A model generated the notes under the pieces. It did no database searches. It had not been told where the DNA came from and saw only the letters and a program-made list of their open reading frames with translations. 64,000 nt of DNA from Anaeromyxobacter sp. Fw109-5 (lineage in GTDB: Bacteria > Myxococcota > Myxococcia > Myxococcales > Anaeromyxobacteraceae), in contig NC_009675.1 of assembly GCF_000017505.1 (NCBI RefSeq), forward strand, positions 3,853,001 through 3,917,000, in the 5' to 3' direction. A program made the position numbers and the translations under genes. The stretch's first letter is position 1, and the number at the start of each line of letters is the position of its first letter. Shown piece by piece: positions 1-64,000 of this stretch.

Positions 1-300
1 CGGCCGGCCGAACCCCGAGCCGTCGCCGCGGAGCAGCGCGGCCACGAGGGCCGCCGCGGCGACGAGCGCCGCCACGGCGAGGAGCGCCGGCCGCTCGGAG
101 CGCTCGGAGGCGTCCACCGTGCGCCACCGGCCCGCCGCCCGCCGCCGCGCCATGAGCGCCGCGATCGGCACGATCACCGCCGCTGCGGCGAGCACTGCCG
201 ACGTCTGGTTTCCGCCCTCGCCGCCCGCGAGGAGCGCGAACGCGAGCATGGTCGCGAACGGGTGGACGACGATCGAGATGGCGCGGGCGAGTGGGGTCAC
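1..300 (-). CDS. N-terminal part of an integral membrane protein (partial, runs off the left edge)
   Basis: Read on the minus strand from a GTG at 298-300, the frame stays open to the window edge. It encodes about 100 residues with three hydrophobic stretches: one around SIVVHPFATMLAFALLAG, one around AVIVPIAALMA, and one rich in Ala, Leu and Val near the edge, separated by an Arg-rich loop. This pattern fits a multi-pass inner-membrane protein. The short HPF motif after the first helix resembles the start of some PAP2-type phosphatase family membrane proteins, but the catalytic region lies outside the window, so the family is a guess. Its start touches the end of the AbiEii frame. Confidence 0.45.
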   Translation of the reverse strand, partial: MTPLARAISIVVHPFATMLAFALLAGGEGGNQTSAVLAAAAVIVPIAALMARRRAAGRWRTVDASERSERPALLAVAALVAAAALVAALLRGDGSGFGRP

Positions 301-1343
301 GCCCGTGCATGAAAGCACGTCGCGGCCCGTTCAGCGGCTCGATGAAGCTCTCCTGGTACTCGGGTCATCGATCCCGAGGGCGTCCGCGGATGGCGTGAGC
401 GGCTCGGAGTGGTCGAGCACCGCGAGCTATTCGTTGCCAAGCGGTCCACTCCGCGCTCGGATGCACCGTCACGCTGAAGTGCACTACCCGTCGCCGGTGA
501 TGCGCGAGAACGACAGTGCCCGAAGAGGACGCGGATCTCCTCCAGCACGACTGCATCTGCGTCCGCACGTCCTTGCACGGGGCGCGGTACGCCTGGGAGC
601 CGATTCGCGTCCAGCCCGAACGACCTGCCCTGCCGGATGAGCGGAGACGCCTTCAGCTCGGCGAGCTTGGCGTCCACCAGCTCCACGAACTGCGCCGAGG
701 AAAGATCGGCGCCGGCCTCGAGCAGCCGATCGAGATCGTAGAAGTCCCTGATCGCCTCGCGCGTGAAGGCGGCGCGGACCTTCTCGGCGTGGGCCTCGCG
801 CGCGTCGAGGGCGAAGCAGCGCGGGTCGCCGGGATCACCCAGCAGCTTATCCGCGAGCAGCTGTCGCAGCCGGACCTCGCGAGGTGGCCGCAGCACCGGG
901 CGGATGGAGATCTCGAGCATGATGCCCTGCGGCCCGAACTCGGAGGCGTAGTCGAGCTGCCAGGTACCGTGGGCCGCCTGGTGCTGAAGCTGTCCCGCCG
1001 GGAACCGGGCGGTCATGCCGACCGGCGCGAGGACGTCTGCGAGCGCCTTCCGGACGGCGTGCATGCGAGCGATGTTCTTCGAGCTCCGCCGGCTCGGCGT
1101 CCCTGGCAGCACCAGGTCGGCGTCTTCCGACATCCGGAAGAAGCCCAGGTCCACCTTGCTGAGGAGGGTCCCGCCCTTGAGCAGGAGGGCATCGCCGAAG
1201 TGCTGCCCGAGCGCCCACAGGAGCCGGGTCAGGTAGAAGTCCTTCTCGACGAGCTGCGGCTCGACCCCCTCTCGCGCAGCCGCCTCGCGGCACAGGTCCG
1301 CGAGCAGGGCGCGATCCGGGAGCGGGGGCAGGCTCACGTTCAA
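297..1343 (-). CDS. abiEii: AbiEii/AbiGii-type nucleotidyltransferase toxin, C-terminus aberrant
   Basis: Toxin half of a type IV toxin-antitoxin pair. AbiEii proteins are DNA-polymerase-beta-like nucleotidyltransferases; studied members modify tRNA or other targets and cause abortive infection. The N-terminal half fits well: VEKDFYLTRLLWAL near residue 32, then the core LLKGGTLLSKVDLG followed by SEDADLV, the usual G-G-T/S plus D-x-D arrangement, and EKVRAAFTREAIRDFYDLDR near residue 190. After about SFGLDANRL (near residue 245) the last 100 residues become Arg/Ser-rich and unlike the family, so the end is probably a truncation or frameshift into foreign sequence. The start overlaps the antitoxin stop by 4 bp (ATGA), so the two are translationally coupled. 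Confidence 0.8.
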   Translation of the reverse strand: MNVSLPPLPDRALLADLCREAAAREGVEPQLVEKDFYLTRLLWALGQHFGDALLLKGGTLLSKVDLGFFRMSEDADLVLPGTPSRRSSKNIARMHAVRKALADVLAPVGMTARFPAGQLQHQAAHGTWQLDYASEFGPQGIMLEISIRPVLRPPREVRLRQLLADKLLGDPGDPRCFALDAREAHAEKVRAAFTREAIRDFYDLDRLLEAGADLSSAQFVELVDAKLAELKASPLIRQGRSFGLDANRLPGVPRPVQGRADADAVVLEEIRVLFGHCRSRASPATGSALQRDGASERGVDRLATNSSRCSTTPSRSRHPRTPSGSMTRVPGELHRAAERAATCFHARA

Positions 1344-2161
1344 GCGTCGTTCTCCACCACGCGCCAGCGCGGGTTCAGGCGCCCAGCCCGACGGAAACCC
1401 TGCCGCATCGACAGGACGGACCTCGTCGCCGCCACCCGCTCGAGGAGGGGCGCGAGCGCCCTTCGCGATGTGCCCGCGCGCTCGAGCAGCACGCCGAGCC
1501 GCTGGCAGGTGCTGCTGCGCGATCCACGCGCGCCGTAGTCGATCAGCTTGCGCGAGGAGACCTTCGGCAACGCGAGCTTCGCGAGGCGGAGACCCTCGTC
1601 GCTGCTTCCGGCGAGCGAAGGGACATCGAGGAGGTCGAGGATCGTGCGCTCGGGGTCGCTCAGCGAGACCCGCACCCCCTCGACGGTCTCCGTCGTGAGG
1701 CCGTACGCGAACCGCTCGGCCCGTGCGCGGTGGAATGCCAGGCGAGCCGCGCCCAGGCGGCGGCCGGCGTGGCGGCGCACCACGAAGGCATCCAGCGTCG
1801 ACGTGTACTGCTGCTCGCTCAGCCGATGGAAGGTCAGGGCCCAGAGGCCGCCGAGGTAGTATCGCTCGCCCTGCAACAAGGCCGCCGCGAGCACCGGCGC
1901 GGAGGGCGTCGTCGGGCGGTTCAGTGTCCGTAGCGGGCGAACGAGGTACCGGCCGCGGCCGATGCGCGCGAGCGCCTTCTTGCGGACGAGCCGCCAGGCG
2001 ACATCCTGTGCTGCATCCGCGCCGACCGCGTCGCGGAGGTCATCGATCGTGAGCACGACCCGCCGGCCACGCTCCCACTCCGCCAGCAGGCTCACCTCGC
2101 GGCCCGAGAGCGGGGTCCCGTAAACCCTTGCGCGTTTGCTTGCGCTCCTCGCGAGTTTCAT
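1340..2161 (-). CDS. abiEi: AbiEi-type antitoxin / winged-helix transcriptional repressor
   Basis: The 273-residue protein has the layout of AbiEi family antitoxins: an N-terminal winged helix (VVLTIDDLRDAVG to the GRGRYLVRP wing, residues about 35-75) and a C-terminal domain with the typical YYLGGLWALTFHRLSEQ and SDPERTILDLLDVP segments. Known AbiEi proteins bind inverted repeats upstream of the operon and repress it, while also neutralising AbiEii. It lies upstream of the toxin and overlaps it by 4 bp, the canonical order. Orientation is away from the SNF2 helicase, with only 77 bp to that gene's stop. Family membership is firm; autoregulation is inferred from the family. Confidence 0.85.
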   Translation of the reverse strand: MKLARSASKRARVYGTPLSGREVSLLAEWERGRRVVLTIDDLRDAVGADAAQDVAWRLVRKKALARIGRGRYLVRPLRTLNRPTTPSAPVLAAALLQGERYYLGGLWALTFHRLSEQQYTSTLDAFVVRRHAGRRLGAARLAFHRARAERFAYGLTTETVEGVRVSLSDPERTILDLLDVPSLAGSSDEGLRLAKLALPKVSSRKLIDYGARGSRSSTCQRLGVLLERAGTSRRALAPLLERVAATRSVLSMRQGFRRAGRLNPRWRVVENDA

Positions 2162-2238
2162 GACCTCATTCTACAGCGGCACGCTCGGCGCCGCATCATG
2201 ACGTCGTGACTCCGACTCCGAAGCTCGCGACCATGCGG

Positions 2239-5200
2239 TCAGGCGGGCGCTTCACCTCGACGAGTTGCGACCCTGGCTCGCGCGACGAGAGCGCCCGCAT
2301 CGGCCGCGATCGCCGCAACGAGCGAGTCGGGCGGGGTGATGGTCACCGCGGCGAAGGCGCGTGCTGCCTCTCCGGCTCGAGCGAGCGCGCTCACCTCCGC
2401 GTCGGCGAGCAGCCCGTTCGGCACGAGGTGGCCGTGAATGGCGGCCAGCAACGAAGCGGGGTCGGAACCGGGATCGCCGCGGGGATCGAGCGCGCGGCTG
2501 GCGAGGCTCATCGCGTCGCGGAAGAGCCCCAGCGCCTCAGCCGGCTGTCCGGCGGCGAGGAGCGCGGCACCGCCGACCCGCTTTCGCTCGGCCACCGAGA
2601 CGAGGTCACGGCGCGCGGCCAGTCCCGGATCGGCGGCCCCGGGGCCTGGCGGGGCGCGGTAGAGCACCTCCGCGCCGGCCAGCGGCGAGGCGCTCCCAAG
2701 CGGATGAAGCGCCTCCGCAGCGCGAGCAGGCAGCAGGATCGCGCCGTCCGATCCCCCTGAGGGAGCCTCGCCTCGTACGACCCCCACGAGGCGGCCATCG
2801 GCGAGACGGACCACCTGCTCGAGCGCGCCCCCCACGCGCTCGCGCAGCGCCGCGACCGGATCGGCCGAGGGCGCCACGGCAGCGCCCCTCCCGGTCGTGG
2901 CTGCGAACTCGCCCCAGAGCAGCGTGGCGATCCGGCGCGCCATCGACGAGCGCTCCAGCTCGACCGTCTCATGGTCGTCGCCCACGGCCGCGGCGAACAG
3001 GGCCCGCTTCCCGTCGAGGGTGGCCTCAAGGCGCTCCTCGAAGCTCCCCTCCGAGACGAGCAGGACGACGTTCACCGCCTCGCGCTGTCCAAGCCGATGG
3101 ACGCGCGCGATCCGCTGAGCGAGCACCGCGGGGTTCCATGGCAGGTCGAGGTTCACGACATGGCTCGCGGCCTGGAGGTTCAGCCCAACCCCGCCCGCGT
3201 CGGTCGAGAGGAACACCCGACACTCCGGGTCGTCGCGGAACCGATCGATGAGCGCGCCGCGCGCGGCCGAGGGTACGCCTCCATGGAGGCGCACGTGCCC
3301 GACCCCGAGCCGCTCGCACAGCTCGGCCGCCATGGCCTGCATCCGCTCCCACTCGGAGAAGACGACGACCTTGCGGCGGTCGCCGAGGCAGATCTCCTCG
3401 AGGAGCCGCTCGAGCTCGTCGAGCTTGGGCGCGCCGCGCGTCTTCTTGTCCACGAGCCCGGCCGCGTCGCAGGCCATGCGCATCCGCTGGAAGGCGCGCA
3501 TGAGCCGCTGCTCCTCGACCGGGCTGAGAGGACGCCGCCTCAGGATCGCGAGCAGCCGCCCCGCACTCTCCTCCGCGTCCGCATGGATCTCCTGTTGCTC
3601 GCGCGTCATCGCGACGGTGAGCCGCGAGACCAGCCGGTCCGGGAGATCGGAGAGCACCTCCTCCTTGCGGCGACGCAGGACGACCGGTGCGATCCGGGCC
3701 CGGAGCCGGTCGAGGTTGCGGTACCCCGCCGGCCTACCGCTCCCGTCGAGCGTGGTGAACTCCTCGTTGAACCGCCACAGCGGCCCGAAGATGCGCGGGT
3801 CCACAACCTGCATGAGGCTGTAGAGGTCGTCGAGCCGGTTCTCGAGCGGCGTTCCGGTGAGGACGAAGGCGAAGCGGCTGCGGAGCCCCTTCACCACCGA
3901 GGCGGTCCGCGTCCGCCAGTTCTTGATGCGCTGCGCTTCGTCGAGGATGAGCAGGTCCGGGGCGAGGTCGGAGAGCTCCCGTTCGTCGGCGCGCGCCAGC
4001 TCGTAGCTCGTGACGAGGACCGGGCGCGCCTCCGCGTAAATCGCCCGCCGCGCCTCGCGTGCCCCGGCCACCACACCGATGTCGACGGGCTCGAGGGTCG
4101 TGAACTGCCGGAGCTCCCGGACCCACTGATGCTTCAGCGAGGTCGGGCAGACGATCAGCGTTCTCCGCACATCACCTCGGCGGACGAGCTGCGCCATGGC
4201 CGCGATGGCCTGCGCGGTCTTGCCGAGCCCCATCTCGTCGGCGAGGAGCGCCCGCCCTCGCGAGGCGAGGAAGGCCACGCCCTCGACCTGGTAGGGGTAG
4301 AGCTTCATGCGCAGCCCGGGCGGCTCCGCTCCCGCGGCGCGCACCTCGGCGTCGAGCGCGTGCCGGCGCCGCTCCAGGCGCTCGGCCTCGATCGCCCGCC
4401 GGCCCGTCCGCGCGACCTCTGGAGGGATCTCGACGCCGGCCTCCATCGCGGCGCGCTCGAGGTCGGGCCAGACCTCGGCGAGCGAGCCGCGCAGCCTGTC
4501 GTCCGCGCCGAAGAACCGCGCCGCAAGGCGCCGCTCCACGGGGGCCGCAGCCGCCGCCTGGCTCATCCCGATCGACTCGTCGGGCTCGAAGACGAGGTGG
4601 AGATAGCTCGTGGCCCGTCCGTCGGCGAGCGCACGCTTCACGCGCCGTGGGGCGTCGGTGCGGAGGTGGTGCAGCACCGCCTCGACGTGCTTGCAGGTGC
4701 CGAGGAGGTTCGTTGCGAAGTCGGGGCAGTCGCAGCCGTTGTGCGCGGCGTCGAGCGCCCGGAGCGTGACGCGGTAGGCTCGGGACGACGGGGAGGCGAC
4801 CTCGTACTCGCCGAAGAGACCCTGCCGCCCGCCCGGCCTCCTCCGGATCTCGAACAATTCGGAGGCGCCGCGCGAAACGCGGCGCTGCCTCTCCGCTTCA
4901 CGGGGCGAGGCCGCCGGCTCGTCGTCCTCCCCCTCCGCCGGCCGCGCCTCGCCGAGCAAGAGGAGTCCGAGCGCCGCCGCGTGCGAGCATCGCTTCGTGC
5001 CGCAGGTGCACGACGAGAAGAGGCCGTCGTCCATCCAGGCGAGTCGGGCGCGGTGGACCCGCCGGTCGGCGCCGACGACCACGGCGTCCGCCCGCGCGGG
5101 CCGCACGTCGGGTCGCGACACGCGCCCTTGCTCGACGGCGGCGCGGCCGTCGGCGAGCGCCTCCTCCAGGAACGCGTCGTAGACGACGTCCGGGGCAAGG

Positions 5201-5247
5201 CGTTCGATGAGCGCGGGGACGCGCGGCGCAGGGGAGGCGGCGGGCAT
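2239..5247 (-). CDS. SWIM-domain SNF2 family DNA/RNA helicase
   Basis: Large SF2 ATPase of about 1002 residues. Near the N-terminus are a C-x-C...C-x-H cluster (residues 80-89) and a clear SWIM zinc finger (C172, C174, C185, H187). The helicase core has motif I DEMGLGKT (337-344), motif II DEAQ (436-439), motif III LTGTPLEN, and motif VI QRIARVHRLGQ. I chose the ATG at 5245-5247 because GGGAG sits a few bases upstream; the frame stays open for 41 more codons without support. Bacterial SNF2 proteins of this build (HepA/RapA-like) are DNA translocases or remodelers and are often linked to defence. Its start faces the TOTE gene across about 140 bp, so the two likely share a divergent promoter region. 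Confidence 0.92.
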   Translation of the reverse strand: MPAASPAPRVPALIERLAPDVVYDAFLEEALADGRAAVEQGRVSRPDVRPARADAVVVGADRRVHRARLAWMDDGLFSSCTCGTKRCSHAAALGLLLLGEARPAEGEDDEPAASPREAERQRRVSRGASELFEIRRRPGGRQGLFGEYEVASPSSRAYRVTLRALDAAHNGCDCPDFATNLLGTCKHVEAVLHHLRTDAPRRVKRALADGRATSYLHLVFEPDESIGMSQAAAAAPVERRLAARFFGADDRLRGSLAEVWPDLERAAMEAGVEIPPEVARTGRRAIEAERLERRRHALDAEVRAAGAEPPGLRMKLYPYQVEGVAFLASRGRALLADEMGLGKTAQAIAAMAQLVRRGDVRRTLIVCPTSLKHQWVRELRQFTTLEPVDIGVVAGAREARRAIYAEARPVLVTSYELARADERELSDLAPDLLILDEAQRIKNWRTRTASVVKGLRSRFAFVLTGTPLENRLDDLYSLMQVVDPRIFGPLWRFNEEFTTLDGSGRPAGYRNLDRLRARIAPVVLRRRKEEVLSDLPDRLVSRLTVAMTREQQEIHADAEESAGRLLAILRRRPLSPVEEQRLMRAFQRMRMACDAAGLVDKKTRGAPKLDELERLLEEICLGDRRKVVVFSEWERMQAMAAELCERLGVGHVRLHGGVPSAARGALIDRFRDDPECRVFLSTDAGGVGLNLQAASHVVNLDLPWNPAVLAQRIARVHRLGQREAVNVVLLVSEGSFEERLEATLDGKRALFAAAVGDDHETVELERSSMARRIATLLWGEFAATTGRGAAVAPSADPVAALRERVGGALEQVVRLADGRLVGVVRGEAPSGGSDGAILLPARAAEALHPLGSASPLAGAEVLYRAPPGPGAADPGLAARRDLVSVAERKRVGGAALLAAGQPAEALGLFRDAMSLASRALDPRGDPGSDPASLLAAIHGHLVPNGLLADAEVSALARAGEAARAFAAVTITPPDSLVAAIAADAGALVARARVATRRGEAPA

Positions 5248-5390
5248 GGTGCGGATCTCCCGATCTGGGGGAGACCTTGATATCGAGGGGGTCTGACGCA
5301 GCAGTGCGCCGGTGGCGCGACCGGAGATATTCTGCCAAGGCTCGACCGCATGCCCGCGTCGCTGGTACATGCGCCTCCCCGGGTACGAGA

Positions 5391-7881
5391 TTGACGGAAA
5401 GGCGAGAAGACATCGCGGGCGAACTGGCTCGTCTCGAGGCTCGACTCTCCGCCCTCGACGCGGAGCGAGCGGCCCTTCGCGAGCAGATCACGGCCGCGCG
5501 GCGCCAGTTGGCCGCAGTCGAGGCTGTGACGATCTCCGTCCCGAAGCTCCAGAGCTCGACGACGCCGATTCCCACGACGCACGCAGCCAAGGTCGCCCTC
5601 TTCGCCTCACTCTTCCGCGGCCGCGAGGACGTCTACCCGCGCTTCTGGACGAACGAAAGGAAGGGCACGAAGGGCTGGGCTCCAGCTTGCTCGAACGAGT
5701 GGAAGCGCCCGCTCTGCCAGAAGCCGAAGGTGAAGTGCGGCGAGTGCTCGCATCAGGCGTTCGGCTCGGTCACGCCCCAGGTCATCCAAGACCACCTGCA
5801 GGGTCACCACGTCATCGGCGTCTACCCGCTGATGCGCAGCGAGCGCTGTCACCTTCTAGCGATCGACTTCGACGAGGGCTCCTGGGCCGACGACGTCGCG
5901 GCGTTTGCCGAGACCTGCCGCGCCGTCGGCCTCCCCGCCGCCGTGGAGCGCTCGCGCTCCGGCAACGGCGCCCACGCCTGGTTCTTCTTCGACGAGGCGA
6001 TCCCTGCCGCCGTCGCGCGCAGGGTGGGTTGCTACCTGCTCACCGAGACCATGTCCCGGCGACCCGAGCTGAGCATGGACTCGTACGACCGGCTCTTCCC
6101 GAACCAGGACACGATGCCGCGCGGCGGGTTCGGCAACTTGATCGCCCTGCCCCTCCAGCGCGCGGCGCGCGAGCACGGCAACACCGTCTTCGTCGATGAT
6201 GCGCTTCGGCCTCACGCCGACCAGTGGGCGTTCCTCGCCGGCGTGCCGCGCATCCCGGCCGCGACTGCCGAGCTCGTCGCCCGCGAGGCGCAGCGCCAGG
6301 GGCGCGTCCTCGGGGTTCGCTTCGCCGCCGTCGATGAAGACGACGCGCCGTGGGCGCGCTCGCCGTCAGGCCGCCTGCCGCGGACCGCCTTACGGGACCC
6401 CCTCCCCGAGGCCGTGCGCATCGTGCGGGGACAGCGGCTGTTCATCGAGAAGGCCGGCCTGCCGGGCGGATTCGTGACCGAGCTTCGCCGCCTCGCCGCC
6501 TTCCAGAACCCCGAATTCTACAAGAAGCAGGCGATGCACCTCAGCACCAGGGGAACGCCCCGCGTCGTGACGTGCGCCGAGGAGTCCGGCCCGTTCCTGA
6601 GTCTTCCACGGGGTTGCGAAGGCGACGCCGTGGCGCTCGTGACCGAGTGCGGCACCAAACCGGCGATGGACGATCAGCGCGCGAGCGGCGAGCCCGTCCA
6701 GGTCGAATTCCGGGGCGAGCTCACCGAGGTGCAAGCGCGCGCCGCGGCCGCGGTCCTGCCGCACGACATCGGGATGGTGGTCGCCCCGCCGGGCACCGGG
6801 AAGACCGTGCTCGGAGCGGCGCTCGTCGCGAAAACGAGGCCTCAATACGTTGGTCCTCGTGCACCGGAAGCCTCTCCTCGACCAGTGGGTCGCACAGCTT
6901 TCGGAGTTCCTCGGCATCCCGCGGAAGGAGATCGGCGTCATCGGAGGCGGCAAGCACAAGGGCACGGGCCGGATCGACGTCGCCATGATCCAGAGCCTCG
7001 TTCGGAAGGGACAGGTCGATGACATCGTCGCCGGATACGGTCACGTCATCGTGGACGAGTGCCACCATGTGTCGGCGAGCTCGTTTGCGCGGGTCCTCTC
7101 CGAGGTGAAGGCGCGCTTCGTCCTCGGCCTCACCGCGACCCCGCGCCGACGCGACGGGCACGACCCCATCGTCGAGATGCAACTCGGCCCCGTTCGCTTC
7201 GCGGTGAGCGCGAAGGCGTCCGCTGCCGCGCGCGGACTCGCCCACGGGCTCGTCATCCGGGAGACCTCCTTCGCGGCTCCCTGGAACCCTGGCGATGCGA
7301 TCCAGGACCTCTACGCGGCGATGGCGTCCGACGAGGTGAGGAACGCGCTCATCCTCGACGACGTGATCTCCGCGCTCGAGGGGGGCCGTTCGCCCCTGCT
7401 CCTCACCGAGCGCCGCGACCATCTCGAGTTCTTCGCCGAGACGCTCCGTGGCGTGGCGCGGAACCTGATCGTCCTGCATGGTGGTCTCTCAGCTCGGGAG
7501 CGCAAGGCCGCTGTCGCGTCGCTCGCAGCGATCCCCGCCGACGAGGAGCGCCTGGTGGTAGCCACTGGCCGTTACGTCGGCGAGGGATTCGACGACCCAA
7601 GGCTCGACACGCTCGTCCTCGCGCTTCCCGTGGCCTGGCGCGGCACCGTCGTCCAGTACGCCGGTCGGCTCCACCGGAAGCACGCCGGCAAGACCGAGGT
7701 GCGGATCCACGACTACCGTGACGAGAACGTGCCCGTTCTGGCGAGAATGCTGGAGAAGCGGATCCGAGCGTACCGCGCGATCGGCTACGAGATCGAGGAG
7801 GCGGCGCCGCGGTCGGCGCCCGCCGAGCACGTCATCGAGTACGACGAACCCCCGGAACCTGGGTCGGCAGTGCGCGAATGA
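5391..7881 (+). pseudogene. TOTE-type archaeo-eukaryotic primase / SF2 helicase fusion, split by a +1 base frameshift
   Basis: Two frames together encode one protein. The first starts at a TTG at 5391: an N-terminal coiled coil (residues 11-44), a Cys cluster (C100, C109, C116, C119), then the primase-like domain with AIDFDEG (D159, D161), SGNGAHAW (190-197) and YDRLFPNQD, features of the primase domain described for TOTE conflict systems. The helicase begins with Walker A APPGTGKT at about 6783-6806. The frame is lost at AAAA (6831-6834). Removing one A gives AKRGLNTLVLVHRKPLLDQW and continues through DECHH (about 7054) and a C-terminal QYAGRLHRKH motif to 7881. Either a disrupted gene or a one-base sequence error. 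The likely role is NTP-dependent genome defence. Confidence 0.85.
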
Positions 7882-8052
7882 GCACGCGGGCCCCTTGGCT
7901 GCGCGCCAAGTGGTGAGCGTCGAGCACCGGACCCGAACCAACGATTTCCATCGGTTCCAGCGCGCTTGTCGTGGCCGGGGCCAAGTCCCACACTGCACGC
8001 CGGCACGTTCTTCCGGCGCCGTTCAGGCGCGGTCAGGCGCCGAGAAGAAGAC

Positions 8053-8092
8053 GGCCGCGGATCGCTGAACTTCCGTCAGCGAATCCGCGGCC
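8053..8092 (-). terminator. Hairpin terminator after the orphan tRNA-Pro 3' end
   Basis: A 16/17-base imperfect inverted repeat (GGCCGCGGATCGCTGA at 8053-8068 pairing with 8076-8092, one bulged A, 7-base loop). On the minus strand it is followed by a T-rich run (TCTTCTTCTC). It lies just downstream of the partial tRNA, so it is probably the original terminator of the tRNA-Pro transcript. Confidence 0.7.
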
Positions 8093-8097
8093 TTCGA

Positions 8098-8144
8098 TGA
8101 GTCGGGGAGACAGGATTTGAACCTGCGACCCCTTGGTCCCGAAC
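8098..8144 (-). repeat. attL: Left attachment site: orphan 3' half of tRNA-Pro
   Basis: These 47 bp are identical to 48304-48350 in the same orientation. In the intact gene they run from the anticodon loop through the T arm and acceptor 3' strand to four bases past the end. Upstream on the minus strand the sequence departs from tRNA at once (8145 onward), so no tRNA can form here. This is the expected scar of site-specific integration into a tRNA 3' end. Confidence 0.9.
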
Positions 8145-8342
8145 AATCTACGCGCTCCCATCCTAAACTCGGCAGAACGCTCGCGAATTCGTCTAACATG
8201 CCGTCCATACGTCGTTTATCGCGACGTCTCTCCTTGTCTCACGACGTCGCGCATGATACCGAAAGATCGCACCCCAGGCGCACCCCGCACCCCGAACGCA
8301 CCCCGGGGATCGGGACCAACGGGTCGAGGACGGGAGGGAGCG

Positions 8343-9725
8343 ATGAAGGCCGAGAACTTCACGACGGAGTGGCTCGCGAACCAGAAGCCCGCGCGCCGGA
8401 CCGAGATCGCGGACCGCGGCGAGGGCTCCCGCCGGGTCAACGATCGGTCCGGCCTCGTGGTCCGCATCGGGCCCGGCGGCGCGTCCAAGGTGTTCTTCCG
8501 CTGGGAGGACGCGCGCGATCCCGCGACCGGGAAGGTCCGCCGGCGCCGCGTGCGGATCGGCGCATGGCCGACCGTCTCGCTCGCCGACGCGCGCAAGGCG
8601 GCCCTCCAAGCGCGCACGCTGGACCGCGCCGAGAACTCGCCGAGCGCAGATCTCACCGTGAAGCAGATCGCCGAGGCGTACCGCCGCGACGCCCTCTCGC
8701 ACCGCAAGCACCGGTCGGCAGCGTGGTCCTGGGGCATCATCGAGACGCACGTCCTCCCCGCGAAGCCCAACGCTCGGCGCGCGCCGTTCGGCGAGTGGAG
8801 CGCGCGCAGCGTCCGCGCCCCGGACATCGGGGCCGTGGTCCGCGCGGCCTTGGTGAGACGCATGATGGAGCTCTCGTCCGAAGGGATGCCCGGCAAGACG
8901 ATAGTGCGCGCGGTCGGCGGCCCGGCCGTGGCGCGCGCGGTGCTCGGCGAGATCAAGGCGATATTCGTGCACGCCTGCGCGACGGGGACTCTCGAGGCGA
9001 CCCCTGCCGCGGTCTTACACGCGCGGGCGTTCGGACTACGCAAGTCGGAACGGGCCCGGTTCCTCAATGCCGAGGAGATCGGCGCCCTCTTCGCCGCCTT
9101 GGACGTGACCGCGCTCCTCGATGGGACGGCGAAGGACCGAAAGCTCTCCAAGACAGTGCGGCTCGGGATCGCGTTCCAGCTCTACGTCCCGACGCGGACG
9201 CACAGCATCATCGGCGCACGCTGGGACGAGATCGACGAGAAGGCGAAGCGTTGGACCGTCCCCGTCCATCGGCTGAAGCTCCGTAAGGAGGACGCAGCCG
9301 AGGCACGGCCGTTCGTGGTTCCCCTCCCCGGCACCGCGCTCGCCATCCTCGAGCGGCTCCGCACCGAGGCCGGCAAGAGCCCTTGGGTTCTCGCGAGCCC
9401 CAAGGACCCCGAGAAGCACATCGGAGAGAAGGTGCTCGTCCGCGCCCTCTCCCGCTTGCAGGACGGAAAGCGCCTTGCGCTGCGCGAAGGGCTCACGGTC
9501 CACGATCTGCGGCGCACATGGCGCAGCCTCGCCATGGACCTCGGCATCGACCACGCCGTCGCGCGGCTCTCCCTCGGGCACGCGGGGCTCGAGGGCGTCG
9601 AGGGCGTCTACGGTCGCTCCCAGATGGTCGAGCAGCGCGCCCAAGCCGCCGAGCTCGTCGCCGCGGCCCTCGATCGGATCCGGCTTGGCGAAGCGGCGCA
9701 GGTCGTTCCGCTGCGCGAACGATAG
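8343..9725 (+). CDS. int: P4-like tyrosine recombinase / site-specific integrase
   Basis: Integrase of 460 residues. The N-terminal part (LVVRIGPGGASKVFFRW...VRIGAWPTVSLADARKAA, residues about 35-95) matches the arm-binding DUF4102-type domain of phage P4-like integrases. The catalytic set is visible: R285 in PTRTHSIIGARWDEID, H387 and R390 in HDLRR, H in SLGHAG, and the nucleophile Y423 in GVYGRSQ. I chose the ATG at 8343 because GGGAGGGA lies just upstream; the frame is open further back but runs into the att site. It reads into the island from attL. P4-type integrases commonly target tRNA 3' ends, agreeing with the tRNA-Pro repeats. Probably the enzyme that inserted this island. Confidence 0.95.
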   Translation: MKAENFTTEWLANQKPARRTEIADRGEGSRRVNDRSGLVVRIGPGGASKVFFRWEDARDPATGKVRRRRVRIGAWPTVSLADARKAALQARTLDRAENSPSADLTVKQIAEAYRRDALSHRKHRSAAWSWGIIETHVLPAKPNARRAPFGEWSARSVRAPDIGAVVRAALVRRMMELSSEGMPGKTIVRAVGGPAVARAVLGEIKAIFVHACATGTLEATPAAVLHARAFGLRKSERARFLNAEEIGALFAALDVTALLDGTAKDRKLSKTVRLGIAFQLYVPTRTHSIIGARWDEIDEKAKRWTVPVHRLKLRKEDAAEARPFVVPLPGTALAILERLRTEAGKSPWVLASPKDPEKHIGEKVLVRALSRLQDGKRLALREGLTVHDLRRTWRSLAMDLGIDHAVARLSLGHAGLEGVEGVYGRSQMVEQRAQAAELVAAALDRIRLGEAAQVVPLRER

Positions 9726-9794
9726 ACGTAGAGGGGCGGCGCACCTGACAACCGGCCGCGGCTCGAATTGAGCACGCGGCGCCCTCCTCACAGT

Positions 9795-10136
9795 CTATGA
9801 AGCGTGTTGCATGCCGCCGCTGGCCTCGTCGCGAATCTGACTGTGACATCGGAAGGCGCCGCTCGACGTGAAGGCGGACTTCGCCTCGTTTCTGCCGGAC
9901 GGACTTTTCGCTACGCACTCGCCGATCTCCTCGATGCTGTGCGTCTTGCGGAAGGGACGCGCGTGGAGCGTGAGGAATCCCTTGATCGCCTTCTCCGCCG
10001 CCTGCTGGCAGTGGAACACCGCGGCGTCGCGGAGCGGGGGCTCGGCACCTCTCGCAACCTCAGCGGCGCGAACATCCTCCGAGGCCTTGCGTAGCCAGGA
10101 GCGGGTCTCGACCAAGACGGCCGGATCACTCGCCAA
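9795..10136 (-). pseudogene. HEPN-domain protein remnant (C-terminus replaced)
   Basis: From a TTG at 10134-10136 that overlaps the upstream nucleotidyltransferase stop, about 78 residues match the HEPN family: TRSWLRKASEDVRAAE, then HCQQAAEKAIKGFL and HARPFRKTHSIEE. HEPN partners of minimal nucleotidyltransferases are usually about 130 residues long. Here the match stops after GECVAKS near 9903 and the rest (to 9795) is unrelated, so the gene is truncated. In the HEPN/MNT toxin-antitoxin family HEPN is the RNase-like toxin; the R-x4-6-H motif normally found in the second half is missing or displaced. Non-functional is the likeliest reading. Confidence 0.55.
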
Positions 10137-10400
10137 GGAGGACCCGCCCTTCACGAACGACCGTTGCCGGCAAGGACGTGACAACGCCGAGTCGCTCCTC
10201 GAACGCCCGGCGTGTCCAGACCAGCACGTCGGCGGCGACGCCAGTGCCGCGGAGGACCTCGTACGCCAGGCGGGCGCGCCGGCGCTCGGGCGGCGCGTCG
10301 TCCGGCACGACGAGCAGGATGTCGTAGTCGCTGTCCGGCCCGGTCTCGCCACGCGCTCGCGAGCCGAAGAGGTATACGCGCTCCGCTGGTAGGCGGGAAC
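10126..10400 (-). pseudogene. MNT-type nucleotidyltransferase antitoxin remnant (frameshifted)
   Basis: Minus-strand coding for ERVYLFGSRARGE followed by GPDSDYDILLVVPDD and about 55 more residues to TVVREGRVLLGE and a TGA at 10126. This is the minimal nucleotidyltransferase fold: G-S-x-A-R-G with D-S-D-x-D. The expected preceding segment, RLVPAYQ, is present but in another frame; one base is missing near 10389 (CAG-CGG where CAG-CCG-GAG would read through). No intact start is visible upstream. It precedes the HEPN remnant with overlapping stop and start, the standard MNT/HEPN order, so the whole module appears decayed. Confidence 0.55.
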
Positions 10401-10420
10401 AAGCCGACGGAGCAGACTCC

Positions 10421-10596
10421 GCGGCGTTTCAGATCGACGGCAGGCACGACGAGGTCATCGAGGTGATCGACCGCTGGTTCGGCCCGAACCCTTGTATTTC
10501 AACGTCCGAGGAGATGACGGAGCGGTCTACCTCCTGCGGTCCGACGACCTGGCGAACCGTTGGGAGCTGAAGGCGTTCGAGCGTGACGCACGGTGA
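10421..10596 (+). pseudogene. Small hypothetical protein fragment, frameshifted
   Basis: Two plus-strand frames join into one coding piece: FQIDGRHDEVIEVIDRWFGP, then after a one-base shift LYFNVRGDDGAVYLLRSDD and NRWELKAFERDAR with a TGA at 10594. The second part reads like a short basic protein with a repeated VRGDDG/YLLR pattern seen in small uncharacterised bacterial proteins. No start codon or ribosome site is clear upstream. I infer a small pseudogene between the MNT remnant and the nitroreductase; function unknown. Confidence 0.35.
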
Positions 10597-10626
10597 TCCC
10601 GGAACCGCCGGGTGCTTCACAGAGCG

Positions 10627-11259
10627 CTACAACAGGACGCACGCTTCATCGAACTCAGGTCGAGGGTTCCTAGGACGCAGCTTCGTGGGGTCTCCGTAAC
10701 CCATGTTGCAGAGGAAGTTCGACCGCACCTGCCCCTCGGGGAAGAACTCCTCGTCGCACCCCTCGTGGTCCTTCCCTGTCCCGAAGAACGCCGCGTCGAG
10801 CTTCGCGTGGTCGAACCCCGACATCGGTCCGCAGTCGAGCCCCGCCGCGCGTGCCGCCAGGATGAGGTACCCGCCCTGTAAAGACGAATTGCGGATGGCG
10901 GTCGCCTCGACCAGCTGCGGGTTCTTCGCGAACAGCTCGCGCATTGCGGGAGCTTGTGGAAACAGCTTCGGCAACTTCTCGTAGAAGATCAGGTCGTAGG
11001 CGATGATGACCGTCACGGGCGCCTGCATCGTCTTCTCGACGTTCCCCGGGGCGAGCGCGGGACGCAGCCGCTCCTTCGCCTCGCGGGACCGGACGAACAC
11101 GAATCGGCCGGGGTTCCCGTTGGCGCTGGTCGGGCCCCACTTCATCAGCTCGTAAACCTGGCGAAGGACGTCGTCCGCCACGGGCCGGTCGAGCCAGGCG
11201 GAGTGGGTTCGCGCGTTGCGGAAGAGCTGATCCAGGCAGGAGTCGGAGATGAGCGGCAT
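10627..11259 (-). CDS. rutE: RutE-type nitroreductase family protein (malonic semialdehyde reductase family)
   Basis: The 210-residue protein closely fits the RutE/HadB-like branch of FMN nitroreductases: [16 protein letters not shown] near residue 13, [20 protein letters not shown] at 36-55, [16 protein letters not shown] in the middle, and [17 protein letters not shown] toward the end. RutE reduces malonic semialdehyde to 3-hydroxypropionate in pyrimidine degradation using NAD(P)H. No other rut genes are near, so here it may serve as a general reductase or aldehyde detoxifier. The ATG has GGAG upstream. Neighbours are a decayed toxin-antitoxin module and an alpha/beta hydrolase transcribed divergently. 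Confidence 0.85.
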
Positions 11260-11547
11260 GGGAACACTCCGTCGTGATCGAACGCTTGCTCCTCAGTGGA
11301 CGCTCGACCGCATCCGACGTGGCGTCTCGCGTGAGTCGCCGAACCACTCTGTGTACGGTGAGCACGGCGCGCGCGGCACGCGAAGTGTGCGGAGCTTCCG
11401 GAGGCGGAACCCGCCGGTGCGGTCTCGCGTGAGACCCGACCCGCCCAACACACGTGCGCCCGCATTGCCGGCACACGCTCGCTCGGCTTCTGGCGATCCC
11501 CTCCGCTTCCGGGTTGATTCCGGGGCGGCCGCGCGCATCGTTGGGGC

Positions 11548-12290
11548 GTGATTGCCTCCCCCGATCTCGCGCACGTTCACGCGCTCCGCGACACGGTTCG
11601 GCCTCTCTCGATCCCGGTGGGACTGGTGGATCTCGCCGGAGACCTCGCGCTGCCGCCGGGTGCCAGGGGGATCGTGGTGTTCGTTCACGGGAGCGGGTCG
11701 TCGCGACACAGCCCGCGCAACCAGTTCGTCGCGCACGAGCTCCACCAGGCTGGACTCGCGACGCTCCTGTTCGACCTGCTCACCCCTGCCGAGGAGGAAC
11801 ATGATCGCTTCACGGGAGAGCTCCGTTTCAACATCGGCTTCCTGGCCGACCGCCTGGGCGACGTGACGGAGCAGGTGCGCCGCCATCCGGAGACGCGCCA
11901 TCTTCCCATCGGGTACTTCGGCGCGAGCACCGGGGCCGCAGCGACGCTCGTCGCCGGGGCGGAACGGCCCGCGGAGGTGGCCGCGATCGTATCCCGCGGA
12001 GGCCGGCCCGATCTCGCCGGCGGCGCGCTCGAGAAGGTCGTCGCCCCCACGCTTCTCATCGTCGGCGGGGAGGATCATCGCGTCCTCGATCTCAACGAGC
12101 AGGCGTTCTTGCGGCTGCGATGCACGAAGCGGCTCGAGATCGTCCCGGGGCGACACATCTGTTCGAGGAGCCGGGGACGCTCGGTGCAGTGGCGCGCCTG
12201 GCGTCCGCGTGGTTCCGGCACTTCCTCGCCGGGTCGATCACGCCTGACATCTATCCCGGCACGCCGCCTCCGCATTCTCCGCAGGCGTAA
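11548..12290 (+). pseudogene. Dienelactone-hydrolase-like alpha/beta hydrolase, frameshift near the C-terminus
   Basis: From a GTG at 11548 the frame encodes an alpha/beta hydrolase: strand and oxyanion region VVFVHGSGSSRHS (near residue 45), nucleophile elbow YFGASTGAAAT (about residue 130), and the acid-bearing strand TLLIVGGEDHRVLDLN (about 170). The final His region is out of frame. After LEIVPG the sequence lacks one G in a G run near 12147; with five Gs it reads GATHLFEEPGTLGAVARLA and ends at TAA 12288-12290. The restored C-terminus, with ATHLFEEPG holding the catalytic His, is what the family has. Proteins of this type are often linked to phosphoribosyltransferase domains; none is adjacent here. 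Confidence 0.7.
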
Positions 12291-12298
12291 GTGCCACG

Positions 12299-12997
12299 AT
12301 GCCTGACGGAAGAACGATGGCCCCCGAGCCGCAAGCATCGTTCGTGTTCGACCTCGACGGCACGCTCGTCGATAGCGTCTATCAGCACGTCCTCGCCTGG
12401 CGCGAGGCGCTCGACGCCGAGGGCATCGAGTTGTCGGTTTGGCGGATCCATCGCCGCGTCGGAATGAGCGGGGGCCTCTTCGCAAACAGACTCCTGCGCG
12501 AGACGGGCACGGTGCTGTCGCCGGAGCGCGTCGAGGTGCTGCAGCGATTGCACGCCGAGGCGTTCCGGAGGCGTATCGCGGAGGTGCGGCCCTTGCCGGG
12601 CGCGCGCGCGCTGCTCGCAGCGCTCACGGACGCCGGGATCCCATGGGCGATCGCGACGAGCGGACGGATGGAGTCGGCCGAGCCGGTGCTCGCGACGCTC
12701 GAGATCGATCTGCAACGGGTGCCCGTCATCACGCGGGATCAGGTCAGGCACGCGAAGCCCGACCCCGACCTCTTCCTGGCGGCTGCTCGGCGGTTGGGAG
12801 TGGCGATCGAGTCGGCGTCGGTCGTGGGCGACTCGGTGTGGGACATGCTCGCCGCCCGGCGAGCGCGCGCGCTCGGGATCGGTCTGCTGTCCGGCGGGTA
12901 CGGTCAGGAAGAGCTGGAGCGTGCCGGCGCGTACCGCGTCTTCGGGGATCCGGCGGATCTGCTCGAGCACCTCGACGAGGTGGGTGTCCGCCGGTGA
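12299..12997 (+). CDS. HAD family hydrolase (beta-phosphoglucomutase/phosphatase-like)
   Basis: The 232-residue protein has all four HAD motifs: FVFDLDGTLVDS (motif I, D18 and D20 if read from 12299), IATSGRM (motif II), the KPDPDLFLAA lysine (motif III) and VVGDSVWDMLAARRA (motif IV). A helical cap lies between motifs I and II, as in subfamily I enzymes such as phosphoglycolate phosphatase and beta-phosphoglucomutase. The substrate cannot be named from sequence. A second possible start is the ATG at 12317. It begins only 8 bases after the end of the preceding hydrolase, so they are probably co-transcribed. Confidence 0.88.
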   Translation: MPDGRTMAPEPQASFVFDLDGTLVDSVYQHVLAWREALDAEGIELSVWRIHRRVGMSGGLFANRLLRETGTVLSPERVEVLQRLHAEAFRRRIAEVRPLPGARALLAALTDAGIPWAIATSGRMESAEPVLATLEIDLQRVPVITRDQVRHAKPDPDLFLAAARRLGVAIESASVVGDSVWDMLAARRARALGIGLLSGGYGQEELERAGAYRVFGDPADLLEHLDEVGVRR

Positions 12998-13070
12998 GCG
13001 TGGCCCGATAACGCGCACGTCGAAGAGCCTCGAGCCTGACTTCTTCGCGGTGGCGCCCCTACAATTCGGC

Positions 13071-13514
13071 ATGGAGCGCGATCGAGAGCGGTTCCTGCGG
13101 AAGCTCGACGGCCGGCTATCTCGCGTGTCGAGCTGGCTCGCCGCCCGTGAGCGGGGTGGCGAGCAGATGGGCGACCGCGATCTGCGCCTGCGCATCGAGA
13201 CGCTCCGGCGCGAGATCTCACGGGCTCGGCAGGCCCTCGCAGATGCGGCGCACGAGGGCATGGCCCGCGCCCGGGCCGCGGTCGACGACCTGGCGCGCGA
13301 CTACCACGACCACGATGTCGCCGCGCCGCGTGCTGCCCCCCGGCGAGAAGAGCTGGCGGCGCTGCGGCGTCACCTTCAGCGCACGGCCATGCTCGTCCAT
13401 CATCTTGCCAACCTGGATGACCCATACTGGGGTCGTGCGCGCCAGGAGTACGAACGCTCCTGGACCGAGGTGAAGCGTGCGTTCGAGGAGGGGCGCGTGC
13501 GCCCGCGCGCCTGA
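13071..13514 (+). CDS. Hypothetical charged coiled-coil protein
   Basis: The 147-residue protein is rich in Arg, Glu and Ala and predicted to be almost wholly helical. LRLRIETLRREISRARQALAD (in two heptad-like blocks) and LAALRRHLQRTAMLVHHLANL look like coiled-coil segments. I see no catalytic motif, signal peptide or membrane segment and do not recognise the family. The ATG at 13071 was chosen as the first in-frame Met downstream of the HAD gene; the frame is open further upstream. It ends 10 bases before the DUF5335 gene, so the two likely form one transcript. A structural or regulatory stress protein is possible but unsupported. Confidence 0.6.
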   Translation: MERDRERFLRKLDGRLSRVSSWLAARERGGEQMGDRDLRLRIETLRREISRARQALADAAHEGMARARAAVDDLARDYHDHDVAAPRAAPRREELAALRRHLQRTAMLVHHLANLDDPYWGRARQEYERSWTEVKRAFEEGRVRPRA

Positions 13515-13524
13515 GGAGAGACGA

Positions 13525-13938
13525 ATGAGCTTGGTTCGTGAGCTCCCGCCGCCGGAGTGGCGCGGCTACCTGGACGAGCTGACTCGCCGCGCGAGCGACC
13601 GGACGATGAATGTCGTTCTGAGGTTCGACGGCGAGCAGATGCACGATGCGCCCGTCGGAGAGAAGCTTCGGCTGGCCGCCATAGAGCTCGAGTCGAAGGG
13701 CTCCGACGCTGGGGCGATCGCGATGTTGCTGCACGGTGTCGCCGGCGACTTCGGCCACCGCATCAGGTTCCCGGTCAGGCTCGTGACGCACATGCGCGAC
13801 GACGGCGAGCTCGAGTGGCTCGAGATCCATGACAAGGAGGGAAGGACGCTCCACCTCTACGCCGAGGCGCACCCTGCGTTCCTGGAGCTGTCCGAGGCGA
13901 AGCCCTGGTGGAGGAGGCCGCTCCCGCCGCTCCCGTGA
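13525..13938 (+). CDS. DUF5335-family protein
   Basis: The 137-residue cytoplasmic protein begins at an ATG preceded by GAGGAGAGACGA. The layout of REL/PPPEWRGYLDELTRRASDR at the start and VGEKLRLAAIELESK in the middle, ending in a short sandwich of beta strands (VRLVTHMRDDGELEWLEIHD), agrees with proteins annotated as DUF5335, of unknown function. Members often occur beside small heat-shock proteins, BON-domain and universal stress proteins in environmental bacteria, which matches the content of this island. No enzymatic motif is visible. The family call rests on remembered pattern and is moderate. Confidence 0.55.
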   Translation: MSLVRELPPPEWRGYLDELTRRASDRTMNVVLRFDGEQMHDAPVGEKLRLAAIELESKGSDAGAIAMLLHGVAGDFGHRIRFPVRLVTHMRDDGELEWLEIHDKEGRTLHLYAEAHPAFLELSEAKPWWRRPLPPLP

Positions 13939-14103
13939 TCCATCTCCGGCGATTCCCACGGGCTGCCGCGCTTCGATGAATGCGGGCCGCCGTCTCCCGC
14001 CCGCCTCACAGCTGTAGCAGTCGGTTCTCGGCGCCGTGCCCGTCGAACGTCCGCCCAGCGGCTCGGGTCGCCCGGGCCAGATGGTGTCGGCGCATCCCGC
14101 GGC

Positions 14104-15750
14104 TCACTTGGTCTTCAAGTACTCGTGCACGAACTGCACGGCCATCGCCCCTTCGCCGACGGCGGAAGCGAAACGCTTGACGGATCCGGCCCGCACGTCA
14201 CCGGCGGCGAAGACGCCGTGGCGGCTGGTCTCGAGCAGGAACGGTTCCCGCCCGGCGGTCCAGCCAGCGGACCTCGCGATCGCGGGCCCCGTGCGCACGA
14301 ATCGATGGTCGTCGCGTTCGATCTCCGGCGGCAGCCAGTCCGTCCGCGGCACCGCTCCGATGAAGCTGAAGAACGACATGGTGTTCAGGGTCCGCATCTC
14401 GCCGGTCCTGCCATCGACGATCGTGACCGCGCTGAGGTGGCGGTCACCGTTCAGCCGCACGACGGTCGTGTGGGTGAGCACCTCGAAGTTGGGGGTCCGC
14501 TCGATCCGACGCGCGAGATAGGCGGACATGTTCTCGTAGATGCTGTCGCCGCGGATCAGGAGGAACACCTTGCGCGCACGGCCGGCGAGGAAGACGGCGG
14601 CCTGGCCGGCGGCGTTCCCGCCGCCCACGATGACCACGTCCCCCCCCTCGCAGACCTGCGCCTCGTTGATCGTGGCCGCGTAGTACACGCCGCTGCCTTC
14701 GAAGGGCTCGCATCCCTCCGCGATCAGCCGGCGGTAGTCGGCGCCCGTCGCGATCAGCACGCACTTGGCCGCGGTGGTCTCGCCGCTCTCCAGCCGCAGC
14801 AGCGAGTACCCGTTCTCGAACGTCAGGCCCGTGACCGGTGACGCGACGGAGAGCGACGCGCCGAACTTCGTTGCCTGCAGGACGGCGCGCTCGGCCAGCT
14901 CGCGGCCGCTCACCGCGGTGGGAAAGCCGAGGTAGTTCTCGATCCGCATCGTGCCGCTCGCCTGTCCCCCCGGCGCGGTCCGCTCCAGCACGAGCGTGCT
15001 CAGTCCCTCGGACGCACCGTAGACCGCCGCCGCGAGCCCCGCCGGCCCGCACCCGACCACGGCCAGGTCATACACGGTTCGCCCGAGCGGGCGCCGGATG
15101 CCGAGAGCCTCCGCAAGCTCGCGGTTCGACGGATTGCGCAGGAGCAGCTCGCGCCAGGCGACCACCGGTGTCTCCGAGTGGCTCACCCCAAAGCGCCCGA
15201 GCAGGGTGTCCACGTCCTGCTCGGTCTCGAGGTCCAGCCACCTGAAGGGCACGAGGTTCCTCGTCAGGAAGTCGCGGATCCGCAAGGTGTCCCTGGAGTA
15301 GCGGGAGCCGATCACGCGCACGCCGGTGAAGTCACCCGACTCGCGCAGGAGCTGTCGGCGGGCGATGAACGCCTGGAGGATGCGGTCACCGAGGTCCGGG
15401 CAGCCGTTCAGCAGCTCCTGCAGTCCCGCCGGCGAGATGGCGTACACCTGGCTGTCCACGCGCGCGACGGCGGTGACGATAGAGCGGCTGCCGGTGAGGT
15501 GCGCGACATCCCCCGTGAACTGTCCGGGGCCGTGAACCACCAACGTCTTGGGCGTGTCGCCGGAAGGATCGATGACCTCGACCTCACCCGACTCGATCAC
15601 GAAGAACTTGAAGTCGCGATCGCCGACCTGGAACAGGGCCTGTCCGGCAGGGTACCGCTCGAGCGAAGCCCCGGAGCAGCGCCCAACCTGGGCGACCTGC
15701 CCCGCGTCCAGCGTGGGGAAGGCGAGCTCGCGCAGATGGGGATCGGCCAT
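14104..15750 (-). CDS. Cyclic-nucleotide-domain / thioredoxin-reductase-like flavoprotein lacking the CxxC
   Basis: The 548-residue fusion has an N-terminal cNMP-binding (CRP-like) domain (residues 1-125, with AHLTGSRSIVTAVARVDSQV), a thioredoxin-like segment (about 140-215, VRVIGSRYSRDTL...FLTRNLVPFRW), and a two-dinucleotide-domain reductase: FAD site VVGCGPAGLAAAVYGA and NADPH site VVIVGGGNAAGQAAVFLA. In true thioredoxin reductases a CATC redox pair lies just before the second Gly-rich motif. Here the spot reads YAATINEAQVC, so the dithiol is absent and reduction of thioredoxin is unlikely. It lies 13 bp after the aldo/keto reductase stop, suggesting one redox operon. The N-terminal sensor implies regulation by a nucleotide or membrane association. 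Confidence 0.85.
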   Translation of the reverse strand: MADPHLRELAFPTLDAGQVAQVGRCSGASLERYPAGQALFQVGDRDFKFFVIESGEVEVIDPSGDTPKTLVVHGPGQFTGDVAHLTGSRSIVTAVARVDSQVYAISPAGLQELLNGCPDLGDRILQAFIARRQLLRESGDFTGVRVIGSRYSRDTLRIRDFLTRNLVPFRWLDLETEQDVDTLLGRFGVSHSETPVVAWRELLLRNPSNRELAEALGIRRPLGRTVYDLAVVGCGPAGLAAAVYGASEGLSTLVLERTAPGGQASGTMRIENYLGFPTAVSGRELAERAVLQATKFGASLSVASPVTGLTFENGYSLLRLESGETTAAKCVLIATGADYRRLIAEGCEPFEGSGVYYAATINEAQVCEGGDVVIVGGGNAAGQAAVFLAGRARKVFLLIRGDSIYENMSAYLARRIERTPNFEVLTHTTVVRLNGDRHLSAVTIVDGRTGEMRTLNTMSFFSFIGAVPRTDWLPPEIERDDHRFVRTGPAIARSAGWTAGREPFLLETSRHGVFAAGDVRAGSVKRFASAVGEGAMAVQFVHEYLKTK

Positions 15751-15763
15751 TTCTGGAGGCCTC

Positions 15764-16615
15764 TTAGAGCATCTCGAGCGGTCGTTTCTCGGCAGGTGGC
15801 GGGAACGCGCGGTCGAGCTCGGCCAGATCCTCGTCGCCCAGCCGGAGGTCGAGCGCGGCGCGGTTCTCTTCGACGTGCGCCGGCGTCCCGGCCTTCGGAA
15901 TCGCGCTCACATCATCGAGCCGGAGTACCCACGCAAGCGCCACCTGCACCGGAGTCGCGCCGTGCCGGTCGGCGATCTTGCGCAGCCCGTCGCTCTCGAG
16001 GAGCCGTCCCTGCTCGATCGGCGAGTAGGCCATGACGGGGATACGGTGCGCGTGGCACCAGGGCAACAGGTCGAACTCGATCCCGCGGCGTCCGAGGTTG
16101 TAGAGCACCTGGTCCGTCTGGGCGTGCGGTCCCTCGGGCGGGACCTCGAAGAGCTCCTCCATGTCCGCCACGTCGAAGTTGCTGACGCCCCAGTACAGGA
16201 TCTTCTCGGCCTCCACGAGCTCGTGGAAGGCCTCGACCGTCTCCTCGAGGCGCGTGAAGCCGCGCCAGTGCAGGAGGTACAGATCGATGCGGTCCGTGCC
16301 GAGGCGTCGCAGGCTGCGCTCGCATGCGGCGATCGTCTTGGTGTGCGAGGCGTTGGTCGGAAGCACCTTGCTCACGAGGAAGACCTCGTCGCGCCGACCG
16401 GCGATGGCGTCGCCGACGAGCTCCTCGGCGGCCCCGTCGCCGTACATCTCCGCGGTGTCGATGAGCGTGAGGCCGAGGTCGAGACCGCGCTCGAGGGCGG
16501 CCAGCTCCGTCTGCCGTCGCCCGGGATCCTCGCCCATGTGCCAGGTGCCGAGCCCCAGGGCGGGAATGCGCTCGCCGAAGGGGAGCGCGATGGTGCGGAT
16601 GGCCGACGAGGACAT
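15764..16615 (-). CDS. Aldo/keto reductase
   Basis: The 283-residue NADPH-dependent reductase shows the full family set: [10 protein letters not shown] at the start, catalytic Asp and Tyr in [18 protein letters not shown] (near residues 52-62), Lys in VFLVSKVLP, and His in DLYLLHWRG; the C-terminal [16 protein letters not shown] binds the cofactor phosphate. Such enzymes reduce aldehydes and ketones, including reactive carbonyls formed under oxidative stress; the substrate is unknown. The ATG at 16613-16615 gives the normal N-terminus. It is the upstream partner of the flavoprotein 13 bp away and probably shares its transcript. Confidence 0.92.
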
Positions 16616-16735
16616 GTTGGGCCCGACCAGATCATCAGGCCGCCTGCTCCGCGGCGCAACGCGCCCGGCCAGGCTGCGCGGACACGGCGCGAGCCGTCGA
16701 GGCGTCGCTGGGCGAGCGCGTCGCGTGGATCGGGG

Positions 16736-16958
16736 TCAAGTGAAGGACCGGCCGCGCGCCCAGGGGTCCTCCCGCAGCGCCGACAGGCGGCGGCGGAGAT
16801 TACGGAGGGTGTGCTGGTCGCTTCGCAGCGTTCGCCTCAGCTCCTCCCAGCGCAGCAGGTCGACGGCGAAATACGCCGGGCTCGCCAGGACGAGCGCGGC
16901 CCAGCGGCTCCGGAGTTCGTGAGAAGTCGCGCTTCCGGCTGTACTCCTCGAGGCCCAT
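16736..16958 (-). pseudogene. Remnant beginning with a LigD phosphoesterase-type N-terminus
   Basis: On the minus strand an ATG at 16956-16958, 32 bases after the glgX stop, starts MGLEEYSRKRDFSRTPEP, which is the typical beginning of the 3'-phosphoesterase domain of bacterial ligase D (NHEJ). The match ends after 18 residues. In the next frame the sequence encodes LRSRWAALVLASPAYFAVDL and a Leu/Arg-rich helical tail ending at TGA 16736, of no family I recognise. This looks like a fusion of a ligD start to the end of another gene by deletion. The remaining DNA up to the aldo/keto reductase holds nothing I can name. Confidence 0.35.
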
Positions 16959-16990
16959 CTGCGCGGGTCCTTCCCTCCGGCAGCGGGTCT

Positions 16991-19126
16991 TCACCGCGCC
17001 GCCGGGCGCGAGAGGACCACGAGCGAGCGCGCCGCGACCTCGACCACCCGCTGCGCCGCGACCCTCGGCCGCTTCGCGTCGATCGCGCCGGCGGTGTCGA
17101 CGAGGATCTCCCATTCCGCTCCCCACGACACGTCCGGCAGCGTGTACGCGACCAGCTCGTGATGCGCGTTCAGGAGGACGAGGAGCGTGTCGCCCACGAT
17201 CCGGATCCCGCGCTCGTCGGGCGTGTCGATGGCATCGCCGCCCAGCAGGAACGCGAGCGAACGGACGAACACCTGCCAGTCGGCCTCCCTCATCTCGCGG
17301 CCGTCGGGCCGGAACCACGCGAGATCCTTGAGCGACGAATCCCAGAGCCGCGCGCCGCGGAAGAAGCGCCGGCGCTGGAGCACCGGCTCGCGCAGCCGCA
17401 GGCGGATCATGTGGGCGGTGAAGTCGAGGAGCGTCTGCCGGCGACCGTCGAGGTCCCAGTCGAGCCACGAGATCTCGTTGTCCTGACAGTACGCGTTGTT
17501 GTTCCCGCGCTGGGTCTTGCCCATCTCGTCCCCCGCGCAGAGCATCGGGACGCCTTGCGAGACGAAGAGTGCCGCGATGAGGTTCCGCTGCTGACGATCG
17601 CGGAGCTCCTTCACGAGCGGATCGTCGGTCTCGCCCTCGGCGCCGCAGTTCCAGGAGGCATTGTCGTCGGAGCCGTCGCGGTTGCCTTCGAGGTTCGCCT
17701 CGTTGTGCTTGCGCTCGTACGAGACGAGGTCGCGCAGCGTGAAGCCGTCGTGCGCCGTGACGAAGTTGACGCTGGCGAAGATCTTGCGGCCCGCGGCCTC
17801 GTACAGGTCGGCCGACCCCGTCAGCCGGTACCCGAGCTCCGGCGCCTGGCCCTGCTCGCCCTTCCAGAAGCGGCGCACCACGTCGCGGTACCGGCCGTTC
17901 CACTCCGACCAGCGCACGGGGAACCTGCCGACCGCGTAGCCCCCGGGTCCGAGGTCCCAGGGTTCGGCGATGAGCTTCATCTTCGCGAGCGTCGGGTCCT
18001 GGTGCACGGCCTGCAGGAATCCAGACCGCGGATCGAAGTGCTCGGGATCGCGGCACAGCGTGGTCGCCAGGTCGAAGCGGAACCCGTCGACGTGCAACTG
18101 CTCCGCCCAGTAGCGGAGCGAGTCCATGACGAGCTTCAGCGTCTGCGGATTCGTCGTGTCGAGGCTGTTTCCGCAACCGGTGAAGTCGACGTAGTAGCGC
18201 CGATCCGCCGCCGACAGGCGGTAGTAGTCGTCGTTCGCGAGGCCCTTCAGCGAGAGCGTCGGGCCGAGGTGATTGCCTTCGCAGGTGTGGTTGTAGACGA
18301 CGTCCACGATGACCTCGATGCCGGCGCGGTGCAGCGCCTTCACCATCTCCTTGAAGTCGGTCACCTGCCCGCCGCGCGAGCCGAGGCTCGAGTAGCGCTG
18401 CTCGGGCGCGAAGTAGCATAGGGTGTTGTAGCCCCAGTAGTTCTTCAGCCCCTTCTCGACGAGGTGGGCGTCGTCCACGAACTCGTGGACGGGGAGCAGC
18501 TCGACGGCGGTGATCCCGAGCCGCCGAAGGTGCGCGATGGCCTCCGGAGACGCGAGACCCGCGTAGGTGCCGCGCAGCTCCGGTGGCACGCCCGGATGAC
18601 GCATCGTGAATCCGCGCACGTGCACCTCGTAGATCACCGATCGGTGCCACGGCGTGAGCGGGCGCGTGTCCCCGCCCCAGTCGAAGAGGTCCGCGACCAC
18701 CACGGCCTTCGGCACTCCCCAGGCGTCGTCCTGGACGTCCGCGCCGAGGTCCCCGCCGGGATCGCCCACCGGGTAGGAGTGGACCGGCGCCCTCCAGTCG
18801 ACCTCCCCCGTCAACGCCCGCGCGTACGGGTCCACCAGGAGCTTCGAGCCGTTGAAGCGCAGGCCGCGGGTAGGCTCGTAGGGCCCGTGGGCGCGGAAGC
18901 CGTAGAGCGTTCCGGTCTGCAGGCCCGGAGAATAGGCGTGCCAGACGTGAGCGGTCTTCTCGCGCAGCTCGAATCGGCGGGTCTCGCGCGCAGGAGCGTC
19001 CGGGTCGAAGACACACACCTCGACGCGCGTCGCCTGCGGGCTGTACACCGCGAAGTTGACGCCGTGCCCGTCGAACGTGGCTCCCAGCGGCTCGGGTCGG
19101 CCCGGCCATGTCGCCCGTGCGTGCAT
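16991..19126 (-). CDS. glgX: Glycogen debranching enzyme (GH13, isoamylase type)
   Basis: The 711-residue cytoplasmic GH13 enzyme has an N-terminal CBM48-like domain (GATFDGHGVNFAVYSPQATR, residues 13-32) and the four catalytic regions: DVVYNHT (I), DGFRFDLATTL (II, nucleophile Asp), LIAEPWDLG (III, acid Glu) and VTAHDGFTLRDLVSYERK (IV). The combination with GEVDW and GNNNAYCQDN is typical of GlgX/TreX, which hydrolyses alpha-1,6 branches of glycogen or limit dextrin. The start at 19126 sits 11 bases after the cardiolipin-synthase-like stop, with a G-rich ribosome site. In the island it could release maltodextrins feeding stress metabolism. Confidence 0.93.
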   Translation of the reverse strand: MHARATWPGRPEPLGATFDGHGVNFAVYSPQATRVEVCVFDPDAPARETRRFELREKTAHVWHAYSPGLQTGTLYGFRAHGPYEPTRGLRFNGSKLLVDPYARALTGEVDWRAPVHSYPVGDPGGDLGADVQDDAWGVPKAVVVADLFDWGGDTRPLTPWHRSVIYEVHVRGFTMRHPGVPPELRGTYAGLASPEAIAHLRRLGITAVELLPVHEFVDDAHLVEKGLKNYWGYNTLCYFAPEQRYSSLGSRGGQVTDFKEMVKALHRAGIEVIVDVVYNHTCEGNHLGPTLSLKGLANDDYYRLSAADRRYYVDFTGCGNSLDTTNPQTLKLVMDSLRYWAEQLHVDGFRFDLATTLCRDPEHFDPRSGFLQAVHQDPTLAKMKLIAEPWDLGPGGYAVGRFPVRWSEWNGRYRDVVRRFWKGEQGQAPELGYRLTGSADLYEAAGRKIFASVNFVTAHDGFTLRDLVSYERKHNEANLEGNRDGSDDNASWNCGAEGETDDPLVKELRDRQQRNLIAALFVSQGVPMLCAGDEMGKTQRGNNNAYCQDNEISWLDWDLDGRRQTLLDFTAHMIRLRLREPVLQRRRFFRGARLWDSSLKDLAWFRPDGREMREADWQVFVRSLAFLLGGDAIDTPDERGIRIVGDTLLVLLNAHHELVAYTLPDVSWGAEWEILVDTAGAIDAKRPRVAAQRVVEVAARSLVVLSRPAAR

Positions 19127-19137
19127 CCGTGCCCCCC

Positions 19138-20400
19138 TCAGGGCGCGCCGCCCGGCGCCGCTCCAGGTCGCACCTCGGCGAGCGGCAAGCCGGCGCCGGA
19201 CGGCTCGCGCCGGCCGGTCACTTGGCGCGAGCGCGCCATGTCCATCCGCCAGCACTCCTCGAACTCTGCCGCGAACGGGCGGTCGTCGACGACGAGGCAG
19301 CCCTCCTCGAGCCAGTTCATCGAGAGGAAGTCGAGGTTCATGGAGCCGATGACCACGAGCCGGTCGTCGATCAGCATCGTCTTGGCGTGCATCATCGACG
19401 GCTGATACTCGTGGACCTTCACGCGACTCCGGTCGAGGCAGGGATAGAGACGCCGCTGGACGAACGTGACGCCGGGGTGGTCCTGGTAGGGGCCGGGCAG
19501 CAGCAGCCGCACCTCGATCCCGCGCTCGGGGCGCGCGCACAGGGCGGCGAGCACCTCCGGCGGCGGGACGAAGTAGGCGTTCGCGATCCATGCCCGCCGC
19601 CGGGCCGCCGCCACCGCGACGTGCGTCACCCAGCGGGCGTGGGACAGCCCCTTGACGTCCATGCTGGTCACGTACGCGGCTCGGGCGTCCCCTGCAGGCC
19701 GGGCCCGCTCGAACTCGCCCGCGGGCAGGATGGTGCCTCCCGTCTCGAGCCAGTGGCTGGCGAACGCCACCTGCATCTGCCGCACGACCGGCCCCTCGAC
19801 CCGGGCGTTCGAGTCTCGCCACTCGCGCGGAGACAGGCCGTTGCCCAGCCACTCGGGCGCTATGCCGAACCCCCCCGTGAAACCCACGCGTCCGTCGACG
19901 ACGACCAGCTTGCGGTGATTTCGCCCGGTGAAGGCGAGCGGACGCTCGTGCAGCGGGCGGAAGTAGTGCGCCTCGCACCCCGCCGCGAGCAACCGCGGGC
20001 GGAGCTGTCGGTCGAAGCCGGGGCTCCCGACGGGATCGACGAGGATCCGCACCGCGATCCCCTCGCGCGCCCGGCGGCAGAGAAGGTTCACCATCCGCTC
20101 CCCGGGCTGCCCCGGCTTCCAGATGTAGACGTCGACGTGGACGCTGTGGCGCGCCGCGCGGATCGTCTCCTCGATCGCGTCGAACACCTGGCCGTTGTCC
20201 CTGCGCTCGACGTGGTTTCCGGCGAGCATTGGGGTCGCCGTCGTCTCGAGGAGCGCGAGGGCGACCGAGTCGACGCCCTCGCCGAGCCCGGCGGAGAGTG
20301 AAGCCCAAGGCCCGTACCGGGTCCGAAGATCCCACCAGCGCCGCGCCAGAACCCCGAGCGTCGCTCCCGTGGCGACCCCTGCCGCTAGCGCAGCCCTCAT
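19138..20400 (-). CDS. Phospholipase D-like cardiolipin synthase family protein
   Basis: The 420-residue protein carries two HKD motifs, HRKLVVVDGRVGFTGG near residue 180 and MHAKTMLIDDRLVVIGSMN near residue 345, the signature of phosphatidyl transferases such as ClsA/ClsB. An N-terminal Ala/Gly-rich hydrophobic stretch (ALAAGVATGATLGVLA) may anchor it to the inner membrane. Cardiolipin synthesis alters membrane properties under heat and osmotic stress, agreeing with the island's theme; the exact reaction is inferred. The ATG at 20398-20400 was preferred because the frame upstream runs into gene fragments of other families. glgX follows after 11 bp. Confidence 0.88.
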   Translation of the reverse strand: MRAALAAGVATGATLGVLARRWWDLRTRYGPWASLSAGLGEGVDSVALALLETTATPMLAGNHVERRDNGQVFDAIEETIRAARHSVHVDVYIWKPGQPGERMVNLLCRRAREGIAVRILVDPVGSPGFDRQLRPRLLAAGCEAHYFRPLHERPLAFTGRNHRKLVVVDGRVGFTGGFGIAPEWLGNGLSPREWRDSNARVEGPVVRQMQVAFASHWLETGGTILPAGEFERARPAGDARAAYVTSMDVKGLSHARWVTHVAVAAARRRAWIANAYFVPPPEVLAALCARPERGIEVRLLLPGPYQDHPGVTFVQRRLYPCLDRSRVKVHEYQPSMMHAKTMLIDDRLVVIGSMNLDFLSMNWLEEGCLVVDDRPFAAEFEECWRMDMARSRQVTGRREPSGAGLPLAEVRPGAAPGGAP

Positions 20401-20455
20401 CGCGCTGCAAAGCTGCGCATCGCGCGAGGGCCGGGCACCGCTGGATGGCTGAGGC

Positions 20456-20777
20456 TTAGACCGCCCGCTCGACGGGGCCGACGACGAGCGCATCGATGAG
20501 CGCCGCCGCGGTGAACGATAGATCCGCCGGCTCGAGCGCGTGCTGGTTCCGGAACGCTGGTCGAGCGGGAAGTGGCGATACGCGAAGAGGAGCCAGCCTG
20601 CGAGGACGCGCCGTACCGCCTCCACCTCGGGGTTCGCGGGGGCACAGTACGGGCACTCGTAGTCGCCGTACTCGACGAGCTGGAGCGGCGCGTCGCGCCC
20701 ACCACGCGGTGCCCGTCGCCCAGGAGCCGCACGGCCATGTTCCCGCCCATCCGTCCGAGCCCGACGAACCCGACCAT
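20456..20777 (-). pseudogene. Fused fragments: 6-phosphogluconate dehydrogenase N-terminus and DsbA-type thioredoxin fold
   Basis: An ATG at 20775-20777 starts MVGFVGLGRMGGNMAVRLL, the Rossmann GLGRMG motif of decarboxylating 6-phosphogluconate dehydrogenase (Gnd/YqeC type), but only 31 residues remain. At about 20691 the sequence passes, in another frame, to LVEYGDYECPYCAPANPEV with an active-site CPYC, the start of a DsbA/NhaA-linked thioredoxin domain, which breaks off after AYRHFPL near 20563. A third short coding piece (LSFTAAALIDALVVGP) runs to 20456. None is functional. The gnd piece is notable because zwf and transketolase, its pathway partners, are intact in the island. Confidence 0.55.
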
Positions 20778-20907
20778 GGTCGACACGTAATCGGAGGAAC
20801 ACGGCGCGTCTCGATCACGGAAGGAGTCGTCGGGGCGACCCGGCGATCGCGGACGCGTCGCGGCACGGTGAGCGGAGCGTACGCACCTTCGTGCGAGGAG
20901 GATCCGC

Positions 20908-22746
20908 ATGACCCCCGCGACGGACCGCTGGGCACCCCTCGCGACGCAGCTTCGCGCCGACAGCATCCGGGCCACCACCAGGGCGGGGTCCGGGCATCCG
21001 ACCTCCAGCCTCTCCGCCGCCGACCTGATGGCGGTCCTGCTCGCCGGCCACCTGCACTACGATTGGCGGCACCCGAGGAGCCCCGACAACGACCGGCTCG
21101 TCTTCTCGAAGGGCCACGCTGCGCCGCTGCTGTACGCGATGCTCAAAGCGGCAGGGGCGATCTCCGACGAGGAGCTGCTCACGCTCCGGAAGCTCGGCAG
21201 CCGGCTCGAGGGGCACCCCTCGCCGCGCCTTCCCTTCGTCGAGGTCGCGACCGGCTCGCTCGGGCAGGGACTCCCCATCGCGATCGGCGTCGCGCTCGCC
21301 GCGCGGCTCACGCGCCGCGATCTTCGCTGCTGGGTGCTCCTCGGCGACAGCGAGATGTCGGAGGGGAGCGTCTACGAGGCGCTCGAGCTAGGCGGCCACT
21401 ACCGCCTCGCGTCGCTCGTCGCGATCGTGGACATGAACCGCCTCGGGCAGCGAGGACCGACCATGCTCGGGTGGGAGGGGGAACGCTACGCCGACCGCGC
21501 GCGCGCCTTCGGCTGGAAGGCGCTCGTCATCGACGGCCACGACCACCCCGCCATCGATTGGGCCTGCTCCGAGGCGGAGCGCGCCGACCGGCCGGTCTGC
21601 ATCGTGGCGCGGACGAAGAAGGGGGCCGGCGTCGCGCTCCTCGAGGACCGGGAGGGGTGGCACGGCAAGGCGCTCTCGGAGGGCGAGGCGAGGCTCGCCC
21701 TCGCGGAGCTCGGGAATCCTCGCTGCGACCTGGTGATCGAGACGCCGCTCCCGCGGCGGAGCTCGCCCCAGTGGTCCCCGCGCCGTGGCGCCTATCAGGC
21801 GCCGCGCTACGAGCCCGGGTCCAGGGTAGCGACGCGCGAGGCCTTCGGGGACGCGCTGCGGGCGCTCGGGGACGCGCGCGACCACGTGGTCGCCCTCGAC
21901 GGCGAGGTCAGCAACTCGACGTACTCGGAGAGGTTCGAGAGGGCGCACCCGGACCGGTTCTTCGAGCTCTACATCGCCGAGCAGGCGCTCGTGTCCGCCG
22001 CGGTGGGCATGCAGGTCCTCGGTGCCGTTCCCTTCGCGTCCACGTTCGCCGCGTTCGTCACGCGCGCGTACGACCAGCTCCGCATGGCCGCGATCTCGCG
22101 CGCCCGCCTCTGCCTCGTGGGCACGCACGCGGGAGTCTCGATCGGCGAGGACGGGCCGTCGCAGATGGGGCTCGAGGACCTGGCGATGATGCGCGCCGTG
22201 GTGGGGAGCACCGTGCTCTACCCGTCGTGCGCGACGACGACCGCCGACCTCGTCGGCCAGGCGGCGGATCGGGAGGGGATCGTGTACCTGCGCGCGACCC
22301 GCGAGAAGACGCCGGTCCTGTACGGGCCCGGGGAGCGATTCCCGATCGGCGGCAGCCGAGTCGTGCGCGGGTCGAGCGCGGATGCGGCCGCGGTGATCGC
22401 GGCCGGGATCACGCTTCACGAGGCGCTCCGGGCGCACGACCTCCTCAGGGCGGAGGGGATCGCCGTCCGCGTGGTGGACCTCTACTCGGTGAAGCCGATC
22501 GACGCGGCGACGGTGGAGGCGTGCGCCAACGAGTGCAGCGGGCGGCTCGTGGTCGTCGAGGATCACCGGCCGGAGGGAGGGCTCGCCGACGCCGTATCGG
22601 AGGTGTTCGCCGAGCGGCGCGGCCCCGCGATCTTCCGCCTCGCGGTGCGCGGAATGCCGGGGTCAGGAACCCCCCGCGAGCTCCTCGACGCGGCGGGCAT
22701 CGGCGCCGCCGCCATCGTCGACGCCGTGAAGCGGGCGACTCGGTGA
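20908..22746 (+). CDS. tkt: Transketolase
   Basis: The full-length single-chain thiamine-diphosphate enzyme has 612 residues. Visible landmarks are RAGSGHPTSSLSAADLMAVL (25-44), SKGHAAPLLYAM, ATGSLGQGLPIAIGVALAAR, the metal/TPP motif GDSEMSEGS...VDMNRLGQ, and in the second half LDGEVSNST and the catalytic Glu in YIAEQALVSAAVGM. It interconverts pentose, heptose and triose phosphates in the non-oxidative pentose phosphate pathway. GAGGAGG precedes the ATG. Some short transketolases of this type occur with stress and sugar cassettes. Together with zwf it could expand NADPH and pentose supply. A fragment of a usp gene follows it. Confidence 0.93.
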   Translation: MTPATDRWAPLATQLRADSIRATTRAGSGHPTSSLSAADLMAVLLAGHLHYDWRHPRSPDNDRLVFSKGHAAPLLYAMLKAAGAISDEELLTLRKLGSRLEGHPSPRLPFVEVATGSLGQGLPIAIGVALAARLTRRDLRCWVLLGDSEMSEGSVYEALELGGHYRLASLVAIVDMNRLGQRGPTMLGWEGERYADRARAFGWKALVIDGHDHPAIDWACSEAERADRPVCIVARTKKGAGVALLEDREGWHGKALSEGEARLALAELGNPRCDLVIETPLPRRSSPQWSPRRGAYQAPRYEPGSRVATREAFGDALRALGDARDHVVALDGEVSNSTYSERFERAHPDRFFELYIAEQALVSAAVGMQVLGAVPFASTFAAFVTRAYDQLRMAAISRARLCLVGTHAGVSIGEDGPSQMGLEDLAMMRAVVGSTVLYPSCATTTADLVGQAADREGIVYLRATREKTPVLYGPGERFPIGGSRVVRGSSADAAAVIAAGITLHEALRAHDLLRAEGIAVRVVDLYSVKPIDAATVEACANECSGRLVVVEDHRPEGGLADAVSEVFAERRGPAIFRLAVRGMPGSGTPRELLDAAGIGAAAIVDAVKRATR

Positions 22747-22766
22747 GGTGATGTGAGGTGAGGTGA

Positions 22767-22850
22767 CGCGGCTCCTGCCCGGATCGGTGGCCGAGCGCGT
22801 GGTGCGCGAGGCGCCCTGCCCCCGTGCTCGTGTTGCGCTGCGCGAGCGGG
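22767..22850 (+). pseudogene. C-terminal fragment of a universal stress protein gene
   Basis: The stretch encodes LLPGSVAERVVREAPCP and is nearly identical at base level to 32894-32972, the end of the intact usp gene. An extra C in the following C run shifts the frame. Only the last 25 or so codons remain, directly after transketolase and a short GTGAGGT-type repeat. It probably marks an earlier tkt-usp arrangement copied from or into the zwf-usp locus. Confidence 0.6.
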
Positions 22851-22854
22851 ATCG

Positions 22855-23331
22855 TCAGGCGGCGGCGGCCCGCGCGCCGCGCTCGCGTACGAGCCAGTAG
22901 GTCACGCCCACCGCGATCACGACCGCTGCGAGGGCGAAGATCTGCATCGCGTCGTACTCCTTCACGTCGAGGATGATGAACTTCCGCGCGAGCGCCAGGA
23001 TCGCGATGAGAAGCACCGTCTGCACCTCGATGATGTGAGCTCGCCCGGGCGCCACCCTCGTGATCGAGTGCCGGAACTCGAGCGCGATGAGCACGGTTGC
23101 AATCTCCCCGAACACGACCTGAAAGACCTTGTGGTCGAGCGGGTTCAGGAGTCCGGCCATGAAGAGGGACAGAACCTCCCTGGAGAGTCTCCAGACCGCG
23201 ATGATGACGACGGCGGCGATCAGCCACGCGATGATGAGCGCCACCGCCTGCTCGAACCGCTCGTAGACCCCGAGCGTGAGCCAGTTGGCCTTGAACTCCG
23301 CGAAATGCTTGCGGCGTGCAGGTGTTCCCAT
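22855..23331 (-). CDS. psiE: PsiE-type phosphate-starvation-inducible membrane protein
   Basis: The 158-residue inner-membrane protein has four hydrophobic helices: ALIIAWLIAAVVIIAVWRL, VFQVVFGEIATVLIALEF, VQTVLLIAILALARKFIIL, and IFALAAVVIAVGVTYWLV. The EFRHSITR and KFIILDV segments between helices 2 and 3 are characteristic of the PsiE family. Its function is unknown; in E. coli it is induced by phosphate starvation. A psiE gene is also a usual member of the transmissible locus of stress tolerance. Here it is the last gene of a minus-strand run, 20 bp after the SDH-type protease, so probably in one operon with it. Confidence 0.88.
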   Translation of the reverse strand: MGTPARRKHFAEFKANWLTLGVYERFEQAVALIIAWLIAAVVIIAVWRLSREVLSLFMAGLLNPLDHKVFQVVFGEIATVLIALEFRHSITRVAPGRAHIIEVQTVLLIAILALARKFIILDVKEYDAMQIFALAAVVIAVGVTYWLVRERGARAAAA

Positions 23332-23351
23332 GATGCGCTCCGGTCAATCGC

Positions 23352-24188
23352 TCACTCCCGGCGTTCGCGCGGCGGCTCCGCACGACGCGGAACCGGCAGG
23401 TACTCCACCGCAGGCCTCCTCCGCACCGGCTGCGGGTACAGGCTCATGAGCTGCATGAACTCGGCGGGCACGTCGGACCGGACCTTGAACCCGAGCCGCT
23501 GCGCCTGCTCGAACGTGATGGGGTAATCGTGGGTCCACGTCCCCGTGGACAGCAGCTCCGCGAGCTCACGCGACTTCTCGGCAGATACGCTCCTCGTGAA
23601 CAGGTCCTGGACGCTCTCGCGGATCTGGTTCACCGCCTTCTCGGCCACGTCGGCGAGGACGAGCGTCTGGTCGTCGATCTCGGCGATCGGCTTCTTCGAG
23701 ACGACCTTCAGGAGCGACGCCGCTGGGTACTGGCCGAGCTGGGGGTCTACCGGGCCGAGGACGGCATGGCGCGACATCAAGATCTCGTCCGCGGAGAGCG
23801 CGATGAGCGTCCCGCCCGACATCGCGTAATGCGGCACGATCACCGTCACCTTGCCCTTGTGGTCCCGCTCCGCCCGAGCGATCTGGAGCGCCGCGAGGAC
23901 GACCCCGCCCGGCGTGTGCAGGACGATGTCGAGCGGCACCTCCGGGTCCGTCAGCTCGATCGCGCGCAGGACGTCCTCCGAGTCGTTGATGTCGATGTAC
24001 CGCATCAGCGGGAAGCCGAGCAGGCTCATCGTCTCCTGGCGGTGGACGAGCAAGATGACGCGCGATTTGCGTCGGCGCTCGATGCGCGAGATGAGGCGCT
24101 GGCGCGAGCTCTCGAGGAGGCGCTGCTGGAGCACGGGCTGCAGCGCCGAGAGCATGAAGAAGAGCCAAACGAGCTGCCCGATGTCCAT
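23352..24188 (-). CDS. SDH-type Clp-fold serine protease (membrane-linked)
   Basis: The 278-residue protein has an N-terminal hydrophobic anchor (LVWLFFMLSALQPVL), a basic helical region (LLESSRQRLISRIERRRKSR), then a ClpP/crotonase-like fold. IVLHTPGGVVLAALQIA gives the oxyanion strand and HYAMSGGTLIALSADEI the likely catalytic Ser, with LGPVDPQLGQYP after it, all features of the serine dehydrogenase proteinase (SDH/PF01972) family. AGGTAGGCGG precedes the ATG at 24186-24188. In protein-quality-control clusters such proteases are thought to degrade membrane or stress-damaged proteins; the substrate is unknown. It lies between the rhomboid protease and PsiE genes with short gaps. Confidence 0.85.
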   Translation of the reverse strand: MDIGQLVWLFFMLSALQPVLQQRLLESSRQRLISRIERRRKSRVILLVHRQETMSLLGFPLMRYIDINDSEDVLRAIELTDPEVPLDIVLHTPGGVVLAALQIARAERDHKGKVTVIVPHYAMSGGTLIALSADEILMSRHAVLGPVDPQLGQYPAASLLKVVSKKPIAEIDDQTLVLADVAEKAVNQIRESVQDLFTRSVSAEKSRELAELLSTGTWTHDYPITFEQAQRLGFKVRSDVPAEFMQLMSLYPQPVRRRPAVEYLPVPRRAEPPRERRE

Positions 24189-24225
24189 CCGCCTACCTCC
24201 AGGCGATCGATGACGGGACATCGCC

Positions 24226-24961
24226 TCAGGTCGACCACGCTCCCTCGATGCCGAGCTCGTCGCGCTCGAACCGACGCGGGGTCGGGTCTTCGGAGCAGGA
24301 ACACTCGGTGAAGCAGCGCCCCCGCCGCGAAACCGCCGATGTGGGCCCACCATGCGACCCCTCCGACGTCGGCAGGCGCAAGGCTCGCGACCGTTCCGCC
24401 GACGAGCTGGGTCAAGAGCCAGAACAGGAGATAGACGACGGCCGGAAGCTCGAAGAAGAACGGCAAGAACAGGATTGGCAGCACCGCGATGATGCGTGCC
24501 CCGGGAAAGAGGAGGAAGTAGGCGCCGAACACGCCGGCGATCGCGCCCGAGGCGCCGACGGTCGGGAGCGTGGAGTCGACGTTCGTGAGCCAATGCGTGA
24601 CCCCGGCCACCACGCCCGTCAGGAGATAGAAGACGAGGAAACGCCACGGCCCCATCCGATCCTCGACGTTGTCGCCGAAGATCCAGAGTGACCACATGTT
24701 GCCGATGATGTGTGCCCACCCGCCGTGAAGGAACATGCTGGTGACGAACGGCCAGTAGTCGTCCGTCGGGAACCCCAGCGCCGATGCCCACTCCGGGTGG
24801 CTGAAGCGCGCAGGGACGACCCCGAACAGGTGGACGAACCGCAGCAGCTCGTCCGGAGGGAGCGTGAGCTCGTACAGGAACACCGCGACGTTCAAGGCGA
24901 TGAGCGCCCAGGTTACGACGGGCGCGCGGCGTCTCGGGACGGTGTCGCGGACCGGGATCAT
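24226..24961 (-). CDS. Rhomboid family intramembrane serine protease (C-terminal frameshift)
   Basis: The six-helix rhomboid shows the standard marks: TSMFLHGGWAHIIGNMWSL (helix 2, H and N), nucleophile Ser in GASGAIAGVFGAYF, and catalytic His in AHIGGFAAGALL. I use the ATG at 24959-24961 because AGGAGGCGC lies just upstream. Near 24280 the frame in the sequence runs on into the next gene; one inserted base would instead give RFERDELGIEGAWST and a TGA at 24226, a normal short tail before the SDH gene at 24188. Rhomboids cut transmembrane helices. Rhomboid, SDH protease and PsiE form a downstream block after clpK. Confidence 0.85.
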
Positions 24962-25053
24962 CGCAGCGCCTCCTACGGTCCGTGCGGCGTCGACGCGTGG
25001 CAAATGCGGGACGTCCGCGCGCCCGCCCCACCGTGAGCGCGTGAACGAAGGAC

Positions 25054-25079
25054 GTGGAAGGCGCGCTCTCGCCTTCCAC
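25054..25079. terminator. Perfect hairpin between clpK and rhomboid genes
   Basis: The inverted repeat GTGGAAGGCG / CGCCTTCCAC has 10 bp and a 6-base loop. It lies in the 418-bp gap between the clpK stop (25380) and the rhomboid start (24961). No clear T run follows on either strand, so it could be a terminator, an mRNA-stability hairpin or part of a processing site. Confidence 0.5.
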
Positions 25080-25166
25080 CCCTTCGGCCGGTGGGCCTCA
25101 CACTCCCCGTTCGTCGGGGGGCCGTGGGCGTCGATCGCCCGGGAGGGTCGGAGCTGGGACCGGGCG

Positions 25167-25192
25167 CGGCGGGTCAGCTGCCTGACCCGCCG
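25167..25192. terminator. Strong hairpin downstream of clpK
   Basis: CGGCGGGTCAG and CTGACCCGCCG form an 11-bp perfect stem with a CTGC loop. It lies about 190 bp beyond the clpK stop and is the best candidate for ending the hsp20-hdeD-clpK transcript. The rest of the 24962-25379 gap holds no coding I can support. Confidence 0.5.
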
Positions 25193-25379
25193 AGCCGGAG
25201 CGGCTCCAGACCGGGCGTCACGCCCCTCGAGGCAATCCGAGGCCCGCTCGCGTTTCCGGCCTCGAACGAAGGAAGCAGGTTCTCTGCGAGTCTCCGTTCG
25301 GCTCCGCTACATCGGTAATCATCCCGACTCGCCCCGCAACGCACGCGGTCGTCGTGTGCTCGAGACGACTGCGCCTGGG

Positions 25380-28187
25380 TCACCGGTGACGCCCTGGCGC
25401 ACCGTGCCGTTCCGACCTCCCTGCGGCGGGCTCGCCAGCCTCCTTGGCCGCTCGGCGCTTCCGATCGGCTGAGGGTGCGGCGGCCGCTGCCGCGCTGGGG
25501 CGCTTCTCCCACCGGACCTTGTCCGCGTCCTTGTCGTAGAAGAACCGGACGGTGTCACCCGACGTCACGCCGCCGCGCAGCATCGCGGAGGCGAGCTCGG
25601 TCTCCACGAGCGAGCGGATCTGGCGGCGCAGCTCGCGCGCTCCGTACTCCGGCTGGTATCCAATCTCGGCCAGGTGCTCCACGATCGAGTCGTCGAACTC
25701 CAGCGTCAGTCCCTGGCCGTGGGCGGTGCGCTTGACCCGCTCGAGCTGGAGGCCAACGATCTGCCGGATCTGCTCGCGGTCGAGCGCGTGGAAGACGATG
25801 ATCTCGTCGATCCGGTTCAGGAACTCTGGCCGCAGGTGGCGCCGGAGCACGTTCAGGAGCTCGTTCTTGAGCTGCGCGTAGTCCTTCTGCTGCGCGGGCG
25901 CCGCCCGGAGGTTCTCCTGGATGAGATCAGACCCGATGTTGCTCGTGGCGATGATGATGGCGTTGGCGAAGTCGACCACCCGGCCCTTGCCGTCCGTGAG
26001 CCGCCCGTCCTCGAGGACCTGCAGCAGCACGTTCTGGACGTCGAGGTGGGCCTTCTCGAACTCGTCGAGCAGGATCACGCTGTATGGCTTCCGCCGGACG
26101 CGCTCGGTGAGCTGTCCGCCCTCCTCGTACCCGACGTACCCCGGGGGCGCTCCGATGAGTCGCGCGACGGTGTGGCGCTCCATGTACTCGCTCATGTCGA
26201 TGCGGACCATCGCGTCCTCGTCCCCGAAGACGAGCTCCGCGAGCGCCCTCGCGAGCTCGGTTTTGCCGACGCCGGTGGGTCCGAGGAAGAAGAAGGTCGC
26301 GACCGGGCGGCGCCGGTCCTTGAGGCCCGCCCGCGCCAGCCGCACGGCCTCGCTCACTGCATGCACGGCCTCGTCCTGGCCGATCACGCGCTGGTGCAGC
26401 CGCTCCTCCATCTGAAGGAGGCGCTCCCGCTCTTCGGTGGTCAGCTCGGTGACCGGGATGCCGGTGAGCTTCGAGATGATCTCCGCCACGTGCTCGACGC
26501 GCACCTCGGCGCTCCCGGACCCGCGCGCCTTGTTCCACTCCGCGAGGTTCGCGTCGTACTCCTTCTGCCGTTCGTCGAGCCGCTCCTCCAAGCCCTTCGC
26601 GCGCTCGAAGTCCTTGCGGGAGGTGGCGTACTCCCGCTCGCGCCGGAGCTGCTGCAACTCGGTCTCCGCCTCCTGCAGCTCGGGCGTGCGCGACGTGAGC
26701 CGCAGCCGCACCCGCGCCGCCGCCTGGTCGATGAGGTCGATGGCCTTGTCGGGCAGGAATCGGTTGCTGATGTACCGATCCGACAGCTCGGCCGCCGCGG
26801 TGATCGCCTCGTCGGAGATGGTGACCTTGTGGTGGGCCTCGAAGCGGTCGCGCAGCCCGCGGAGGATCTGGACGGTCTGCTCCACCGTTGGCTCGGGCAC
26901 GATCACGGGCTGGAAGCGCCGCTCGAGGGCGGCGTCCTTCTCGATGTGCTTCTGGTACTCGTTCAACGTGGTCGCGCCGATGAGGTGCAGCTCGCCGCGC
27001 GCGAGCTGCGGCTTGAATGTGTTCGCGACGTCGAGCCCGCCCTCGCCGCCCGCCGCGCCCGCCCCGACGATGGTGTGCAGCTCGTCGATGAAGAGGATGA
27101 TCTTCTCCTGTTGGGCCGTCACCTCATCGAGCACCTGCTTCACCCGCTCCTCGAACTGCCCCCGATACTGGGTCCCAGCGACGAGCGAGTTCACCATCAG
27201 CTCGACGAGCCGCTTGTCGCGGAGCGCGTCCGGCACCTCGCCGTGGACGATCCGCTGGGCGAGCCCCTCGACGATCGCGGTCTTCCCGACGCCCGGCTCT
27301 CCGATGAGCACCGGGTTGTTCTTCTTGCGGCGGGCGAGGACCTCGGTGACCGTCTCGATTTCGGACGCCCGGCCGATGACCGGGTCGAGCTTGCCCTCGC
27401 GGGCGAGCCGGGTGATGTCGCGGCTGTACTTGTCGAGGTTGGGCGTGTCGCTCTTCTCCTCGAGCCGTCCTTCCTCCGCCCCCTTGCCGACGACGTGCAC
27501 CGTCTGCTGGCGCAGCGCCTGCGGGGTGAGGCCGTAACGGCGCAGGAGGTCCCCGGCGATCCCCTCCTCCTCGGCGAGACCTATGAGGAGGTGCTCCGGC
27601 CCGACGTAGCTGTGGCCGAGATCGCGGGACACGTGGAACGCGTGCTCGAGCGCCCCCTTCACCCGCGGCGAGACGCCGACCTGCTCGCGCCGGCCCTCCT
27701 TCGCCTCGCGGCGCGGGCTGATCTCGTCGAGCTGGCGCTTCAAGTCCTCCGGCGAGAGCTTGAACCGGCTCAGGATCGCCTGCACCACGTCGTTGTCGGC
27801 GAGGGCGAAGAGCAGGTGCTCGGAGTCCACGTCGCGCGCGCCGCGGTCGACCGCGGCACGCGCGGCCTGCTGCAGGATTTCCTCGCCCTGTGCGCTCAGG
27901 AACTCGGTGATGTCGACGGACTCGCGGTCGCGACGCCGGCGCTGGCGCCCGACGCCGCGCGGAGCGAGCCCCTCTTCACCGAAGAGCCCGCCCATGAGGT
28001 CATCCCCGAACAAGCCGCCTCCGAACAGCGACTCGAACGGCGTCGCGTTCTGCGCCTGCAGCCGCGCGTAGTCCTGCTCGCAGACGTTCATCGTCCGACG
28101 GCGGCCATTCTCGGAGACGGTCACCCGCACCGCAGCGGGCCTCCGATGGCAAATGTCGCACAGCGCTCCGGCATCACGTTCTGCCAT
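25380..28187 (-). CDS. clpK: ClpK/ClpG-type stand-alone disaggregase (AAA+ ATPase)
   Basis: The 935-residue HSP100 protein begins with a Cys cluster (C10, C13, C36) followed by a Gly/Phe-rich linker, an N-terminal extension of the kind seen in ClpK/ClpG and absent from ClpB or ClpC. Then come two Clp N-repeats (about 100-235), AAA-1 with Walker A GEPGVGKT (296-303) and ILFIDELHTIVGAG, a short middle domain (EYATSRKDFERAKGLEERL), and AAA-2 with GPTGVGKTELARALAE, RIDMSEYME and TSNIGSDL. The C-terminus is a basic Ala/Arg tail. ClpG/ClpK dissolves heat-made aggregates without DnaK and gives extreme heat tolerance. GGGAGGT precedes the ATG; hdeD and hsp20 lie immediately upstream. Confidence 0.9.
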   Translation of the reverse strand: MAERDAGALCDICHRRPAAVRVTVSENGRRRTMNVCEQDYARLQAQNATPFESLFGGGLFGDDLMGGLFGEEGLAPRGVGRQRRRRDRESVDITEFLSAQGEEILQQAARAAVDRGARDVDSEHLLFALADNDVVQAILSRFKLSPEDLKRQLDEISPRREAKEGRREQVGVSPRVKGALEHAFHVSRDLGHSYVGPEHLLIGLAEEEGIAGDLLRRYGLTPQALRQQTVHVVGKGAEEGRLEEKSDTPNLDKYSRDITRLAREGKLDPVIGRASEIETVTEVLARRKKNNPVLIGEPGVGKTAIVEGLAQRIVHGEVPDALRDKRLVELMVNSLVAGTQYRGQFEERVKQVLDEVTAQQEKIILFIDELHTIVGAGAAGGEGGLDVANTFKPQLARGELHLIGATTLNEYQKHIEKDAALERRFQPVIVPEPTVEQTVQILRGLRDRFEAHHKVTISDEAITAAAELSDRYISNRFLPDKAIDLIDQAAARVRLRLTSRTPELQEAETELQQLRREREYATSRKDFERAKGLEERLDERQKEYDANLAEWNKARGSGSAEVRVEHVAEIISKLTGIPVTELTTEERERLLQMEERLHQRVIGQDEAVHAVSEAVRLARAGLKDRRRPVATFFFLGPTGVGKTELARALAELVFGDEDAMVRIDMSEYMERHTVARLIGAPPGYVGYEEGGQLTERVRRKPYSVILLDEFEKAHLDVQNVLLQVLEDGRLTDGKGRVVDFANAIIIATSNIGSDLIQENLRAAPAQQKDYAQLKNELLNVLRRHLRPEFLNRIDEIIVFHALDREQIRQIVGLQLERVKRTAHGQGLTLEFDDSIVEHLAEIGYQPEYGARELRRQIRSLVETELASAMLRGGVTSGDTVRFFYDKDADKVRWEKRPSAAAAAAPSADRKRRAAKEAGEPAAGRSERHGAPGRHR

Positions 28188-28268
28188 GACGTACCTCCCT
28201 CGCCCGGCCCTTCCGGCCGTGGCTTCATCCCGACCCCTTCTCCGCCGGCCGCTCCAGGCCGAGGGCTC

Positions 28269-28895
28269 TCACCTCGTCACCGGGACGGCCCCGGGGGGCG
28301 CCTCGCGCGTGGACGACCGTCCCCACGACCGCAGGCGCACGCCCAGCGCGATGAGGAGCGCGCCGAAGACGATCGCGTACGCGCCGATCCAGAGGACCAC
28401 CGCGAGCGCGCCCGCCCCGGGGAACAGGACGAGGAGCACGCCGAAAGCGATCGACAGGACTCCCGCGAGCACGAGCAGCCACTCGCCCCTGATCTGCTTC
28501 CGGAGCCGCACCGCCGCGATCACCTGCGCGATCCCGGTGACGATCGCCCAGGCGGCGATGACGACCAGGAGCGCGAGGGCGGTGATTCCCGGCAACACTA
28601 GCGTGAGCACCCCGGCGACGATGCTCGCGATGCCCTCGAACACGAGCGATCCCCAGCGCTGCTCGCCGGCTGGCTTCCGCGCGGCGAGGATGAGGTCGAT
28701 GGCCCCGTTCACGATCGCGTACGCGCCGAACATCACGACGAGGGCGAACAGGCTCGCCCCCGGCCAGATGAACGTGAGGATCCCGAAGATCACTCCTGCG
28801 ACGCCGCGCAGGACGAGCGTCCACCAGCGCTCGGCCAGCACCATCGCCGCCCGCGCGTGCATTCCCGTCGGAGGCGCTCCCGTCATCGAGGTCAT
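28269..28895 (-). CDS. hdeD: HdeD family acid-resistance membrane protein
   Basis: The 208-residue protein has six hydrophobic helices in three helical hairpins with the repeated pattern WxLVLRGVxGVIFGILTFIWP, LVFEGIASIVAGVLTLVLPG and LVLAGVLSIAFGVLLVLFPG, each followed by an ALxxxxxAYAIVxG-type helix. This repeat is diagnostic of the HdeD family, inner-membrane proteins needed for acid resistance at high cell density in E. coli and standard in stress-tolerance loci. The start has GGGAGG upstream. It sits 35 bp after hsp20 and 81 bp before clpK, so the three likely form one operon. Confidence 0.9.
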   Translation of the reverse strand: MTSMTGAPPTGMHARAAMVLAERWWTLVLRGVAGVIFGILTFIWPGASLFALVVMFGAYAIVNGAIDLILAARKPAGEQRWGSLVFEGIASIVAGVLTLVLPGITALALLVVIAAWAIVTGIAQVIAAVRLRKQIRGEWLLVLAGVLSIAFGVLLVLFPGAGALAVVLWIGAYAIVFGALLIALGVRLRSWGRSSTREAPPGAVPVTR

Positions 28896-28930
28896 GTCGC
28901 CCTCCCGTTGTCCGTGCAGGCGGCACGGCG

Positions 28931-29617
28931 TCAGTGCATGCTCGCCTGCTTGCCTTCCTGAATCTCGACGCGCTTCCCGCGAGCCTTCTCCTCCGACGTC
29001 CGAAGCGACACCTCGAGCACGCCGTTCTCGAAGTGCGCCTCGGCGGTGTCCGGATCGACGCCCTCGGGCAGCGGGATGACGCGACTGAACGCTCCGTAGA
29101 TGCGCTCGGCGCGGTACGTCCCGGACCTCTCGACCTCTCGTTCCTGGCGGCGCTCGCCCTCGATCACGAGCGCTCCGTCCTGGACCTCCACGCGGACGTC
29201 GTCCTTCGAGAGCCCTGGCAGATCGGCCCGAACCACGAGCTTCCCCTCACGCTCGAACACGTCGACGTCCGGCGCCCAGAACGCCTCGCGACCTGCCGAC
29301 CGCCGTTGCATCTCGCGCCTGCCCATCGAGGCCTCCCCGCCCCGGGACCCGAACTCCTCGAACAGGCGATCGAGGTCGTCCATCATCCGGCGCATGAACG
29401 AGAACGGGCTCGCCCCGAATCCCGGGATCGCGAGCGCGCCGGGCTCGTACCACGCGCGCCGCGAGAGGCCCCGGGACGTCTCCCGCTCTCCGCCTTCCCG
29501 CTGCTGCGACGGCCCGCCGGCCGCTCGCGCCTGTTGCTCGCTGCCCTTTGCTCCCCCCTGTGCCTGACCCTTCTTTGCCGACTCGTCGGTGCCACCGGCG
29601 GTGCTCTCGTTCGGCAT
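28931..29617 (-). CDS. hsp20: Small heat-shock protein, Hsp20 family (long N-terminal arm)
   Basis: The 228-residue alpha-crystallin protein has a hydrophilic Gly/Gln/Ser-rich N-terminal 70 residues, then FSFMRRMMDDLDRLFEEFG and the alpha-crystallin domain (about 115-215): VDVFEREGKLVVRADLPGLS, DDVRVEVQDGALVIEGER, and AHFENGVLEVSL. The tail has no clear IxI motif. sHsps hold unfolding proteins for a disaggregase, here presumably the ClpK encoded two genes downstream. GGGGAG precedes the ATG at 29615-29617. The upstream DNA has an AT-rich island (around 29685-29705) unusual for this genome and is the likely promoter of the cluster. No CIRCE repeat is visible. Confidence 0.92.
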   Translation of the reverse strand: MPNESTAGGTDESAKKGQAQGGAKGSEQQARAAGGPSQQREGGERETSRGLSRRAWYEPGALAIPGFGASPFSFMRRMMDDLDRLFEEFGSRGGEASMGRREMQRRSAGREAFWAPDVDVFEREGKLVVRADLPGLSKDDVRVEVQDGALVIEGERRQEREVERSGTYRAERIYGAFSRVIPLPEGVDPDTAEAHFENGVLEVSLRTSEEKARGKRVEIQEGKQASMH

Positions 29618-29860
29618 GATTTCTCCCCTGCGGGCGCAGAATCCCAGCGCCCACCCAGCGCAAAGCCCTGAACGTCGGGATCTTTGGCGTTGATGATAAC
29701 TATGGACACGCCGGGTCGGGCGGAGCCCCACAGCCCCTAAGCGCCGCGAGCGAGAGCGCGCTCGGTCTTCACCGCGCGTCTGCGCTCCGCCTCGACGTAC
29801 GCGCCGGAGCGCGGCGCTGGCACGGGCGAGCTGCCCCGACAACTGGACCACGACGCTCGC
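29618..29860 (-). promoter_or_regulatory. Upstream region of the hsp20-hdeD-clpK operon
   Basis: This stretch has no supported gene. On the minus strand, 70-90 bases before the hsp20 start, lies ATAGTTATCATCAACGCCAA, the most AT-rich run in the neighbourhood and a plausible -10 region. I cannot assign a sigma factor, and no inverted repeat of the HrcA/CIRCE type is visible. Confidence 0.35.
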
Positions 29861-30015
29861 CTACAGCGTGACCGCGAGCTGGTCGACGACCTCCCGCACG
29901 CCCGGCGCGAGCCAGGCCTCGCGCTTGGCCTCCTCCTTTTCGCCGCACACAACGCCCAGGACGTCCTCGAGCACCTCCACCCGCAGCTCGCCGTCCGGAG
30001 AGTGGTCGACGATCG
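29861..30015 (-). pseudogene. C-terminal remnant of a BON-domain protein
   Basis: The stretch ends in KEEAKREAWLAPGVREVVDQ and LAVTL with a TAG at 29861, almost the same as the end of the intact BON protein at 32989. Only the last BON repeat (about 50 codons, from VDHSPDGELRVEV) is present; upstream sequence to 30228 is Arg-rich and matches nothing I know. It is a direct repeat of roughly 85 bp with the end of the other BON gene, enclosing LOG, zwf and usp. Confidence 0.6.
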
Positions 30016-30228
30016 CCCTTCCGACCGGCAGGCGCAGCTCTCTCGCGATGGCTGCGGGCGAGCGGCGGATTCCGCGCCCCCGAGAGGAGCACCGGTTCCA
30101 TCGCCTCCTGGGGCGACCAAACCTGGTCATCGCGTCCCGGGCACGTCGTCTCGGGCGGCGTCCGGCGCCCCTGCTCGCCGTGGGGATCGTCCACACCATG
30201 AGGCCAGGGCACGAGAAGGAAGCACGTC

Positions 30229-30984
30229 ATGAAGCCGCAGCTCGCATACGAGGACCTGGAGTTCCTGCGCAGCGACGAGGCGCGGCCGCTCCGGATCCTC
30301 GCGGAGTACCTCGGGCCCTTGCGGCGCTTTCATCGCGAGAACATCGCGGACACGATCGTCTTCTTCGGGTCGGCTCGGCTCGATTCGAGCGGCCCGCTCG
30401 GTCGCTACTACGACGAGGCGCGAGAGCTCGCCCGTCGGGTGACCGCGTGGTCGAAGAGCCTGCCGTCACACGCGCGCCGATTCATCGTCTGCTCGGGCGG
30501 AGGTGGGGGGATCATGGAGGCGGCCAACCGCGGCGCCTCCGATGCAGGCGGATTGACCATCGGTCTCAACATCGGCCTGCCGCACGAGCAGCGGCCGAAC
30601 CGCTGGGTGACGCGCCAGTTGTCCATCCAGTTCAACTACTTCTTCATGCGGAAGCTCTGGTTCGCGTACCTGGCGCGCGCGCTGGTGGTCTTCCCGGGAG
30701 GCTTCGGCACGCTGGACGAGCTGATGGAGATCCTGACCCTCGCCCAGACGCGCAAGCTCGATCGGCGGATCCCCGTCCTCCTCTACGGGCCCCGCTACTG
30801 GAACGAGATCGTCAACTTCGAGGCCCTAGTCCACCACGGCATGATCGCGAGGGAAGACCTCGATCTGTTCGCGTTCGTGGACGACCCGGCCACCGCCCTC
30901 CGCCTCCTGCAGGCGAGGCTCGCGCCGGTTCCGGAAGAGGCCGCCCCCGCCCTGGCGCACTCGCGGACGCCTGACGAACCTTGA
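30229..30984 (+). CDS. LOG family protein (nucleoside 5'-monophosphate phosphoribohydrolase-like)
   Basis: The 251-residue Rossmann-like protein has [20 protein letters not shown] (residues 45-64), [20 protein letters not shown] (about 88-107) and the family signature [20 protein letters not shown] (about 158-177). LOG proteins release bases from nucleotide monophosphates; plant members activate cytokinins. It is longer than simple LOG (about 190 residues) and matches the larger TIGR00730-type bacterial branch. The stop lies 4 bases before zwf, so the two are translationally close and likely co-expressed. Its role in a stress operon is unknown; nucleotide turnover is a reasonable guess. Confidence 0.9.
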
Positions 30985-30988
30985 ATCC

Positions 30989-32506
30989 ATGCCCCGCTGC
31001 CCGCCCGACCTGGAGTGCCCCGCCGACCCGTGCGCCATCGTCATCTTCGGCGCCACGGGCGACCTCACGAGGCGCAAGCTCCTCCCGTCGCTGTACCACT
31101 TGTGGACGAACGGGCTGCTGCCCCGCGACTTCGCGCTCGTCGGCGTGGTCCGCAGCCCCATGGACGACGACGGCCTCCGCGACCTGCTGAGCGTCGCCGT
31201 CCGCGAGTTCTCGGCGCGGCCCGTCGACGCCGCGGCGTGGGCCGAGTTCCGAGCCCGCATCCACTGCGTGGCGTGCGACGTCGAGAGACCCGAGACCTTT
31301 CGCCTCCTGGGCGAGCGCCTCGCCGAGCTCGATCGCGAGCACCGCACCGGCGGCAACGCGGTCTTCTACCTGGCGACGCCCCCCGACGCGTTCGTGCCGA
31401 TCGTGCGCAGGCTCGGCGAGGCGGGCCTCCCCCGCGAGGAGGCCGGCCGCTGGCGCCGTGTCGTCGTCGAGAAGCCGCTCGGGTACGACCTCGACAGCGC
31501 GCGCGCGCTCAACGACGCGCTCACGGCGGTACTGCGCGAGGAGCAGATCTTCCGCATCGACCACTACCTCGGCAAGGAGACGGTCCAGAACATCCTCGTG
31601 TTCCGGTTCGCGAACGGCATCTTCGAGCCGGTGTGGAACCGCCGCTACGTCGACAACGTCCAGATCACGGTCGCGGAGGAGCTGGGCGTCGAGGGACGCG
31701 GAGCCTACTTCGAGCGCGCGGGGGTCCTCCGGGACGTCATCGAAAACCACGTGTTCCAGCTCCTCACGCTCGTCGCGATGGAGCCGCCCTCCACCCTGGC
31801 CGCCGAGGCGGTGCGTAACGAGAAGGTGAAGGTGCTCGACGCGATCCGCCCCATGCAGCCCGAGGAGATCCTCGCGGCGGCCGTCCGTGGCCAGTACGGC
31901 GAGGGCGTGGTGAACGGGCGCCCCGTGCCGGCCTACCGGCAGGAGAAGGGCGTCTCGCCTCGGTCCAGTACCGAGACCTTCGCGGCGCTCCGGCTCCTCG
32001 TGGACAACTGGCGATGGGCGAGCGTCCCCTTCTACGTGAGGGCCGGGAAGCGGCTCGCGCGGCGCGAGACGATCATATGCACCGAGTTCAAGAGCCCGCC
32101 GCTCCAGCTCTTCCGCGGCGCCGGGGTGGAGAGCATCGACCGCAACCGCCTCGAGATGCGCATCCAGCCCGACGAGGGCATCGCGCTCAAGATGAAGGCC
32201 AAGATCCCGGGACAGCTCATCCGGCTGGCGGACGTGGACCTCCGCTTCAGCTACGAGGACTTCGGGCCGCAGGTGCCCGCCACCGGGTACGAGCGCCTCC
32301 TCTACGACTGCATGGTCGGGGACGCGACCCTCTTCCACCGCTGGGACGAGGTCGAGGCCGCCTGGCGCATCGTCACGCCCATCCTCGACCTGTGGGCGAG
32401 CCTGCCCCCCCGAGACTTCCCGAACTACCCGGCGGGCGGCTGGGGTCCGCCGGCGGGCGACGCGCTCCTGCGCAGGGACGGCCGCCGATGGGTGAACCCA
32501 GCCTGA
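30989..32506 (+). CDS. zwf: Glucose-6-phosphate 1-dehydrogenase
   Basis: The 505-residue enzyme has the NADP site [20 protein letters not shown] (17-36), [15 protein letters not shown] (about 160), the active-site [13 protein letters not shown] and [17 protein letters not shown] motifs, and the C-terminal domain through [16 protein letters not shown]. It oxidises glucose-6-phosphate to 6-phosphogluconolactone and yields NADPH. The gene lies between LOG and usp on the same strand, with short gaps, so the three form a likely operon. No lactonase or intact 6-phosphogluconate dehydrogenase gene is nearby; only a gnd fragment at 20685-20777. As island cargo it may raise reducing power for redox stress. 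Confidence 0.95.
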
Positions 32507-32528
32507 CACGACCTCGGAGGCGTGTGTC

Positions 32529-32999
32529 ATGGGGGACTGGAAGACGTTCTGCTGCGCGCTCGATTTCTCTGAGCACTCGCGGCTCGCGATGCAGGAGGCC
32601 GCCGAGCTCACGCGCCGGCTCGACGGGCAGCTCGAGCTGCTCCACGTGCACCCGCTGCCTCCGCCGACGGTCGCCATCGAGGCGCTCCCGGCATCGCCCG
32701 ACGTGCTCGAGACCGTGCTCCGCGAGCTCCGGGAGACGATGGCGCCGTGGGAGGAGGAGGCGGCGCGAATCGCCGGGCGCCCGGTTCGCTCGACGGTCAC
32801 ACCGGGCAGCCCCGCCGACGAGATCGTGCGATTCGCGCGCGAGCGGGCGACGGACGTCGTGGTGCTCGGGACCCACGGCCGGGCGGGCCTCGCGCGGCTC
32901 CTGCTCGGATCGGTGGCCGAGCGAGTCGTGCGCGAGGCGCCCTGCCCCGTGCTCGTGATCCGGCGGCGCGAGACGGCTCGTTCCGCCCCTACAACGTGA
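32529..32999 (+). CDS. Universal stress protein, UspA family
   Basis: The 156-residue single-domain USP starts CCALDFSEHSRLAMQEAAEL and ends with the ATP-binding type motif VVLGTHGRAGLARLLLGSVA followed by ERVVREAPCPVLVIRR. The G-x2-G-x9-G-S/T pattern is present, so ATP binding is expected. GGAGG precedes the ATG at 32529. Its stop overlaps the convergent BON-domain gene by 11 bp. Two fragments of the same gene lie elsewhere in the island (22767 and 46649), pointing to segmental copying. The cellular role is general stress endurance; the exact partner is unknown. Confidence 0.93.
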   Translation: MGDWKTFCCALDFSEHSRLAMQEAAELTRRLDGQLELLHVHPLPPPTVAIEALPASPDVLETVLRELRETMAPWEEEAARIAGRPVRSTVTPGSPADEIVRFARERATDVVVLGTHGRAGLARLLLGSVAERVVREAPCPVLVIRRRETARSAPTT

Positions 33000-33642
33000 C
33001 CAAGAGCTGGTCGACGACCTCGCGGACGCCGGGCGCGAGCCAGGCTTCGCGCTTCGCCTCCTCCTTCTCGTACCAGGAATGGACGCGCCCCTTGAGTACG
33101 ACGCGACCGTCCTGGACGTCGACCGTGATGTTCTTCGCGTCGGTCTCGGCGGCGCGGACGAGCGCCTCTTCGATCCGGCGCTTCACGTCCTCGGGGTTGG
33201 TCTTCGGCTTCACCATGATCTGGTTGAGAACGCCTTTCACCCCCGTGATGTCGCGAACCTTCTGCTCGGCCGCTTCCCTCTGGTAGTTCCACTCCACCTC
33301 ACCGTGGAGCGTGATCCAGCCCTGGTCGACCGTGAGCTTCACGGTGTCGGGGATGTCCCACGAGTACTCCAGGGTCTGCCTCGCCGCCTTCGCGATGTCC
33401 TCGTCCGACCGTTCGCTCGCGGCGGCCAGCTTCACCTCGAGCTTGTTGACGACAGCCTTCACGCCCGCGACTCGTAGCGCGATCTCCTCTGCGGTCCACT
33501 TCTTCGTATAGCTCTCGACCGTGCCGACCAGGGTCACCACGCCGTCCTTGACGGTGACTCCGATCTCCGTCGGCCGGATCCGGGCGTCCCACTCGAACTC
33601 CTGGAGGACGCTCCGCTGGATATCCTCGTCTCTGAGAACCAT
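32989..33642 (-). CDS. BON-domain protein with three BON repeats
   Basis: The 217-residue soluble protein consists of three consecutive BON domains of about 70 residues: IQRSVLQEFEWDARI...GVVTLVGTVESYTKKW, IAKAARQTLEYSWDI...GWITLHGEVEWNYQRE, and VKRRIEEALVRAAET...GRVVLKGRVHSWYEKE. Each has the conserved Gly and the G-V/A-V-N/D-x-L/I strand. No signal peptide is seen, unlike OsmY, so it is probably cytoplasmic. BON proteins bind phospholipids and are linked to osmotic and envelope stress. GGAGGG precedes the ATG at 33640-33642. The last 11 bp overlap the end of usp on the other strand. Confidence 0.92.
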   Translation of the reverse strand: MVLRDEDIQRSVLQEFEWDARIRPTEIGVTVKDGVVTLVGTVESYTKKWTAEEIALRVAGVKAVVNKLEVKLAAASERSDEDIAKAARQTLEYSWDIPDTVKLTVDQGWITLHGEVEWNYQREAAEQKVRDITGVKGVLNQIMVKPKTNPEDVKRRIEEALVRAAETDAKNITVDVQDGRVVLKGRVHSWYEKEEAKREAWLAPGVREVVDQLLVTL

Positions 33643-33734
33643 GTCTACCCTCCTCACTGCGACGTTCCGGCTCGCTCGCTGCGCGAGCGGGATTCTCGTC
33701 TGCTCAATCTGCTGCGCACGGCTCCGAGGTGCAT

Positions 33735-33904
33735 CCGTCGCCTGCGTGCTCGCGCTCGCCGCTTGTGCCACACAGCAGACCGGCAGCGGGACGGGGCTCG
33801 GGGTGGCGCAGACGGGCACGCCTGTCCCATTCGACTGGGCGAGCGACGACGGTCGGTGGACAGACCGGCACGATGACCGCAAGGGTGCGTTTCGTGCGGG
33901 TTGA
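33735..33904 (+). pseudogene. Lipoprotein gene fragment
   Basis: The plus-strand frame gives ACVLALAACATQQTGSGTG and then QTGTPVPFDWASDDGR, resembling the lipobox and first residues of a small envelope lipoprotein. No start codon suits it and the frame is lost shortly afterward (GQTGTMTA continues in another frame), ending at TGA 33902. The remainder of the 33643-34095 gap contains another short coding-like piece (KLADWTLERADEVALILASW, ending near 34065) that I cannot name. The gap also must hold the divergent promoters for the BON and DUF2267 genes. Confidence 0.35.
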
Positions 33905-34095
33905 TTCTGAGGCGTCCGAGTCCATCCTTCGGGCGTGGCGCTCTTTCGGGATCGACGCGACGCGGGTGAGAAGCTCGCGGACTGGACGCTCGAGCGAGCC
34001 GATGAGGTCGCGCTAATCCTCGCGAGCTGGGGCTCGTCCGGGGCCGCGGCGGAGAGTGCGCCGTGATGGCGTTCGTTTCGTGAACGGAGAAGACA

Positions 34096-34524
34096 ATGCC
34101 GAACACAGGACATCCCTCATTCGACAAGACCGTCGAGAAGACCAATCGAATCCTCAAGGACATCGAGCAGGCCATGCAGTGGCCGAAGGAGCGGCGAAGC
34201 CAGTCGTACGCCGCTCTGAGGGCGGTCCTGCACGCGATACGTGACCGCCTGACCGTCGAGGAGGCCGCTCAGTTCGCGGCCCAGCTGCCTATGCTGGTCC
34301 GCGGCCTCTACTACGAGGGCTGGGACCCGACCCGCGTCCCGAGGAAGATGAGCCGGGCACAGCTCCTCGAGCGCGTCCAGCAGGAGTTCCCCTACAGCGT
34401 CGAGGGCGGCGTCGAGCGGCTTGTCCACGAGGTCCTCCAGGCGCTCAGGCGCCACCTCACCGAGGGGGAGTGGGAAGACGTCGAGTCCAGCATGCCCAAG
34501 GACCTCGTCCCGCTGATGCAGTAA
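34096..34524 (+). CDS. DUF2267 domain protein
   Basis: The 142-residue protein is recognisable as DUF2267: FDKTVEKTNRILKDIEQAMQ at the start, YAALRAVLHAIRDRLTVEEA (42-61), FAAQLPMLVRGLYYEGWDP (64-82), and a second copy of the helical unit, VERLVHEVLQALRRHLTEGE. It is all-helical and cytoplasmic. The function is unknown, but such genes commonly occur with Hsp20, USP, BON and CBS-domain genes in environmental stress islands, and this location is another case. GGAGAAG precedes the ATG. A perfect inverted repeat at 34605-34634 probably terminates it. Confidence 0.88.
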   Translation: MPNTGHPSFDKTVEKTNRILKDIEQAMQWPKERRSQSYAALRAVLHAIRDRLTVEEAAQFAAQLPMLVRGLYYEGWDPTRVPRKMSRAQLLERVQQEFPYSVEGGVERLVHEVLQALRRHLTEGEWEDVESSMPKDLVPLMQ

Positions 34525-34604
34525 TCCCCCCGCGCAGTACCCGTCACCGCGCGCGGCACCGCCAGGTGCCCCCGGCCTCCGCGCTGGCCGTATCCCCCCG
34601 GAGC

Positions 34605-34634
34605 TCGGCCGTCGATCGTCCGATCGACGGCCGA
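34605..34634. terminator. Bidirectional terminator hairpin
   Basis: A 14-bp perfect inverted repeat (TCGGCCGTCGATCG and CGATCGACGGCCGA) around a 2-base centre lies between the ends of two convergent genes, DUF2267 and the GH13 enzyme. It would work on both strands. T runs are weak, as is usual in this GC range. Confidence 0.65.
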
Positions 34635-34656
34635 CTCCGTCATCGCTCCTGGCGCG

Positions 34657-36810
34657 CTATTGCCCCTGTCGGATCACGACGGTCCGCCCGGCGAGCCCCT
34701 CGAGATCGATCGTCATCTGACCGGACACGTTTCCCAGGTCCTGACCCGCGACGATGTCGCGCGCCGGCCCGGAGACGCCGCCCCCGGGAACGTTGCCGAT
34801 GTCAACGTTCACCGAGGTCGAGTCGCGCCCGTAATTGAGCGCGGTGACCGCCAGCCCGCCATTGTCCGGGAGCCTCATCACCAGGACGACCACGGCCTGG
34901 TTGTCCACGTTGGGCACCGCGACCACCTCGGACTCGTGGATGCGGTTGTCCTTGCGGGCCCGGAGGATCGTCTTGAGCTGGCTCGCGAACGAGTCCGGAT
35001 TCCCGAGCTGCTCCGGCAGCGGACCATAGAGGGTCTGGGCCTTCGGCAGCCCGAACGCGCTCGTCTGCGCGTTCGGGTCCGCGCCCATCAGATCGACGCC
35101 GCCGCGGTTGATCCACCGGAAGTCGCCGTCCGCGGTCCGTTCGGCCACGGTCTCCTCCCGGAGCGGCAGCGCGCCCACGAGGTCCCAGGCCGAGACGGCG
35201 AACACGCCGGGCTGCATCGCGTTCGCCATGGCGACGAGGATGTGTGCGCGCTGGATCTGCCCGACCTGGTCGGGGGTGGCGTTGTACGGGTCGCGGACCC
35301 CTAGCGCAGGGGCGATGAAGCCCGCGATGGTGGTGGCGACGCCGTCCTGCTCCGGGCGATACAGCCGGTTGAAGGGCGCGGCCTCTCCGGCGACTCCCGC
35401 GCGCATCTCCTGCAGGATCTTCTCCTTCAGCTGAGGGCCGGTCGTGGTCTCGCCGCCCAGCCGGATCTCGCCCTGGGAGCCCAGGTTCACGAGCTGGTAC
35501 GTGATCTCGTCGTGGTTCTGCAGATCGTGGATGAGCTCGCCGTGCTTGATTTCCTTCTCGAGCAGGAGCTGGTGCTCCAGTCGGCACGGTCGCGCGTCCT
35601 GGGTAATCACCGGATGGAAGCACTCGGCGCGGGTGAAGAAGTCGTAGCCCAGGTCCGGACCGTGCGTCCCGAAGTCCTTGAACTGATCCATCGGGACGTT
35701 GAGCTCCTGGAACGACCAGCCCCCGATCTTGCGCAGGAACATCGCGATGTCCTCCGTGCCAAGCTCGGCGAGCGGGGTATCGAAGTAGTCCGTCAGCGGC
35801 TGATCCGGGTTCGGCTCGATGCCGAGGAACGGCACCGCGTCGAGCCGCACGAAGAGGTTCCTGAGGTCATGGACGTGCCGGACCGCGTCCCCCTGGACCG
35901 CGCGGCGCCCGGCGTAGGACGGGTCGAGCCAGTTGAGCGCGGGCTGGCCGGGCTTGAACACGTGGAGGTACACCGAGCGTCGCCGATTGCCGTCCACGTC
36001 GGTGACTTCCGGGGTGGCGCTCCAGCCGCTCCAGGTCTTGGCATCCGGATGGGCGTCGGCGGAGTTGATGAGGCCCGGGATGTAGCCCTTGTTCTTCAGC
36101 TCCACCGCGGCTTCCTTGGAGACTAGCGCGGTCCCGTAGGGATCATCGACGTTGGGGAGCAAGCCCCAGTCCTCCTGACGGATCGCGACCATCGTGTACA
36201 TGCCGGGATAGTCCTTGTAGCCGCGCTCGGCGAGCCGGAAGTCGGCCCCGAGGCCGGTGTGGAGCGGAACGAGGTCGCCGCCGACCCACCCGCCCCGCTC
36301 CTCGGCGACCTGGACCATCTGCCGGTAGTCCTCCTCGGTCCCGAGCTGCGGATCGATCTCCAGCGAGATGCGGTCGAACCAGCCGTCGATGGTCGGGGTG
36401 TACTCGCGGTCCCGGATTCCGCCGGCTCGCAAGGTCGGATTGGTGTGGATCGCCTCGATGCCGACGTCCCGGAACGCGTCCCAGAGCTGCGTGCTTCCCA
36501 GGGTCCCGATGACCGACTTGCCGGGCTCGGGGATCACGGAGCCGGGATAGTAGAGCACCCACACCGAAGCCCTGCGGACGAGCTCCTGCGGCTCCCGGTC
36601 GAAGTAGTCGTTCCGCCACTGGTCACCCATGCCGGAGATGGCCTCCGACTGCTGCCCCGCCTGGAAGAGCATCGAGCGGGGCTCCAGGAACTGGACGTAC
36701 TCGTTGACGTCCTGTTGAGCAACGGCTGCGTTGAACCCGACGAGCGCCGCCAGCAGGCCAGCGATCAGCGTCGGCCGCCGGACGAGACGGCGCATGGTGT
36801 TGCTGGACAT
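34657..36810 (-). CDS. Exported GH13 alpha-amylase-family enzyme, trehalose-synthase-like
   Basis: The 717-residue protein has a signal peptide (MRRLVRR, then LIAGLLAALVGFNAAVA, cleavage near AVAQQ). The TIM barrel is GH13-like: FVRLDAVPFLGIEPN contains the region II nucleophile Asp, and DLQNHDEITYQLVNLGSQ is region IV. Spacing resembles trehalose synthase or maltose glucosyltransferases, but region III is not obvious as EANQ-type, so the exact activity is open. The C-terminal beta domain holds ALNYGRDSTSVNVDIGN. The ATG at 36808-36810 has a GAGGAGGGG ribosome site. It is transcribed away from the GH66 gene; the 298 bp between them must hold divergent promoters. A role in converting external alpha-glucans is inferred. 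Confidence 0.75.
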   Translation of the reverse strand: MSSNTMRRLVRRPTLIAGLLAALVGFNAAVAQQDVNEYVQFLEPRSMLFQAGQQSEAISGMGDQWRNDYFDREPQELVRRASVWVLYYPGSVIPEPGKSVIGTLGSTQLWDAFRDVGIEAIHTNPTLRAGGIRDREYTPTIDGWFDRISLEIDPQLGTEEDYRQMVQVAEERGGWVGGDLVPLHTGLGADFRLAERGYKDYPGMYTMVAIRQEDWGLLPNVDDPYGTALVSKEAAVELKNKGYIPGLINSADAHPDAKTWSGWSATPEVTDVDGNRRRSVYLHVFKPGQPALNWLDPSYAGRRAVQGDAVRHVHDLRNLFVRLDAVPFLGIEPNPDQPLTDYFDTPLAELGTEDIAMFLRKIGGWSFQELNVPMDQFKDFGTHGPDLGYDFFTRAECFHPVITQDARPCRLEHQLLLEKEIKHGELIHDLQNHDEITYQLVNLGSQGEIRLGGETTTGPQLKEKILQEMRAGVAGEAAPFNRLYRPEQDGVATTIAGFIAPALGVRDPYNATPDQVGQIQRAHILVAMANAMQPGVFAVSAWDLVGALPLREETVAERTADGDFRWINRGGVDLMGADPNAQTSAFGLPKAQTLYGPLPEQLGNPDSFASQLKTILRARKDNRIHESEVVAVPNVDNQAVVVLVMRLPDNGGLAVTALNYGRDSTSVNVDIGNVPGGGVSGPARDIVAGQDLGNVSGQMTIDLEGLAGRTVVIRQGQ

Positions 36811-37108
36811 GGTTCTACCCCTCCTCCACGTCGCACGATCGCGAGATAGCGAGACGCGCGAGCGAGACTTGACGAAAGGTAGATGCTGCGCGTCACCCTG
36901 CTCGCGTGGACGCCCTCTCCGCGAGCCGCCGCTGAGCTCACGAGTGCGGTCCGGGTCGGCGCCTCGCGCGGAGAGAGCACACCCGCCTGGCGACGAACGA
37001 CAGCAACCGAGCGTCACGTCCGCCGGCCGTGAGTTGCTCCTCGCTCGCGGCTCCAGCCGATCAAGCTGCGCGCGCCGCGAGGCGGACGCATGTTGCCGAG
37101 GGGGGAAG

Positions 37109-39352
37109 ATGCCGGACCGGTCGGCCGTAAGGAGCAGGTCGTGCTTCGCCATGCCGCTCCCCGTCGCGGTGGTGGTCGTCGTGGCGCTCGTCGGCTGCGC
37201 AGCCCGCGCCGCCGCCGCGCCCGTCATCGACCTGCTCCCAGACAAGGCACGCTACGCGCCCGGAGAGGAGGTGACGCTCACCGCACGCGTCCAGGCCGGC
37301 ACCGAGGGGGAGTTCGTCGGCCCGGTCGCGATGTCCGTCTACCACCTCGACGCCGTGGTCCACGCCGACCGCCAAGAGGTTCGCGTGGCGCCCGGCGCGA
37401 CGGGCGACGTCACGTTTCGCTGGACGCCTCCGACGGAAGACTTCAGCGGCTACCTCGCGGTCGCCGACGCGGCGGGCACCGCCGCGACGACGGCCGTGGA
37501 CGTGAGCTCGTCGCCGTTTCGCTACCCGCGCTACGGCTACGTCTCCGAGTTCGACCCCGCCCTCTCGCCGCAGGAGCGCGAGCGCCGCGTCGAGCGGCTC
37601 TCGCGCGAGTTCCTCGTGAACGTCTACCAGCTCTACGACTGGGGCTGGCGCCACGAGAAGCTCGTCGAGACGGGACCCGACGGCCAGATCGTGCCGACCT
37701 GGACGGACCTGTTCGGGCGTCCCGTCGCCTGGACAGCGATCACGGGGTACGTGGACGCGATCCACCGGTACGGCGCCGCGGCGATGGGGTACGTGATGGT
37801 GTACGCGGCGCGCGAGGGCTACGCCGAGCGCTGGCCCATCTCGCCGGCGTGGGGGCTCTTCGCGCGAGAGGGCGCGCAGGACCAGCTGCACGTGCAGTTT
37901 CCGAACGACGTGTTCCTCTGGCTCTTTGACCCCATGAACCCGGGCTGGCAGTCCTGGGAGATCGCGCAGTACGTCGAGGCGGTGCGCCTCGCCGGGCTCG
38001 ACGGCGTGCACATCGACCAGCTCGGTCCGCGCTTCGACGTTCACCTGGCAGACGGCACGAGCGTCGACCTAGCGGCCCGCTTCGCGCCGTTCCTGGAAGC
38101 GACCAAACGCCACCTCATGCAGGGCCAACCCGATCGTTCCGCGTGCACGTTCAACCTCGTCGACGGCGCGGTGGATGGGTGGGCGACGCGCGAGGTGGCG
38201 ACTTCCTATCCGTGCGACTTCCTGTTCAGCGAGATCTGGTTCGAGGCCGACAGCTACGACGATTTGCGGCGGTACGCCGAGTACCTCCGCGGCCTGAGCG
38301 GAGGGCGCGCGGCGGTGTTCGCGGCGTACGCGCAGTACGGCGAGGAGGTCGGGCCGATCCACGAGGCGGAAGCGGCGCGCCTGCACGGCGTGCGGGTGGC
38401 GTCGGACCACCTGGGCTACACGGGGACCGGCTTCGTCGCGGCGCTCGAGATGGCGGGCGCCGCCATCACGTGGTCGATCGAGCTGAGTGAGCCGCAGAAC
38501 GTCTCCCTCGTCTTTCGCTTCGCCAACGCGAGCGGCCAGGTCGCCCGGCGTCAGGTGTCGGTCGACGGCGCCCCCGTCGGAGAGGTGAGCTTTCCTTCGA
38601 CCGCCGAATGGAGCGGCTGGTCCTCCGACGCCTACGTCCCGACGACGCTCGGGGCAGGGCGCCATGAGATCTCGCTGTCGGTCCGCCCTGGAGACGCCGG
38701 CGCGGTGAACGTCGACCACCTCGCGCTCGGCCGCTTCGACGAGCAGGCGTTCCAGCTCGCTGACGCCGTGATGTTTGCGAGCGGGGTGACCCACATCGAG
38801 ATCGGCGACGACGTCGCCGGGCTGGCGCACGAGTACTACCCGAACCTGTCGAAGAGCATCACGCCCGAGCTGCAGCGCGCGATGCGCCGCTACTACACGT
38901 TCTCGGCGGCGTATGAGAACCTGCTCTTCGCCCCCGAGGTCACGCCCGTCGATCCGGCGACGGCGCCGCTCGAGCTCCTCTCGGGACAGCCGCTCGGGAC
39001 CCAGGGCGCGAACGTCATCCACCCGATCTTCCGGCGTGCGCCCGATGCGGAGATCGTCCACCTCGTGAACCTCATGGGCGTGGACGACGACCGCTGGCGG
39101 AACGTGGCCCCGCCTCCCCAGCCGCAGACGGACCTCCGCATCCGATACCGTCTGCCCGCGGGCTCGCGCGCGATCGGCGTGTTCGTCGCGAGCCCGGATC
39201 TGCAGGGTGGCCGTCCAATGCCGCTCCCGTACACCACGAGCGAGGACACGAGCGGAGCGTTCGTGGAAGCGACGATCCCGCGACTCGAGTACTGGAACAT
39301 GGTCGTCATCCGCACGGCCCCCGTCGGCGAGCAACCGTCGCCACCGCCGTGA
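37109..39352 (+). CDS. Exported GH66 dextranase / cycloisomaltooligosaccharide glucanotransferase with inserted CBM35
   Basis: The 747-residue protein has an N-terminal signal (MPLPVAVVVVVALVGCAARA). An Ig-like domain (PDKARYAPGEEVTLTARV) precedes the GH66 barrel, which opens with RYPRYGYVSEF; the nucleophile Asp lies in LDGVHIDQLGPR and the acid Glu in CDFLFSEIWFEADS. A CBM35-like module (WSIELSEPQNVSLVFRFANA, about 455-575) is inserted before the final barrel part, the architecture known from cycloisomaltooligosaccharide glucanotransferases, although dextranases also occur in GH66. A C-terminal beta domain ends the protein. It cuts or cyclises alpha-1,6-glucan. GH15 follows on the same strand after 131 bp. 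ATG at 37109 or 37151. Confidence 0.85.
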   Translation: MPDRSAVRSRSCFAMPLPVAVVVVVALVGCAARAAAAPVIDLLPDKARYAPGEEVTLTARVQAGTEGEFVGPVAMSVYHLDAVVHADRQEVRVAPGATGDVTFRWTPPTEDFSGYLAVADAAGTAATTAVDVSSSPFRYPRYGYVSEFDPALSPQERERRVERLSREFLVNVYQLYDWGWRHEKLVETGPDGQIVPTWTDLFGRPVAWTAITGYVDAIHRYGAAAMGYVMVYAAREGYAERWPISPAWGLFAREGAQDQLHVQFPNDVFLWLFDPMNPGWQSWEIAQYVEAVRLAGLDGVHIDQLGPRFDVHLADGTSVDLAARFAPFLEATKRHLMQGQPDRSACTFNLVDGAVDGWATREVATSYPCDFLFSEIWFEADSYDDLRRYAEYLRGLSGGRAAVFAAYAQYGEEVGPIHEAEAARLHGVRVASDHLGYTGTGFVAALEMAGAAITWSIELSEPQNVSLVFRFANASGQVARRQVSVDGAPVGEVSFPSTAEWSGWSSDAYVPTTLGAGRHEISLSVRPGDAGAVNVDHLALGRFDEQAFQLADAVMFASGVTHIEIGDDVAGLAHEYYPNLSKSITPELQRAMRRYYTFSAAYENLLFAPEVTPVDPATAPLELLSGQPLGTQGANVIHPIFRRAPDAEIVHLVNLMGVDDDRWRNVAPPPQPQTDLRIRYRLPAGSRAIGVFVASPDLQGGRPMPLPYTTSEDTSGAFVEATIPRLEYWNMVVIRTAPVGEQPSPPP

Positions 39353-39483
39353 CTCATTCGCACGGTCGCCGCGCCGCGTCCCCCTTCGGACGCTCCCGCG
39401 CAGGCCTCGGCGCGGGCATCGTCTTGACATCCGTCGAGTTCACGGATGGTCGCGAGCGTTCCGCCGCGCGGAAAGGAGTCGGT

Positions 39484-42096
39484 ATGCGGGTCCATGGATT
39501 CCTGGTCGGCGCTGTAGTGGCGGTCGCTGCGATGTCCGGTTCGCGTGCGGGCGCCCAGCAGCAAGCATGCACCGCGCAGCTCCCCGCGACGTTCGAGGCC
39601 GAGGACGCGCAGCTCCAGGGGCTCGAGGTGGCGGCGGAGGGCGGCAGGGGCTACGTCACGGCCTTCACGGACGAGAGCGATCAGGTGGCGTTCCAGGTCT
39701 GCGCGCCCGAGTCCGGGTACTTCACCTTCGACTTCACGTACGCGAAGGGCACGGACGGGATCGCCCTGCGCACGCTGCAGGTGGACGGCCGGCCCTACCC
39801 GGGCCAGCCTGCGTTCCCGCCGACGTGGGGGTGGAGCGCGTGGGGGAGCGGCGGCCGGCGCGCAATCCACCTCGACGCGGGGGAGCACACGATCGCGCTC
39901 GCGTTCCTGCCGACGGACTCCGGCGAGCTCCGGCTCGACAACATGGTGATGTCGAGCGGACCGACCCCCTCGGACGTGTCGGTCCGGTCGCTGCTCATGA
40001 ACAACTGGGAGAGTCTGGTGGTCGGCTGGCACGCCGCCGTCCTCTACCCCAAGGACGACATGGGCTTCGGCCCGCGGATGACCGCGTTCCACTGGGCGAA
40101 GGACTGGCCCACGAACCAGATCGACGAGGCGCAGGCGTTCTTCCGGGACGAGACGGGCAACACCTCCTACACGGACACCCGCGAGTTCGACACGACGGCG
40201 TACTTCACGGCGAGCGACGGAGAGGGATTCGGAGAGATGCGCGTCGCGTACGGCGGCTACGCCAAGAGAGCGGTCCCGATGAGCGTCACCCGGCGGATGA
40301 TCGTGCCGCCCGGCGAGAGCTTCGCGCTCGTGCTGTACGAGCTCGGCAACGTGACCGATGCCTCCAGACAGCTCTCGATCCTGGAGTGGGCCGACCTGCA
40401 CAACAAGAACTCAGGGCCGAGCGAGGACCCGGTGAACATCCGTGGAGCATCGCCCGGCGGGGGCGGCGGGACCCTGAACGCCATCTGGGACTCGCAGCGC
40501 AATGCCTGGATCGCGGACATGAGCCAGACGAACGGAACGTTCGTCGTGATCGGCTCCTTCGGACCGGTGGATCGCCACGTCGCCGGAGCGCCGGTGACCG
40601 GCGGCCCGGACAGCGGGGCGGAGACGGTGAGGAGGTTCGCGACCGGACCGTCCGCGCTCGGCGACTCCGACTCGTTCTCGGGGCAGGACGTCGGCATCGG
40701 GATGTCGAGGACGGTCACTCTCGAGCCCGCCCGGACCGAGCAGATCGCGTTCTTCTACGGGATCGCAGACTCGCTCGACGGCGCGAGGGCTCTCGCGGAC
40801 GACATCAGGAGGCCCGGCGCGCCCGAGGTCTGGATCGATCAGAGCTCCGCGCAGTGGAAAGGCTGGCTTTCGTCCGGGAGGGCCGCATCGCTCGACACGC
40901 CCGTGCGGCAGTGGGCGGAGGCGCTGCGGATCGGGCTGGTGACGAACCGGCAATCGCAGCAGCCGGAGTTCGGCAGCTTCGTCGCCGCCACGAACCCTGC
41001 CTACAACTACAGCGTCTGGGTTCGTGATTCGTCGGTCGTGGCCATGGGCTTCGACGTGGCCGGCCATCTCGACGAAGCGGAGAAGTACTGGACCTGGATG
41101 GCGCAGGCGCAGCAGACGGAAGGGTCGAACCCGAACGTCCCCCCGGGAACGTGGTGGACCAACTACAGCTTCTTCGCGCACAAGCTGGAGATCCCGTTCG
41201 TGGAGCCGGAGCTCGATGCGAACGGCCTGTTCCTCGTCGGGACGTATCGTCACCACGCCGCGTTGAAGCCCGTCGACGCCGGTCGCGCAGCTCGGTTCCT
41301 CGAGACCGTCTGGCCGGCCGTGCAGAGGGCCGCAGACTTCGTCCAGCGCGAGATCGGCAAGGCCGAGAACCACGGGTTCGGGGCGCCGGACTTCTCCATC
41401 TGGGAGGAGGAGCTCCAGTACTGGACGTTCACGCAGGCGACGTACGCCGCGGGCCTCCGCGCCGCGCAGCTCCTCGCGGAGGAGCGGCAGGACTCGTCCA
41501 AGGCCGAGAACTGGGGGCGGGCCCGAGACACCGTCCGCGACGCCATCTCGCGCGACACGTCAACCTCGCCGTGTCCCGGCCTGTGGCACGCGACCCTGAA
41601 CTACTTCGTCCGCGCGGTCCGGCCGGACTGCACGCTGGACCAGCGCCTCGACGGCGCGACCGACCTGCTCTGGGTGTTCGGCGTGCTGGATGCGACGCAC
41701 CCACGCACGGCGCAGCACCGCGAAGCCGTCCTCGCGAATTTGACGCCGGGGGAGTTCGGCTTCGGCATCTCTCGCTACGAGGGCGACGAGTTCTACCACG
41801 CGTCGCAATTCAGCCCCGGCGGTCAGAACGAGGCGAACGGGTCGATGCCCGTCTGGCCACAGATGTCGATGTACATGGCCATGCTCGAGCACTGGCTCGG
41901 AATGGACGACCTGTCGCGCAACCGGCTCTCCTGGTACGTCGCCACGACGCACGTCGGCTACCAGCCGCAGGGCGAGGCCGTCGACTGGACGACGGAGCGC
42001 CCCCTCGTGTCGACCTCGTCCGAGCCCGTCACCGCGACGTGGTACCTGCTGGCGCTCTTCAACCAGCTCGGCTTGTTCGACCCGCGGTTGCCCTGA
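39484..42096 (+). CDS. Exported GH15 glucoamylase/glucodextranase-like enzyme with CBM35
   Basis: The 870-residue secreted protein has a signal peptide (FLVGAVVAVAAMSGSRAGAQ). A CBM35/CBM6-type module follows (FEAEDAQLQGLEVAAEGGRG to HLDAGEHTIALAF, residues about 30-150), then a beta-sandwich and a helical (alpha/alpha)6 domain. The latter contains YNYSVWVRDSSVVAMGFDVA, the acid Glu region SIWEEELQYWTFTQA and the C-terminal TERPLVSTSSEPVTATWYLL, as in GH15 glucoamylases and glucodextranases. With GH66 next to it, hydrolysis of isomaltooligosaccharides or dextran to glucose is the likely role. I chose ATG 39484, preceded by GGAAAGGAG. Activity is inferred. Confidence 0.82.
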   Translation: MRVHGFLVGAVVAVAAMSGSRAGAQQQACTAQLPATFEAEDAQLQGLEVAAEGGRGYVTAFTDESDQVAFQVCAPESGYFTFDFTYAKGTDGIALRTLQVDGRPYPGQPAFPPTWGWSAWGSGGRRAIHLDAGEHTIALAFLPTDSGELRLDNMVMSSGPTPSDVSVRSLLMNNWESLVVGWHAAVLYPKDDMGFGPRMTAFHWAKDWPTNQIDEAQAFFRDETGNTSYTDTREFDTTAYFTASDGEGFGEMRVAYGGYAKRAVPMSVTRRMIVPPGESFALVLYELGNVTDASRQLSILEWADLHNKNSGPSEDPVNIRGASPGGGGGTLNAIWDSQRNAWIADMSQTNGTFVVIGSFGPVDRHVAGAPVTGGPDSGAETVRRFATGPSALGDSDSFSGQDVGIGMSRTVTLEPARTEQIAFFYGIADSLDGARALADDIRRPGAPEVWIDQSSAQWKGWLSSGRAASLDTPVRQWAEALRIGLVTNRQSQQPEFGSFVAATNPAYNYSVWVRDSSVVAMGFDVAGHLDEAEKYWTWMAQAQQTEGSNPNVPPGTWWTNYSFFAHKLEIPFVEPELDANGLFLVGTYRHHAALKPVDAGRAARFLETVWPAVQRAADFVQREIGKAENHGFGAPDFSIWEEELQYWTFTQATYAAGLRAAQLLAEERQDSSKAENWGRARDTVRDAISRDTSTSPCPGLWHATLNYFVRAVRPDCTLDQRLDGATDLLWVFGVLDATHPRTAQHREAVLANLTPGEFGFGISRYEGDEFYHASQFSPGGQNEANGSMPVWPQMSMYMAMLEHWLGMDDLSRNRLSWYVATTHVGYQPQGEAVDWTTERPLVSTSSEPVTATWYLLALFNQLGLFDPRLP

Positions 42097-42620
42097 AACC
42101 GAGCGGCGGTTGCCCTGAAGCCGACCTCGCGCGCTACTCGCGCCCGCCGCGGAGCGGGACCAGGACAGCCCTGTCTTCGAGCACGCGGAACGCGCGGAGC
42201 AGGCGGCGCAGCTCGTTGGCGCTTATCGGCGACGACGCAGCGGATTACCGCGCGCGAGGGACGCGCGCAGGGCCGGTGCCCGGGGTCCACGTCCGGCTCA
42301 GATTTCCACGTCGCCGCAGTGCCGGGGACGACATCGCAAGCAGGGAGCGCCCCGATGCCTCGCTCATCCACGATCGGCCGTCCCGCTGCAGCTCGCCCCA
42401 GCGCAGCCGCTCTTGTGCGGCACGTTCTTCGCCTAGCTCCTCTTGCTTGCTTCCGTGCGGGCGCATGCGGCGCTGGCGCCGTGGAGGCGGGGCATGCTCC
42501 GCCTCGCCGGGGTGATCGATGTCCTGTCGCCCCCACCGCGTGCCGCCTCCGCGAACATGCGCGCGACGTGACCGGGGTGGTGACGCAAGCGCGGGAGTAC
42601 CGCTCCCGGGGAGCCGAAGC
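42097..42620. other. Intergenic stretch with a short tandem duplication; no gene supported
   Basis: Right after the GH15 stop, GCGGTTGCCCTGAA followed by CCGA is repeated 22 bases later (42084-42121), so the gene end is duplicated. A plus-strand piece (SPVFEHAERAEQAAQLVGAY, near 42160-42225) looks coding but has no start or family. Another small inverted repeat, GGGAG-TACCG-CTCCC, is near the ParB-like start. I see no complete gene. Confidence 0.4.
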
Positions 42621-43415
42621 ATGACTTGGTGGCATGATCTCAAGCCGCACCCTCTGCTCAAGTACGTGCCTCGGCACACACCCGAGGAGCTGGACGAGCT
42701 GGAGAAGCGAGTTCGGGCAGCCGGCCGAGTCCGCGATCCCATTCGCCTCGTGGTCAGCAGCCGGACAGGCGAAAGGGAGATCGTCGACGGCCTCGGGCGA
42801 TGGGAGGTCGGGAAGCGCGCCGACATCGAACCAGCGTTCGAGGACCTCGGCCCCGAGGAGGACATCGACGTGGCCGCCGTCATCCTCGACTACGCGACCC
42901 GCCGCTACGTCTCGGGCGCCCAGAAGGTTCAGATGTACCTCGACCTCCACGAGCGCTCGGAGCAGTGGCAGCGGGAACGTGAGCAGACGCAGGCTCGTGC
43001 GAACGCGGCTCGTTCGGAGAAGGCGAAGGCGCAGGGGCGCACGGAGGGCGGACACTTCGGAGCGAAGTCAGCCGGTGCGGTCTCGGTTGAGACCCGACCC
43101 GGCTACCGCGAGCGCGATCGCATCGCCGCGGCAACCGGCACATCGGCCGCGACGGTGTCGCGCGTGCTCGCGAGCAGGAGAGGCGCGGTCAAGCAGACGC
43201 CGAGCTGGAAGAGACTGCACGACCTGCTGAACACCGCGACGAAGTCGCTCGGGGCAGCATCCGCGCTCGCCACGCAGCTGAACGCGAGCGACATGGCGAA
43301 GGAGATCGACAAGGTCAAGGATCAGGCGCATCTCGTCAGCGCCAAGGTCGCGGTGGAGCCTGATGGTAAACGGACAGTGGAACCTCTGCCCGGTGAAGGG
43401 CCGTGTCACCCCTGA
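42621..43415 (+). CDS. ParB/KorB-like nuclease-fold protein
   Basis: The 264-residue protein begins with a ParB N-terminal type domain: HPLLKYVPRHTPEELDELEK, VRDPIRLVVSSRTGEREIVD, GLGRWEVGKRADI. The usual ParB box Arg patch (GERR) is not obvious; REIVDGLGRWE takes the place of the xxDGxxRxxA motif. A charged helical middle follows (QWQREREQTQARANAARSEK), then an HTH (IAAATGTSAATVSRVLASRR) and a C-terminal KDQAHLVSAKVAVE helix. It probably binds DNA as a partition-like or regulatory protein of the island, as in many integrative elements. There is no ParA gene nearby. A copy of its C-terminal end is found at about 43990-44140. Confidence 0.72.
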   Translation: MTWWHDLKPHPLLKYVPRHTPEELDELEKRVRAAGRVRDPIRLVVSSRTGEREIVDGLGRWEVGKRADIEPAFEDLGPEEDIDVAAVILDYATRRYVSGAQKVQMYLDLHERSEQWQREREQTQARANAARSEKAKAQGRTEGGHFGAKSAGAVSVETRPGYRERDRIAAATGTSAATVSRVLASRRGAVKQTPSWKRLHDLLNTATKSLGAASALATQLNASDMAKEIDKVKDQAHLVSAKVAVEPDGKRTVEPLPGEGPCHP

Positions 43416-43895
43416 ATCGGCCCGCAGCGTGGACGAGAACCTGCGAGCCAGCCGATTCGCGTTGAGTTCATGCAGCGGCACCCGTGCGTTCGCGCCCTAG
43501 TGCCGTCGTTCGCGGATGTTGGTTGGCAGCCCGGCGGCAGTGGGGTGGGTCGCATCGCGCGTGGCATCCCCTCCGCGATGAACTCCGAGACGGCGCGACG
43601 TGCGTGCTGACGGACAGAGGGACAACGCGAGCGTCATCAGCGGTCTCATCGACGCGCACACCACCGGGGATATCCTCGACGGCCATGTGGATGTGGGCTG
43701 ACCGCCCTCGATCCTCATCTTCAATCTGTCGGACCTCGAGCCTCGACGTAGGTCGTCGTATGCTGCGCAGCCGCTTGAGACCTCGAACTCGGTCGCGTTG
43801 AACCTGCGAACGTCGACCGGCGGGCCGCCGCGCTCTGCGGGAGCCTCAGCGCCGCGCGGACCTTCGCCTCGGCTTCCGTCTCGCGGCGCTGGCGC
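43416..43895. other. Gene-poor stretch with no feature I can support
   Basis: This 480-bp gap between the ParB-like gene and its partial copy has short open frames on both strands but no ribosome site, family motif or strong hairpin. A 34-codon plus-strand frame around 43600-43700 (ASVISGLIDAHTTGDILDGH) is coding-like but too short to call. It may contain remains of the first half of the copied ParB-like gene. Confidence 0.35.
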
Positions 43896-43984
43896 GTGGT
43901 CTCAGGGTCCGAGGGCGGCGGCGGGGTCGGTGGGATCCTCGTGAACATCCCGGGCGGCGTGCTGGCCGCGAGGCCCAGGTCCGC

Positions 43985-44150
43985 GAGGCGGGTCCTCATC
44001 GCGGAGCTCGCGGTCACGCTGAGCGCGACCGATGTGGCGGACGAGATCCAGAAGCTCAAGGACCAGGCGCGTCTCGTCGGCGCCAAGGCGGACGCGGAGT
44101 GTGCCCGCAGGAGCCTCGCTGCGGCGGGTGAGCTGCCGGCGCACGCCTGA
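43985..44150 (+). pseudogene. Partial copy of the ParB-like protein C-terminus
   Basis: The stretch encodes LAVTLSATDVADEIQKLKDQ ARLVGAKADAE, which aligns with LATQLNASDMAKEIDKVKDQ AHLVSAKVAVE at the end of the ParB-like protein. The first 200 or so residues have no counterpart. Sequence divergence is clearly more than recent error, so this is an old duplicate or a relic of a related element. The stop is TGA at 44148. Confidence 0.6.
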
Positions 44151-44187
44151 GAGAACGATGCGCGTAGCGCTCACCGATGTCGCGTCG

Positions 44188-44237
44188 CCCCTCGACTCCG
44201 CCGCGCTTCGCGCGGCTACGCTCGGGGCGAACGGGGA
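44188..44237. repeat. Dispersed palindromic repeat (copy inside the island)
   Basis: About 50 bp, CCCCTCGACT...GCGCTTCGCGCGGCTACGCTC...GAACGGGGA, closely matching 53466-53516 outside the island. The centre can fold (CCGCGC-TT-CGCGCGG type hairpin). It looks like a REP-type chromosomal repeat of the host, and its presence here suggests the island has lived in this lineage for some time. Confidence 0.6.
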
Positions 44238-44288
44238 GTAACGCGTCCCCACCTTCGCGGACGTCGAAGGCGACGGCACCGGCGCGCG

Positions 44289-44345
44289 CGCGGGCCTCAC
44301 CTCACCCGCCGCGGCCTCACCTCACCGCGCGGGCCTCACCTGACC
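44289..44345. repeat. Short tandem repeat of GGCCTCACCTCACC units
   Basis: Three imperfect copies of a unit of about 19 bases with the core GGCCTCACCTCACC stand in a row just before the PfpI stop codon. The related run GTGAGGTGATGTGAGGTGAGGTG occurs after transketolase (22743-22765) as the opposite strand of the same core. Function unknown; possibly replication slippage. Confidence 0.55.
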
Positions 44346-44930
44346 TCAGTGCAGGCCCGCCTGCTCCCGGTGCTCCGCGCCCACGGCGCGACGCGCGCGG
44401 CCGAACAGCGCGATCATCTCCCGTTTGAACGCAGGGATGTCGTCTGGCTTGCGGCTCAACACCAGGTTTCCGTCGACGACGACCTCGCGATCGACCCACT
44501 CCGCACCGGCGTTGCGCAGGTCCGTCTTGAGGGACGGCCACGAGGCGATCCGGCGTCCCCGCGCCGCGCCCGTCTCGATGACGGTCCAGGGTCCGTGGCA
44601 GATGGCGGCCACGGGCTTGGCCGCGTCGAAGAAGCTCTTCGCGAACGCGACCGCCCTCGGCTCGATCCGGAGGCGGTCGGGGTTCAAGACGCCCCCCGGC
44701 AACAGCAGCGCGTCGAAATCCGCTGGCACCGCCGATCGAGGGAAACGTCGATCTGGAACTCGTCGCCCCAGTCGGTGAACTTCCAGCCGCGCACCTTCTG
44801 CGGCCTCGGCGAGACGATCCTCGTATCGGCGCCCGCCTCGTCGAGCGCTCTCCGCGGTTCCGTCATCCTCCACTTGCTCGAACCCGTCCTCGATCAGGAT
44901 CGCTACCCTCACGCCTCCGAGACTCTCCAT
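44346..44930 (-). pseudogene. PfpI/DJ-1 family protein with two compensating frameshifts
   Basis: Start and end fit a 190-residue PfpI-type (YhbO/DJ-1) protein: VAILIEDGFEQVE at the N-terminus and FDALLLPGGVLNPDRLR plus the nucleophile elbow AAICHGPWTVIE (active-site Cys). Between about 44735 and 44866 the family sequence lies in another frame: MTEPRRALDEAGADTRIVSP, then KVRGWKFTDWGDEFQIDVSL. An extra base at GAGG-ATG near 44866 and a missing base near 44733 cancel, so the frame closes but about 45 residues are garbage. With both corrected the protein is complete. PfpI/DJ-1 enzymes are deglycase- or chaperone-like stress proteins. Real mutation or sequence error cannot be told apart. Confidence 0.75.
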
Positions 44931-44942
44931 GGCCCTCCAGAC

Positions 44943-45518
44943 CTACTGCACGTTCGACTGCGGCCCGGCTCCCTGGACCTCGACCCGCCTCGATGGCATC
45001 CGTCGCTCGTCCAGCGGGATCGTGACCTCGAGCACCCCGTTGTCCACCCGCGCCTCGGCGCGCTCGACCTTCACCCCCTCGGGCAACGGGATGGAGCGGT
45101 AGAACGAGCCGCAGGTGCGTTCCGCGCAGTGCACGCCGGCGCCCTCGACGTCGCGCTCCCGCCGGCGCTCTCCCTGCAACGTGACCGCCTCGCCGGTGAC
45201 GTCCACCCGGATGTCCTCCTTGCGCACCCCCGGCAGATCCGCGCGCAGGACGAGGACCCCGTCGCGCTCGAAGACGTCCACCTTCGGCGCCCAGGTCGGC
45301 CGGCTGGGCTCGACGTCGCGCTCGGTCGGCGGCGCGAAGCGCAGCGGGTCGTACTCCTCGCCGACGCGCTGCATGTCGTCCAGCAACCGTCGCATCAGGG
45401 CGATCGGCGCCGTGCGCCAGGGGTCGAATGGCGCGCGCGGCGCCCCCCCCGGCGCCTGCTGCGGCTGGCCTCGGCTCGATGGTTGGGAGGTCGAAGGATC
45501 CGGACGTTCGTTCGCCAT
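44943..45518 (-). CDS. hsp20: Second Hsp20 family small heat-shock protein
   Basis: The 191-residue protein has a Pro/Gln-rich N-terminus, RTAPIALMRRLLDDMQRVGE (about 35-54), and an alpha-crystallin domain (80-180): VDVFERDGVLVLRADLPGVR, EDIRVDVTGEAVTLQGERRR, EARVDNGVLEVTIPLDER. It is clearly homologous to the first Hsp20 at 28931, but with a shorter arm. The start at 45516-45518 has GAGGAGCGGGG upstream. PfpI lies 12 bp downstream on the same strand, suggesting a two-gene stress operon. Two different sHsps in one island would widen substrate binding. Confidence 0.92.
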   Translation of the reverse strand: MANERPDPSTSQPSSRGQPQQAPGGAPRAPFDPWRTAPIALMRRLLDDMQRVGEEYDPLRFAPPTERDVEPSRPTWAPKVDVFERDGVLVLRADLPGVRKEDIRVDVTGEAVTLQGERRRERDVEGAGVHCAERTCGSFYRSIPLPEGVKVERAEARVDNGVLEVTIPLDERRMPSRRVEVQGAGPQSNVQ

Positions 45519-45861
45519 CCCCGCTCCTCTTCCAGGCGCGCAATATCGCGCGTCGCACGCCGCGCACCTCCCGCAACGCTGGCGACGGCCGAGGCTCGCC
45601 GCAACGGACCGGCTGGCACGCGCCATCGCGCGCGCCGAGCGGAGGTTCGCACCGGGATCGCGCCGTCCCTCGCCTCCCCGGGCCGGGCGCGTTCCCACGG
45701 CCGCGCTGCCGCCGCGCCCGAGCATGCCAATGATTCGCGTGCACTGGATGTACGCCTCGTTCGCTCGTCTCGTGAACACGGCGAAACGGAACGCCGCCGC
45801 GCCCCGGAGCATAGCGAGCGAGACGAGCGGGAGCACCCACGTCAGCCATGGGGGAGGGAAC

Positions 45862-46284
45862 ATGAAGACCAGACTCGCGCTCGCAGTGGTCGGCCTCGCG
45901 CTCGCGCCGCTCGCGCTCGCGCAGCAGGATTCGCAGCAGGGTGGCGGTCAGACCGCTCCCCCGGTCGCCGGCACGATCCCCCTCGGGACGACGGTCGAGG
46001 AGACGCGGGCCGTCGCGGTCGGCTACCGCGCCTCGAAGCTCATCGGCGCGCCCGTGTACAACGACAAGGACCAGAAGATCGGGAAGGTGGACGATCTCGT
46101 CGTCGCGCCCGACGGCAAGGTGTCGCTCGCGGTCGTGGACGTCGGCGGGTTCCTCGGCATGGGCCGGCATCAGGTCGCGATCCCGGTCGAGCAGTTCTCC
46201 GCGGTGAAGCCCAAGGTCGTCCTGCCCGGCGCCACGAAGGATGCACTGAAGCAGCTCCCGGAGTTCCAGTACGCGAAGAGCTGA
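45862..46284 (+). CDS. Exported PRC-barrel domain protein
   Basis: The 140-residue protein has a signal peptide (LALAVVGLALAPLALAQQ) and then a Gln/Gly linker. The PRC-barrel follows: YRASKLIGAPVYNDKDQKIG, KVDDLVVAPDGKVSLAVVDV, GGFLGMGRHQVAIPVEQF, ending in a short helical tail. Exported PRC-barrel proteins are common in soil and stress-tolerant proteobacteria and are thought to act at the envelope; function unknown. GGGGGAGGGAAC precedes the ATG at 45862. It diverges from the hsp20-pfpI pair, with 343 bp between the start codons that I cannot fill with a gene. Confidence 0.85.
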   Translation: MKTRLALAVVGLALAPLALAQQDSQQGGGQTAPPVAGTIPLGTTVEETRAVAVGYRASKLIGAPVYNDKDQKIGKVDDLVVAPDGKVSLAVVDVGGFLGMGRHQVAIPVEQFSAVKPKVVLPGATKDALKQLPEFQYAKS

Positions 46285-46434
46285 TCCCGTGCCTCGATGG
46301 ACGAGTCGTTCGGGGACGGGGCAGGAGGCGGACGGTAGACGGGGCGCGCGGTCCTGCTCACCTTCTACGGGCGCGCGTGGCGCCACGTCCCGGAGGCGCG
46401 GCGCGCGACGGGGGTGTACCGCACCCCCGCGCCG

Positions 46435-46656
46435 CTATTCGACGAGTTTGTGCCGCAGCGGGTAGCGCGTGAGCTCCACGTTCGTGCTCGCGCCGATCTT
46501 GGCGGAGATCCTCGCCCGGTACGTGGCGATCGTCTTCTCGCTCAGCCGGAGCTCCGCGGCGATCTCCTTCAGCGTCCGCGCGCTCGCGACCAGGCGCAGC
46601 GGGACCCGCGGCCACTTCTCCCTGACCTCGTCGAGCAGCGCGAGCCCGTCGCGCCC
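46435..46656 (-). pseudogene. Response-regulator remnant: receiver piece fused to LuxR/NarL HTH by deletion
   Basis: On the minus strand DGLALLDEVREKWPRVPLRL, typical of a receiver domain around the phosphoacceptor side, runs straight into ASARTLKEIAAELRLSEKTI and ATYRARISAKIGASTNVELT, the DNA-binding helix-turn-helix of a NarL/LuxR-type regulator, ending at TAG 46435. The roughly 80 residues that should separate the two are missing, as is the N-terminus. An internal in-frame deletion is the simplest explanation. The parent probably regulated the usp/BON stress genes beside it. Confidence 0.6.
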
Positions 46657-46710
46657 GGGGCGCCCCGCCCCCCCCGTGCTCGCGATCCGGCGCCGCGAGA
46701 CGGGCCGCTC
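46649..46710 (+). pseudogene. Second C-terminal fragment of a universal stress protein gene
   Basis: The bases GCCCCCCCCGTGCTCGCGAT and CCGGCGCCGCGAGACGGGCC match the end of usp at 32940-32980. It is followed within 50 bp by the end of a BON gene on the opposite strand, the same convergent arrangement as at 32529-33642, so a usp-BON block was duplicated and one usp copy was lost. Confidence 0.55.
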
Positions 46711-46757
46711 TACGGCGGGATCCGCGAAGTCCCGCAGGAGCGGTGACCACCGGCCGC

Positions 46758-47354
46758 TCAGTGGCGCAGGTCCTCGGCGGGTCCCGCGACGCGCTCGCCC
46801 GGCGGCGTGCGAGCGACCCGGACCTGGTCGTGCACCTCCTCGACGCCGAAGACGTCATCGGCGATCACTTCGAGGCGCCACTTGTCCACGCGGCTGGCGA
46901 TGATCCCCGAGATGGTCACCTCTCCGTTCTCGACCTTCACCTCCAGGCCGTCGGCGTCGATGCCGGTCCGCGCGATCCGCTCGCAGAGGTCGTCGAGGAT
47001 GCGCTCGTCGGAGCGCTTGAATCCCTTGGGCCCACGCAGGCGCCGCCTACTCTTCATCTCGCGCAGCTTGTCCCCGAGCCACTCGAGGGGTCCATGGTCC
47101 TCCCACTCGATGAGCCCCTTCGTGTCCACTCGCTCGTGCTCGTGCGTGTCCGGCCAGCGCTCGACCCAGGGGCGCCCCATCTCCTCGCGCGTCCCGCTCC
47201 AGCGCTGCTCGCCCGTGCCACCGTAGCGGCCCTGCATGCGGCGGCCCCCGTACTCACCAGTCTCCTCGTACCAGCCTCGTTCTCCCGGCGAGCCGCGCTC
47301 ACGCGACGGCGGGTCCCCGCTCTGCCCCTCTTCCCACCCGCGGTACGTTGCCAT
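46758..47354 (-). CDS. BON-domain protein with a long hydrophilic N-terminal arm
   Basis: The 198-residue protein starts with 75 residues rich in Gly, Arg, Glu and Tyr (repeats like GGRRMQGRYGGTGEQRW), then KGFKRSDERILDDLCERIAR, GLEVKVENGEVTISGIIASR and KWRLEVIADDVFGVEEVHDQ: one BON domain (about 118-185). AAGGAGGAAG precedes the ATG at 47352-47354, a near-perfect ribosome site. This layout (low-complexity head plus one BON) is common in soil bacteria beside stress genes; no function is known. It ends convergently with the usp fragment. Confidence 0.88.
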   Translation of the reverse strand: MATYRGWEEGQSGDPPSRERGSPGERGWYEETGEYGGRRMQGRYGGTGEQRWSGTREEMGRPWVERWPDTHEHERVDTKGLIEWEDHGPLEWLGDKLREMKSRRRLRGPKGFKRSDERILDDLCERIARTGIDADGLEVKVENGEVTISGIIASRVDKWRLEVIADDVFGVEEVHDQVRVARTPPGERVAGPAEDLRH

Positions 47355-47670
47355 GGTCTTCCTCCTTGCAGCCGCCGCACAAGTTAGCCACGTGGATGCC
47401 GGCGCGAGGCGTGTACGCACGTACCCGAACGACCCGAGGCCGTCATGCGTCCTCTTCAGCTCACGTTCTCCTCGCCGGCTGCGCGCTCGCCGTCTGTGCC
47501 ACACGGCAGTCCGGCGTGGAGGCCGTTACCGCGTTCACGCCCGAGAGCAGCGTTCCCGCCCCCGCCCTTCTTGGGCCCAACGAACCGCCAGCGGGGTGGG
47601 AATGCTCGAGGCGGAGCCGAGGAACGCGCCCGTCGCGTTCGCCCGGACGAGCGAGCTTGCTGCATGAGCG
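47355..47670. other. Gap with a lipoprotein-like fragment, no complete gene
   Basis: A plus-strand piece around 47455-47520 (LLAGCALAVCATRQSG) resembles the lipoprotein fragment at 33735 (LALAACATQQTG). As there, it lies upstream of and divergent from a BON gene. Both therefore probably derive from one lipoprotein gene that originally flanked the BON gene, supporting the idea of a copied block. Nothing else is recognisable. Confidence 0.35.
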
Positions 47671-47840
47671 GTGACACGCTTCCGGCTGACGAACACCTGG
47701 TGCGTCTCCGCCAGTTTGACGTGCACGCGCGGGCTGCCGTACGTCCGGCGGCTGCGCTCGTGCGCCTCGCGGGCGCGGATCGTGAGCGGCGCGTCCTGCA
47801 CCGTGCGGCTGGACGGCGGCCGCCCACACCAGGCGTTAAG
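47671..47840 (-). pseudogene. IS3-family transposase (OrfB) fragment
   Basis: About 55 residues on the minus strand, NAWCGRPPSSRTVQDAPLTI RAREAHERSRRTYGSPRVHV and KLAETHQVFVSRKRV, match the region before the DDE domain of IS3-type OrfB (the IxxxHxxSRxTYGSPRV motif). Upstream, the expected preceding segment is in another frame; downstream the DDE core is missing. No terminal inverted repeats are seen. This is an internal scrap of an old insertion. Confidence 0.65.
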
Positions 47841-48033
47841 AACCGGCGCGGGAGACCTCGAGCGACCAGCAGAAGCTTCGTGATTTGCCAGGTGCGCGCA
47901 ATAGGTGGCGACCGGCTTCGGCCGCACCGGCACGATGTTCGCGTCCGAGCAGGAACGGAGAGTCCGAGCGGTGGATCGTCTCGCGCCCGCGGGCGGTCGC
48001 GCTAAGCCTACCTGACCCTATCCGTTGGCCCGA

Positions 48034-48213
48034 TCACGCGGGCCGTCGCCCGGCGATGGCTGATAGCGCCTGCTCGAGTAGATAGCTCGCCGCCTCGAGA
48101 TCCCCGCGCCGCGCCGCCTGGAGGGCCAGTGTCGCGAACGTCTCGACGAGCAGCGCGGCGGCGGCCGCGACGGACGTCGCCGCACTCTCCGCAGCGCCCG
48201 CACCCAGCGTCAC
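48034..48213 (-). CDS. Small hypothetical protein at the right end of the island
   Basis: From a GTG at 48211-48213, 59 residues, MTLGAGAAESAATSVAAAAA then LLVETFATLALQAARRGDLE and AASYLLEQALSAIAGRRPA, form a plausible amphipathic helical protein; TPR-like spacing is possible. The start has no good ribosome site and the frame stays open upstream through the tRNA. It lies just inside attR. It may be a real small island protein or the end of a lost gene. Confidence 0.3.
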   Translation of the reverse strand: MTLGAGAAESAATSVAAAAALLVETFATLALQAARRGDLEAASYLLEQALSAIAGRRPA

Positions 48214-48259
48214 GGATTTTGGTGCGCCGGTGGTGCGCAGCGCACCATCCGGAAACAAC

Positions 48260-48303
48260 GAAGGCCGCGACTCGCCGGTTTCCCGTGCGAAGCCGCGGCC
48301 TTC
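48260..48303 (-). terminator. Hairpin terminator of tRNA-Pro, element side
   Basis: The stretch GAAGGCCGCG...CCGCGGCCTTC forms an imperfect stem just past the tRNA 3' end, followed on the minus strand by GTTGTTTCC. It differs in sequence from the terminator at 8053-8092, as expected if the island carries its own terminator beside its att site. Confidence 0.65.
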
Positions 48304-48350
48304 TGAGTCGGGGAGACAGGATTTGAACCTGCGACCCCTTGGTCCCGAAC
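48304..48350 (-). repeat. attR: Right attachment site, within the intact tRNA-Pro
   Basis: Identical over 47 bp to 8098-8144. It covers the anticodon loop to four bases beyond the tRNA 3' end. Identity stops exactly at 48351, where the tRNA continues and the left copy does not. Confidence 0.9.
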
Positions 48351-48381
48351 CAAGTGCTCTACCAGGCTGAGCCACTCCCCG
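48308..48381 (-). tRNA. tRNA-Pro (anticodon CGG)
   Basis: The 74-base gene lacks an encoded CCA. Acceptor CGGGGAG pairs with CTCCCCG, with discriminator A at 48308. The D arm contains GGCTCAGCCTGGTAGAGC, the anticodon stem is CTTGG/CCAAG around loop TTCGGGA (anticodon CGG, reading CCG), and the T arm is CAGGTTCAAATCCTG. All stems pair. The 3' half is the island's integration target. Confidence 0.95.
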
Positions 48382-48444
48382 ATGAAGCGGCGCGTCGGAC
48401 GGATTCCGGGTCCCGGGAAGACCTCGGACCGACGTAAGGCGGCG

Positions 48445-48473
48445 TAGATACTGGAGTGCCGAGAGGGTGTCAA
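48445..48473 (-). promoter_or_regulatory. Sigma-70 promoter of tRNA-Pro
   Basis: On the minus strand TTGACA (48468-48473) is followed after 17 bases by TATCTA (48445-48450), a near-consensus -35/-10 pair. Transcription would begin about 55-60 bases before the tRNA 5' end. It lies outside the island, on the chromosomal side, in agreement with the proposed insertion. Confidence 0.8.
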
Positions 48474-48509
48474 GGGGGAAGCACGGGCCGGCTCGGCCCG
48501 TCGCTTCCT

Positions 48510-51500
48510 CTAGAACACGGTCACCTCCGCGGACTCGGTGACGCCGTCGATCCGGGCCTCGATCCGCACGGTCCCGGCGCGCTTCGTCACGAGCTTTCCG
48601 GGCGCTGCGGGGTCGAACTCGACCACCGTCGGGTCGGCGCTCCACCACGTCGCGGCGTTCGTCACGTCGCCGGACGCGCCGTCGGCCCAGCGGGCAATCG
48701 CGCGGAACCGGTAGCTCGTGCCCGCCGGGACCGTCGGGGCGATCCCGTCGAGCTCGAGCCGCTCCAGCGGAGCGCTCGACACCGTCACGACCCACGGCCA
48801 CACCTGCAGCCCGGACGCGGCGGTGACGACCGCCTTGCCGGGAGCCACTCCCTCGACGACCCCGGGCGCGACCACCTTCAGCACCGCCGGGTTCGACGAG
48901 GCCCACGCGAGCGCGTCCTCGAACACCGCGAACGTCGGGTTCTCGAAGGCGTTGAACCCGAGCAGCTCGTGCGGGTGGACCCCGTACGGCCCGCTGTCCT
49001 GGGGGTAGATGCCGAACTCGCCGATCGCGTGCGTGACGTTCACGACCGCCGTCGCCGTCTGCCCGCCCCACGCCGCGGTGACGACCGCGCTCCCTACCTT
49101 CAGGCCGGTGACCACCCCGTACGACCCCGAGACCTCCAGGCCGGCGACGTCAGCCGGAGAGATGGTCACCCGCGCCCCGGTCACGGTGGCCGCACCACCG
49201 CTCGGGAGCGTCCCGCGGAGCTGCATCGACAGGGTGCCGCCGACGGGCAGCTCGTACGACGGGTGCTCGAAGGTCAGGCTCGCGAGCTGCGGCTCCGCCG
49301 CGCCGCCGACCGCCGTCGCGCTGTCCGCCGCGACGAACCCGCTCCAGCTCGCCTCGACCGTCGCCGTCCCCGCGGCGATCGGCAGCAGCTCGGGCATCGT
49401 GCCCGGCGTCCAGGTCAGCGTCGCCACGGCCGGCGTCGAGCACGCCCACGTCGCGAGCTGGGTCACGTCCACGTAGTCGCCGCTGTCGAGCTCCACGAAG
49501 GCGCCCGGCTTCGCCTTCGCGCCCACCGTCAGCTCGTACGGCAGCGCCACGTAGAGGGCCTTCGCCGTCACCGGCAGGACGGTGCCCTGCGCCGCGACCG
49601 TCACCTCGCCGAGGCGCGCGCGGAGCTCGACCGAGCCGAGCTTCCGCGCGACCACCGTCGTCCCCCTCACCTCGAGGACCGAAGGATCGCTCGACTCGAA
49701 GGTCGCGAACGCGCTCGCCGTCGCAGTGGAGGTCGCGAGCGGCACGGACAGCCGGAGCGGCGCCGATCCGCCGAGCGGGACCGTCACCGGCGCGAGCGTG
49801 GGCGGCCCCGTCGGCGCCACGACCCCCAGCGACATCGACGCCTGCATGGGCGCGCCCGCCGGGCTCGTCGTCTCGGCCCGGAGGTACACGTTCCCGGCGG
49901 CGAGCGCGTGGACCCGCCCTGGGTGCGCGGGATCGTCGAACGCGGCGATCGACGCGGCGCTCGTGCTCCACGCGACCTCTCGATCGACCGGGACCTCCAC
50001 GTCCTGCCCGCCCACCGAGTACACGTACACGGCCCGGAACTGGCCGGTATGCCCGACAGGCAGCCGCTCCGAGCCGTACTGGAGCGCGGGTCGGATCGCG
50101 AGCCCGCCGAAGCCCGGCTCGCGCACGACCGTCGCGGTCACGGTCCCGAAGACGTCGCCGATGGCCGCGGTGATCTCGCCCGTGCCGGGCCCCGACGACC
50201 AGAAGCTGCCGTCATGGACGGAGCCGATCACGCGGTCGCAGCGCCACGTGACGAGGGTCGTCGCGTCGGTCGTGCGTCCGTCGGCGAGGCGGGCCGTCGC
50301 GCTGAGCTGCCGCGTCTCGCCCGAGGGGACGAGGAGCGGCGCGGGCGAGATGGTGATCGCGCTCAGGGGCCCGAGCACCGTGATCGTCTTCGTCGCCGTC
50401 ATCCCTCCGAACGCCGCGGTCAGCGTGGCGGTGCCGGCACCGACCACGGTGGCGGTGCCCTTCGTGTCGGGCGCGTTGGAGACGGCGATCACCGCCGGCG
50501 CGCTCGAGGACCACTCGGCGTACCTCGACACGTCCTCCGTCTCGACGACGTACTTCCCCTGCACGCGCGTCTGCGCCTTCACCCTCCAGCTCACGCCCGC
50601 CGGCACCGACGCCGGCGCGTCGAGGGCGAATGACAGCGGCGCGGTCACCTGAACCGTCGCCGTGACGGAGAGCCCGGCGTAGCGGGCCTGCATCGTGGTG
50701 CTCCCGAGGCCGACCGCGCGCACGACCGTGTCATCGGACCACCCCGTCTCGACGAGGGCGACGGCCGGATCCGGGACCGAGAGCTCGGCCGCGCTCGAGA
50801 CGTCGTACGTGGCGCCGTTCGCGTAGCGCAGCCTCACGTGCGGAGGCGGCCAGGTGTAGTCGCCGAGGCCCATGGCGATGGCGGTCGCGTCGAGCTCGAG
50901 CGCGGTCGGAGCGTCGCCGGTGACGGTCACGGCCCCGCGGCCCACGGCGCCTCCGTAGCTCGCGGTCACGGTGGCGACCCCGCCCGCGACCAGCGTCGCG
51001 ACACCGGACGCGGCGTCCACGGCCACGGTGGTCGAGTCGGAGGACCAGGTCGCGAGCCCGGTCACGTCGGCCGAGGTGCCGTCCGCGTGCAGGGCGGTGG
51101 CGCGGAGCCGGTGCGCGCCGCCGACCGGCAGCGGCGAGGGGACGGGCTCGACGAGCAGGAAGATGACGCTGTCCGCGAGGACCGTGAGCTCGGTCGAGGC
51201 GGCCTTTCCGCCGAAGGAGGCCCCGATGGTGCTCGCCCCGGGCGCGAGCGTGAGGATGCGCCCGGCGCTCTCCGCCACGCTCGACACCTCGGCCACCGGG
51301 GGCGCGCTCGAGGACCACTCCGCGAGGAGCGTCACGTCGCGCAGGCTGCCGTCCGTGTAGACGGCGAACGCGTGCACGTCGAGCCAGTCGCCCGCGGCGA
51401 GCGTGAGCGTGGGAGGCGCGCCGAGGAGGAGCGACGCCAGGGATGCGGCCTCGACCGTGACGTGCGCCTGCGAGGAGAGGCCGGCGTAGGTGGCCCGCAC

Positions 51501-52052
51501 GTCGGTGCCGCCGACCTTCACCCCCGACACGACGCCGCGCGCCACGGTGGCGACGAGCGGATCGACGCTCGTCCAGACGGCGGCCGCGGTCACGTCGATC
51601 TCGAGGCCGCGATCGGTGGTCCCGAGGCAGCGGATCGGCAGCGATTGGCCCGTGGAGATCGTCGCGCTCGGCGGATCGACCCGGACGGACACGAACGTCG
51701 GCGTGTCGACGGTGACGAGCGCCGTGCCCTGGACGGCGCCGATCGCGGCGCTGACGGTCGCGGTCCCGGCGGTGACGCCGGTCACGACGCCGGCGGAGAC
51801 CTGCGCGACGGCGCCGTTCAGCGAGCTCCAGCTCGCCTCGGCGGTCACGTCGCGCGTTCCGCCGTCGTCGTACGCGCCGGTGGCGGTGAGCTTCACCGTC
51901 GCGCCCGGGACCGTGACCGCCGTCGCGGGCGTCACCGCGATGGAGACGAGGGTCGCCGCGGGGCCCGGACCGCCCGCCTTGTCTCCTCCGCCGCCGCCGC
52001 TGCACGCCGCCGCGAGCACGGCCACGAGGCCGAGCGCCGAGATCCGCCGCAT
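48510..52052 (-). CDS. Large lipoprotein of tandem BIG2 (Ig-like) domains
   Basis: The 1180-residue protein has a lipoprotein signal (LGLVAVLAAACSGGGG, Cys about residue 18). It contains a dozen or more repeats of about 80-90 residues of the bacterial Ig-like group 2 type: SIAVTPATAVTVPGATVKLT, DVTAEASWSSLNGAVAQVSA, GVVTGVTAGTATVSA. The same unit (DVTxxAxWxSxxPxVAxV ... GxATVTAxxG) recurs to the C-terminus. It should sit on the outer membrane or cell surface. BIG2 arrays occur in adhesins and surface-display proteins; no catalytic domain is seen, so function is unknown. The ATG at 52050-52052 has GGGGAGGGG upstream. Next gene upstream, same strand, ends 110 bp away. Confidence 0.88.
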   Translation of the reverse strand: MRRISALGLVAVLAAACSGGGGGDKAGGPGPAATLVSIAVTPATAVTVPGATVKLTATGAYDDGGTRDVTAEASWSSLNGAVAQVSAGVVTGVTAGTATVSAAIGAVQGTALVTVDTPTFVSVRVDPPSATISTGQSLPIRCLGTTDRGLEIDVTAAAVWTSVDPLVATVARGVVSGVKVGGTDVRATYAGLSSQAHVTVEAASLASLLLGAPPTLTLAAGDWLDVHAFAVYTDGSLRDVTLLAEWSSSAPPVAEVSSVAESAGRILTLAPGASTIGASFGGKAASTELTVLADSVIFLLVEPVPSPLPVGGAHRLRATALHADGTSADVTGLATWSSDSTTVAVDAASGVATLVAGGVATVTASYGGAVGRGAVTVTGDAPTALELDATAIAMGLGDYTWPPPHVRLRYANGATYDVSSAAELSVPDPAVALVETGWSDDTVVRAVGLGSTTMQARYAGLSVTATVQVTAPLSFALDAPASVPAGVSWRVKAQTRVQGKYVVETEDVSRYAEWSSSAPAVIAVSNAPDTKGTATVVGAGTATLTAAFGGMTATKTITVLGPLSAITISPAPLLVPSGETRQLSATARLADGRTTDATTLVTWRCDRVIGSVHDGSFWSSGPGTGEITAAIGDVFGTVTATVVREPGFGGLAIRPALQYGSERLPVGHTGQFRAVYVYSVGGQDVEVPVDREVAWSTSAASIAAFDDPAHPGRVHALAAGNVYLRAETTSPAGAPMQASMSLGVVAPTGPPTLAPVTVPLGGSAPLRLSVPLATSTATASAFATFESSDPSVLEVRGTTVVARKLGSVELRARLGEVTVAAQGTVLPVTAKALYVALPYELTVGAKAKPGAFVELDSGDYVDVTQLATWACSTPAVATLTWTPGTMPELLPIAAGTATVEASWSGFVAADSATAVGGAAEPQLASLTFEHPSYELPVGGTLSMQLRGTLPSGGAATVTGARVTISPADVAGLEVSGSYGVVTGLKVGSAVVTAAWGGQTATAVVNVTHAIGEFGIYPQDSGPYGVHPHELLGFNAFENPTFAVFEDALAWASSNPAVLKVVAPGVVEGVAPGKAVVTAASGLQVWPWVVTVSSAPLERLELDGIAPTVPAGTSYRFRAIARWADGASGDVTNAATWWSADPTVVEFDPAAPGKLVTKRAGTVRIEARIDGVTESAEVTVF

Positions 52053-52162
52053 GTTCCCCTCCCCGCGCCGCGCAGGGCGCGCGTCCCGGCGTTCACGCTG
52101 GGATACGGCGCGCGACGTTATACGGAGGGTCAAAGACCGGCAAGGCGGCGGCCGCACCTACA

Positions 52163-53326
52163 TCAGAACCGCCCTGCCACACCTGCGGTGAATCCGCCGC
52201 CCTCGAGCCGCGCCACCACCGGCGTGGCCATCGCGCCGCCGGGGCGGGCGGCGGACGCGCTCCCCTCCTCGTCCCAGCCGCGCGACAGGTACGTCGCGAT
52301 CGACAGGCCGGCGGCCATGCCGGCCAGCCCGGCGGCGCCGATCAGCGGGGCATTCTCCGAGTCCGCGAACGCCGGGATCGAGATTCCTCCGAGCGTGCCG
52401 AGGAGGCCGCCGGCGTCGATGAGGAGCGAGCGGCCGCGGCTCATGTCCACGCGACGGGCGACGAGCGCCATGGCGAGGAGGCCGGCGTCGGCTCCGCCGA
52501 GCAGCACGGCCTGGACGGTCGAGTCGCTCACGTCGTCCAGGAGCGCGAGCGTGAGCCCGCCGGTCACGAGCCCCCATATGCCGCCGCTGTTCGTGAGGGC
52601 CACGTCGCCGGGCGACGGGCTCCGCTCGCGGGTGAGCGCGACGGCCGTGCCGAGCGAGACGAGCCCCGTGCCGAGCGTGGCGGCCACGGCCGGCCTCGTC
52701 CCAGCGTCCGCGAGCGCGGCGACGAGGCCGCCGTTGAGGGTCCCCCAGAGCGCGGCCGACTCGATGGCCTGCGCGCGGCCCTCGGGCATGTGGGCGTGGC
52801 GCGTGGGGAGCAGCGCCAGCGTGAGCCCGCCCACGCCGCCGGCGAGCGTGAGCGCGAGGTAGACGCGGCCGTCGTCGGCGTCCGCGAGGAGGCCGGTCGC
52901 GACGCCGCTCCAGATGCCGTAGGTCGTGCCGAAGAAGGCGAGCTCGGCGCGCCCGCGGCGGTCGAGCCGGCGAGCCTCCGCGCCAGCGGATCGCCCGGGC
53001 TCCCGCAGCACGAACTCCCCCCGCGCGGCGAGGGCGCGGCTCACCTCGGCGAGCGTGCGGGCGCGGTCGGCGAGAGCGCCGGCCGCGGGATCTCCGGCGA
53101 TGGCACCGAACGCGCGCGCGGCCTCCTCGAGCTTGCCGTCGAGGAGGAGCGCCATCGCGGCGTCGTAGCGGGTTGCCGGATCCGTGTCTCGTGCTTCGAC
53201 AGGCTCAGCACGAGCGGATGAGGGCGCTTCGGCCTGGAGAGCGACGGGCTCGGCGCGAGCGAATGAAGCCGCCTCGGGGGCGGGCTGCTGCGCGGCGAGA
53301 ACGGCGGCGAGGGCGAGCGTCAGCAT
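52163..53326 (-). CDS. Hypothetical membrane protein with N-terminal signal and soluble helical segment
   Basis: The 387-residue protein starts with a signal (MLTLALAAVLAAQQPAPEA) and a low-complexity stretch with two copies of ARAEPV (SFARAEPVALQAEAPSSARA). That stretch is encoded by a dispersed palindromic DNA repeat inserted in the gene. A TPR-like helical part follows (RYDAAMALLLDGKLEEAARA), then eight or more weakly hydrophobic Gly/Ala/Leu helices (for example LTLAGGVGGLTLALLPT, LGGADAGLLAMALVARRVDM) ending in a possible outer-membrane Phe (GVAGRF). I do not recognise the family. An outer-membrane or envelope location is inferred from the terminal Phe and signal. Confidence 0.65.
   Translation of the reverse strand: MLTLALAAVLAAQQPAPEAASFARAEPVALQAEAPSSARAEPVEARDTDPATRYDAAMALLLDGKLEEAARAFGAIAGDPAAGALADRARTLAEVSRALAARGEFVLREPGRSAGAEARRLDRRGRAELAFFGTTYGIWSGVATGLLADADDGRVYLALTLAGGVGGLTLALLPTRHAHMPEGRAQAIESAALWGTLNGGLVAALADAGTRPAVAATLGTGLVSLGTAVALTRERSPSPGDVALTNSGGIWGLVTGGLTLALLDDVSDSTVQAVLLGGADAGLLAMALVARRVDMSRGRSLLIDAGGLLGTLGGISIPAFADSENAPLIGAAGLAGMAAGLSIATYLSRGWDEEGSASAARPGGAMATPVVARLEGGGFTAGVAGRF
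53188..53214. repeat. Dispersed palindromic repeat, copy in a coding region
   Basis: CTCGTGCT and AGCACGAG (8-bp arms) flank TCGACAGGCTC. It lies inside the gene for the membrane protein and supplies the SSARAEPVEARD peptide. A half copy is at about 53428-53444; related copies are at 56191-56204 and 61400-61430. Confidence 0.7.
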
Positions 53327-53465
53327 GCGGGGGCGGCTCCGTCGCTCCAGGTGAACCGGGAGCGCTCCGAAGCGTACCGCACGAGCAGGGATGAGCGAGA
53401 ACCTGGTCCCGCTCGCGCTTCGTACACAGGCTCAGCACGAGCGGGGCTGGGCGTGGCCTCCCCCG

Positions 53466-53516
53466 CCCCTCGACTTCGGCCGCGCTGCGCGCGGCCTACG
53501 CTCGGTCGAACGGGGA
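53466..53516. repeat. Dispersed palindromic repeat (copy outside the island)
   Basis: About 51 bp nearly the same as 44188-44237, with the self-complementary centre GGCCGCGCTGCGCGCGGCC. It stands in the 256-bp gap between two minus-strand genes (membrane protein and M24 peptidase) together with a half copy of the other repeat family. Confidence 0.65.
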
Positions 53517-53582
53517 GAGAGTTGCGGCTCCTGCTTCGAGCTCCCAACGTCTGAGAAGGAGAACCCGCCCTCCCCTACTCCC

Positions 53583-54905
53583 CTACCTCACGCAGACCGC
53601 CTCGACCTCCGCGACCTCCTTCGGCACCGCGGCGGTCAGGTTCTCGTGGCCCTCGGGCGTCACGAGCACGTCGTCCTCGATGCGGATGCCGACGCCGCGC
53701 ATCTCGGGGGGCGCGGTCTCGTCGTCCTCGGCGACGTAGATGCCGGGCTCGACGGTGAGCACCATGCCGGGGACGAGCGGGCGGGGCTTGCCGTCCACGT
53801 AGTAGTCGCCCACGTCGTGGACGTCCATGCCGAGCCAGTGGCTGGTCCGGTGCATGTAGTACTTGCGGAACGACTTGTCGGCGATGCGCTCCTCGACGTT
53901 CCCCTGGAGCAGGCCGAGGGAGATGAAGCCCTCGGTCAGCTTGCGCACCACGAGATCGTGGATGGCGTCGAGCGTCGTGCCGGGCTTCACCGCCTCGATG
54001 GCCTGCTTCTGCACGTCGAGGCACAGCTCGTAGAGCACGCGCTGCGGCTTCGTGAAGTCGCCCGAGACCGGGAACGTACGCGTCACGTCGGCCGTGTAGA
54101 AGTCGTACTCGCCGCCCGCGTCCACCAGGCACACGTCGCCGTCCTTCAGGACGTCGGGGCCGGCGCGGTAATGGAGGATGGTCGAGTTCGCGCCGGTGGC
54201 GACGATGGTGCCGTACCCGGGACCGGAGCCGCCGCGGCGGCGGAAGGCGTACTCGATCTCCGCCTGCACCTGGTGCTCGCGGCGGCCGGGCTGGCCGTCG
54301 CGCATCGCCGCCATGTGCGCCTCGGCGGTGATCTCGGCGGCCTTGCGGAGCCGCTTCAGCTCCTCCGGCGACTTCACGAGCCGCTGCTCGTGCAGCACGC
54401 GGCCGGGCTCCACGATCGCGCGCGGCGGGTGCTTGCCGAGGCGAGCGCCGCCGCGCAGCCCGCGGAGGATTCGCGCGACCCGCGCGTCCCAGCCGGCGTC
54501 CTCGCCGAGGCGGAACCAGAGCGTCTCCGCGCCCTCGAGGAGCGCGGGCAGCTTCTCGTCCATCTCCGCCACGGTGTACGCCTCGTCGGCGCCGTAGCGC
54601 TCCTTGGCGCCCTCGACCCCGGCGCGCCGCCCGGTCCAGATCTCCTTCTCCCGGTCGCGCGGACGCACGAAGAGCACCAGCTTCACCTCTCCCGACGGCG
54701 CGGCGAGGAGGACCGCGCAGCCCTCCGGCTCGTCGAGCCCGACGACGTAGTGGTAGTCGCTGTCCTGCCGGAACAGGTGCTCGGTGTCGGCGTTCCGGAG
54801 CTTCTCCTCGGCGGCGGGGAGCAGCATCACGCCGCCCCCCTGGCGCGCCATCTGCGCGGCGGCCGCACGACGGCGCTCGGCGAAGAACGACGGGATCGGT
54901 TCCAT
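53583..54905 (-). CDS. pepP: Xaa-Pro aminopeptidase (M24B family)
   Basis: The 440-residue cytoplasmic metallopeptidase has a PepP-type N-terminal domain (LPAAEEKLRNADTEHLFRQD, SDYHYVVGLDEPEG) and a pita-bread catalytic domain. Metal ligands are visible: D in CLVDAGGEYDFY, D in YTADVTRTFPVSG, H in MHRTSHWLGMDVHD, E in VLTVEPGIYV and E in GVGIRIEDDVLV. It removes N-terminal residues next to proline. Length agrees with E. coli PepP (441). The ATG at 54903-54905 gives the normal start; the frame is open farther upstream. It is transcribed away from the YeeE/YedE pair. Confidence 0.94.
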   Translation of the reverse strand: MEPIPSFFAERRRAAAAQMARQGGGVMLLPAAEEKLRNADTEHLFRQDSDYHYVVGLDEPEGCAVLLAAPSGEVKLVLFVRPRDREKEIWTGRRAGVEGAKERYGADEAYTVAEMDEKLPALLEGAETLWFRLGEDAGWDARVARILRGLRGGARLGKHPPRAIVEPGRVLHEQRLVKSPEELKRLRKAAEITAEAHMAAMRDGQPGRREHQVQAEIEYAFRRRGGSGPGYGTIVATGANSTILHYRAGPDVLKDGDVCLVDAGGEYDFYTADVTRTFPVSGDFTKPQRVLYELCLDVQKQAIEAVKPGTTLDAIHDLVVRKLTEGFISLGLLQGNVEERIADKSFRKYYMHRTSHWLGMDVHDVGDYYVDGKPRPLVPGMVLTVEPGIYVAEDDETAPPEMRGVGIRIEDDVLVTPEGHENLTAAVPKEVAEVEAVCVR

Positions 54906-55071
54906 GGCCCGCCCATATAGCGCACTCCCGCCGGGAGCGCGGGCGTGCTGCCATTGCGGCGAAACGACGCCTCTAACGGGGCATAGGACTTCATCGCCCG
55001 AATCGGTCCACAAAGGAGCGGCTCAGACGGCGCGAGGCGGAAATTTCCCCGTGAATCCGCAGGGAGGCAAC

Positions 55072-55584
55072 GTGAAGGACCAGAAGCAGAAGTCGCTCGA
55101 CTGGCGCGCGGCGGGCATCCTGCTCGGGCTGCTCGGCACGCTTGCCGTCGCGATCCAGGGGCCCATCGGCGTCTCGACGGCGTACGTGACGACCGAGGCG
55201 GCCATCGCGAGCCAGGTCGCGCCCGGGGCAGTGGAGTCGAACGCCTACTGGAAGAAGATCGGCAGCTCGCTCACGGCGGAGTGGGTGCTCGTCGTGGGCA
55301 TCGCCCTCGGCGGCCTGGGCGCGGCGCTGGCGTCGCGCTCGCGCACCGAGGAGGCGGTCCCGCAGAGCTGGCGCCGCAGGTTCGGCTCCGGCACCGGGGC
55401 CCGCTTCGCCGTCGCGTTCGTGGGCGGCTTCCTCATCCTGTTCGGCGCGCGCCTCGCGGGAGGGTGCACGAGCGGTCACATCATCAGCGGCATGTCGCAG
55501 CTCGCGGTCTCCGGGATGGTGTTCGCGGCGGCCGTGTTCGCCGCGGGGATCCCGGTCGCCCGCGCGCTCTACGGGAGGTCGTAA
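55072..55584 (+). CDS. YeeE/YedE family transporter, first half
   Basis: The 170-residue membrane protein starts at GTG 55072, preceded by AGGGAGG. Hydrophobic helices are AAGILLGLLGTLAVAIQG, WVLVVGIALGGLGAAL, FAVAFVGGFLILFGARLAGG and MVFAAAVFAAGIPVAR. The signature GARLAGGCTSGHIISGMSQL, with the conserved Cys, is that of YeeE/YedE (thiosulfate/selenium-type transport) proteins, split here into two genes. The partner starts 2 bases after its stop. Likely substrate is a sulfur compound such as thiosulfate, by family analogy. Confidence 0.88.
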   Translation: MKDQKQKSLDWRAAGILLGLLGTLAVAIQGPIGVSTAYVTTEAAIASQVAPGAVESNAYWKKIGSSLTAEWVLVVGIALGGLGAALASRSRTEEAVPQSWRRRFGSGTGARFAVAFVGGFLILFGARLAGGCTSGHIISGMSQLAVSGMVFAAAVFAAGIPVARALYGRS

Positions 55585-55586
55585 CC

Positions 55587-56165
55587 ATGAGCCCTTCGGT
55601 CATCCTCGTCTCGCTCGCGCTCGGCGTCGCCTTCGGCGCCATCCTGCAGCGGGTCCAGGCCTCCTCGCCGGACCGCATCATCGGCACCCTCACGCTGCGT
55701 GACCTGACGATCCTGAAGTTCATGCTGCTCGCCATCGGCGTCGGCGCGATCGGCATCGGCGGCCTCGCCGCGCTCGGGCTCGCGCACCTCAAGGTGAAGG
55801 CGCTCACGCTCGTCGCCGTCGCGGTGGGCGGCCTCGTGTTCGGCGCCGGCTTCGCCATCGGCGGCTATTGCCCGGGCACCTGCCTCGTCGGCGCCGCAGA
55901 GGGGCGCAAGGACGCGCTCTTCACCATCGTCGGCGGCCTCGCCGGCGCGCTCGTGTTCGCGCTCGTCTACCCGGCGCTGAAGCCGGTGCTCATCGAGCCG
56001 CTCTCGCTCGGCAGCCCCACGCTCGCGGAGCTCAGCGGCCTCGGGAAGGGGCTCGCCGGCATGCTGTTCGGCGCCCTCATGGTGGTCCTCGCCTTCGTGC
56101 TGCCCACGCACCCGGGACGCAGCGAGCGCGCGGTGCCGGGCGGGGAGCCGGTGCAGGCGGCCTGA
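55587..56165 (+). CDS. YeeE/YedE family transporter, second half
   Basis: The 192-residue protein has five to six helices, including LVSLALGVAFGAILQRV, FMLLAIGVGAIGIGGLAALG, TLVAVAVGGLVFGAGFAI and LFGALMVVLAFVLP. The conserved motif GFAIGGYCPGTCLVGAAEGR contains two Cys and is the second sulfur-handling site of YeeE/YedE proteins (DUF6691-like half). It starts 2 bp after the first half and must work with it as one transporter. A bidirectional hairpin (56167-56207) follows. Confidence 0.88.
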   Translation: MSPSVILVSLALGVAFGAILQRVQASSPDRIIGTLTLRDLTILKFMLLAIGVGAIGIGGLAALGLAHLKVKALTLVAVAVGGLVFGAGFAIGGYCPGTCLVGAAEGRKDALFTIVGGLAGALVFALVYPALKPVLIEPLSLGSPTLAELSGLGKGLAGMLFGALMVVLAFVLPTHPGRSERAVPGGEPVQAA

Positions 56166-56166
56166 T

Positions 56167-56207
56167 CCCCTCGACCCGCTCGCCCTTCCCCCGAGCCTGT
56201 CGAGGGG
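56167..56207. terminator. Bidirectional terminator between convergent genes
   Basis: CCCCTCGAC (56167-56175) and GTCGAGGGG (56199-56207) form a 9-bp stem around a 23-base loop that contains GAGCCTGTCGA, the core of the dispersed repeat family. It occupies the whole gap between the YeeE/YedE second half and the M61 peptidase. Confidence 0.6.
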
Positions 56208-57965
56208 TCAGGGCGTGCGGGTCACCCCCGGCCACCTCGCCCCCGACCACGCCTCGAACGCCGCCCGCTGGGCGGCACCGGCGTTCTCGAGGGGCTCGAG
56301 CCAGACCGTGTCCTCCGGCCACGCCGCGAGCGGCACCTCCACCTCGACGAGCTCGTCGCGGCGGAAGACGGTGAGCCGCAGCGCGCCCGCGGGCCCCTTC
56401 TCGCAGAGGCGGTCCCACAGGGCGGCCCGGTCGACCCGGAAGCCGCCCTCGGCCACCAGCTCGTCCTCCGCGTACAGCCCGGCGCGGTGCGCGGGGCTCC
56501 CCTCCCGCACCGCCGCGACCTGGAGCTTCGGGCCCGGGGCGAGCTCGACGCCGAGCCACCCCGGCGCGGGCCGCTCGTCGCCCTCCTTCGGCGGCGTGCC
56601 GCCCTTGTCGTCGAACGCCTGCGCCGGGCGGCGGCGCAGCCGCAGCCCGACCACCTCGAGATCGAGATCCACGGGATCGGTGCCCCGCACGTGGCGATCG
56701 AAGAAGCGGCGCGCGGCCTCTTCGCCCAGGAGCTCCGCCGCGGCCCGCTCGACGCCGTCCTCGGGCACGCCCCGTCCCTCGTGACGCGCGTACAGCGCGC
56801 GGAGGAGCGCGTCGAGCGAGGAGCCCGCCCGCCGCAGCGCGAGATCGAGCGCGAGCGCCACGAGCTCGCCCTTCAGGTAGTAGGAGACGGTGCTGTTCAC
56901 GCTGTTCTCGTCCGGCCGGTAGAGCTTCACCCACGCGAGGAAGCTCGACTCCTCGACGCTCATCTTGCCCGCTCCCGGCGTGCGCTCGAGCTGCGTGAGG
57001 GCGCGACCGAGGTTGCGCAGGTGCTTCTTCGCGTCGACGATCCCGGCGCGCGAGAGCGCCAGCCCCTCGTAGTAGGACGTCGCCCCCTCGAACCACCAGA
57101 GGAGCCGCGTGTACTGCTCCTGCCCGTAGTCGAACGGCACGAGCGCCGCCGGCCGCATGCGCTTCACGTTCCAGAGGTGGAAGAACTCGTGCGAGAAGAG
57201 CCCGAGCGTCTCCTCGTAGACGTCGCGCGGGAAGAACTGCATCCGGCCCACGTTCAGCGTGGTCGAGGCCGCGTGCTCGAGGCCGCCGCGCCGCTTCTCG
57301 GTGAGGTGCAGGATGAACAGGTACCGCTCGTAGGGGAGCCCGCCCATGAGCCCCCCGAGCGTCTCGACGATGCGCCGCGCGTCCTGCGCGAGCCGCGCCT
57401 CGTCCAGGTTCCCCCTGCCCCAGATGGCGATCTCGTGCGGCCTGCCGAGCGCGGCGAACGTCACGAGCCGGTGGCGCCCGATCTCGAAGGGCGAGTCGGC
57501 GAGCTCGTCGTAATCGCGCGCCGTGAACGTCGTCGGGCCGCCTGGGAGCGCGGTCGAGACCGCCCAGCCCTCGGGCGGGGAGACCTCCACCACGTGCGGC
57601 TCGCCCTCCCGCCCGGGCGCGAACAGGAACACCGCCGCGCCGTTCAGGAACCCGTGCGTGCCGTCGAGGTGACAGGTCCGCACGGTGAGCTCGTTCGCGT
57701 AAACCCGGTAGCGCACCACCACGCGCTCCGCGTCCCCGGCGGAGACGCGAAAGCGCTGCTTGTCGAGTCGCTCGATCCCGAGACGGCGGCCCTGGCCGTC
57801 CTCGGCCTGCACGCCCTCGAGGTGGCGCGCGAACTCCCGCACGAGATAGCTGCCGGGGGTCCAGACGGGGAGCGCGAGCACGGGTGCGGCGCCGGGCCGC
57901 TCCAGGATCGCCTCGACGTGGAACAGGTGAGTGTGCGGTTCGGGGAGCGAGAGCCGGTAGCGCAT
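56208..57965 (-). CDS. M61 family metallopeptidase (glycyl aminopeptidase type) with PDZ domain
   Basis: The 585-residue protein shows an N-terminal beta domain (SYLVREFARHLEGVQA), the M61 catalytic domain with zinc motif HEFFHLWNVKRMRP (H259, E260, H263) and ligand Glu in WWFEGATSYYEGLALSRAG, a C-terminal helical part, and a PDZ-like domain (APGWLGVELAPGPKLQVAAV, HRAGLYAEDELVAEGGFRVD). No signal peptide is seen, so it is probably cytoplasmic. M61 peptidases prefer N-terminal Gly or Ala. The start ATG at 57963-57965 is only about 80 bp from the divergent regulator gene. Confidence 0.93.
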   Translation of the reverse strand: MRYRLSLPEPHTHLFHVEAILERPGAAPVLALPVWTPGSYLVREFARHLEGVQAEDGQGRRLGIERLDKQRFRVSAGDAERVVVRYRVYANELTVRTCHLDGTHGFLNGAAVFLFAPGREGEPHVVEVSPPEGWAVSTALPGGPTTFTARDYDELADSPFEIGRHRLVTFAALGRPHEIAIWGRGNLDEARLAQDARRIVETLGGLMGGLPYERYLFILHLTEKRRGGLEHAASTTLNVGRMQFFPRDVYEETLGLFSHEFFHLWNVKRMRPAALVPFDYGQEQYTRLLWWFEGATSYYEGLALSRAGIVDAKKHLRNLGRALTQLERTPGAGKMSVEESSFLAWVKLYRPDENSVNSTVSYYLKGELVALALDLALRRAGSSLDALLRALYARHEGRGVPEDGVERAAAELLGEEAARRFFDRHVRGTDPVDLDLEVVGLRLRRRPAQAFDDKGGTPPKEGDERPAPGWLGVELAPGPKLQVAAVREGSPAHRAGLYAEDELVAEGGFRVDRAALWDRLCEKGPAGALRLTVFRRDELVEVEVPLAAWPEDTVWLEPLENAGAAQRAAFEAWSGARWPGVTRTP

Positions 57966-58040
57966 GTGGCCCTCAATCTAGCCCGGGATCAACTGCGCGC
58001 CCGGCACTTCTGTTAGCCTGCGCCGCAGGGGGTCGCACCG

Positions 58041-61000
58041 TTGACGATGCTGAAGCTCCACCTCCTCGGCCGATTCGAGGTGGTCCGTGCGGACACGCCC
58101 ATCCCCGCCCACGCGTGGCGGCGGCGGCGTCCGGCCGACCTGCTGAAGCTCGTCGCGCTCGCTCCCGGCCGCACCCTCGGGCGCGAGGCCGCCATCGACG
58201 CGCTGTGGCCCGACAAGGATCCCGCCAGCGGCGCCAACAACCTCCACCGCGCGCTCTACGACCTCCGCCAGATCCTCGGCGGACGGTGGGTGGACATCGA
58301 GCACGGCCTGCTCTCGCTGCGCCCCGACGTCTGGGTGGACGTGGACGTGTTCGAGGCGGCGGCGCGCGCGGACGGCTCGGAGCGCTGGGGGCAGGCGGTC
58401 GCGCTCTACCGCGGCGACCTCTCGCCCGAGGACCGCGACTCCCCCTGGCTGCAGCCGCGGCGCGCCGAGCTGCGCGCCCGCTTCGTGGACGTGGCGCTCC
58501 CGCTCGCCCGCTCCACGGCGGACCGCGGCGACTTCTCCACCGCGATCCCCAACCTCCGCCGCGTGCTCGAGGCCGACCCCGCCAACGAGGAGGCGCACCG
58601 CCTCCTCATGCGCCTCCTGGCCGAGACCGGCCGCAGGGCCGAGGCGCTCCGCCAGTACGACGCGTGCGAGGAGGCGCTGCGGGTCGCCGGACGGCCTGGC
58701 GCGTCGGAGGAGACGCGCGCGCTATGGGACGCGATCCAGCGCGGAGCGGTCGGGCCGCCGCAGGCGCCCCCGGCCCAGGACGCCGCGCGCCGCGCGTCGC
58801 GCCGGCTGCTCGGCACGACCGAGCCCGCGCCGGTGCGGGGCCGCGGCGCGGTGACCCTGCTCCTCGAGTCTCTCCTCGAGCAGGGGTCGGGGACGCTCGT
58901 CCTCCTCGGCGAGCGCGGGGTCGGCAAGACGCGGCTCGCGGTGGAGGGGGCGCGGCTCGCGCAGGCGCGCGGCGCCGCGGTGCTGTGCGGCGTCGCCACC
59001 GGGCGGGGCGCGCCCTACGCCCTCCTCGCCGACGCCTTCGCCGAGGAGGCGCGCGCCAACCCCGCCTTCGGTGACCCGCTCGCCGGCGCGGCGCCCGGCT
59101 CGGGCGTGGCGGGCGAGGACGTCCGCCAGGGCATCTTCGACGCGGTGGAGCAGGCGCTCCGCGCCGCGAGCGGCGGGCGGCCGCTGTACCTGCTCCTCGA
59201 CGACCTCCACGCCGCGGACGAGTCGTCGCTGAACCTGCTGCACCTGCTCGCCCGCGACGCGCGCGCGCTGCGGCTCATGATCGTCGGCACGTGCAACGAG
59301 GCCGCAGTCCACTCCGGTACGCCCATCCAGATGGCGCTCGCGCACCTCGACTGCGCGCGCCTCGCCCGCGGCGTGCGCCTCCCTCGCCTCGGCCTCGCCG
59401 CCACGCGCGAGCAGGTGGCGGACCTCCTCGGCGAGCCGGCGGCGGAGAGCACCGTCACGCAGCTCTACCGCCTCGCCGACGGCTCGCCGCTCCTCACCGA
59501 GGAGCTCGTGCGCGCCCAGCGCGAGTCGAGCACCTCGACGCTCCCGGCGAGCCTCCCGGCCGCGATCCACGCGCGCGTCGAGCGGCTCGGCGCCCGGGCC
59601 GAGGCGCTCCTCGCCGCGGCCGCGGTGGCCGGCGCGCGCTTCGACTTCGAGCTCGTCCACCCGGTCTCGGGGCTCACCCCGCACGAGGCGATCTCCGCGC
59701 TCGACGCCTGCGTCGAGGCCCGGCTCCTCGACGAGGACGGCGCGGGGTACCGGTTCCACCACGCGCTCGTGCGCGACGCGCTCTACGAGGGGCTGCCCCC
59801 CGCCCGCCGCGCGGCCCTTCACGGCGCCCTCGCCGACGCGCTCGAAGCGGTCGTCCCGCCGGGCGGCGAGCCACCGTCGGAGGCGCTCGCCTGGCACCGC
59901 CGCCGGGCGGGCGACGACGAGCGCGCCGTGGTCCACCTGATCGCCGCCGGCCACCGCGCCGCCGCGCGCGCGGGGCTGGGCGAGGCGCTCGCCTTCTACT
60001 CCGAGGCGCTCGAGCTGCTCGAGCGGACGGGCGGCCCCACGGCGACGCAGGAGCTCGAGCTTCGCGACGCGATGGGTCGCGTCCAGCTCGATCTCGGCGA
60101 GCTCGCGGGCGCCGCGCGCTCCTTTTCGCAGGCCGCCCGCGCCGAGGACGGCGCCAACCCCAGCCTCGCCCCCGAGCAGCGCGCCCGCGCGCACCGGCTC
60201 GCTGCGGTCTCCCTCGCCGCCGCGGGCCAGCTCCGCGCCGCGGCCGGGGAGCTCGAGGAGGGGCTCGCCGCGGTGGAGGCGATGGGCGAGGAGGCGGCGG
60301 CGCTCCTGCACCTGCGCGCCCAGCTCCTCTGGCACGAGCACCGGCCCGCCGAGGCGCTCGCCGCCGCGGAGGCCTGCCTCGTGCGAGCGCAGGAGGCCGC
60401 GGACGCGGACCTCGCCGCGCGCGGCGCCGACCTCGTCGCGCTGGCCCGCGCGTCGCTCGGCGACCCGCTCCGCCCGCCGGAGGACGCCACCGGCCCGCGC
60501 GAGCGCGCCCAGCAGGATCTCACCCCCGAGCACCCCGTCCCGCTGCACCTCGTCCTCTGGGACCGCGACCTCCTCGGCGACGCGACCGCCGCAGAGGTGG
60601 GCCACGCCGCGGCGCTCCTCTCGCAGCGGGCGCGGCAGCGCGAGGCGGTCCGGGCCGCCGTGAGCGGGCGATACGGCGAGGGCGTCGCCGCCCTGGCCGC
60701 GGGCGAGCTGGACCTCGCCGAGGTGGCGCTGCGTGACGCGCTCGAGCGCCACCGCGCGACCGGCTCCGCCATCGGCGAGGCGCTCGCGCTCGAGCGGCTC
60801 GCCGCGCTGCTCACCGTGCGCGGCCGGCTGGACGAGGCGCTCTCGCTCGTGGACCTCGGCGTGGTGGTGGCCGAGCGCGCGCGGCTGCGGCGCCACGCGC
60901 TGACGCGCCTTCACGCCACGGAGGCCCGCAACCGGCTCGCCGCGGGGGCGTTGTACGCGGCGGAGGACGCGGTGCGTGAGGCGAGCGAGGCCGCCGCGCG

Positions 61001-61370
61001 CCACGGTCCCTGCGCCGCCTGCGACGCCGCCTTCCGGCCGGAGGCGGTGCGCGTCTGGCTCGCCCGCGGCCGGCTCGGGCACGCCGACGCGGAGGCGACT
61101 CAGCTCGAGGAGCTCGCGCGCCAGCGCGGCGGGCGGGTCGTCTTCGCCATCGCCCGCCTGGCCCGGGCGCGCGTGCTCGCCGCCCACGGGCGCGTCGACG
61201 AGGCGCTCGCGGCGCTGGCGAACGCGCGCGCCGGGTTCCTCGGCGCGGGGCACCGGCTCGACGCCGCCAGGACCGTGCGGTTCGAGGCGCGGCTGCGCGG
61301 GGCGGGCTGGACGATCCCCGAGGAGCTGCTCGCGCTCGACGCGCTCGCGATCCTCGACGCGGACGCGTGA
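58041..61370 (+). CDS. BTAD-type transcriptional regulator with AAA ATPase and TPR region
   Basis: The roughly 1109-residue regulator has an OmpR-like winged helix (LLGRFEVVRADTPIPAHAWR, LALAPGRTLGREAAIDALWP, residues 1-95), a bacterial transcriptional activation domain (BTAD, about 100-240, DRGDFSTAIPNLRRVLEADP), and an AAA/STAND NTPase with Walker A GERGVGKTRLAVE (about 290) and LYLLLDDLHAADESSLNLL. A long Ala/Leu/Glu helical TPR-like C-terminus follows. The start is TTG 58041 or ATG 58047. Such proteins (AfsR/SARP-like without a SARP partner) integrate a ligand or protein signal to activate a target promoter; the target is unknown. It is divergent from the M61 gene and followed by kdd after about 120 bp. 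Confidence 0.88.
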   Translation: MTMLKLHLLGRFEVVRADTPIPAHAWRRRRPADLLKLVALAPGRTLGREAAIDALWPDKDPASGANNLHRALYDLRQILGGRWVDIEHGLLSLRPDVWVDVDVFEAAARADGSERWGQAVALYRGDLSPEDRDSPWLQPRRAELRARFVDVALPLARSTADRGDFSTAIPNLRRVLEADPANEEAHRLLMRLLAETGRRAEALRQYDACEEALRVAGRPGASEETRALWDAIQRGAVGPPQAPPAQDAARRASRRLLGTTEPAPVRGRGAVTLLLESLLEQGSGTLVLLGERGVGKTRLAVEGARLAQARGAAVLCGVATGRGAPYALLADAFAEEARANPAFGDPLAGAAPGSGVAGEDVRQGIFDAVEQALRAASGGRPLYLLLDDLHAADESSLNLLHLLARDARALRLMIVGTCNEAAVHSGTPIQMALAHLDCARLARGVRLPRLGLAATREQVADLLGEPAAESTVTQLYRLADGSPLLTEELVRAQRESSTSTLPASLPAAIHARVERLGARAEALLAAAAVAGARFDFELVHPVSGLTPHEAISALDACVEARLLDEDGAGYRFHHALVRDALYEGLPPARRAALHGALADALEAVVPPGGEPPSEALAWHRRRAGDDERAVVHLIAAGHRAAARAGLGEALAFYSEALELLERTGGPTATQELELRDAMGRVQLDLGELAGAARSFSQAARAEDGANPSLAPEQRARAHRLAAVSLAAAGQLRAAAGELEEGLAAVEAMGEEAAALLHLRAQLLWHEHRPAEALAAAEACLVRAQEAADADLAARGADLVALARASLGDPLRPPEDATGPRERAQQDLTPEHPVPLHLVLWDRDLLGDATAAEVGHAAALLSQRARQREAVRAAVSGRYGEGVAALAAGELDLAEVALRDALERHRATGSAIGEALALERLAALLTVRGRLDEALSLVDLGVVVAERARLRRHALTRLHATEARNRLAAGALYAAEDAVREASEAAARHGPCAACDAAFRPEAVRVWLARGRLGHADAEATQLEELARQRGGRVVFAIARLARARVLAAHGRVDEALAALANARAGFLGAGHRLDAARTVRFEARLRGAGWTIPEELLALDALAILDADA

Positions 61371-61399
61371 CGCGGGGAGAATCGTCTCGACTCGCCCGC

Positions 61400-61430
61400 C
61401 GCTCGTGGTGAGCCTGTCGAACCACGAGCG
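61400..61430. repeat. Dispersed palindromic repeat
   Basis: CGCTCGTGGT and ACCACGAGCG form perfect 10-bp arms around GAGCCTGTCGA. It lies between the BTAD regulator and the dehydrogenase gene, and is the clearest member of the family also seen at 53188-53214. It may act as a terminator. Confidence 0.75.
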
Positions 61431-61493
61431 TCCGGGACCTGGCCCCTCCTCGTCGCTGGCGCCGGACCCGCCCTCCCCCTAAGCTCCGCGCGC

Positions 61494-62516
61494 ATGGACC
61501 CCTACGGCCTGCGGCGTGTCGTGTCGCCGAAGGGCGCGCTCCCCCAGCGCGCCGACGTCCTCGACCCCGCCCTCCCCCTCGGGGAGGACGAGCTCTCGAT
61601 CTCGGTCGAGGCGCTCAACGTGGACGCGGCGAGCTTCCGGCAGCTCGAGGGCGCGGTGGGGCGCGACCCCGAGCGCATCGGCGCCGAGGTGCTCCGCATC
61701 GTGCGCGCGCGCGGCAAGCTGCAGAACCCGGTCACCGGCTCGGGCGGCATGCTCATCGGCCGCGTCCGGGCCGTCGGCGCCCGGCACCCCGCCGCGGCGA
61801 CGCTGCGGCCGGGCGACCGGATCGCCACCCTCGTCTCGCTCACCCTCACGCCGCTGCGGCTCGAGCGGATCCGCGCCGTCCGGCCGGAGATCGACCGCGT
61901 CGAGTGCGACGGCGAGGCCATCCTGTTCGCGAGCGGCCTCTGGGCGCGCCTGCCCGGCGACCTCCCGGAGACGCTCGCCCTCGCGGCGCTCGACGTGTGC
62001 GGCGCGCCCGCGCTCGCGGCGCGGCACGTCCGGCCCGGCGCGCGCGTGCTCGTGCTCGGGGCGGGCAAGTCGGGGATGCTCGTCGCCGCGCACGCGCGCG
62101 AGCTGCTCGCCGGCGCGGGCGAGGTCGTCGCCGCCGACCGCTCCGAGGCGGCGCTCGCGGCCATCCGCGCGGTCGGCGCCTGCGACCGCACGGTCGCGCT
62201 CGACGCGACCGACGCCGTCGCCGCGCTCGCCGCGGTCGAGGCGGTGGGCGGGCCGTTCGACCTCGTCGTGAGCTGCGCGAGCGTGGCCGGGACGGAGCTG
62301 GCGTCCATCCTCGCCGTGAAGGACGGCGGGACGGTGCTCTTCTTCTCGATGGCGACGAGCTTCACCGCCGCCGCGCTCGGCGCCGAGGGCGTGGGAAAGG
62401 ACGCGACGCTGCTCGTGGGGAACGGCTACGTCCCCGGACACGCGGAGCTGACCCTGGACCTGCTGCGCCGGAACGCGCCGTTGCGGGCTCTCTTCGAGGA
62501 GCGGTACGCGCGCTGA
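61494..62516 (+). CDS. kdd: L-erythro-3,5-diaminohexanoate dehydrogenase
   Basis: The 340-residue NAD(P)-dependent dehydrogenase has a beginning, MDPYGLRRVVSPKGALPQRA, and ALNVDAASFRQLE that are characteristic of KDD, which acts in lysine fermentation to deaminate 3,5-diaminohexanoate oxidatively. A MDR-type Rossmann domain follows: ARVLVLGAGKSGMLVAAHAR, VVAADRSEAALAAIRAVGA, and VVSCASVAGTELASILAVKD. No catalytic zinc Cys/His set is present. None of the other lysine-degradation genes (kamA, kamDE, kce) is in the window, so its pathway here is uncertain. DUF3616 starts 3 bp after it. Confidence 0.85.
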   Translation: MDPYGLRRVVSPKGALPQRADVLDPALPLGEDELSISVEALNVDAASFRQLEGAVGRDPERIGAEVLRIVRARGKLQNPVTGSGGMLIGRVRAVGARHPAAATLRPGDRIATLVSLTLTPLRLERIRAVRPEIDRVECDGEAILFASGLWARLPGDLPETLALAALDVCGAPALAARHVRPGARVLVLGAGKSGMLVAAHARELLAGAGEVVAADRSEAALAAIRAVGACDRTVALDATDAVAALAAVEAVGGPFDLVVSCASVAGTELASILAVKDGGTVLFFSMATSFTAAALGAEGVGKDATLLVGNGYVPGHAELTLDLLRRNAPLRALFEERYAR

Positions 62517-62519
62517 GCC

Positions 62520-63506
62520 ATGCCGTCGCTCTGGCTTGCCCTCGGGATCCTCGCGTCCCTGCCGGTCGGCGCGGAGCCCGGCCGTCCTCGCGTGGTCGAG
62601 TTCCACGGTGCCTGCGATGCGTCGGGGGCGGTGGTGCGCGGGGGCGGGCTGGTCGTCGTCGGCGACGACGAGGACAACGTCCTCCGCCTGTACGACGCCA
62701 ACCGGGGCGGAGCGCCCCTGGCGAGCTGGGAGCTCTCGGCCGCGCTCGAGCTGGAGCGCGGCAAGCGGCGCTACCCGGAGACGGACTTGGAGGCAGCGAC
62801 GGGGCTCGGGGACCTCGGGCTGTGGCTGACGTCGCACGGGCTCGACTCGAAGGCTCGGCGGCAGGGGGCGCGCTTCCTGCTCTTCGCGACGCGCACGCGC
62901 GCGGACGGTCAGATCGTGGTGGAGGGCCGTCCCTACCGCACGCTCCTGGACGATCTCCTCGCCGCGCCCGCGCTCGCCCGGTTCGGCCTCGCCGAGGCGG
63001 CCGCGCGACCGCCCAAGGCGCCGGGTGGACTGAACCTGGAGGGCATGACGGCCGCGCTCGACGGGCGCACCGTGCTCGTGGGGCTGCGGAGCCCGGTGCC
63101 GCCGGGTGGCGCGCTCGTCATCCCGATCGAGAACGTCCCCGCCCTCGTCCGCGGCGAGCGGGCGCGGCTCGGCGCGCCCGTTCAGCTCGATCTCGGGGGC
63201 CGCGGCATCCGCTCGCTCTCGTCCTGGCGCGGCCGCTACGTGATCGTCGCGGGCGCCACGGGCGAGGGCGACCCCTCCCGGCTCTTCACCTGGAGCGGTG
63301 CGCCCCACGACGGGCCCGTCGCCGACCCCGTGGATCTCGCCGGCCTCAACCCCGAGGCGTTCGCGACCTTCGAGAACCGGGACGAGATCCTCCTCCTCAG
63401 CGACGACGGCACCCGCCCCATCGACGGCGTCCCCTGCAAGAAGCTGAAGGACCCGGCCCGGAAGCGGTTTCGGGGAGCCTGGGTGCGGCTCTCGGGGGCG
63501 CCTTGA
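62520..63506 (+). CDS. DUF3616 family protein, probably exported
   Basis: The 328-residue protein starts with a possible signal (MPSLWLALGILASLPVGA). Repeated beta-propeller-like strands follow: GGGLVVVGDDEDNVLRLYDA, TDLEAATGLGDLGLWLTSHG, NLEGMTAALDGRTVLVGLRS, RSLSSWRGRYVIVAGATGEG and ENRDEILLLSDDGTRPIDG. The NLEGMTA and GLEAFA-type (here NPEAFATFEN) landmarks and the length agree with DUF3616, of unknown function. It begins 3 bp after kdd, but the shared transcript need not imply shared function. Confidence 0.8.
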   Translation: MPSLWLALGILASLPVGAEPGRPRVVEFHGACDASGAVVRGGGLVVVGDDEDNVLRLYDANRGGAPLASWELSAALELERGKRRYPETDLEAATGLGDLGLWLTSHGLDSKARRQGARFLLFATRTRADGQIVVEGRPYRTLLDDLLAAPALARFGLAEAAARPPKAPGGLNLEGMTAALDGRTVLVGLRSPVPPGGALVIPIENVPALVRGERARLGAPVQLDLGGRGIRSLSSWRGRYVIVAGATGEGDPSRLFTWSGAPHDGPVADPVDLAGLNPEAFATFENRDEILLLSDDGTRPIDGVPCKKLKDPARKRFRGAWVRLSGAP

Positions 63507-63531
63507 GGTCGAAGCTCGGCGGGGGCTCCCC

Positions 63532-64000
63532 TCACGCGCGCGCCGCCCGCGGCCGCACCAGCGTCACGGTGCAGCCCGCCTCCATCGCGACCTTCACCGA
63601 TACGGTGCCGGGCAGGGCGAGGGCCGGCACGTTGCGCGGCGGGGCGCCGATCACGATGTGGTCGACCTGGTTCACGCGGGCGTACTGGAGGATGGCCTCG
63701 GCGGGGTCGTTCGACTCGAGGACGTGCAGCGACACGCGCCCGGCCGGCAGCCGCAGCGGCTCGGCCCAGTCGCGCAGCAGCACCGTGTGCTGAAGGCGCG
63801 TCCGGGCCGCGGTCTCCTCGTCGGACCCGCCCAGCTCCGGCGTGCGCTTCACCACCGTCACGCAGGCCAGGCGCGCGTCCGGCTCGGCGGCGACGAGGTG
63901 CCGTACCCCCTCGCGCAGCGAGTCGAACGCGCCCTCCGACGCGCGCGTGGTGGCGATCGCGACCAGCACGATGGGGGCGCGGGAGAGGTGAGCGGTCGGC
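63532..64000 (-). CDS. Universal stress protein domain, C-terminal part of a longer protein (partial)
   Basis: The minus-strand frame is open from the window edge (PTAHLSRAPIVLVAIATTRA) to TGA at 63532. The visible 155 residues are one USP domain with VLVAIATTRASEGAFDSLRE at the start and DHIVIGAPPRNVPALALPGT then VSVKVAMEAGCTVTLVRPRA at the end; the usual G-x2-G-x9-G-S pattern is degenerate (APPRN...PGTVS), so ATP binding is uncertain. Because coding goes on upstream without a start, it is likely the tail of a fusion, for instance a protein kinase with a C-terminal USP domain; that cannot be verified here. Confidence 0.75.
   Translation of the reverse strand, partial: PTAHLSRAPIVLVAIATTRASEGAFDSLREGVRHLVAAEPDARLACVTVVKRTPELGGSDEETAARTRLQHTVLLRDWAEPLRLPAGRVSLHVLESNDPAEAILQYARVNQVDHIVIGAPPRNVPALALPGTVSVKVAMEAGCTVTLVRPRAARA

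Follow-up and report, generated by a model that had tools for sequence, protein, structure and literature searches.

The window analysed here, a stretch of 64,000 nucleotides from Anaeromyxobacter sp. Fw109-5, contains three neighbouring genes whose products belong to families GH13, GH66 and GH15, and which lie within an element bounded by copies of a tRNA-Pro end (Table 1). All three genes are intact frames with good coding character, each preceded by a ribosome-binding sequence and showing a high GC3. A hydrophobic, signal-like N-terminus was recognised by eye in each of the products, and that of GH66 contains a lipobox-like LVGC, which makes a lipoprotein possible. Signals of this kind take a protein at least as far as the periplasm of a Gram-negative cell, and these N-termini suggest that the three enzymes would act outside the cytoplasm. 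The GH66 and GH15 genes share one strand and are separated by 131 bp, a spacing from which co-transcription is predicted as likely, and the GH13 gene is on the opposite strand. Promoter and terminator consensus scans over the trio gave no matches, such consensus being little informative for this organism. A previous sequence-only reading of this region had proposed three exported alpha-glucan enzymes as island cargo; the intact genes, the signal-like N-termini and the catalytic residues, which are present in the alignments of GH66, GH15 and GH13, agree with the first part of that proposal.

Table 1. Features of the trio and of the enclosing element. Positions are those of the window; GH66 residues are numbered from the Met at 37151, not from the start at 37109.
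Feature	Coordinates	Strand	Remarks
attL-like copy of tRNA-Pro 3' end	8098..8144	.	47 nt exact repeat
Tyrosine integrase	8343..9725	+	Arm-DNA-bind_3 domain; NCBIfam NF007246 integrase domain; just inside attL
TreS-like GH13	36810..34657	-	717 aa; corrected start; SD GGAGGAGGGG
GH13 catalytic motifs	within 34657..36810	-	RLDAV (D324), FQELN (E369), QNHDE (D434)
CITase-type GH66	37109..39352	+	747 aa from 37109; corrected start; SD GAGGGGGGAAG
GH66 putative nucleophile Asp289 (GVHIDQLG)	38015..38017	+	aligned with CITase catalytic Asp
GH66 putative acid/base Glu361 (LFSEIWF)	38231..38233	+	aligned with CITase Glu
CBM35 inside GH66 catalytic barrel	38360..38728	+	residues 404-526; Pfam; collinear with 3wnk insert
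DDase/46GT-type GH15	39484..42096	+	870 aa; N-terminal signal and CBM35; corrected start; SD GGAAAGGAG
GH15 N-terminal CBM35, N1-like	39583..39957	+	residues about 34-158; 32% identical to GH66 CBM35
GH15 putative acid/base Glu641 (SIWEE)	41404..41406	+	equivalent to DDase Glu671
GH15 dyad Phe770-Tyr771 (S4)	41791..41796	+	equivalent to DDase Phe797-Tyr798
GH15 dyad Gly830-Glu831 (S5)	41971..41976	+	equivalent to DDase Gly857-Glu858 (nucleophile)
attR-like copy, 3' part of tRNA-Pro(CGG)	48304..48350	.	47 nt exact repeat
tRNA-Pro(CGG)	48307-48381	-	overlaps attR-like copy

The Pfam model PF13199 covers GH66 along its whole length (2-546/546; 556.6 bits), and the closest solved proteins are the cycloisomaltooligosaccharide glucanotransferases (CITases) 3wnk (E 5e-186) and 5x7g (E 2e-181). 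Identity with 3wnk is 40.6% across 690 residues, the inserted CBM35 included, and the two catalytic residues are kept. The dextranase 5axg matched GH66 with an E value of 1e-72, in an alignment interrupted at the CBM35 insert, and a dextranase reading of the protein is disfavoured by both score and architecture. By its sequence GH66 is a CITase-type enzyme, as had been anticipated from the inserted CBM35, and its family would predict a cyclisation activity. Alignment of this CBM35 with those of CITases revealed that the Trp of the canonical site is retained and that the lateral-site Trp (Trp514/515 of CITases) is a Tyr, with two neighbouring residues also changed. In CITases these sites have been tied to chain guidance and product size, and a W515A mutant lost about 65% of its output of cycloisomaltooligosaccharides (CIs) (PMC5408701). 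In known CITases the lateral Trp adjusts the product, but it does not serve as a family-defining residue; in view of the changed sites, the size of the rings is not predictable.

GH15 consists of a PF00723 domain preceded by a CBM35, which is weak in Pfam and clearly matches the CBM35s of CITases (E 9e-12), so that the CBM35 earlier assigned to this protein is borne out. Its sole close solved relative is the dextran dextrinase (DDase) 9ju0 (E 1e-99), and identity with the catalytic part of DDase is 42%. According to a 2025 paper, DDase works as a retaining transglucosidase although its family had long been considered inverting, the DDase cluster is marked by Phe-Tyr and Gly-Glu dyads, and a CBM35-like N1 domain occurs in about half of this cluster and in no other GH15; the same authors caution that the catalytic Glu residues alone do not reveal the mechanism of a GH15 protein (PMC12446779). 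Both dyads are found in our GH15 (Table 1), where the subsite -1 residues of DDase are conserved as well, and both are missing from the five GH15 proteins compared (four myxobacterial and one from Paenibacillus). In addition, Glu831 is followed by Ala at the position where inverting enzymes have Gln, and S5 ends in STSSEPVTA as it does in DDase. In a tree of 11 sequences the protein groups with the N1-bearing DDases (support 100/99), the Caballeronia sequence coming next, and the DDase group is separated from other GH15 proteins with support 100/100. In residues and in phylogeny GH15 belongs to the DDase cluster of retaining transglucosidases, and the corresponding activity would be expected from that family. 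Identity as an inverting glucoamylase or glucodextranase was rejected on the same two grounds, as neither the Gln nor an inverting S5 is present and the tree places the protein elsewhere. GH15 thereby illustrates a case in which routine annotation says glucoamylase-like and the residues say retaining transglucosidase. Unlike the N1 domain of DDase, its CBM35 keeps the canonical-site Trp in the alignment, and on the basis of this one residue it may bind alpha-1,6-glucan. The C-terminal beta-helix of DDase is missing from GH15; DDase deprived of it produces mainly megalosaccharide and far less polymer (PMC12446779).

GH13 scored under the Pfam cut-off (20.5 bits). The TIGR02455 model (TreS_stutzeri) matches its residues 35-708, nearly the whole model, with 581.7 bits, which is below the curated cut-off of 719.4 bits, and the catalytic Asp, Glu and Asp common to Pseudomonas stutzeri-type trehalose synthases are kept. 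Relatives that are 40-43% identical were found on plasmids of Paraburkholderia, Rhizobium and Arthrobacter, and the two full-length plasmid relatives compared have no signal peptide. GH13 is in sequence a divergent trehalose synthase (TreS) of the Pseudomonas stutzeri type, distinguished from that type by its score and its signal peptide, and is predicted to be exported and active, in line with its previous description as a secreted, trehalose-synthase-like protein. As canonical TreS, TreY, TreZ, GlgX, GlgB and GlgE are also encoded on the host chromosome (by inspection), the island protein would be an additional enzyme with a different cellular address.

These genes are rare among relatives. 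GH66 exceeded the Pfam cut-off in one of 195 genomes of the phylum, which is the genome studied here, and TIGR02455 matched, among 193 phylum genomes, in this genome, with one further hit that is weak and partial. A DDase-type GH15 was present in none of 98 relatives, the remaining matches being distant GH15 or CBM35 domains. Among 398 sampled Pseudomonadota, the GH15 alignment found no match apart from its Caballeronia centre, and none had a full-length GH66. A scan of genome contigs with the GH15 alignment, based on narrow patterns that missed the Bacillota relatives known from the literature, yielded no hits beyond Acetobacteraceae and a single Caballeronia. The plasmids searched contained nothing comparable to GH66 or GH15, and the phages and viral contigs nothing comparable to GH15. 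The search for the same trio elsewhere was negative, as no other searched genome holds GH13, GH66 and GH15 together. Gluconobacter vitians carries two full-length GH66 genes, on contigs other than that of its DDase. Twelve Myxococcaceae proteins carry CBM35 domains in tandem, and these are related to the CBM35s of GH66 and GH15.

The second part of the earlier proposal, that the trio is island cargo lying beside chaperones, holds as well, since the exact tRNA-Pro repeat and the integrase delimit a stress-rich element of 40.2 kb. The genome is a single contig of 5.28 Mb. The GC of the island is 0.699 vs 0.753 in the right flank, and its GC3 0.916 vs 0.964. The right flank is common to two congeners (84-85% identity) and this similarity ends at the tRNA; the left sides of the congeners also differ. 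Among the cargo are a ClpG/ClpK-like disaggregase, two Hsp20, HdeD-like, PsiE, BON and Usp proteins, G6PD, transketolase, GlgX and DJ-1/PfpI. The ClpG/ClpK-like protein remains below the curated cut-off of its best model, ClpG (1319.7 vs 1900 bits). No sugar transporter, CI-binding protein, permease or dextranase was identified among the annotated genes of the island, which agrees with the previous remark that a sugar transporter is not nearby. Considering the att repeat, the integrase, the synteny break at the tRNA and the rarity in the phylum, the three genes most likely came in with the island. The island resembles the tLST of Proteobacteria in bringing ClpG/ClpK-like, Hsp20, HdeD-like and PsiE genes together on a mobile island, and differs from it in the ClpG/ClpK score under the cut-off, in its extra carbohydrate and redox cargo and in the remaining tLST genes, which were not seen in Pfam scans.

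Taken together, the trio probably constitutes a horizontally acquired module for alpha-glucan conversion that would act outside the cytoplasm, its activities, coupling, location and purpose being read from sequence. Judging from the families, GH15 would move non-reducing-end glucosyl units of maltodextrin onto alpha-1,6 chains, Glu641 serving as the acid/base and Glu831 as the nucleophile, and GH66 would close these chains to CIs, the inserted CBM35 guiding the chain. A third and more speculative step would be the conversion of piled-up maltose to trehalose by the exported TreS. The kcat/Km of DDase is 0.032 for maltose vs 22 for maltotriose, a difference of about 700-fold (PMC12446779), and from this poor use we infer that maltose should accumulate and feed TreS. 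The sequence-only reading had the three enzymes jointly processing dextran-like alpha-1,6-glucans. The DDase type of GH15 makes it most likely that the set, instead of processing dextran already present, synthesises and cyclises alpha-1,6-glucan from alpha-1,4-glucan, and GH13 would use maltose and not dextran. A weak point of the proposed route is the extracellular supply of maltodextrin, as a secreted GH13 amylase was not recognised in the genome, which counts against it.

With regard to purpose, the stress genes carried by the island favour protection, with modest confidence. The complete version of this reading, in which a mobile module makes cyclic alpha-1,6-glucans and trehalose from one maltodextrin pool outside the Gram-negative cytoplasm, as protective solutes and not food, and spreads with protein-quality-control genes, is possible and we put it forward tentatively. 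The products could instead serve in carbon scavenging, as in Tepidibacillus, maltodextrin being turned into cyclic or long alpha-1,6-glucans that few competitors use and that the cell imports and degrades. The core enzyme pair is indeed shared with CI-producing Bacillota, for which CI uptake and internal breakdown have been described (PMC13084667), two SBP_bac_8 binding proteins are encoded elsewhere in the genome, and the G6PD and transketolase of the island would be consistent with such a use. However, with no CI-binding protein, permease or dextranase on it, the island departs from the Tepidibacillus model, and the exported GH66 is the single one in a genome that has no GH31, so we consider scavenging unlikely.

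A contribution to a matrix or biofilm, in which GH15 would make a dextran exopolysaccharide, the CBM35s would anchor the enzymes and GH66 would trim the chains, seems quite improbable. The Gluconobacter DDase does convert dextrin to dextran (PMC12446779) and the canonical-site Trp is kept in both CBM35s, but GH15 lacks the beta-helix on which the polymer yield of DDase depends, and a neighbouring CITase would cut the chain length. The least probable of these explanations is a catabolic one, with GH66 as an endo-dextranase and GH15 as an exo-glucosidase digesting environmental dextran and starch to glucose. Although dextranases also occur in GH66 and glucodextranases in GH15, and CITases too have some hydrolytic activity (PMC5408701), GH66 is much nearer to CITases than to dextranases and the GH15 residues are those of the retaining cluster, not of the inverting enzymes.

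The module proposed here has its nearest known counterpart in a cluster of Tepidibacillus decaturensis encoding a GH15 4(6)-alpha-glucosyltransferase, a CITase and a CI-binding protein, for which a route from maltodextrin to CI was proposed (PMC13084667). Both clusters combine a retaining-type GH15 with a CITase, but ours belongs to a myxobacterium, forms part of an integrative island, has an exported TreS alongside, and lacks a CI-binding protein, ABC permease and dextranase within that island. In the CITase of Thermoanaerobacter thermocopriae, which makes long isomaltooligosaccharides and CIs, GH66 is fused to a DDase-like GH15 (PMC12446779, PMC13084667); here the same two catalytic domain types are encoded by separate adjacent genes, each with its own signal and CBM35. 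The DDase of Gluconobacter oxydans (9JU0, PMC12446779) shares with our GH15 both dyads, the acid Glu and a CBM35-like N-terminal domain, and differs from it in having no N-terminal signal, no canonical Trp in that domain and a beta-helix. Paenibacillus sp. 598K converts starch to CI by two secreted enzymes, a GH31 6-alpha-glucosyltransferase and a CITase (PMC5408701), so its first step relies on GH31 instead of GH15. The core of GH15 glucosyltransferase and CITase is already known in some Bacillota, and what is new is the setting and combination, not the chemistry: such a pair in this phylum, on a mobile stress island, accompanied by an exported TreS and with neither transporter nor dextranase nearby. 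In the literature and databases searched, a myxobacterial mobile stress island and an exported TreS partner for a GH15-CITase pair were not found. The route described in a few Bacillota would extend to a mobile element of a myxobacterium, coupled with an exported TreS. If active, the enzymes would provide a pair encoded by separate genes for obtaining cyclodextrans from starch hydrolysate, and a role of cyclic dextran in stress tolerance would become testable.

Some other features of the island and its borders were recorded. Near-identical short repeats occur within it at 29860-29942/32988-33070 (89%) and 22767-22822/32893-32948 (95%), and these, with one pair at the ends of BON-domain genes, suggest recent duplications. 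The ORF at 42621-43415, after GH15, has no Pfam or NCBIfam match, looks by eye like a ParB-type partition protein and has a 67-nt repeat in common with 11404-11470. Left of the island, positions 297-2095 encode an AbiEii nucleotidyltransferase toxin and an AbiEi antitoxin (type IV TA), and at 5277-7881, just left of attL, an AEP-TOTE primase ORF is followed by a ResIII helicase ORF in a different frame, which points to a TOTE conflict system, possibly frameshifted. Extra copies of the tRNA-Pro end are present in the congeners (C1:3664224 and 3675577 in G002; C1:4565441 and 4581992 in G007), suggesting further islands at the same tRNA.
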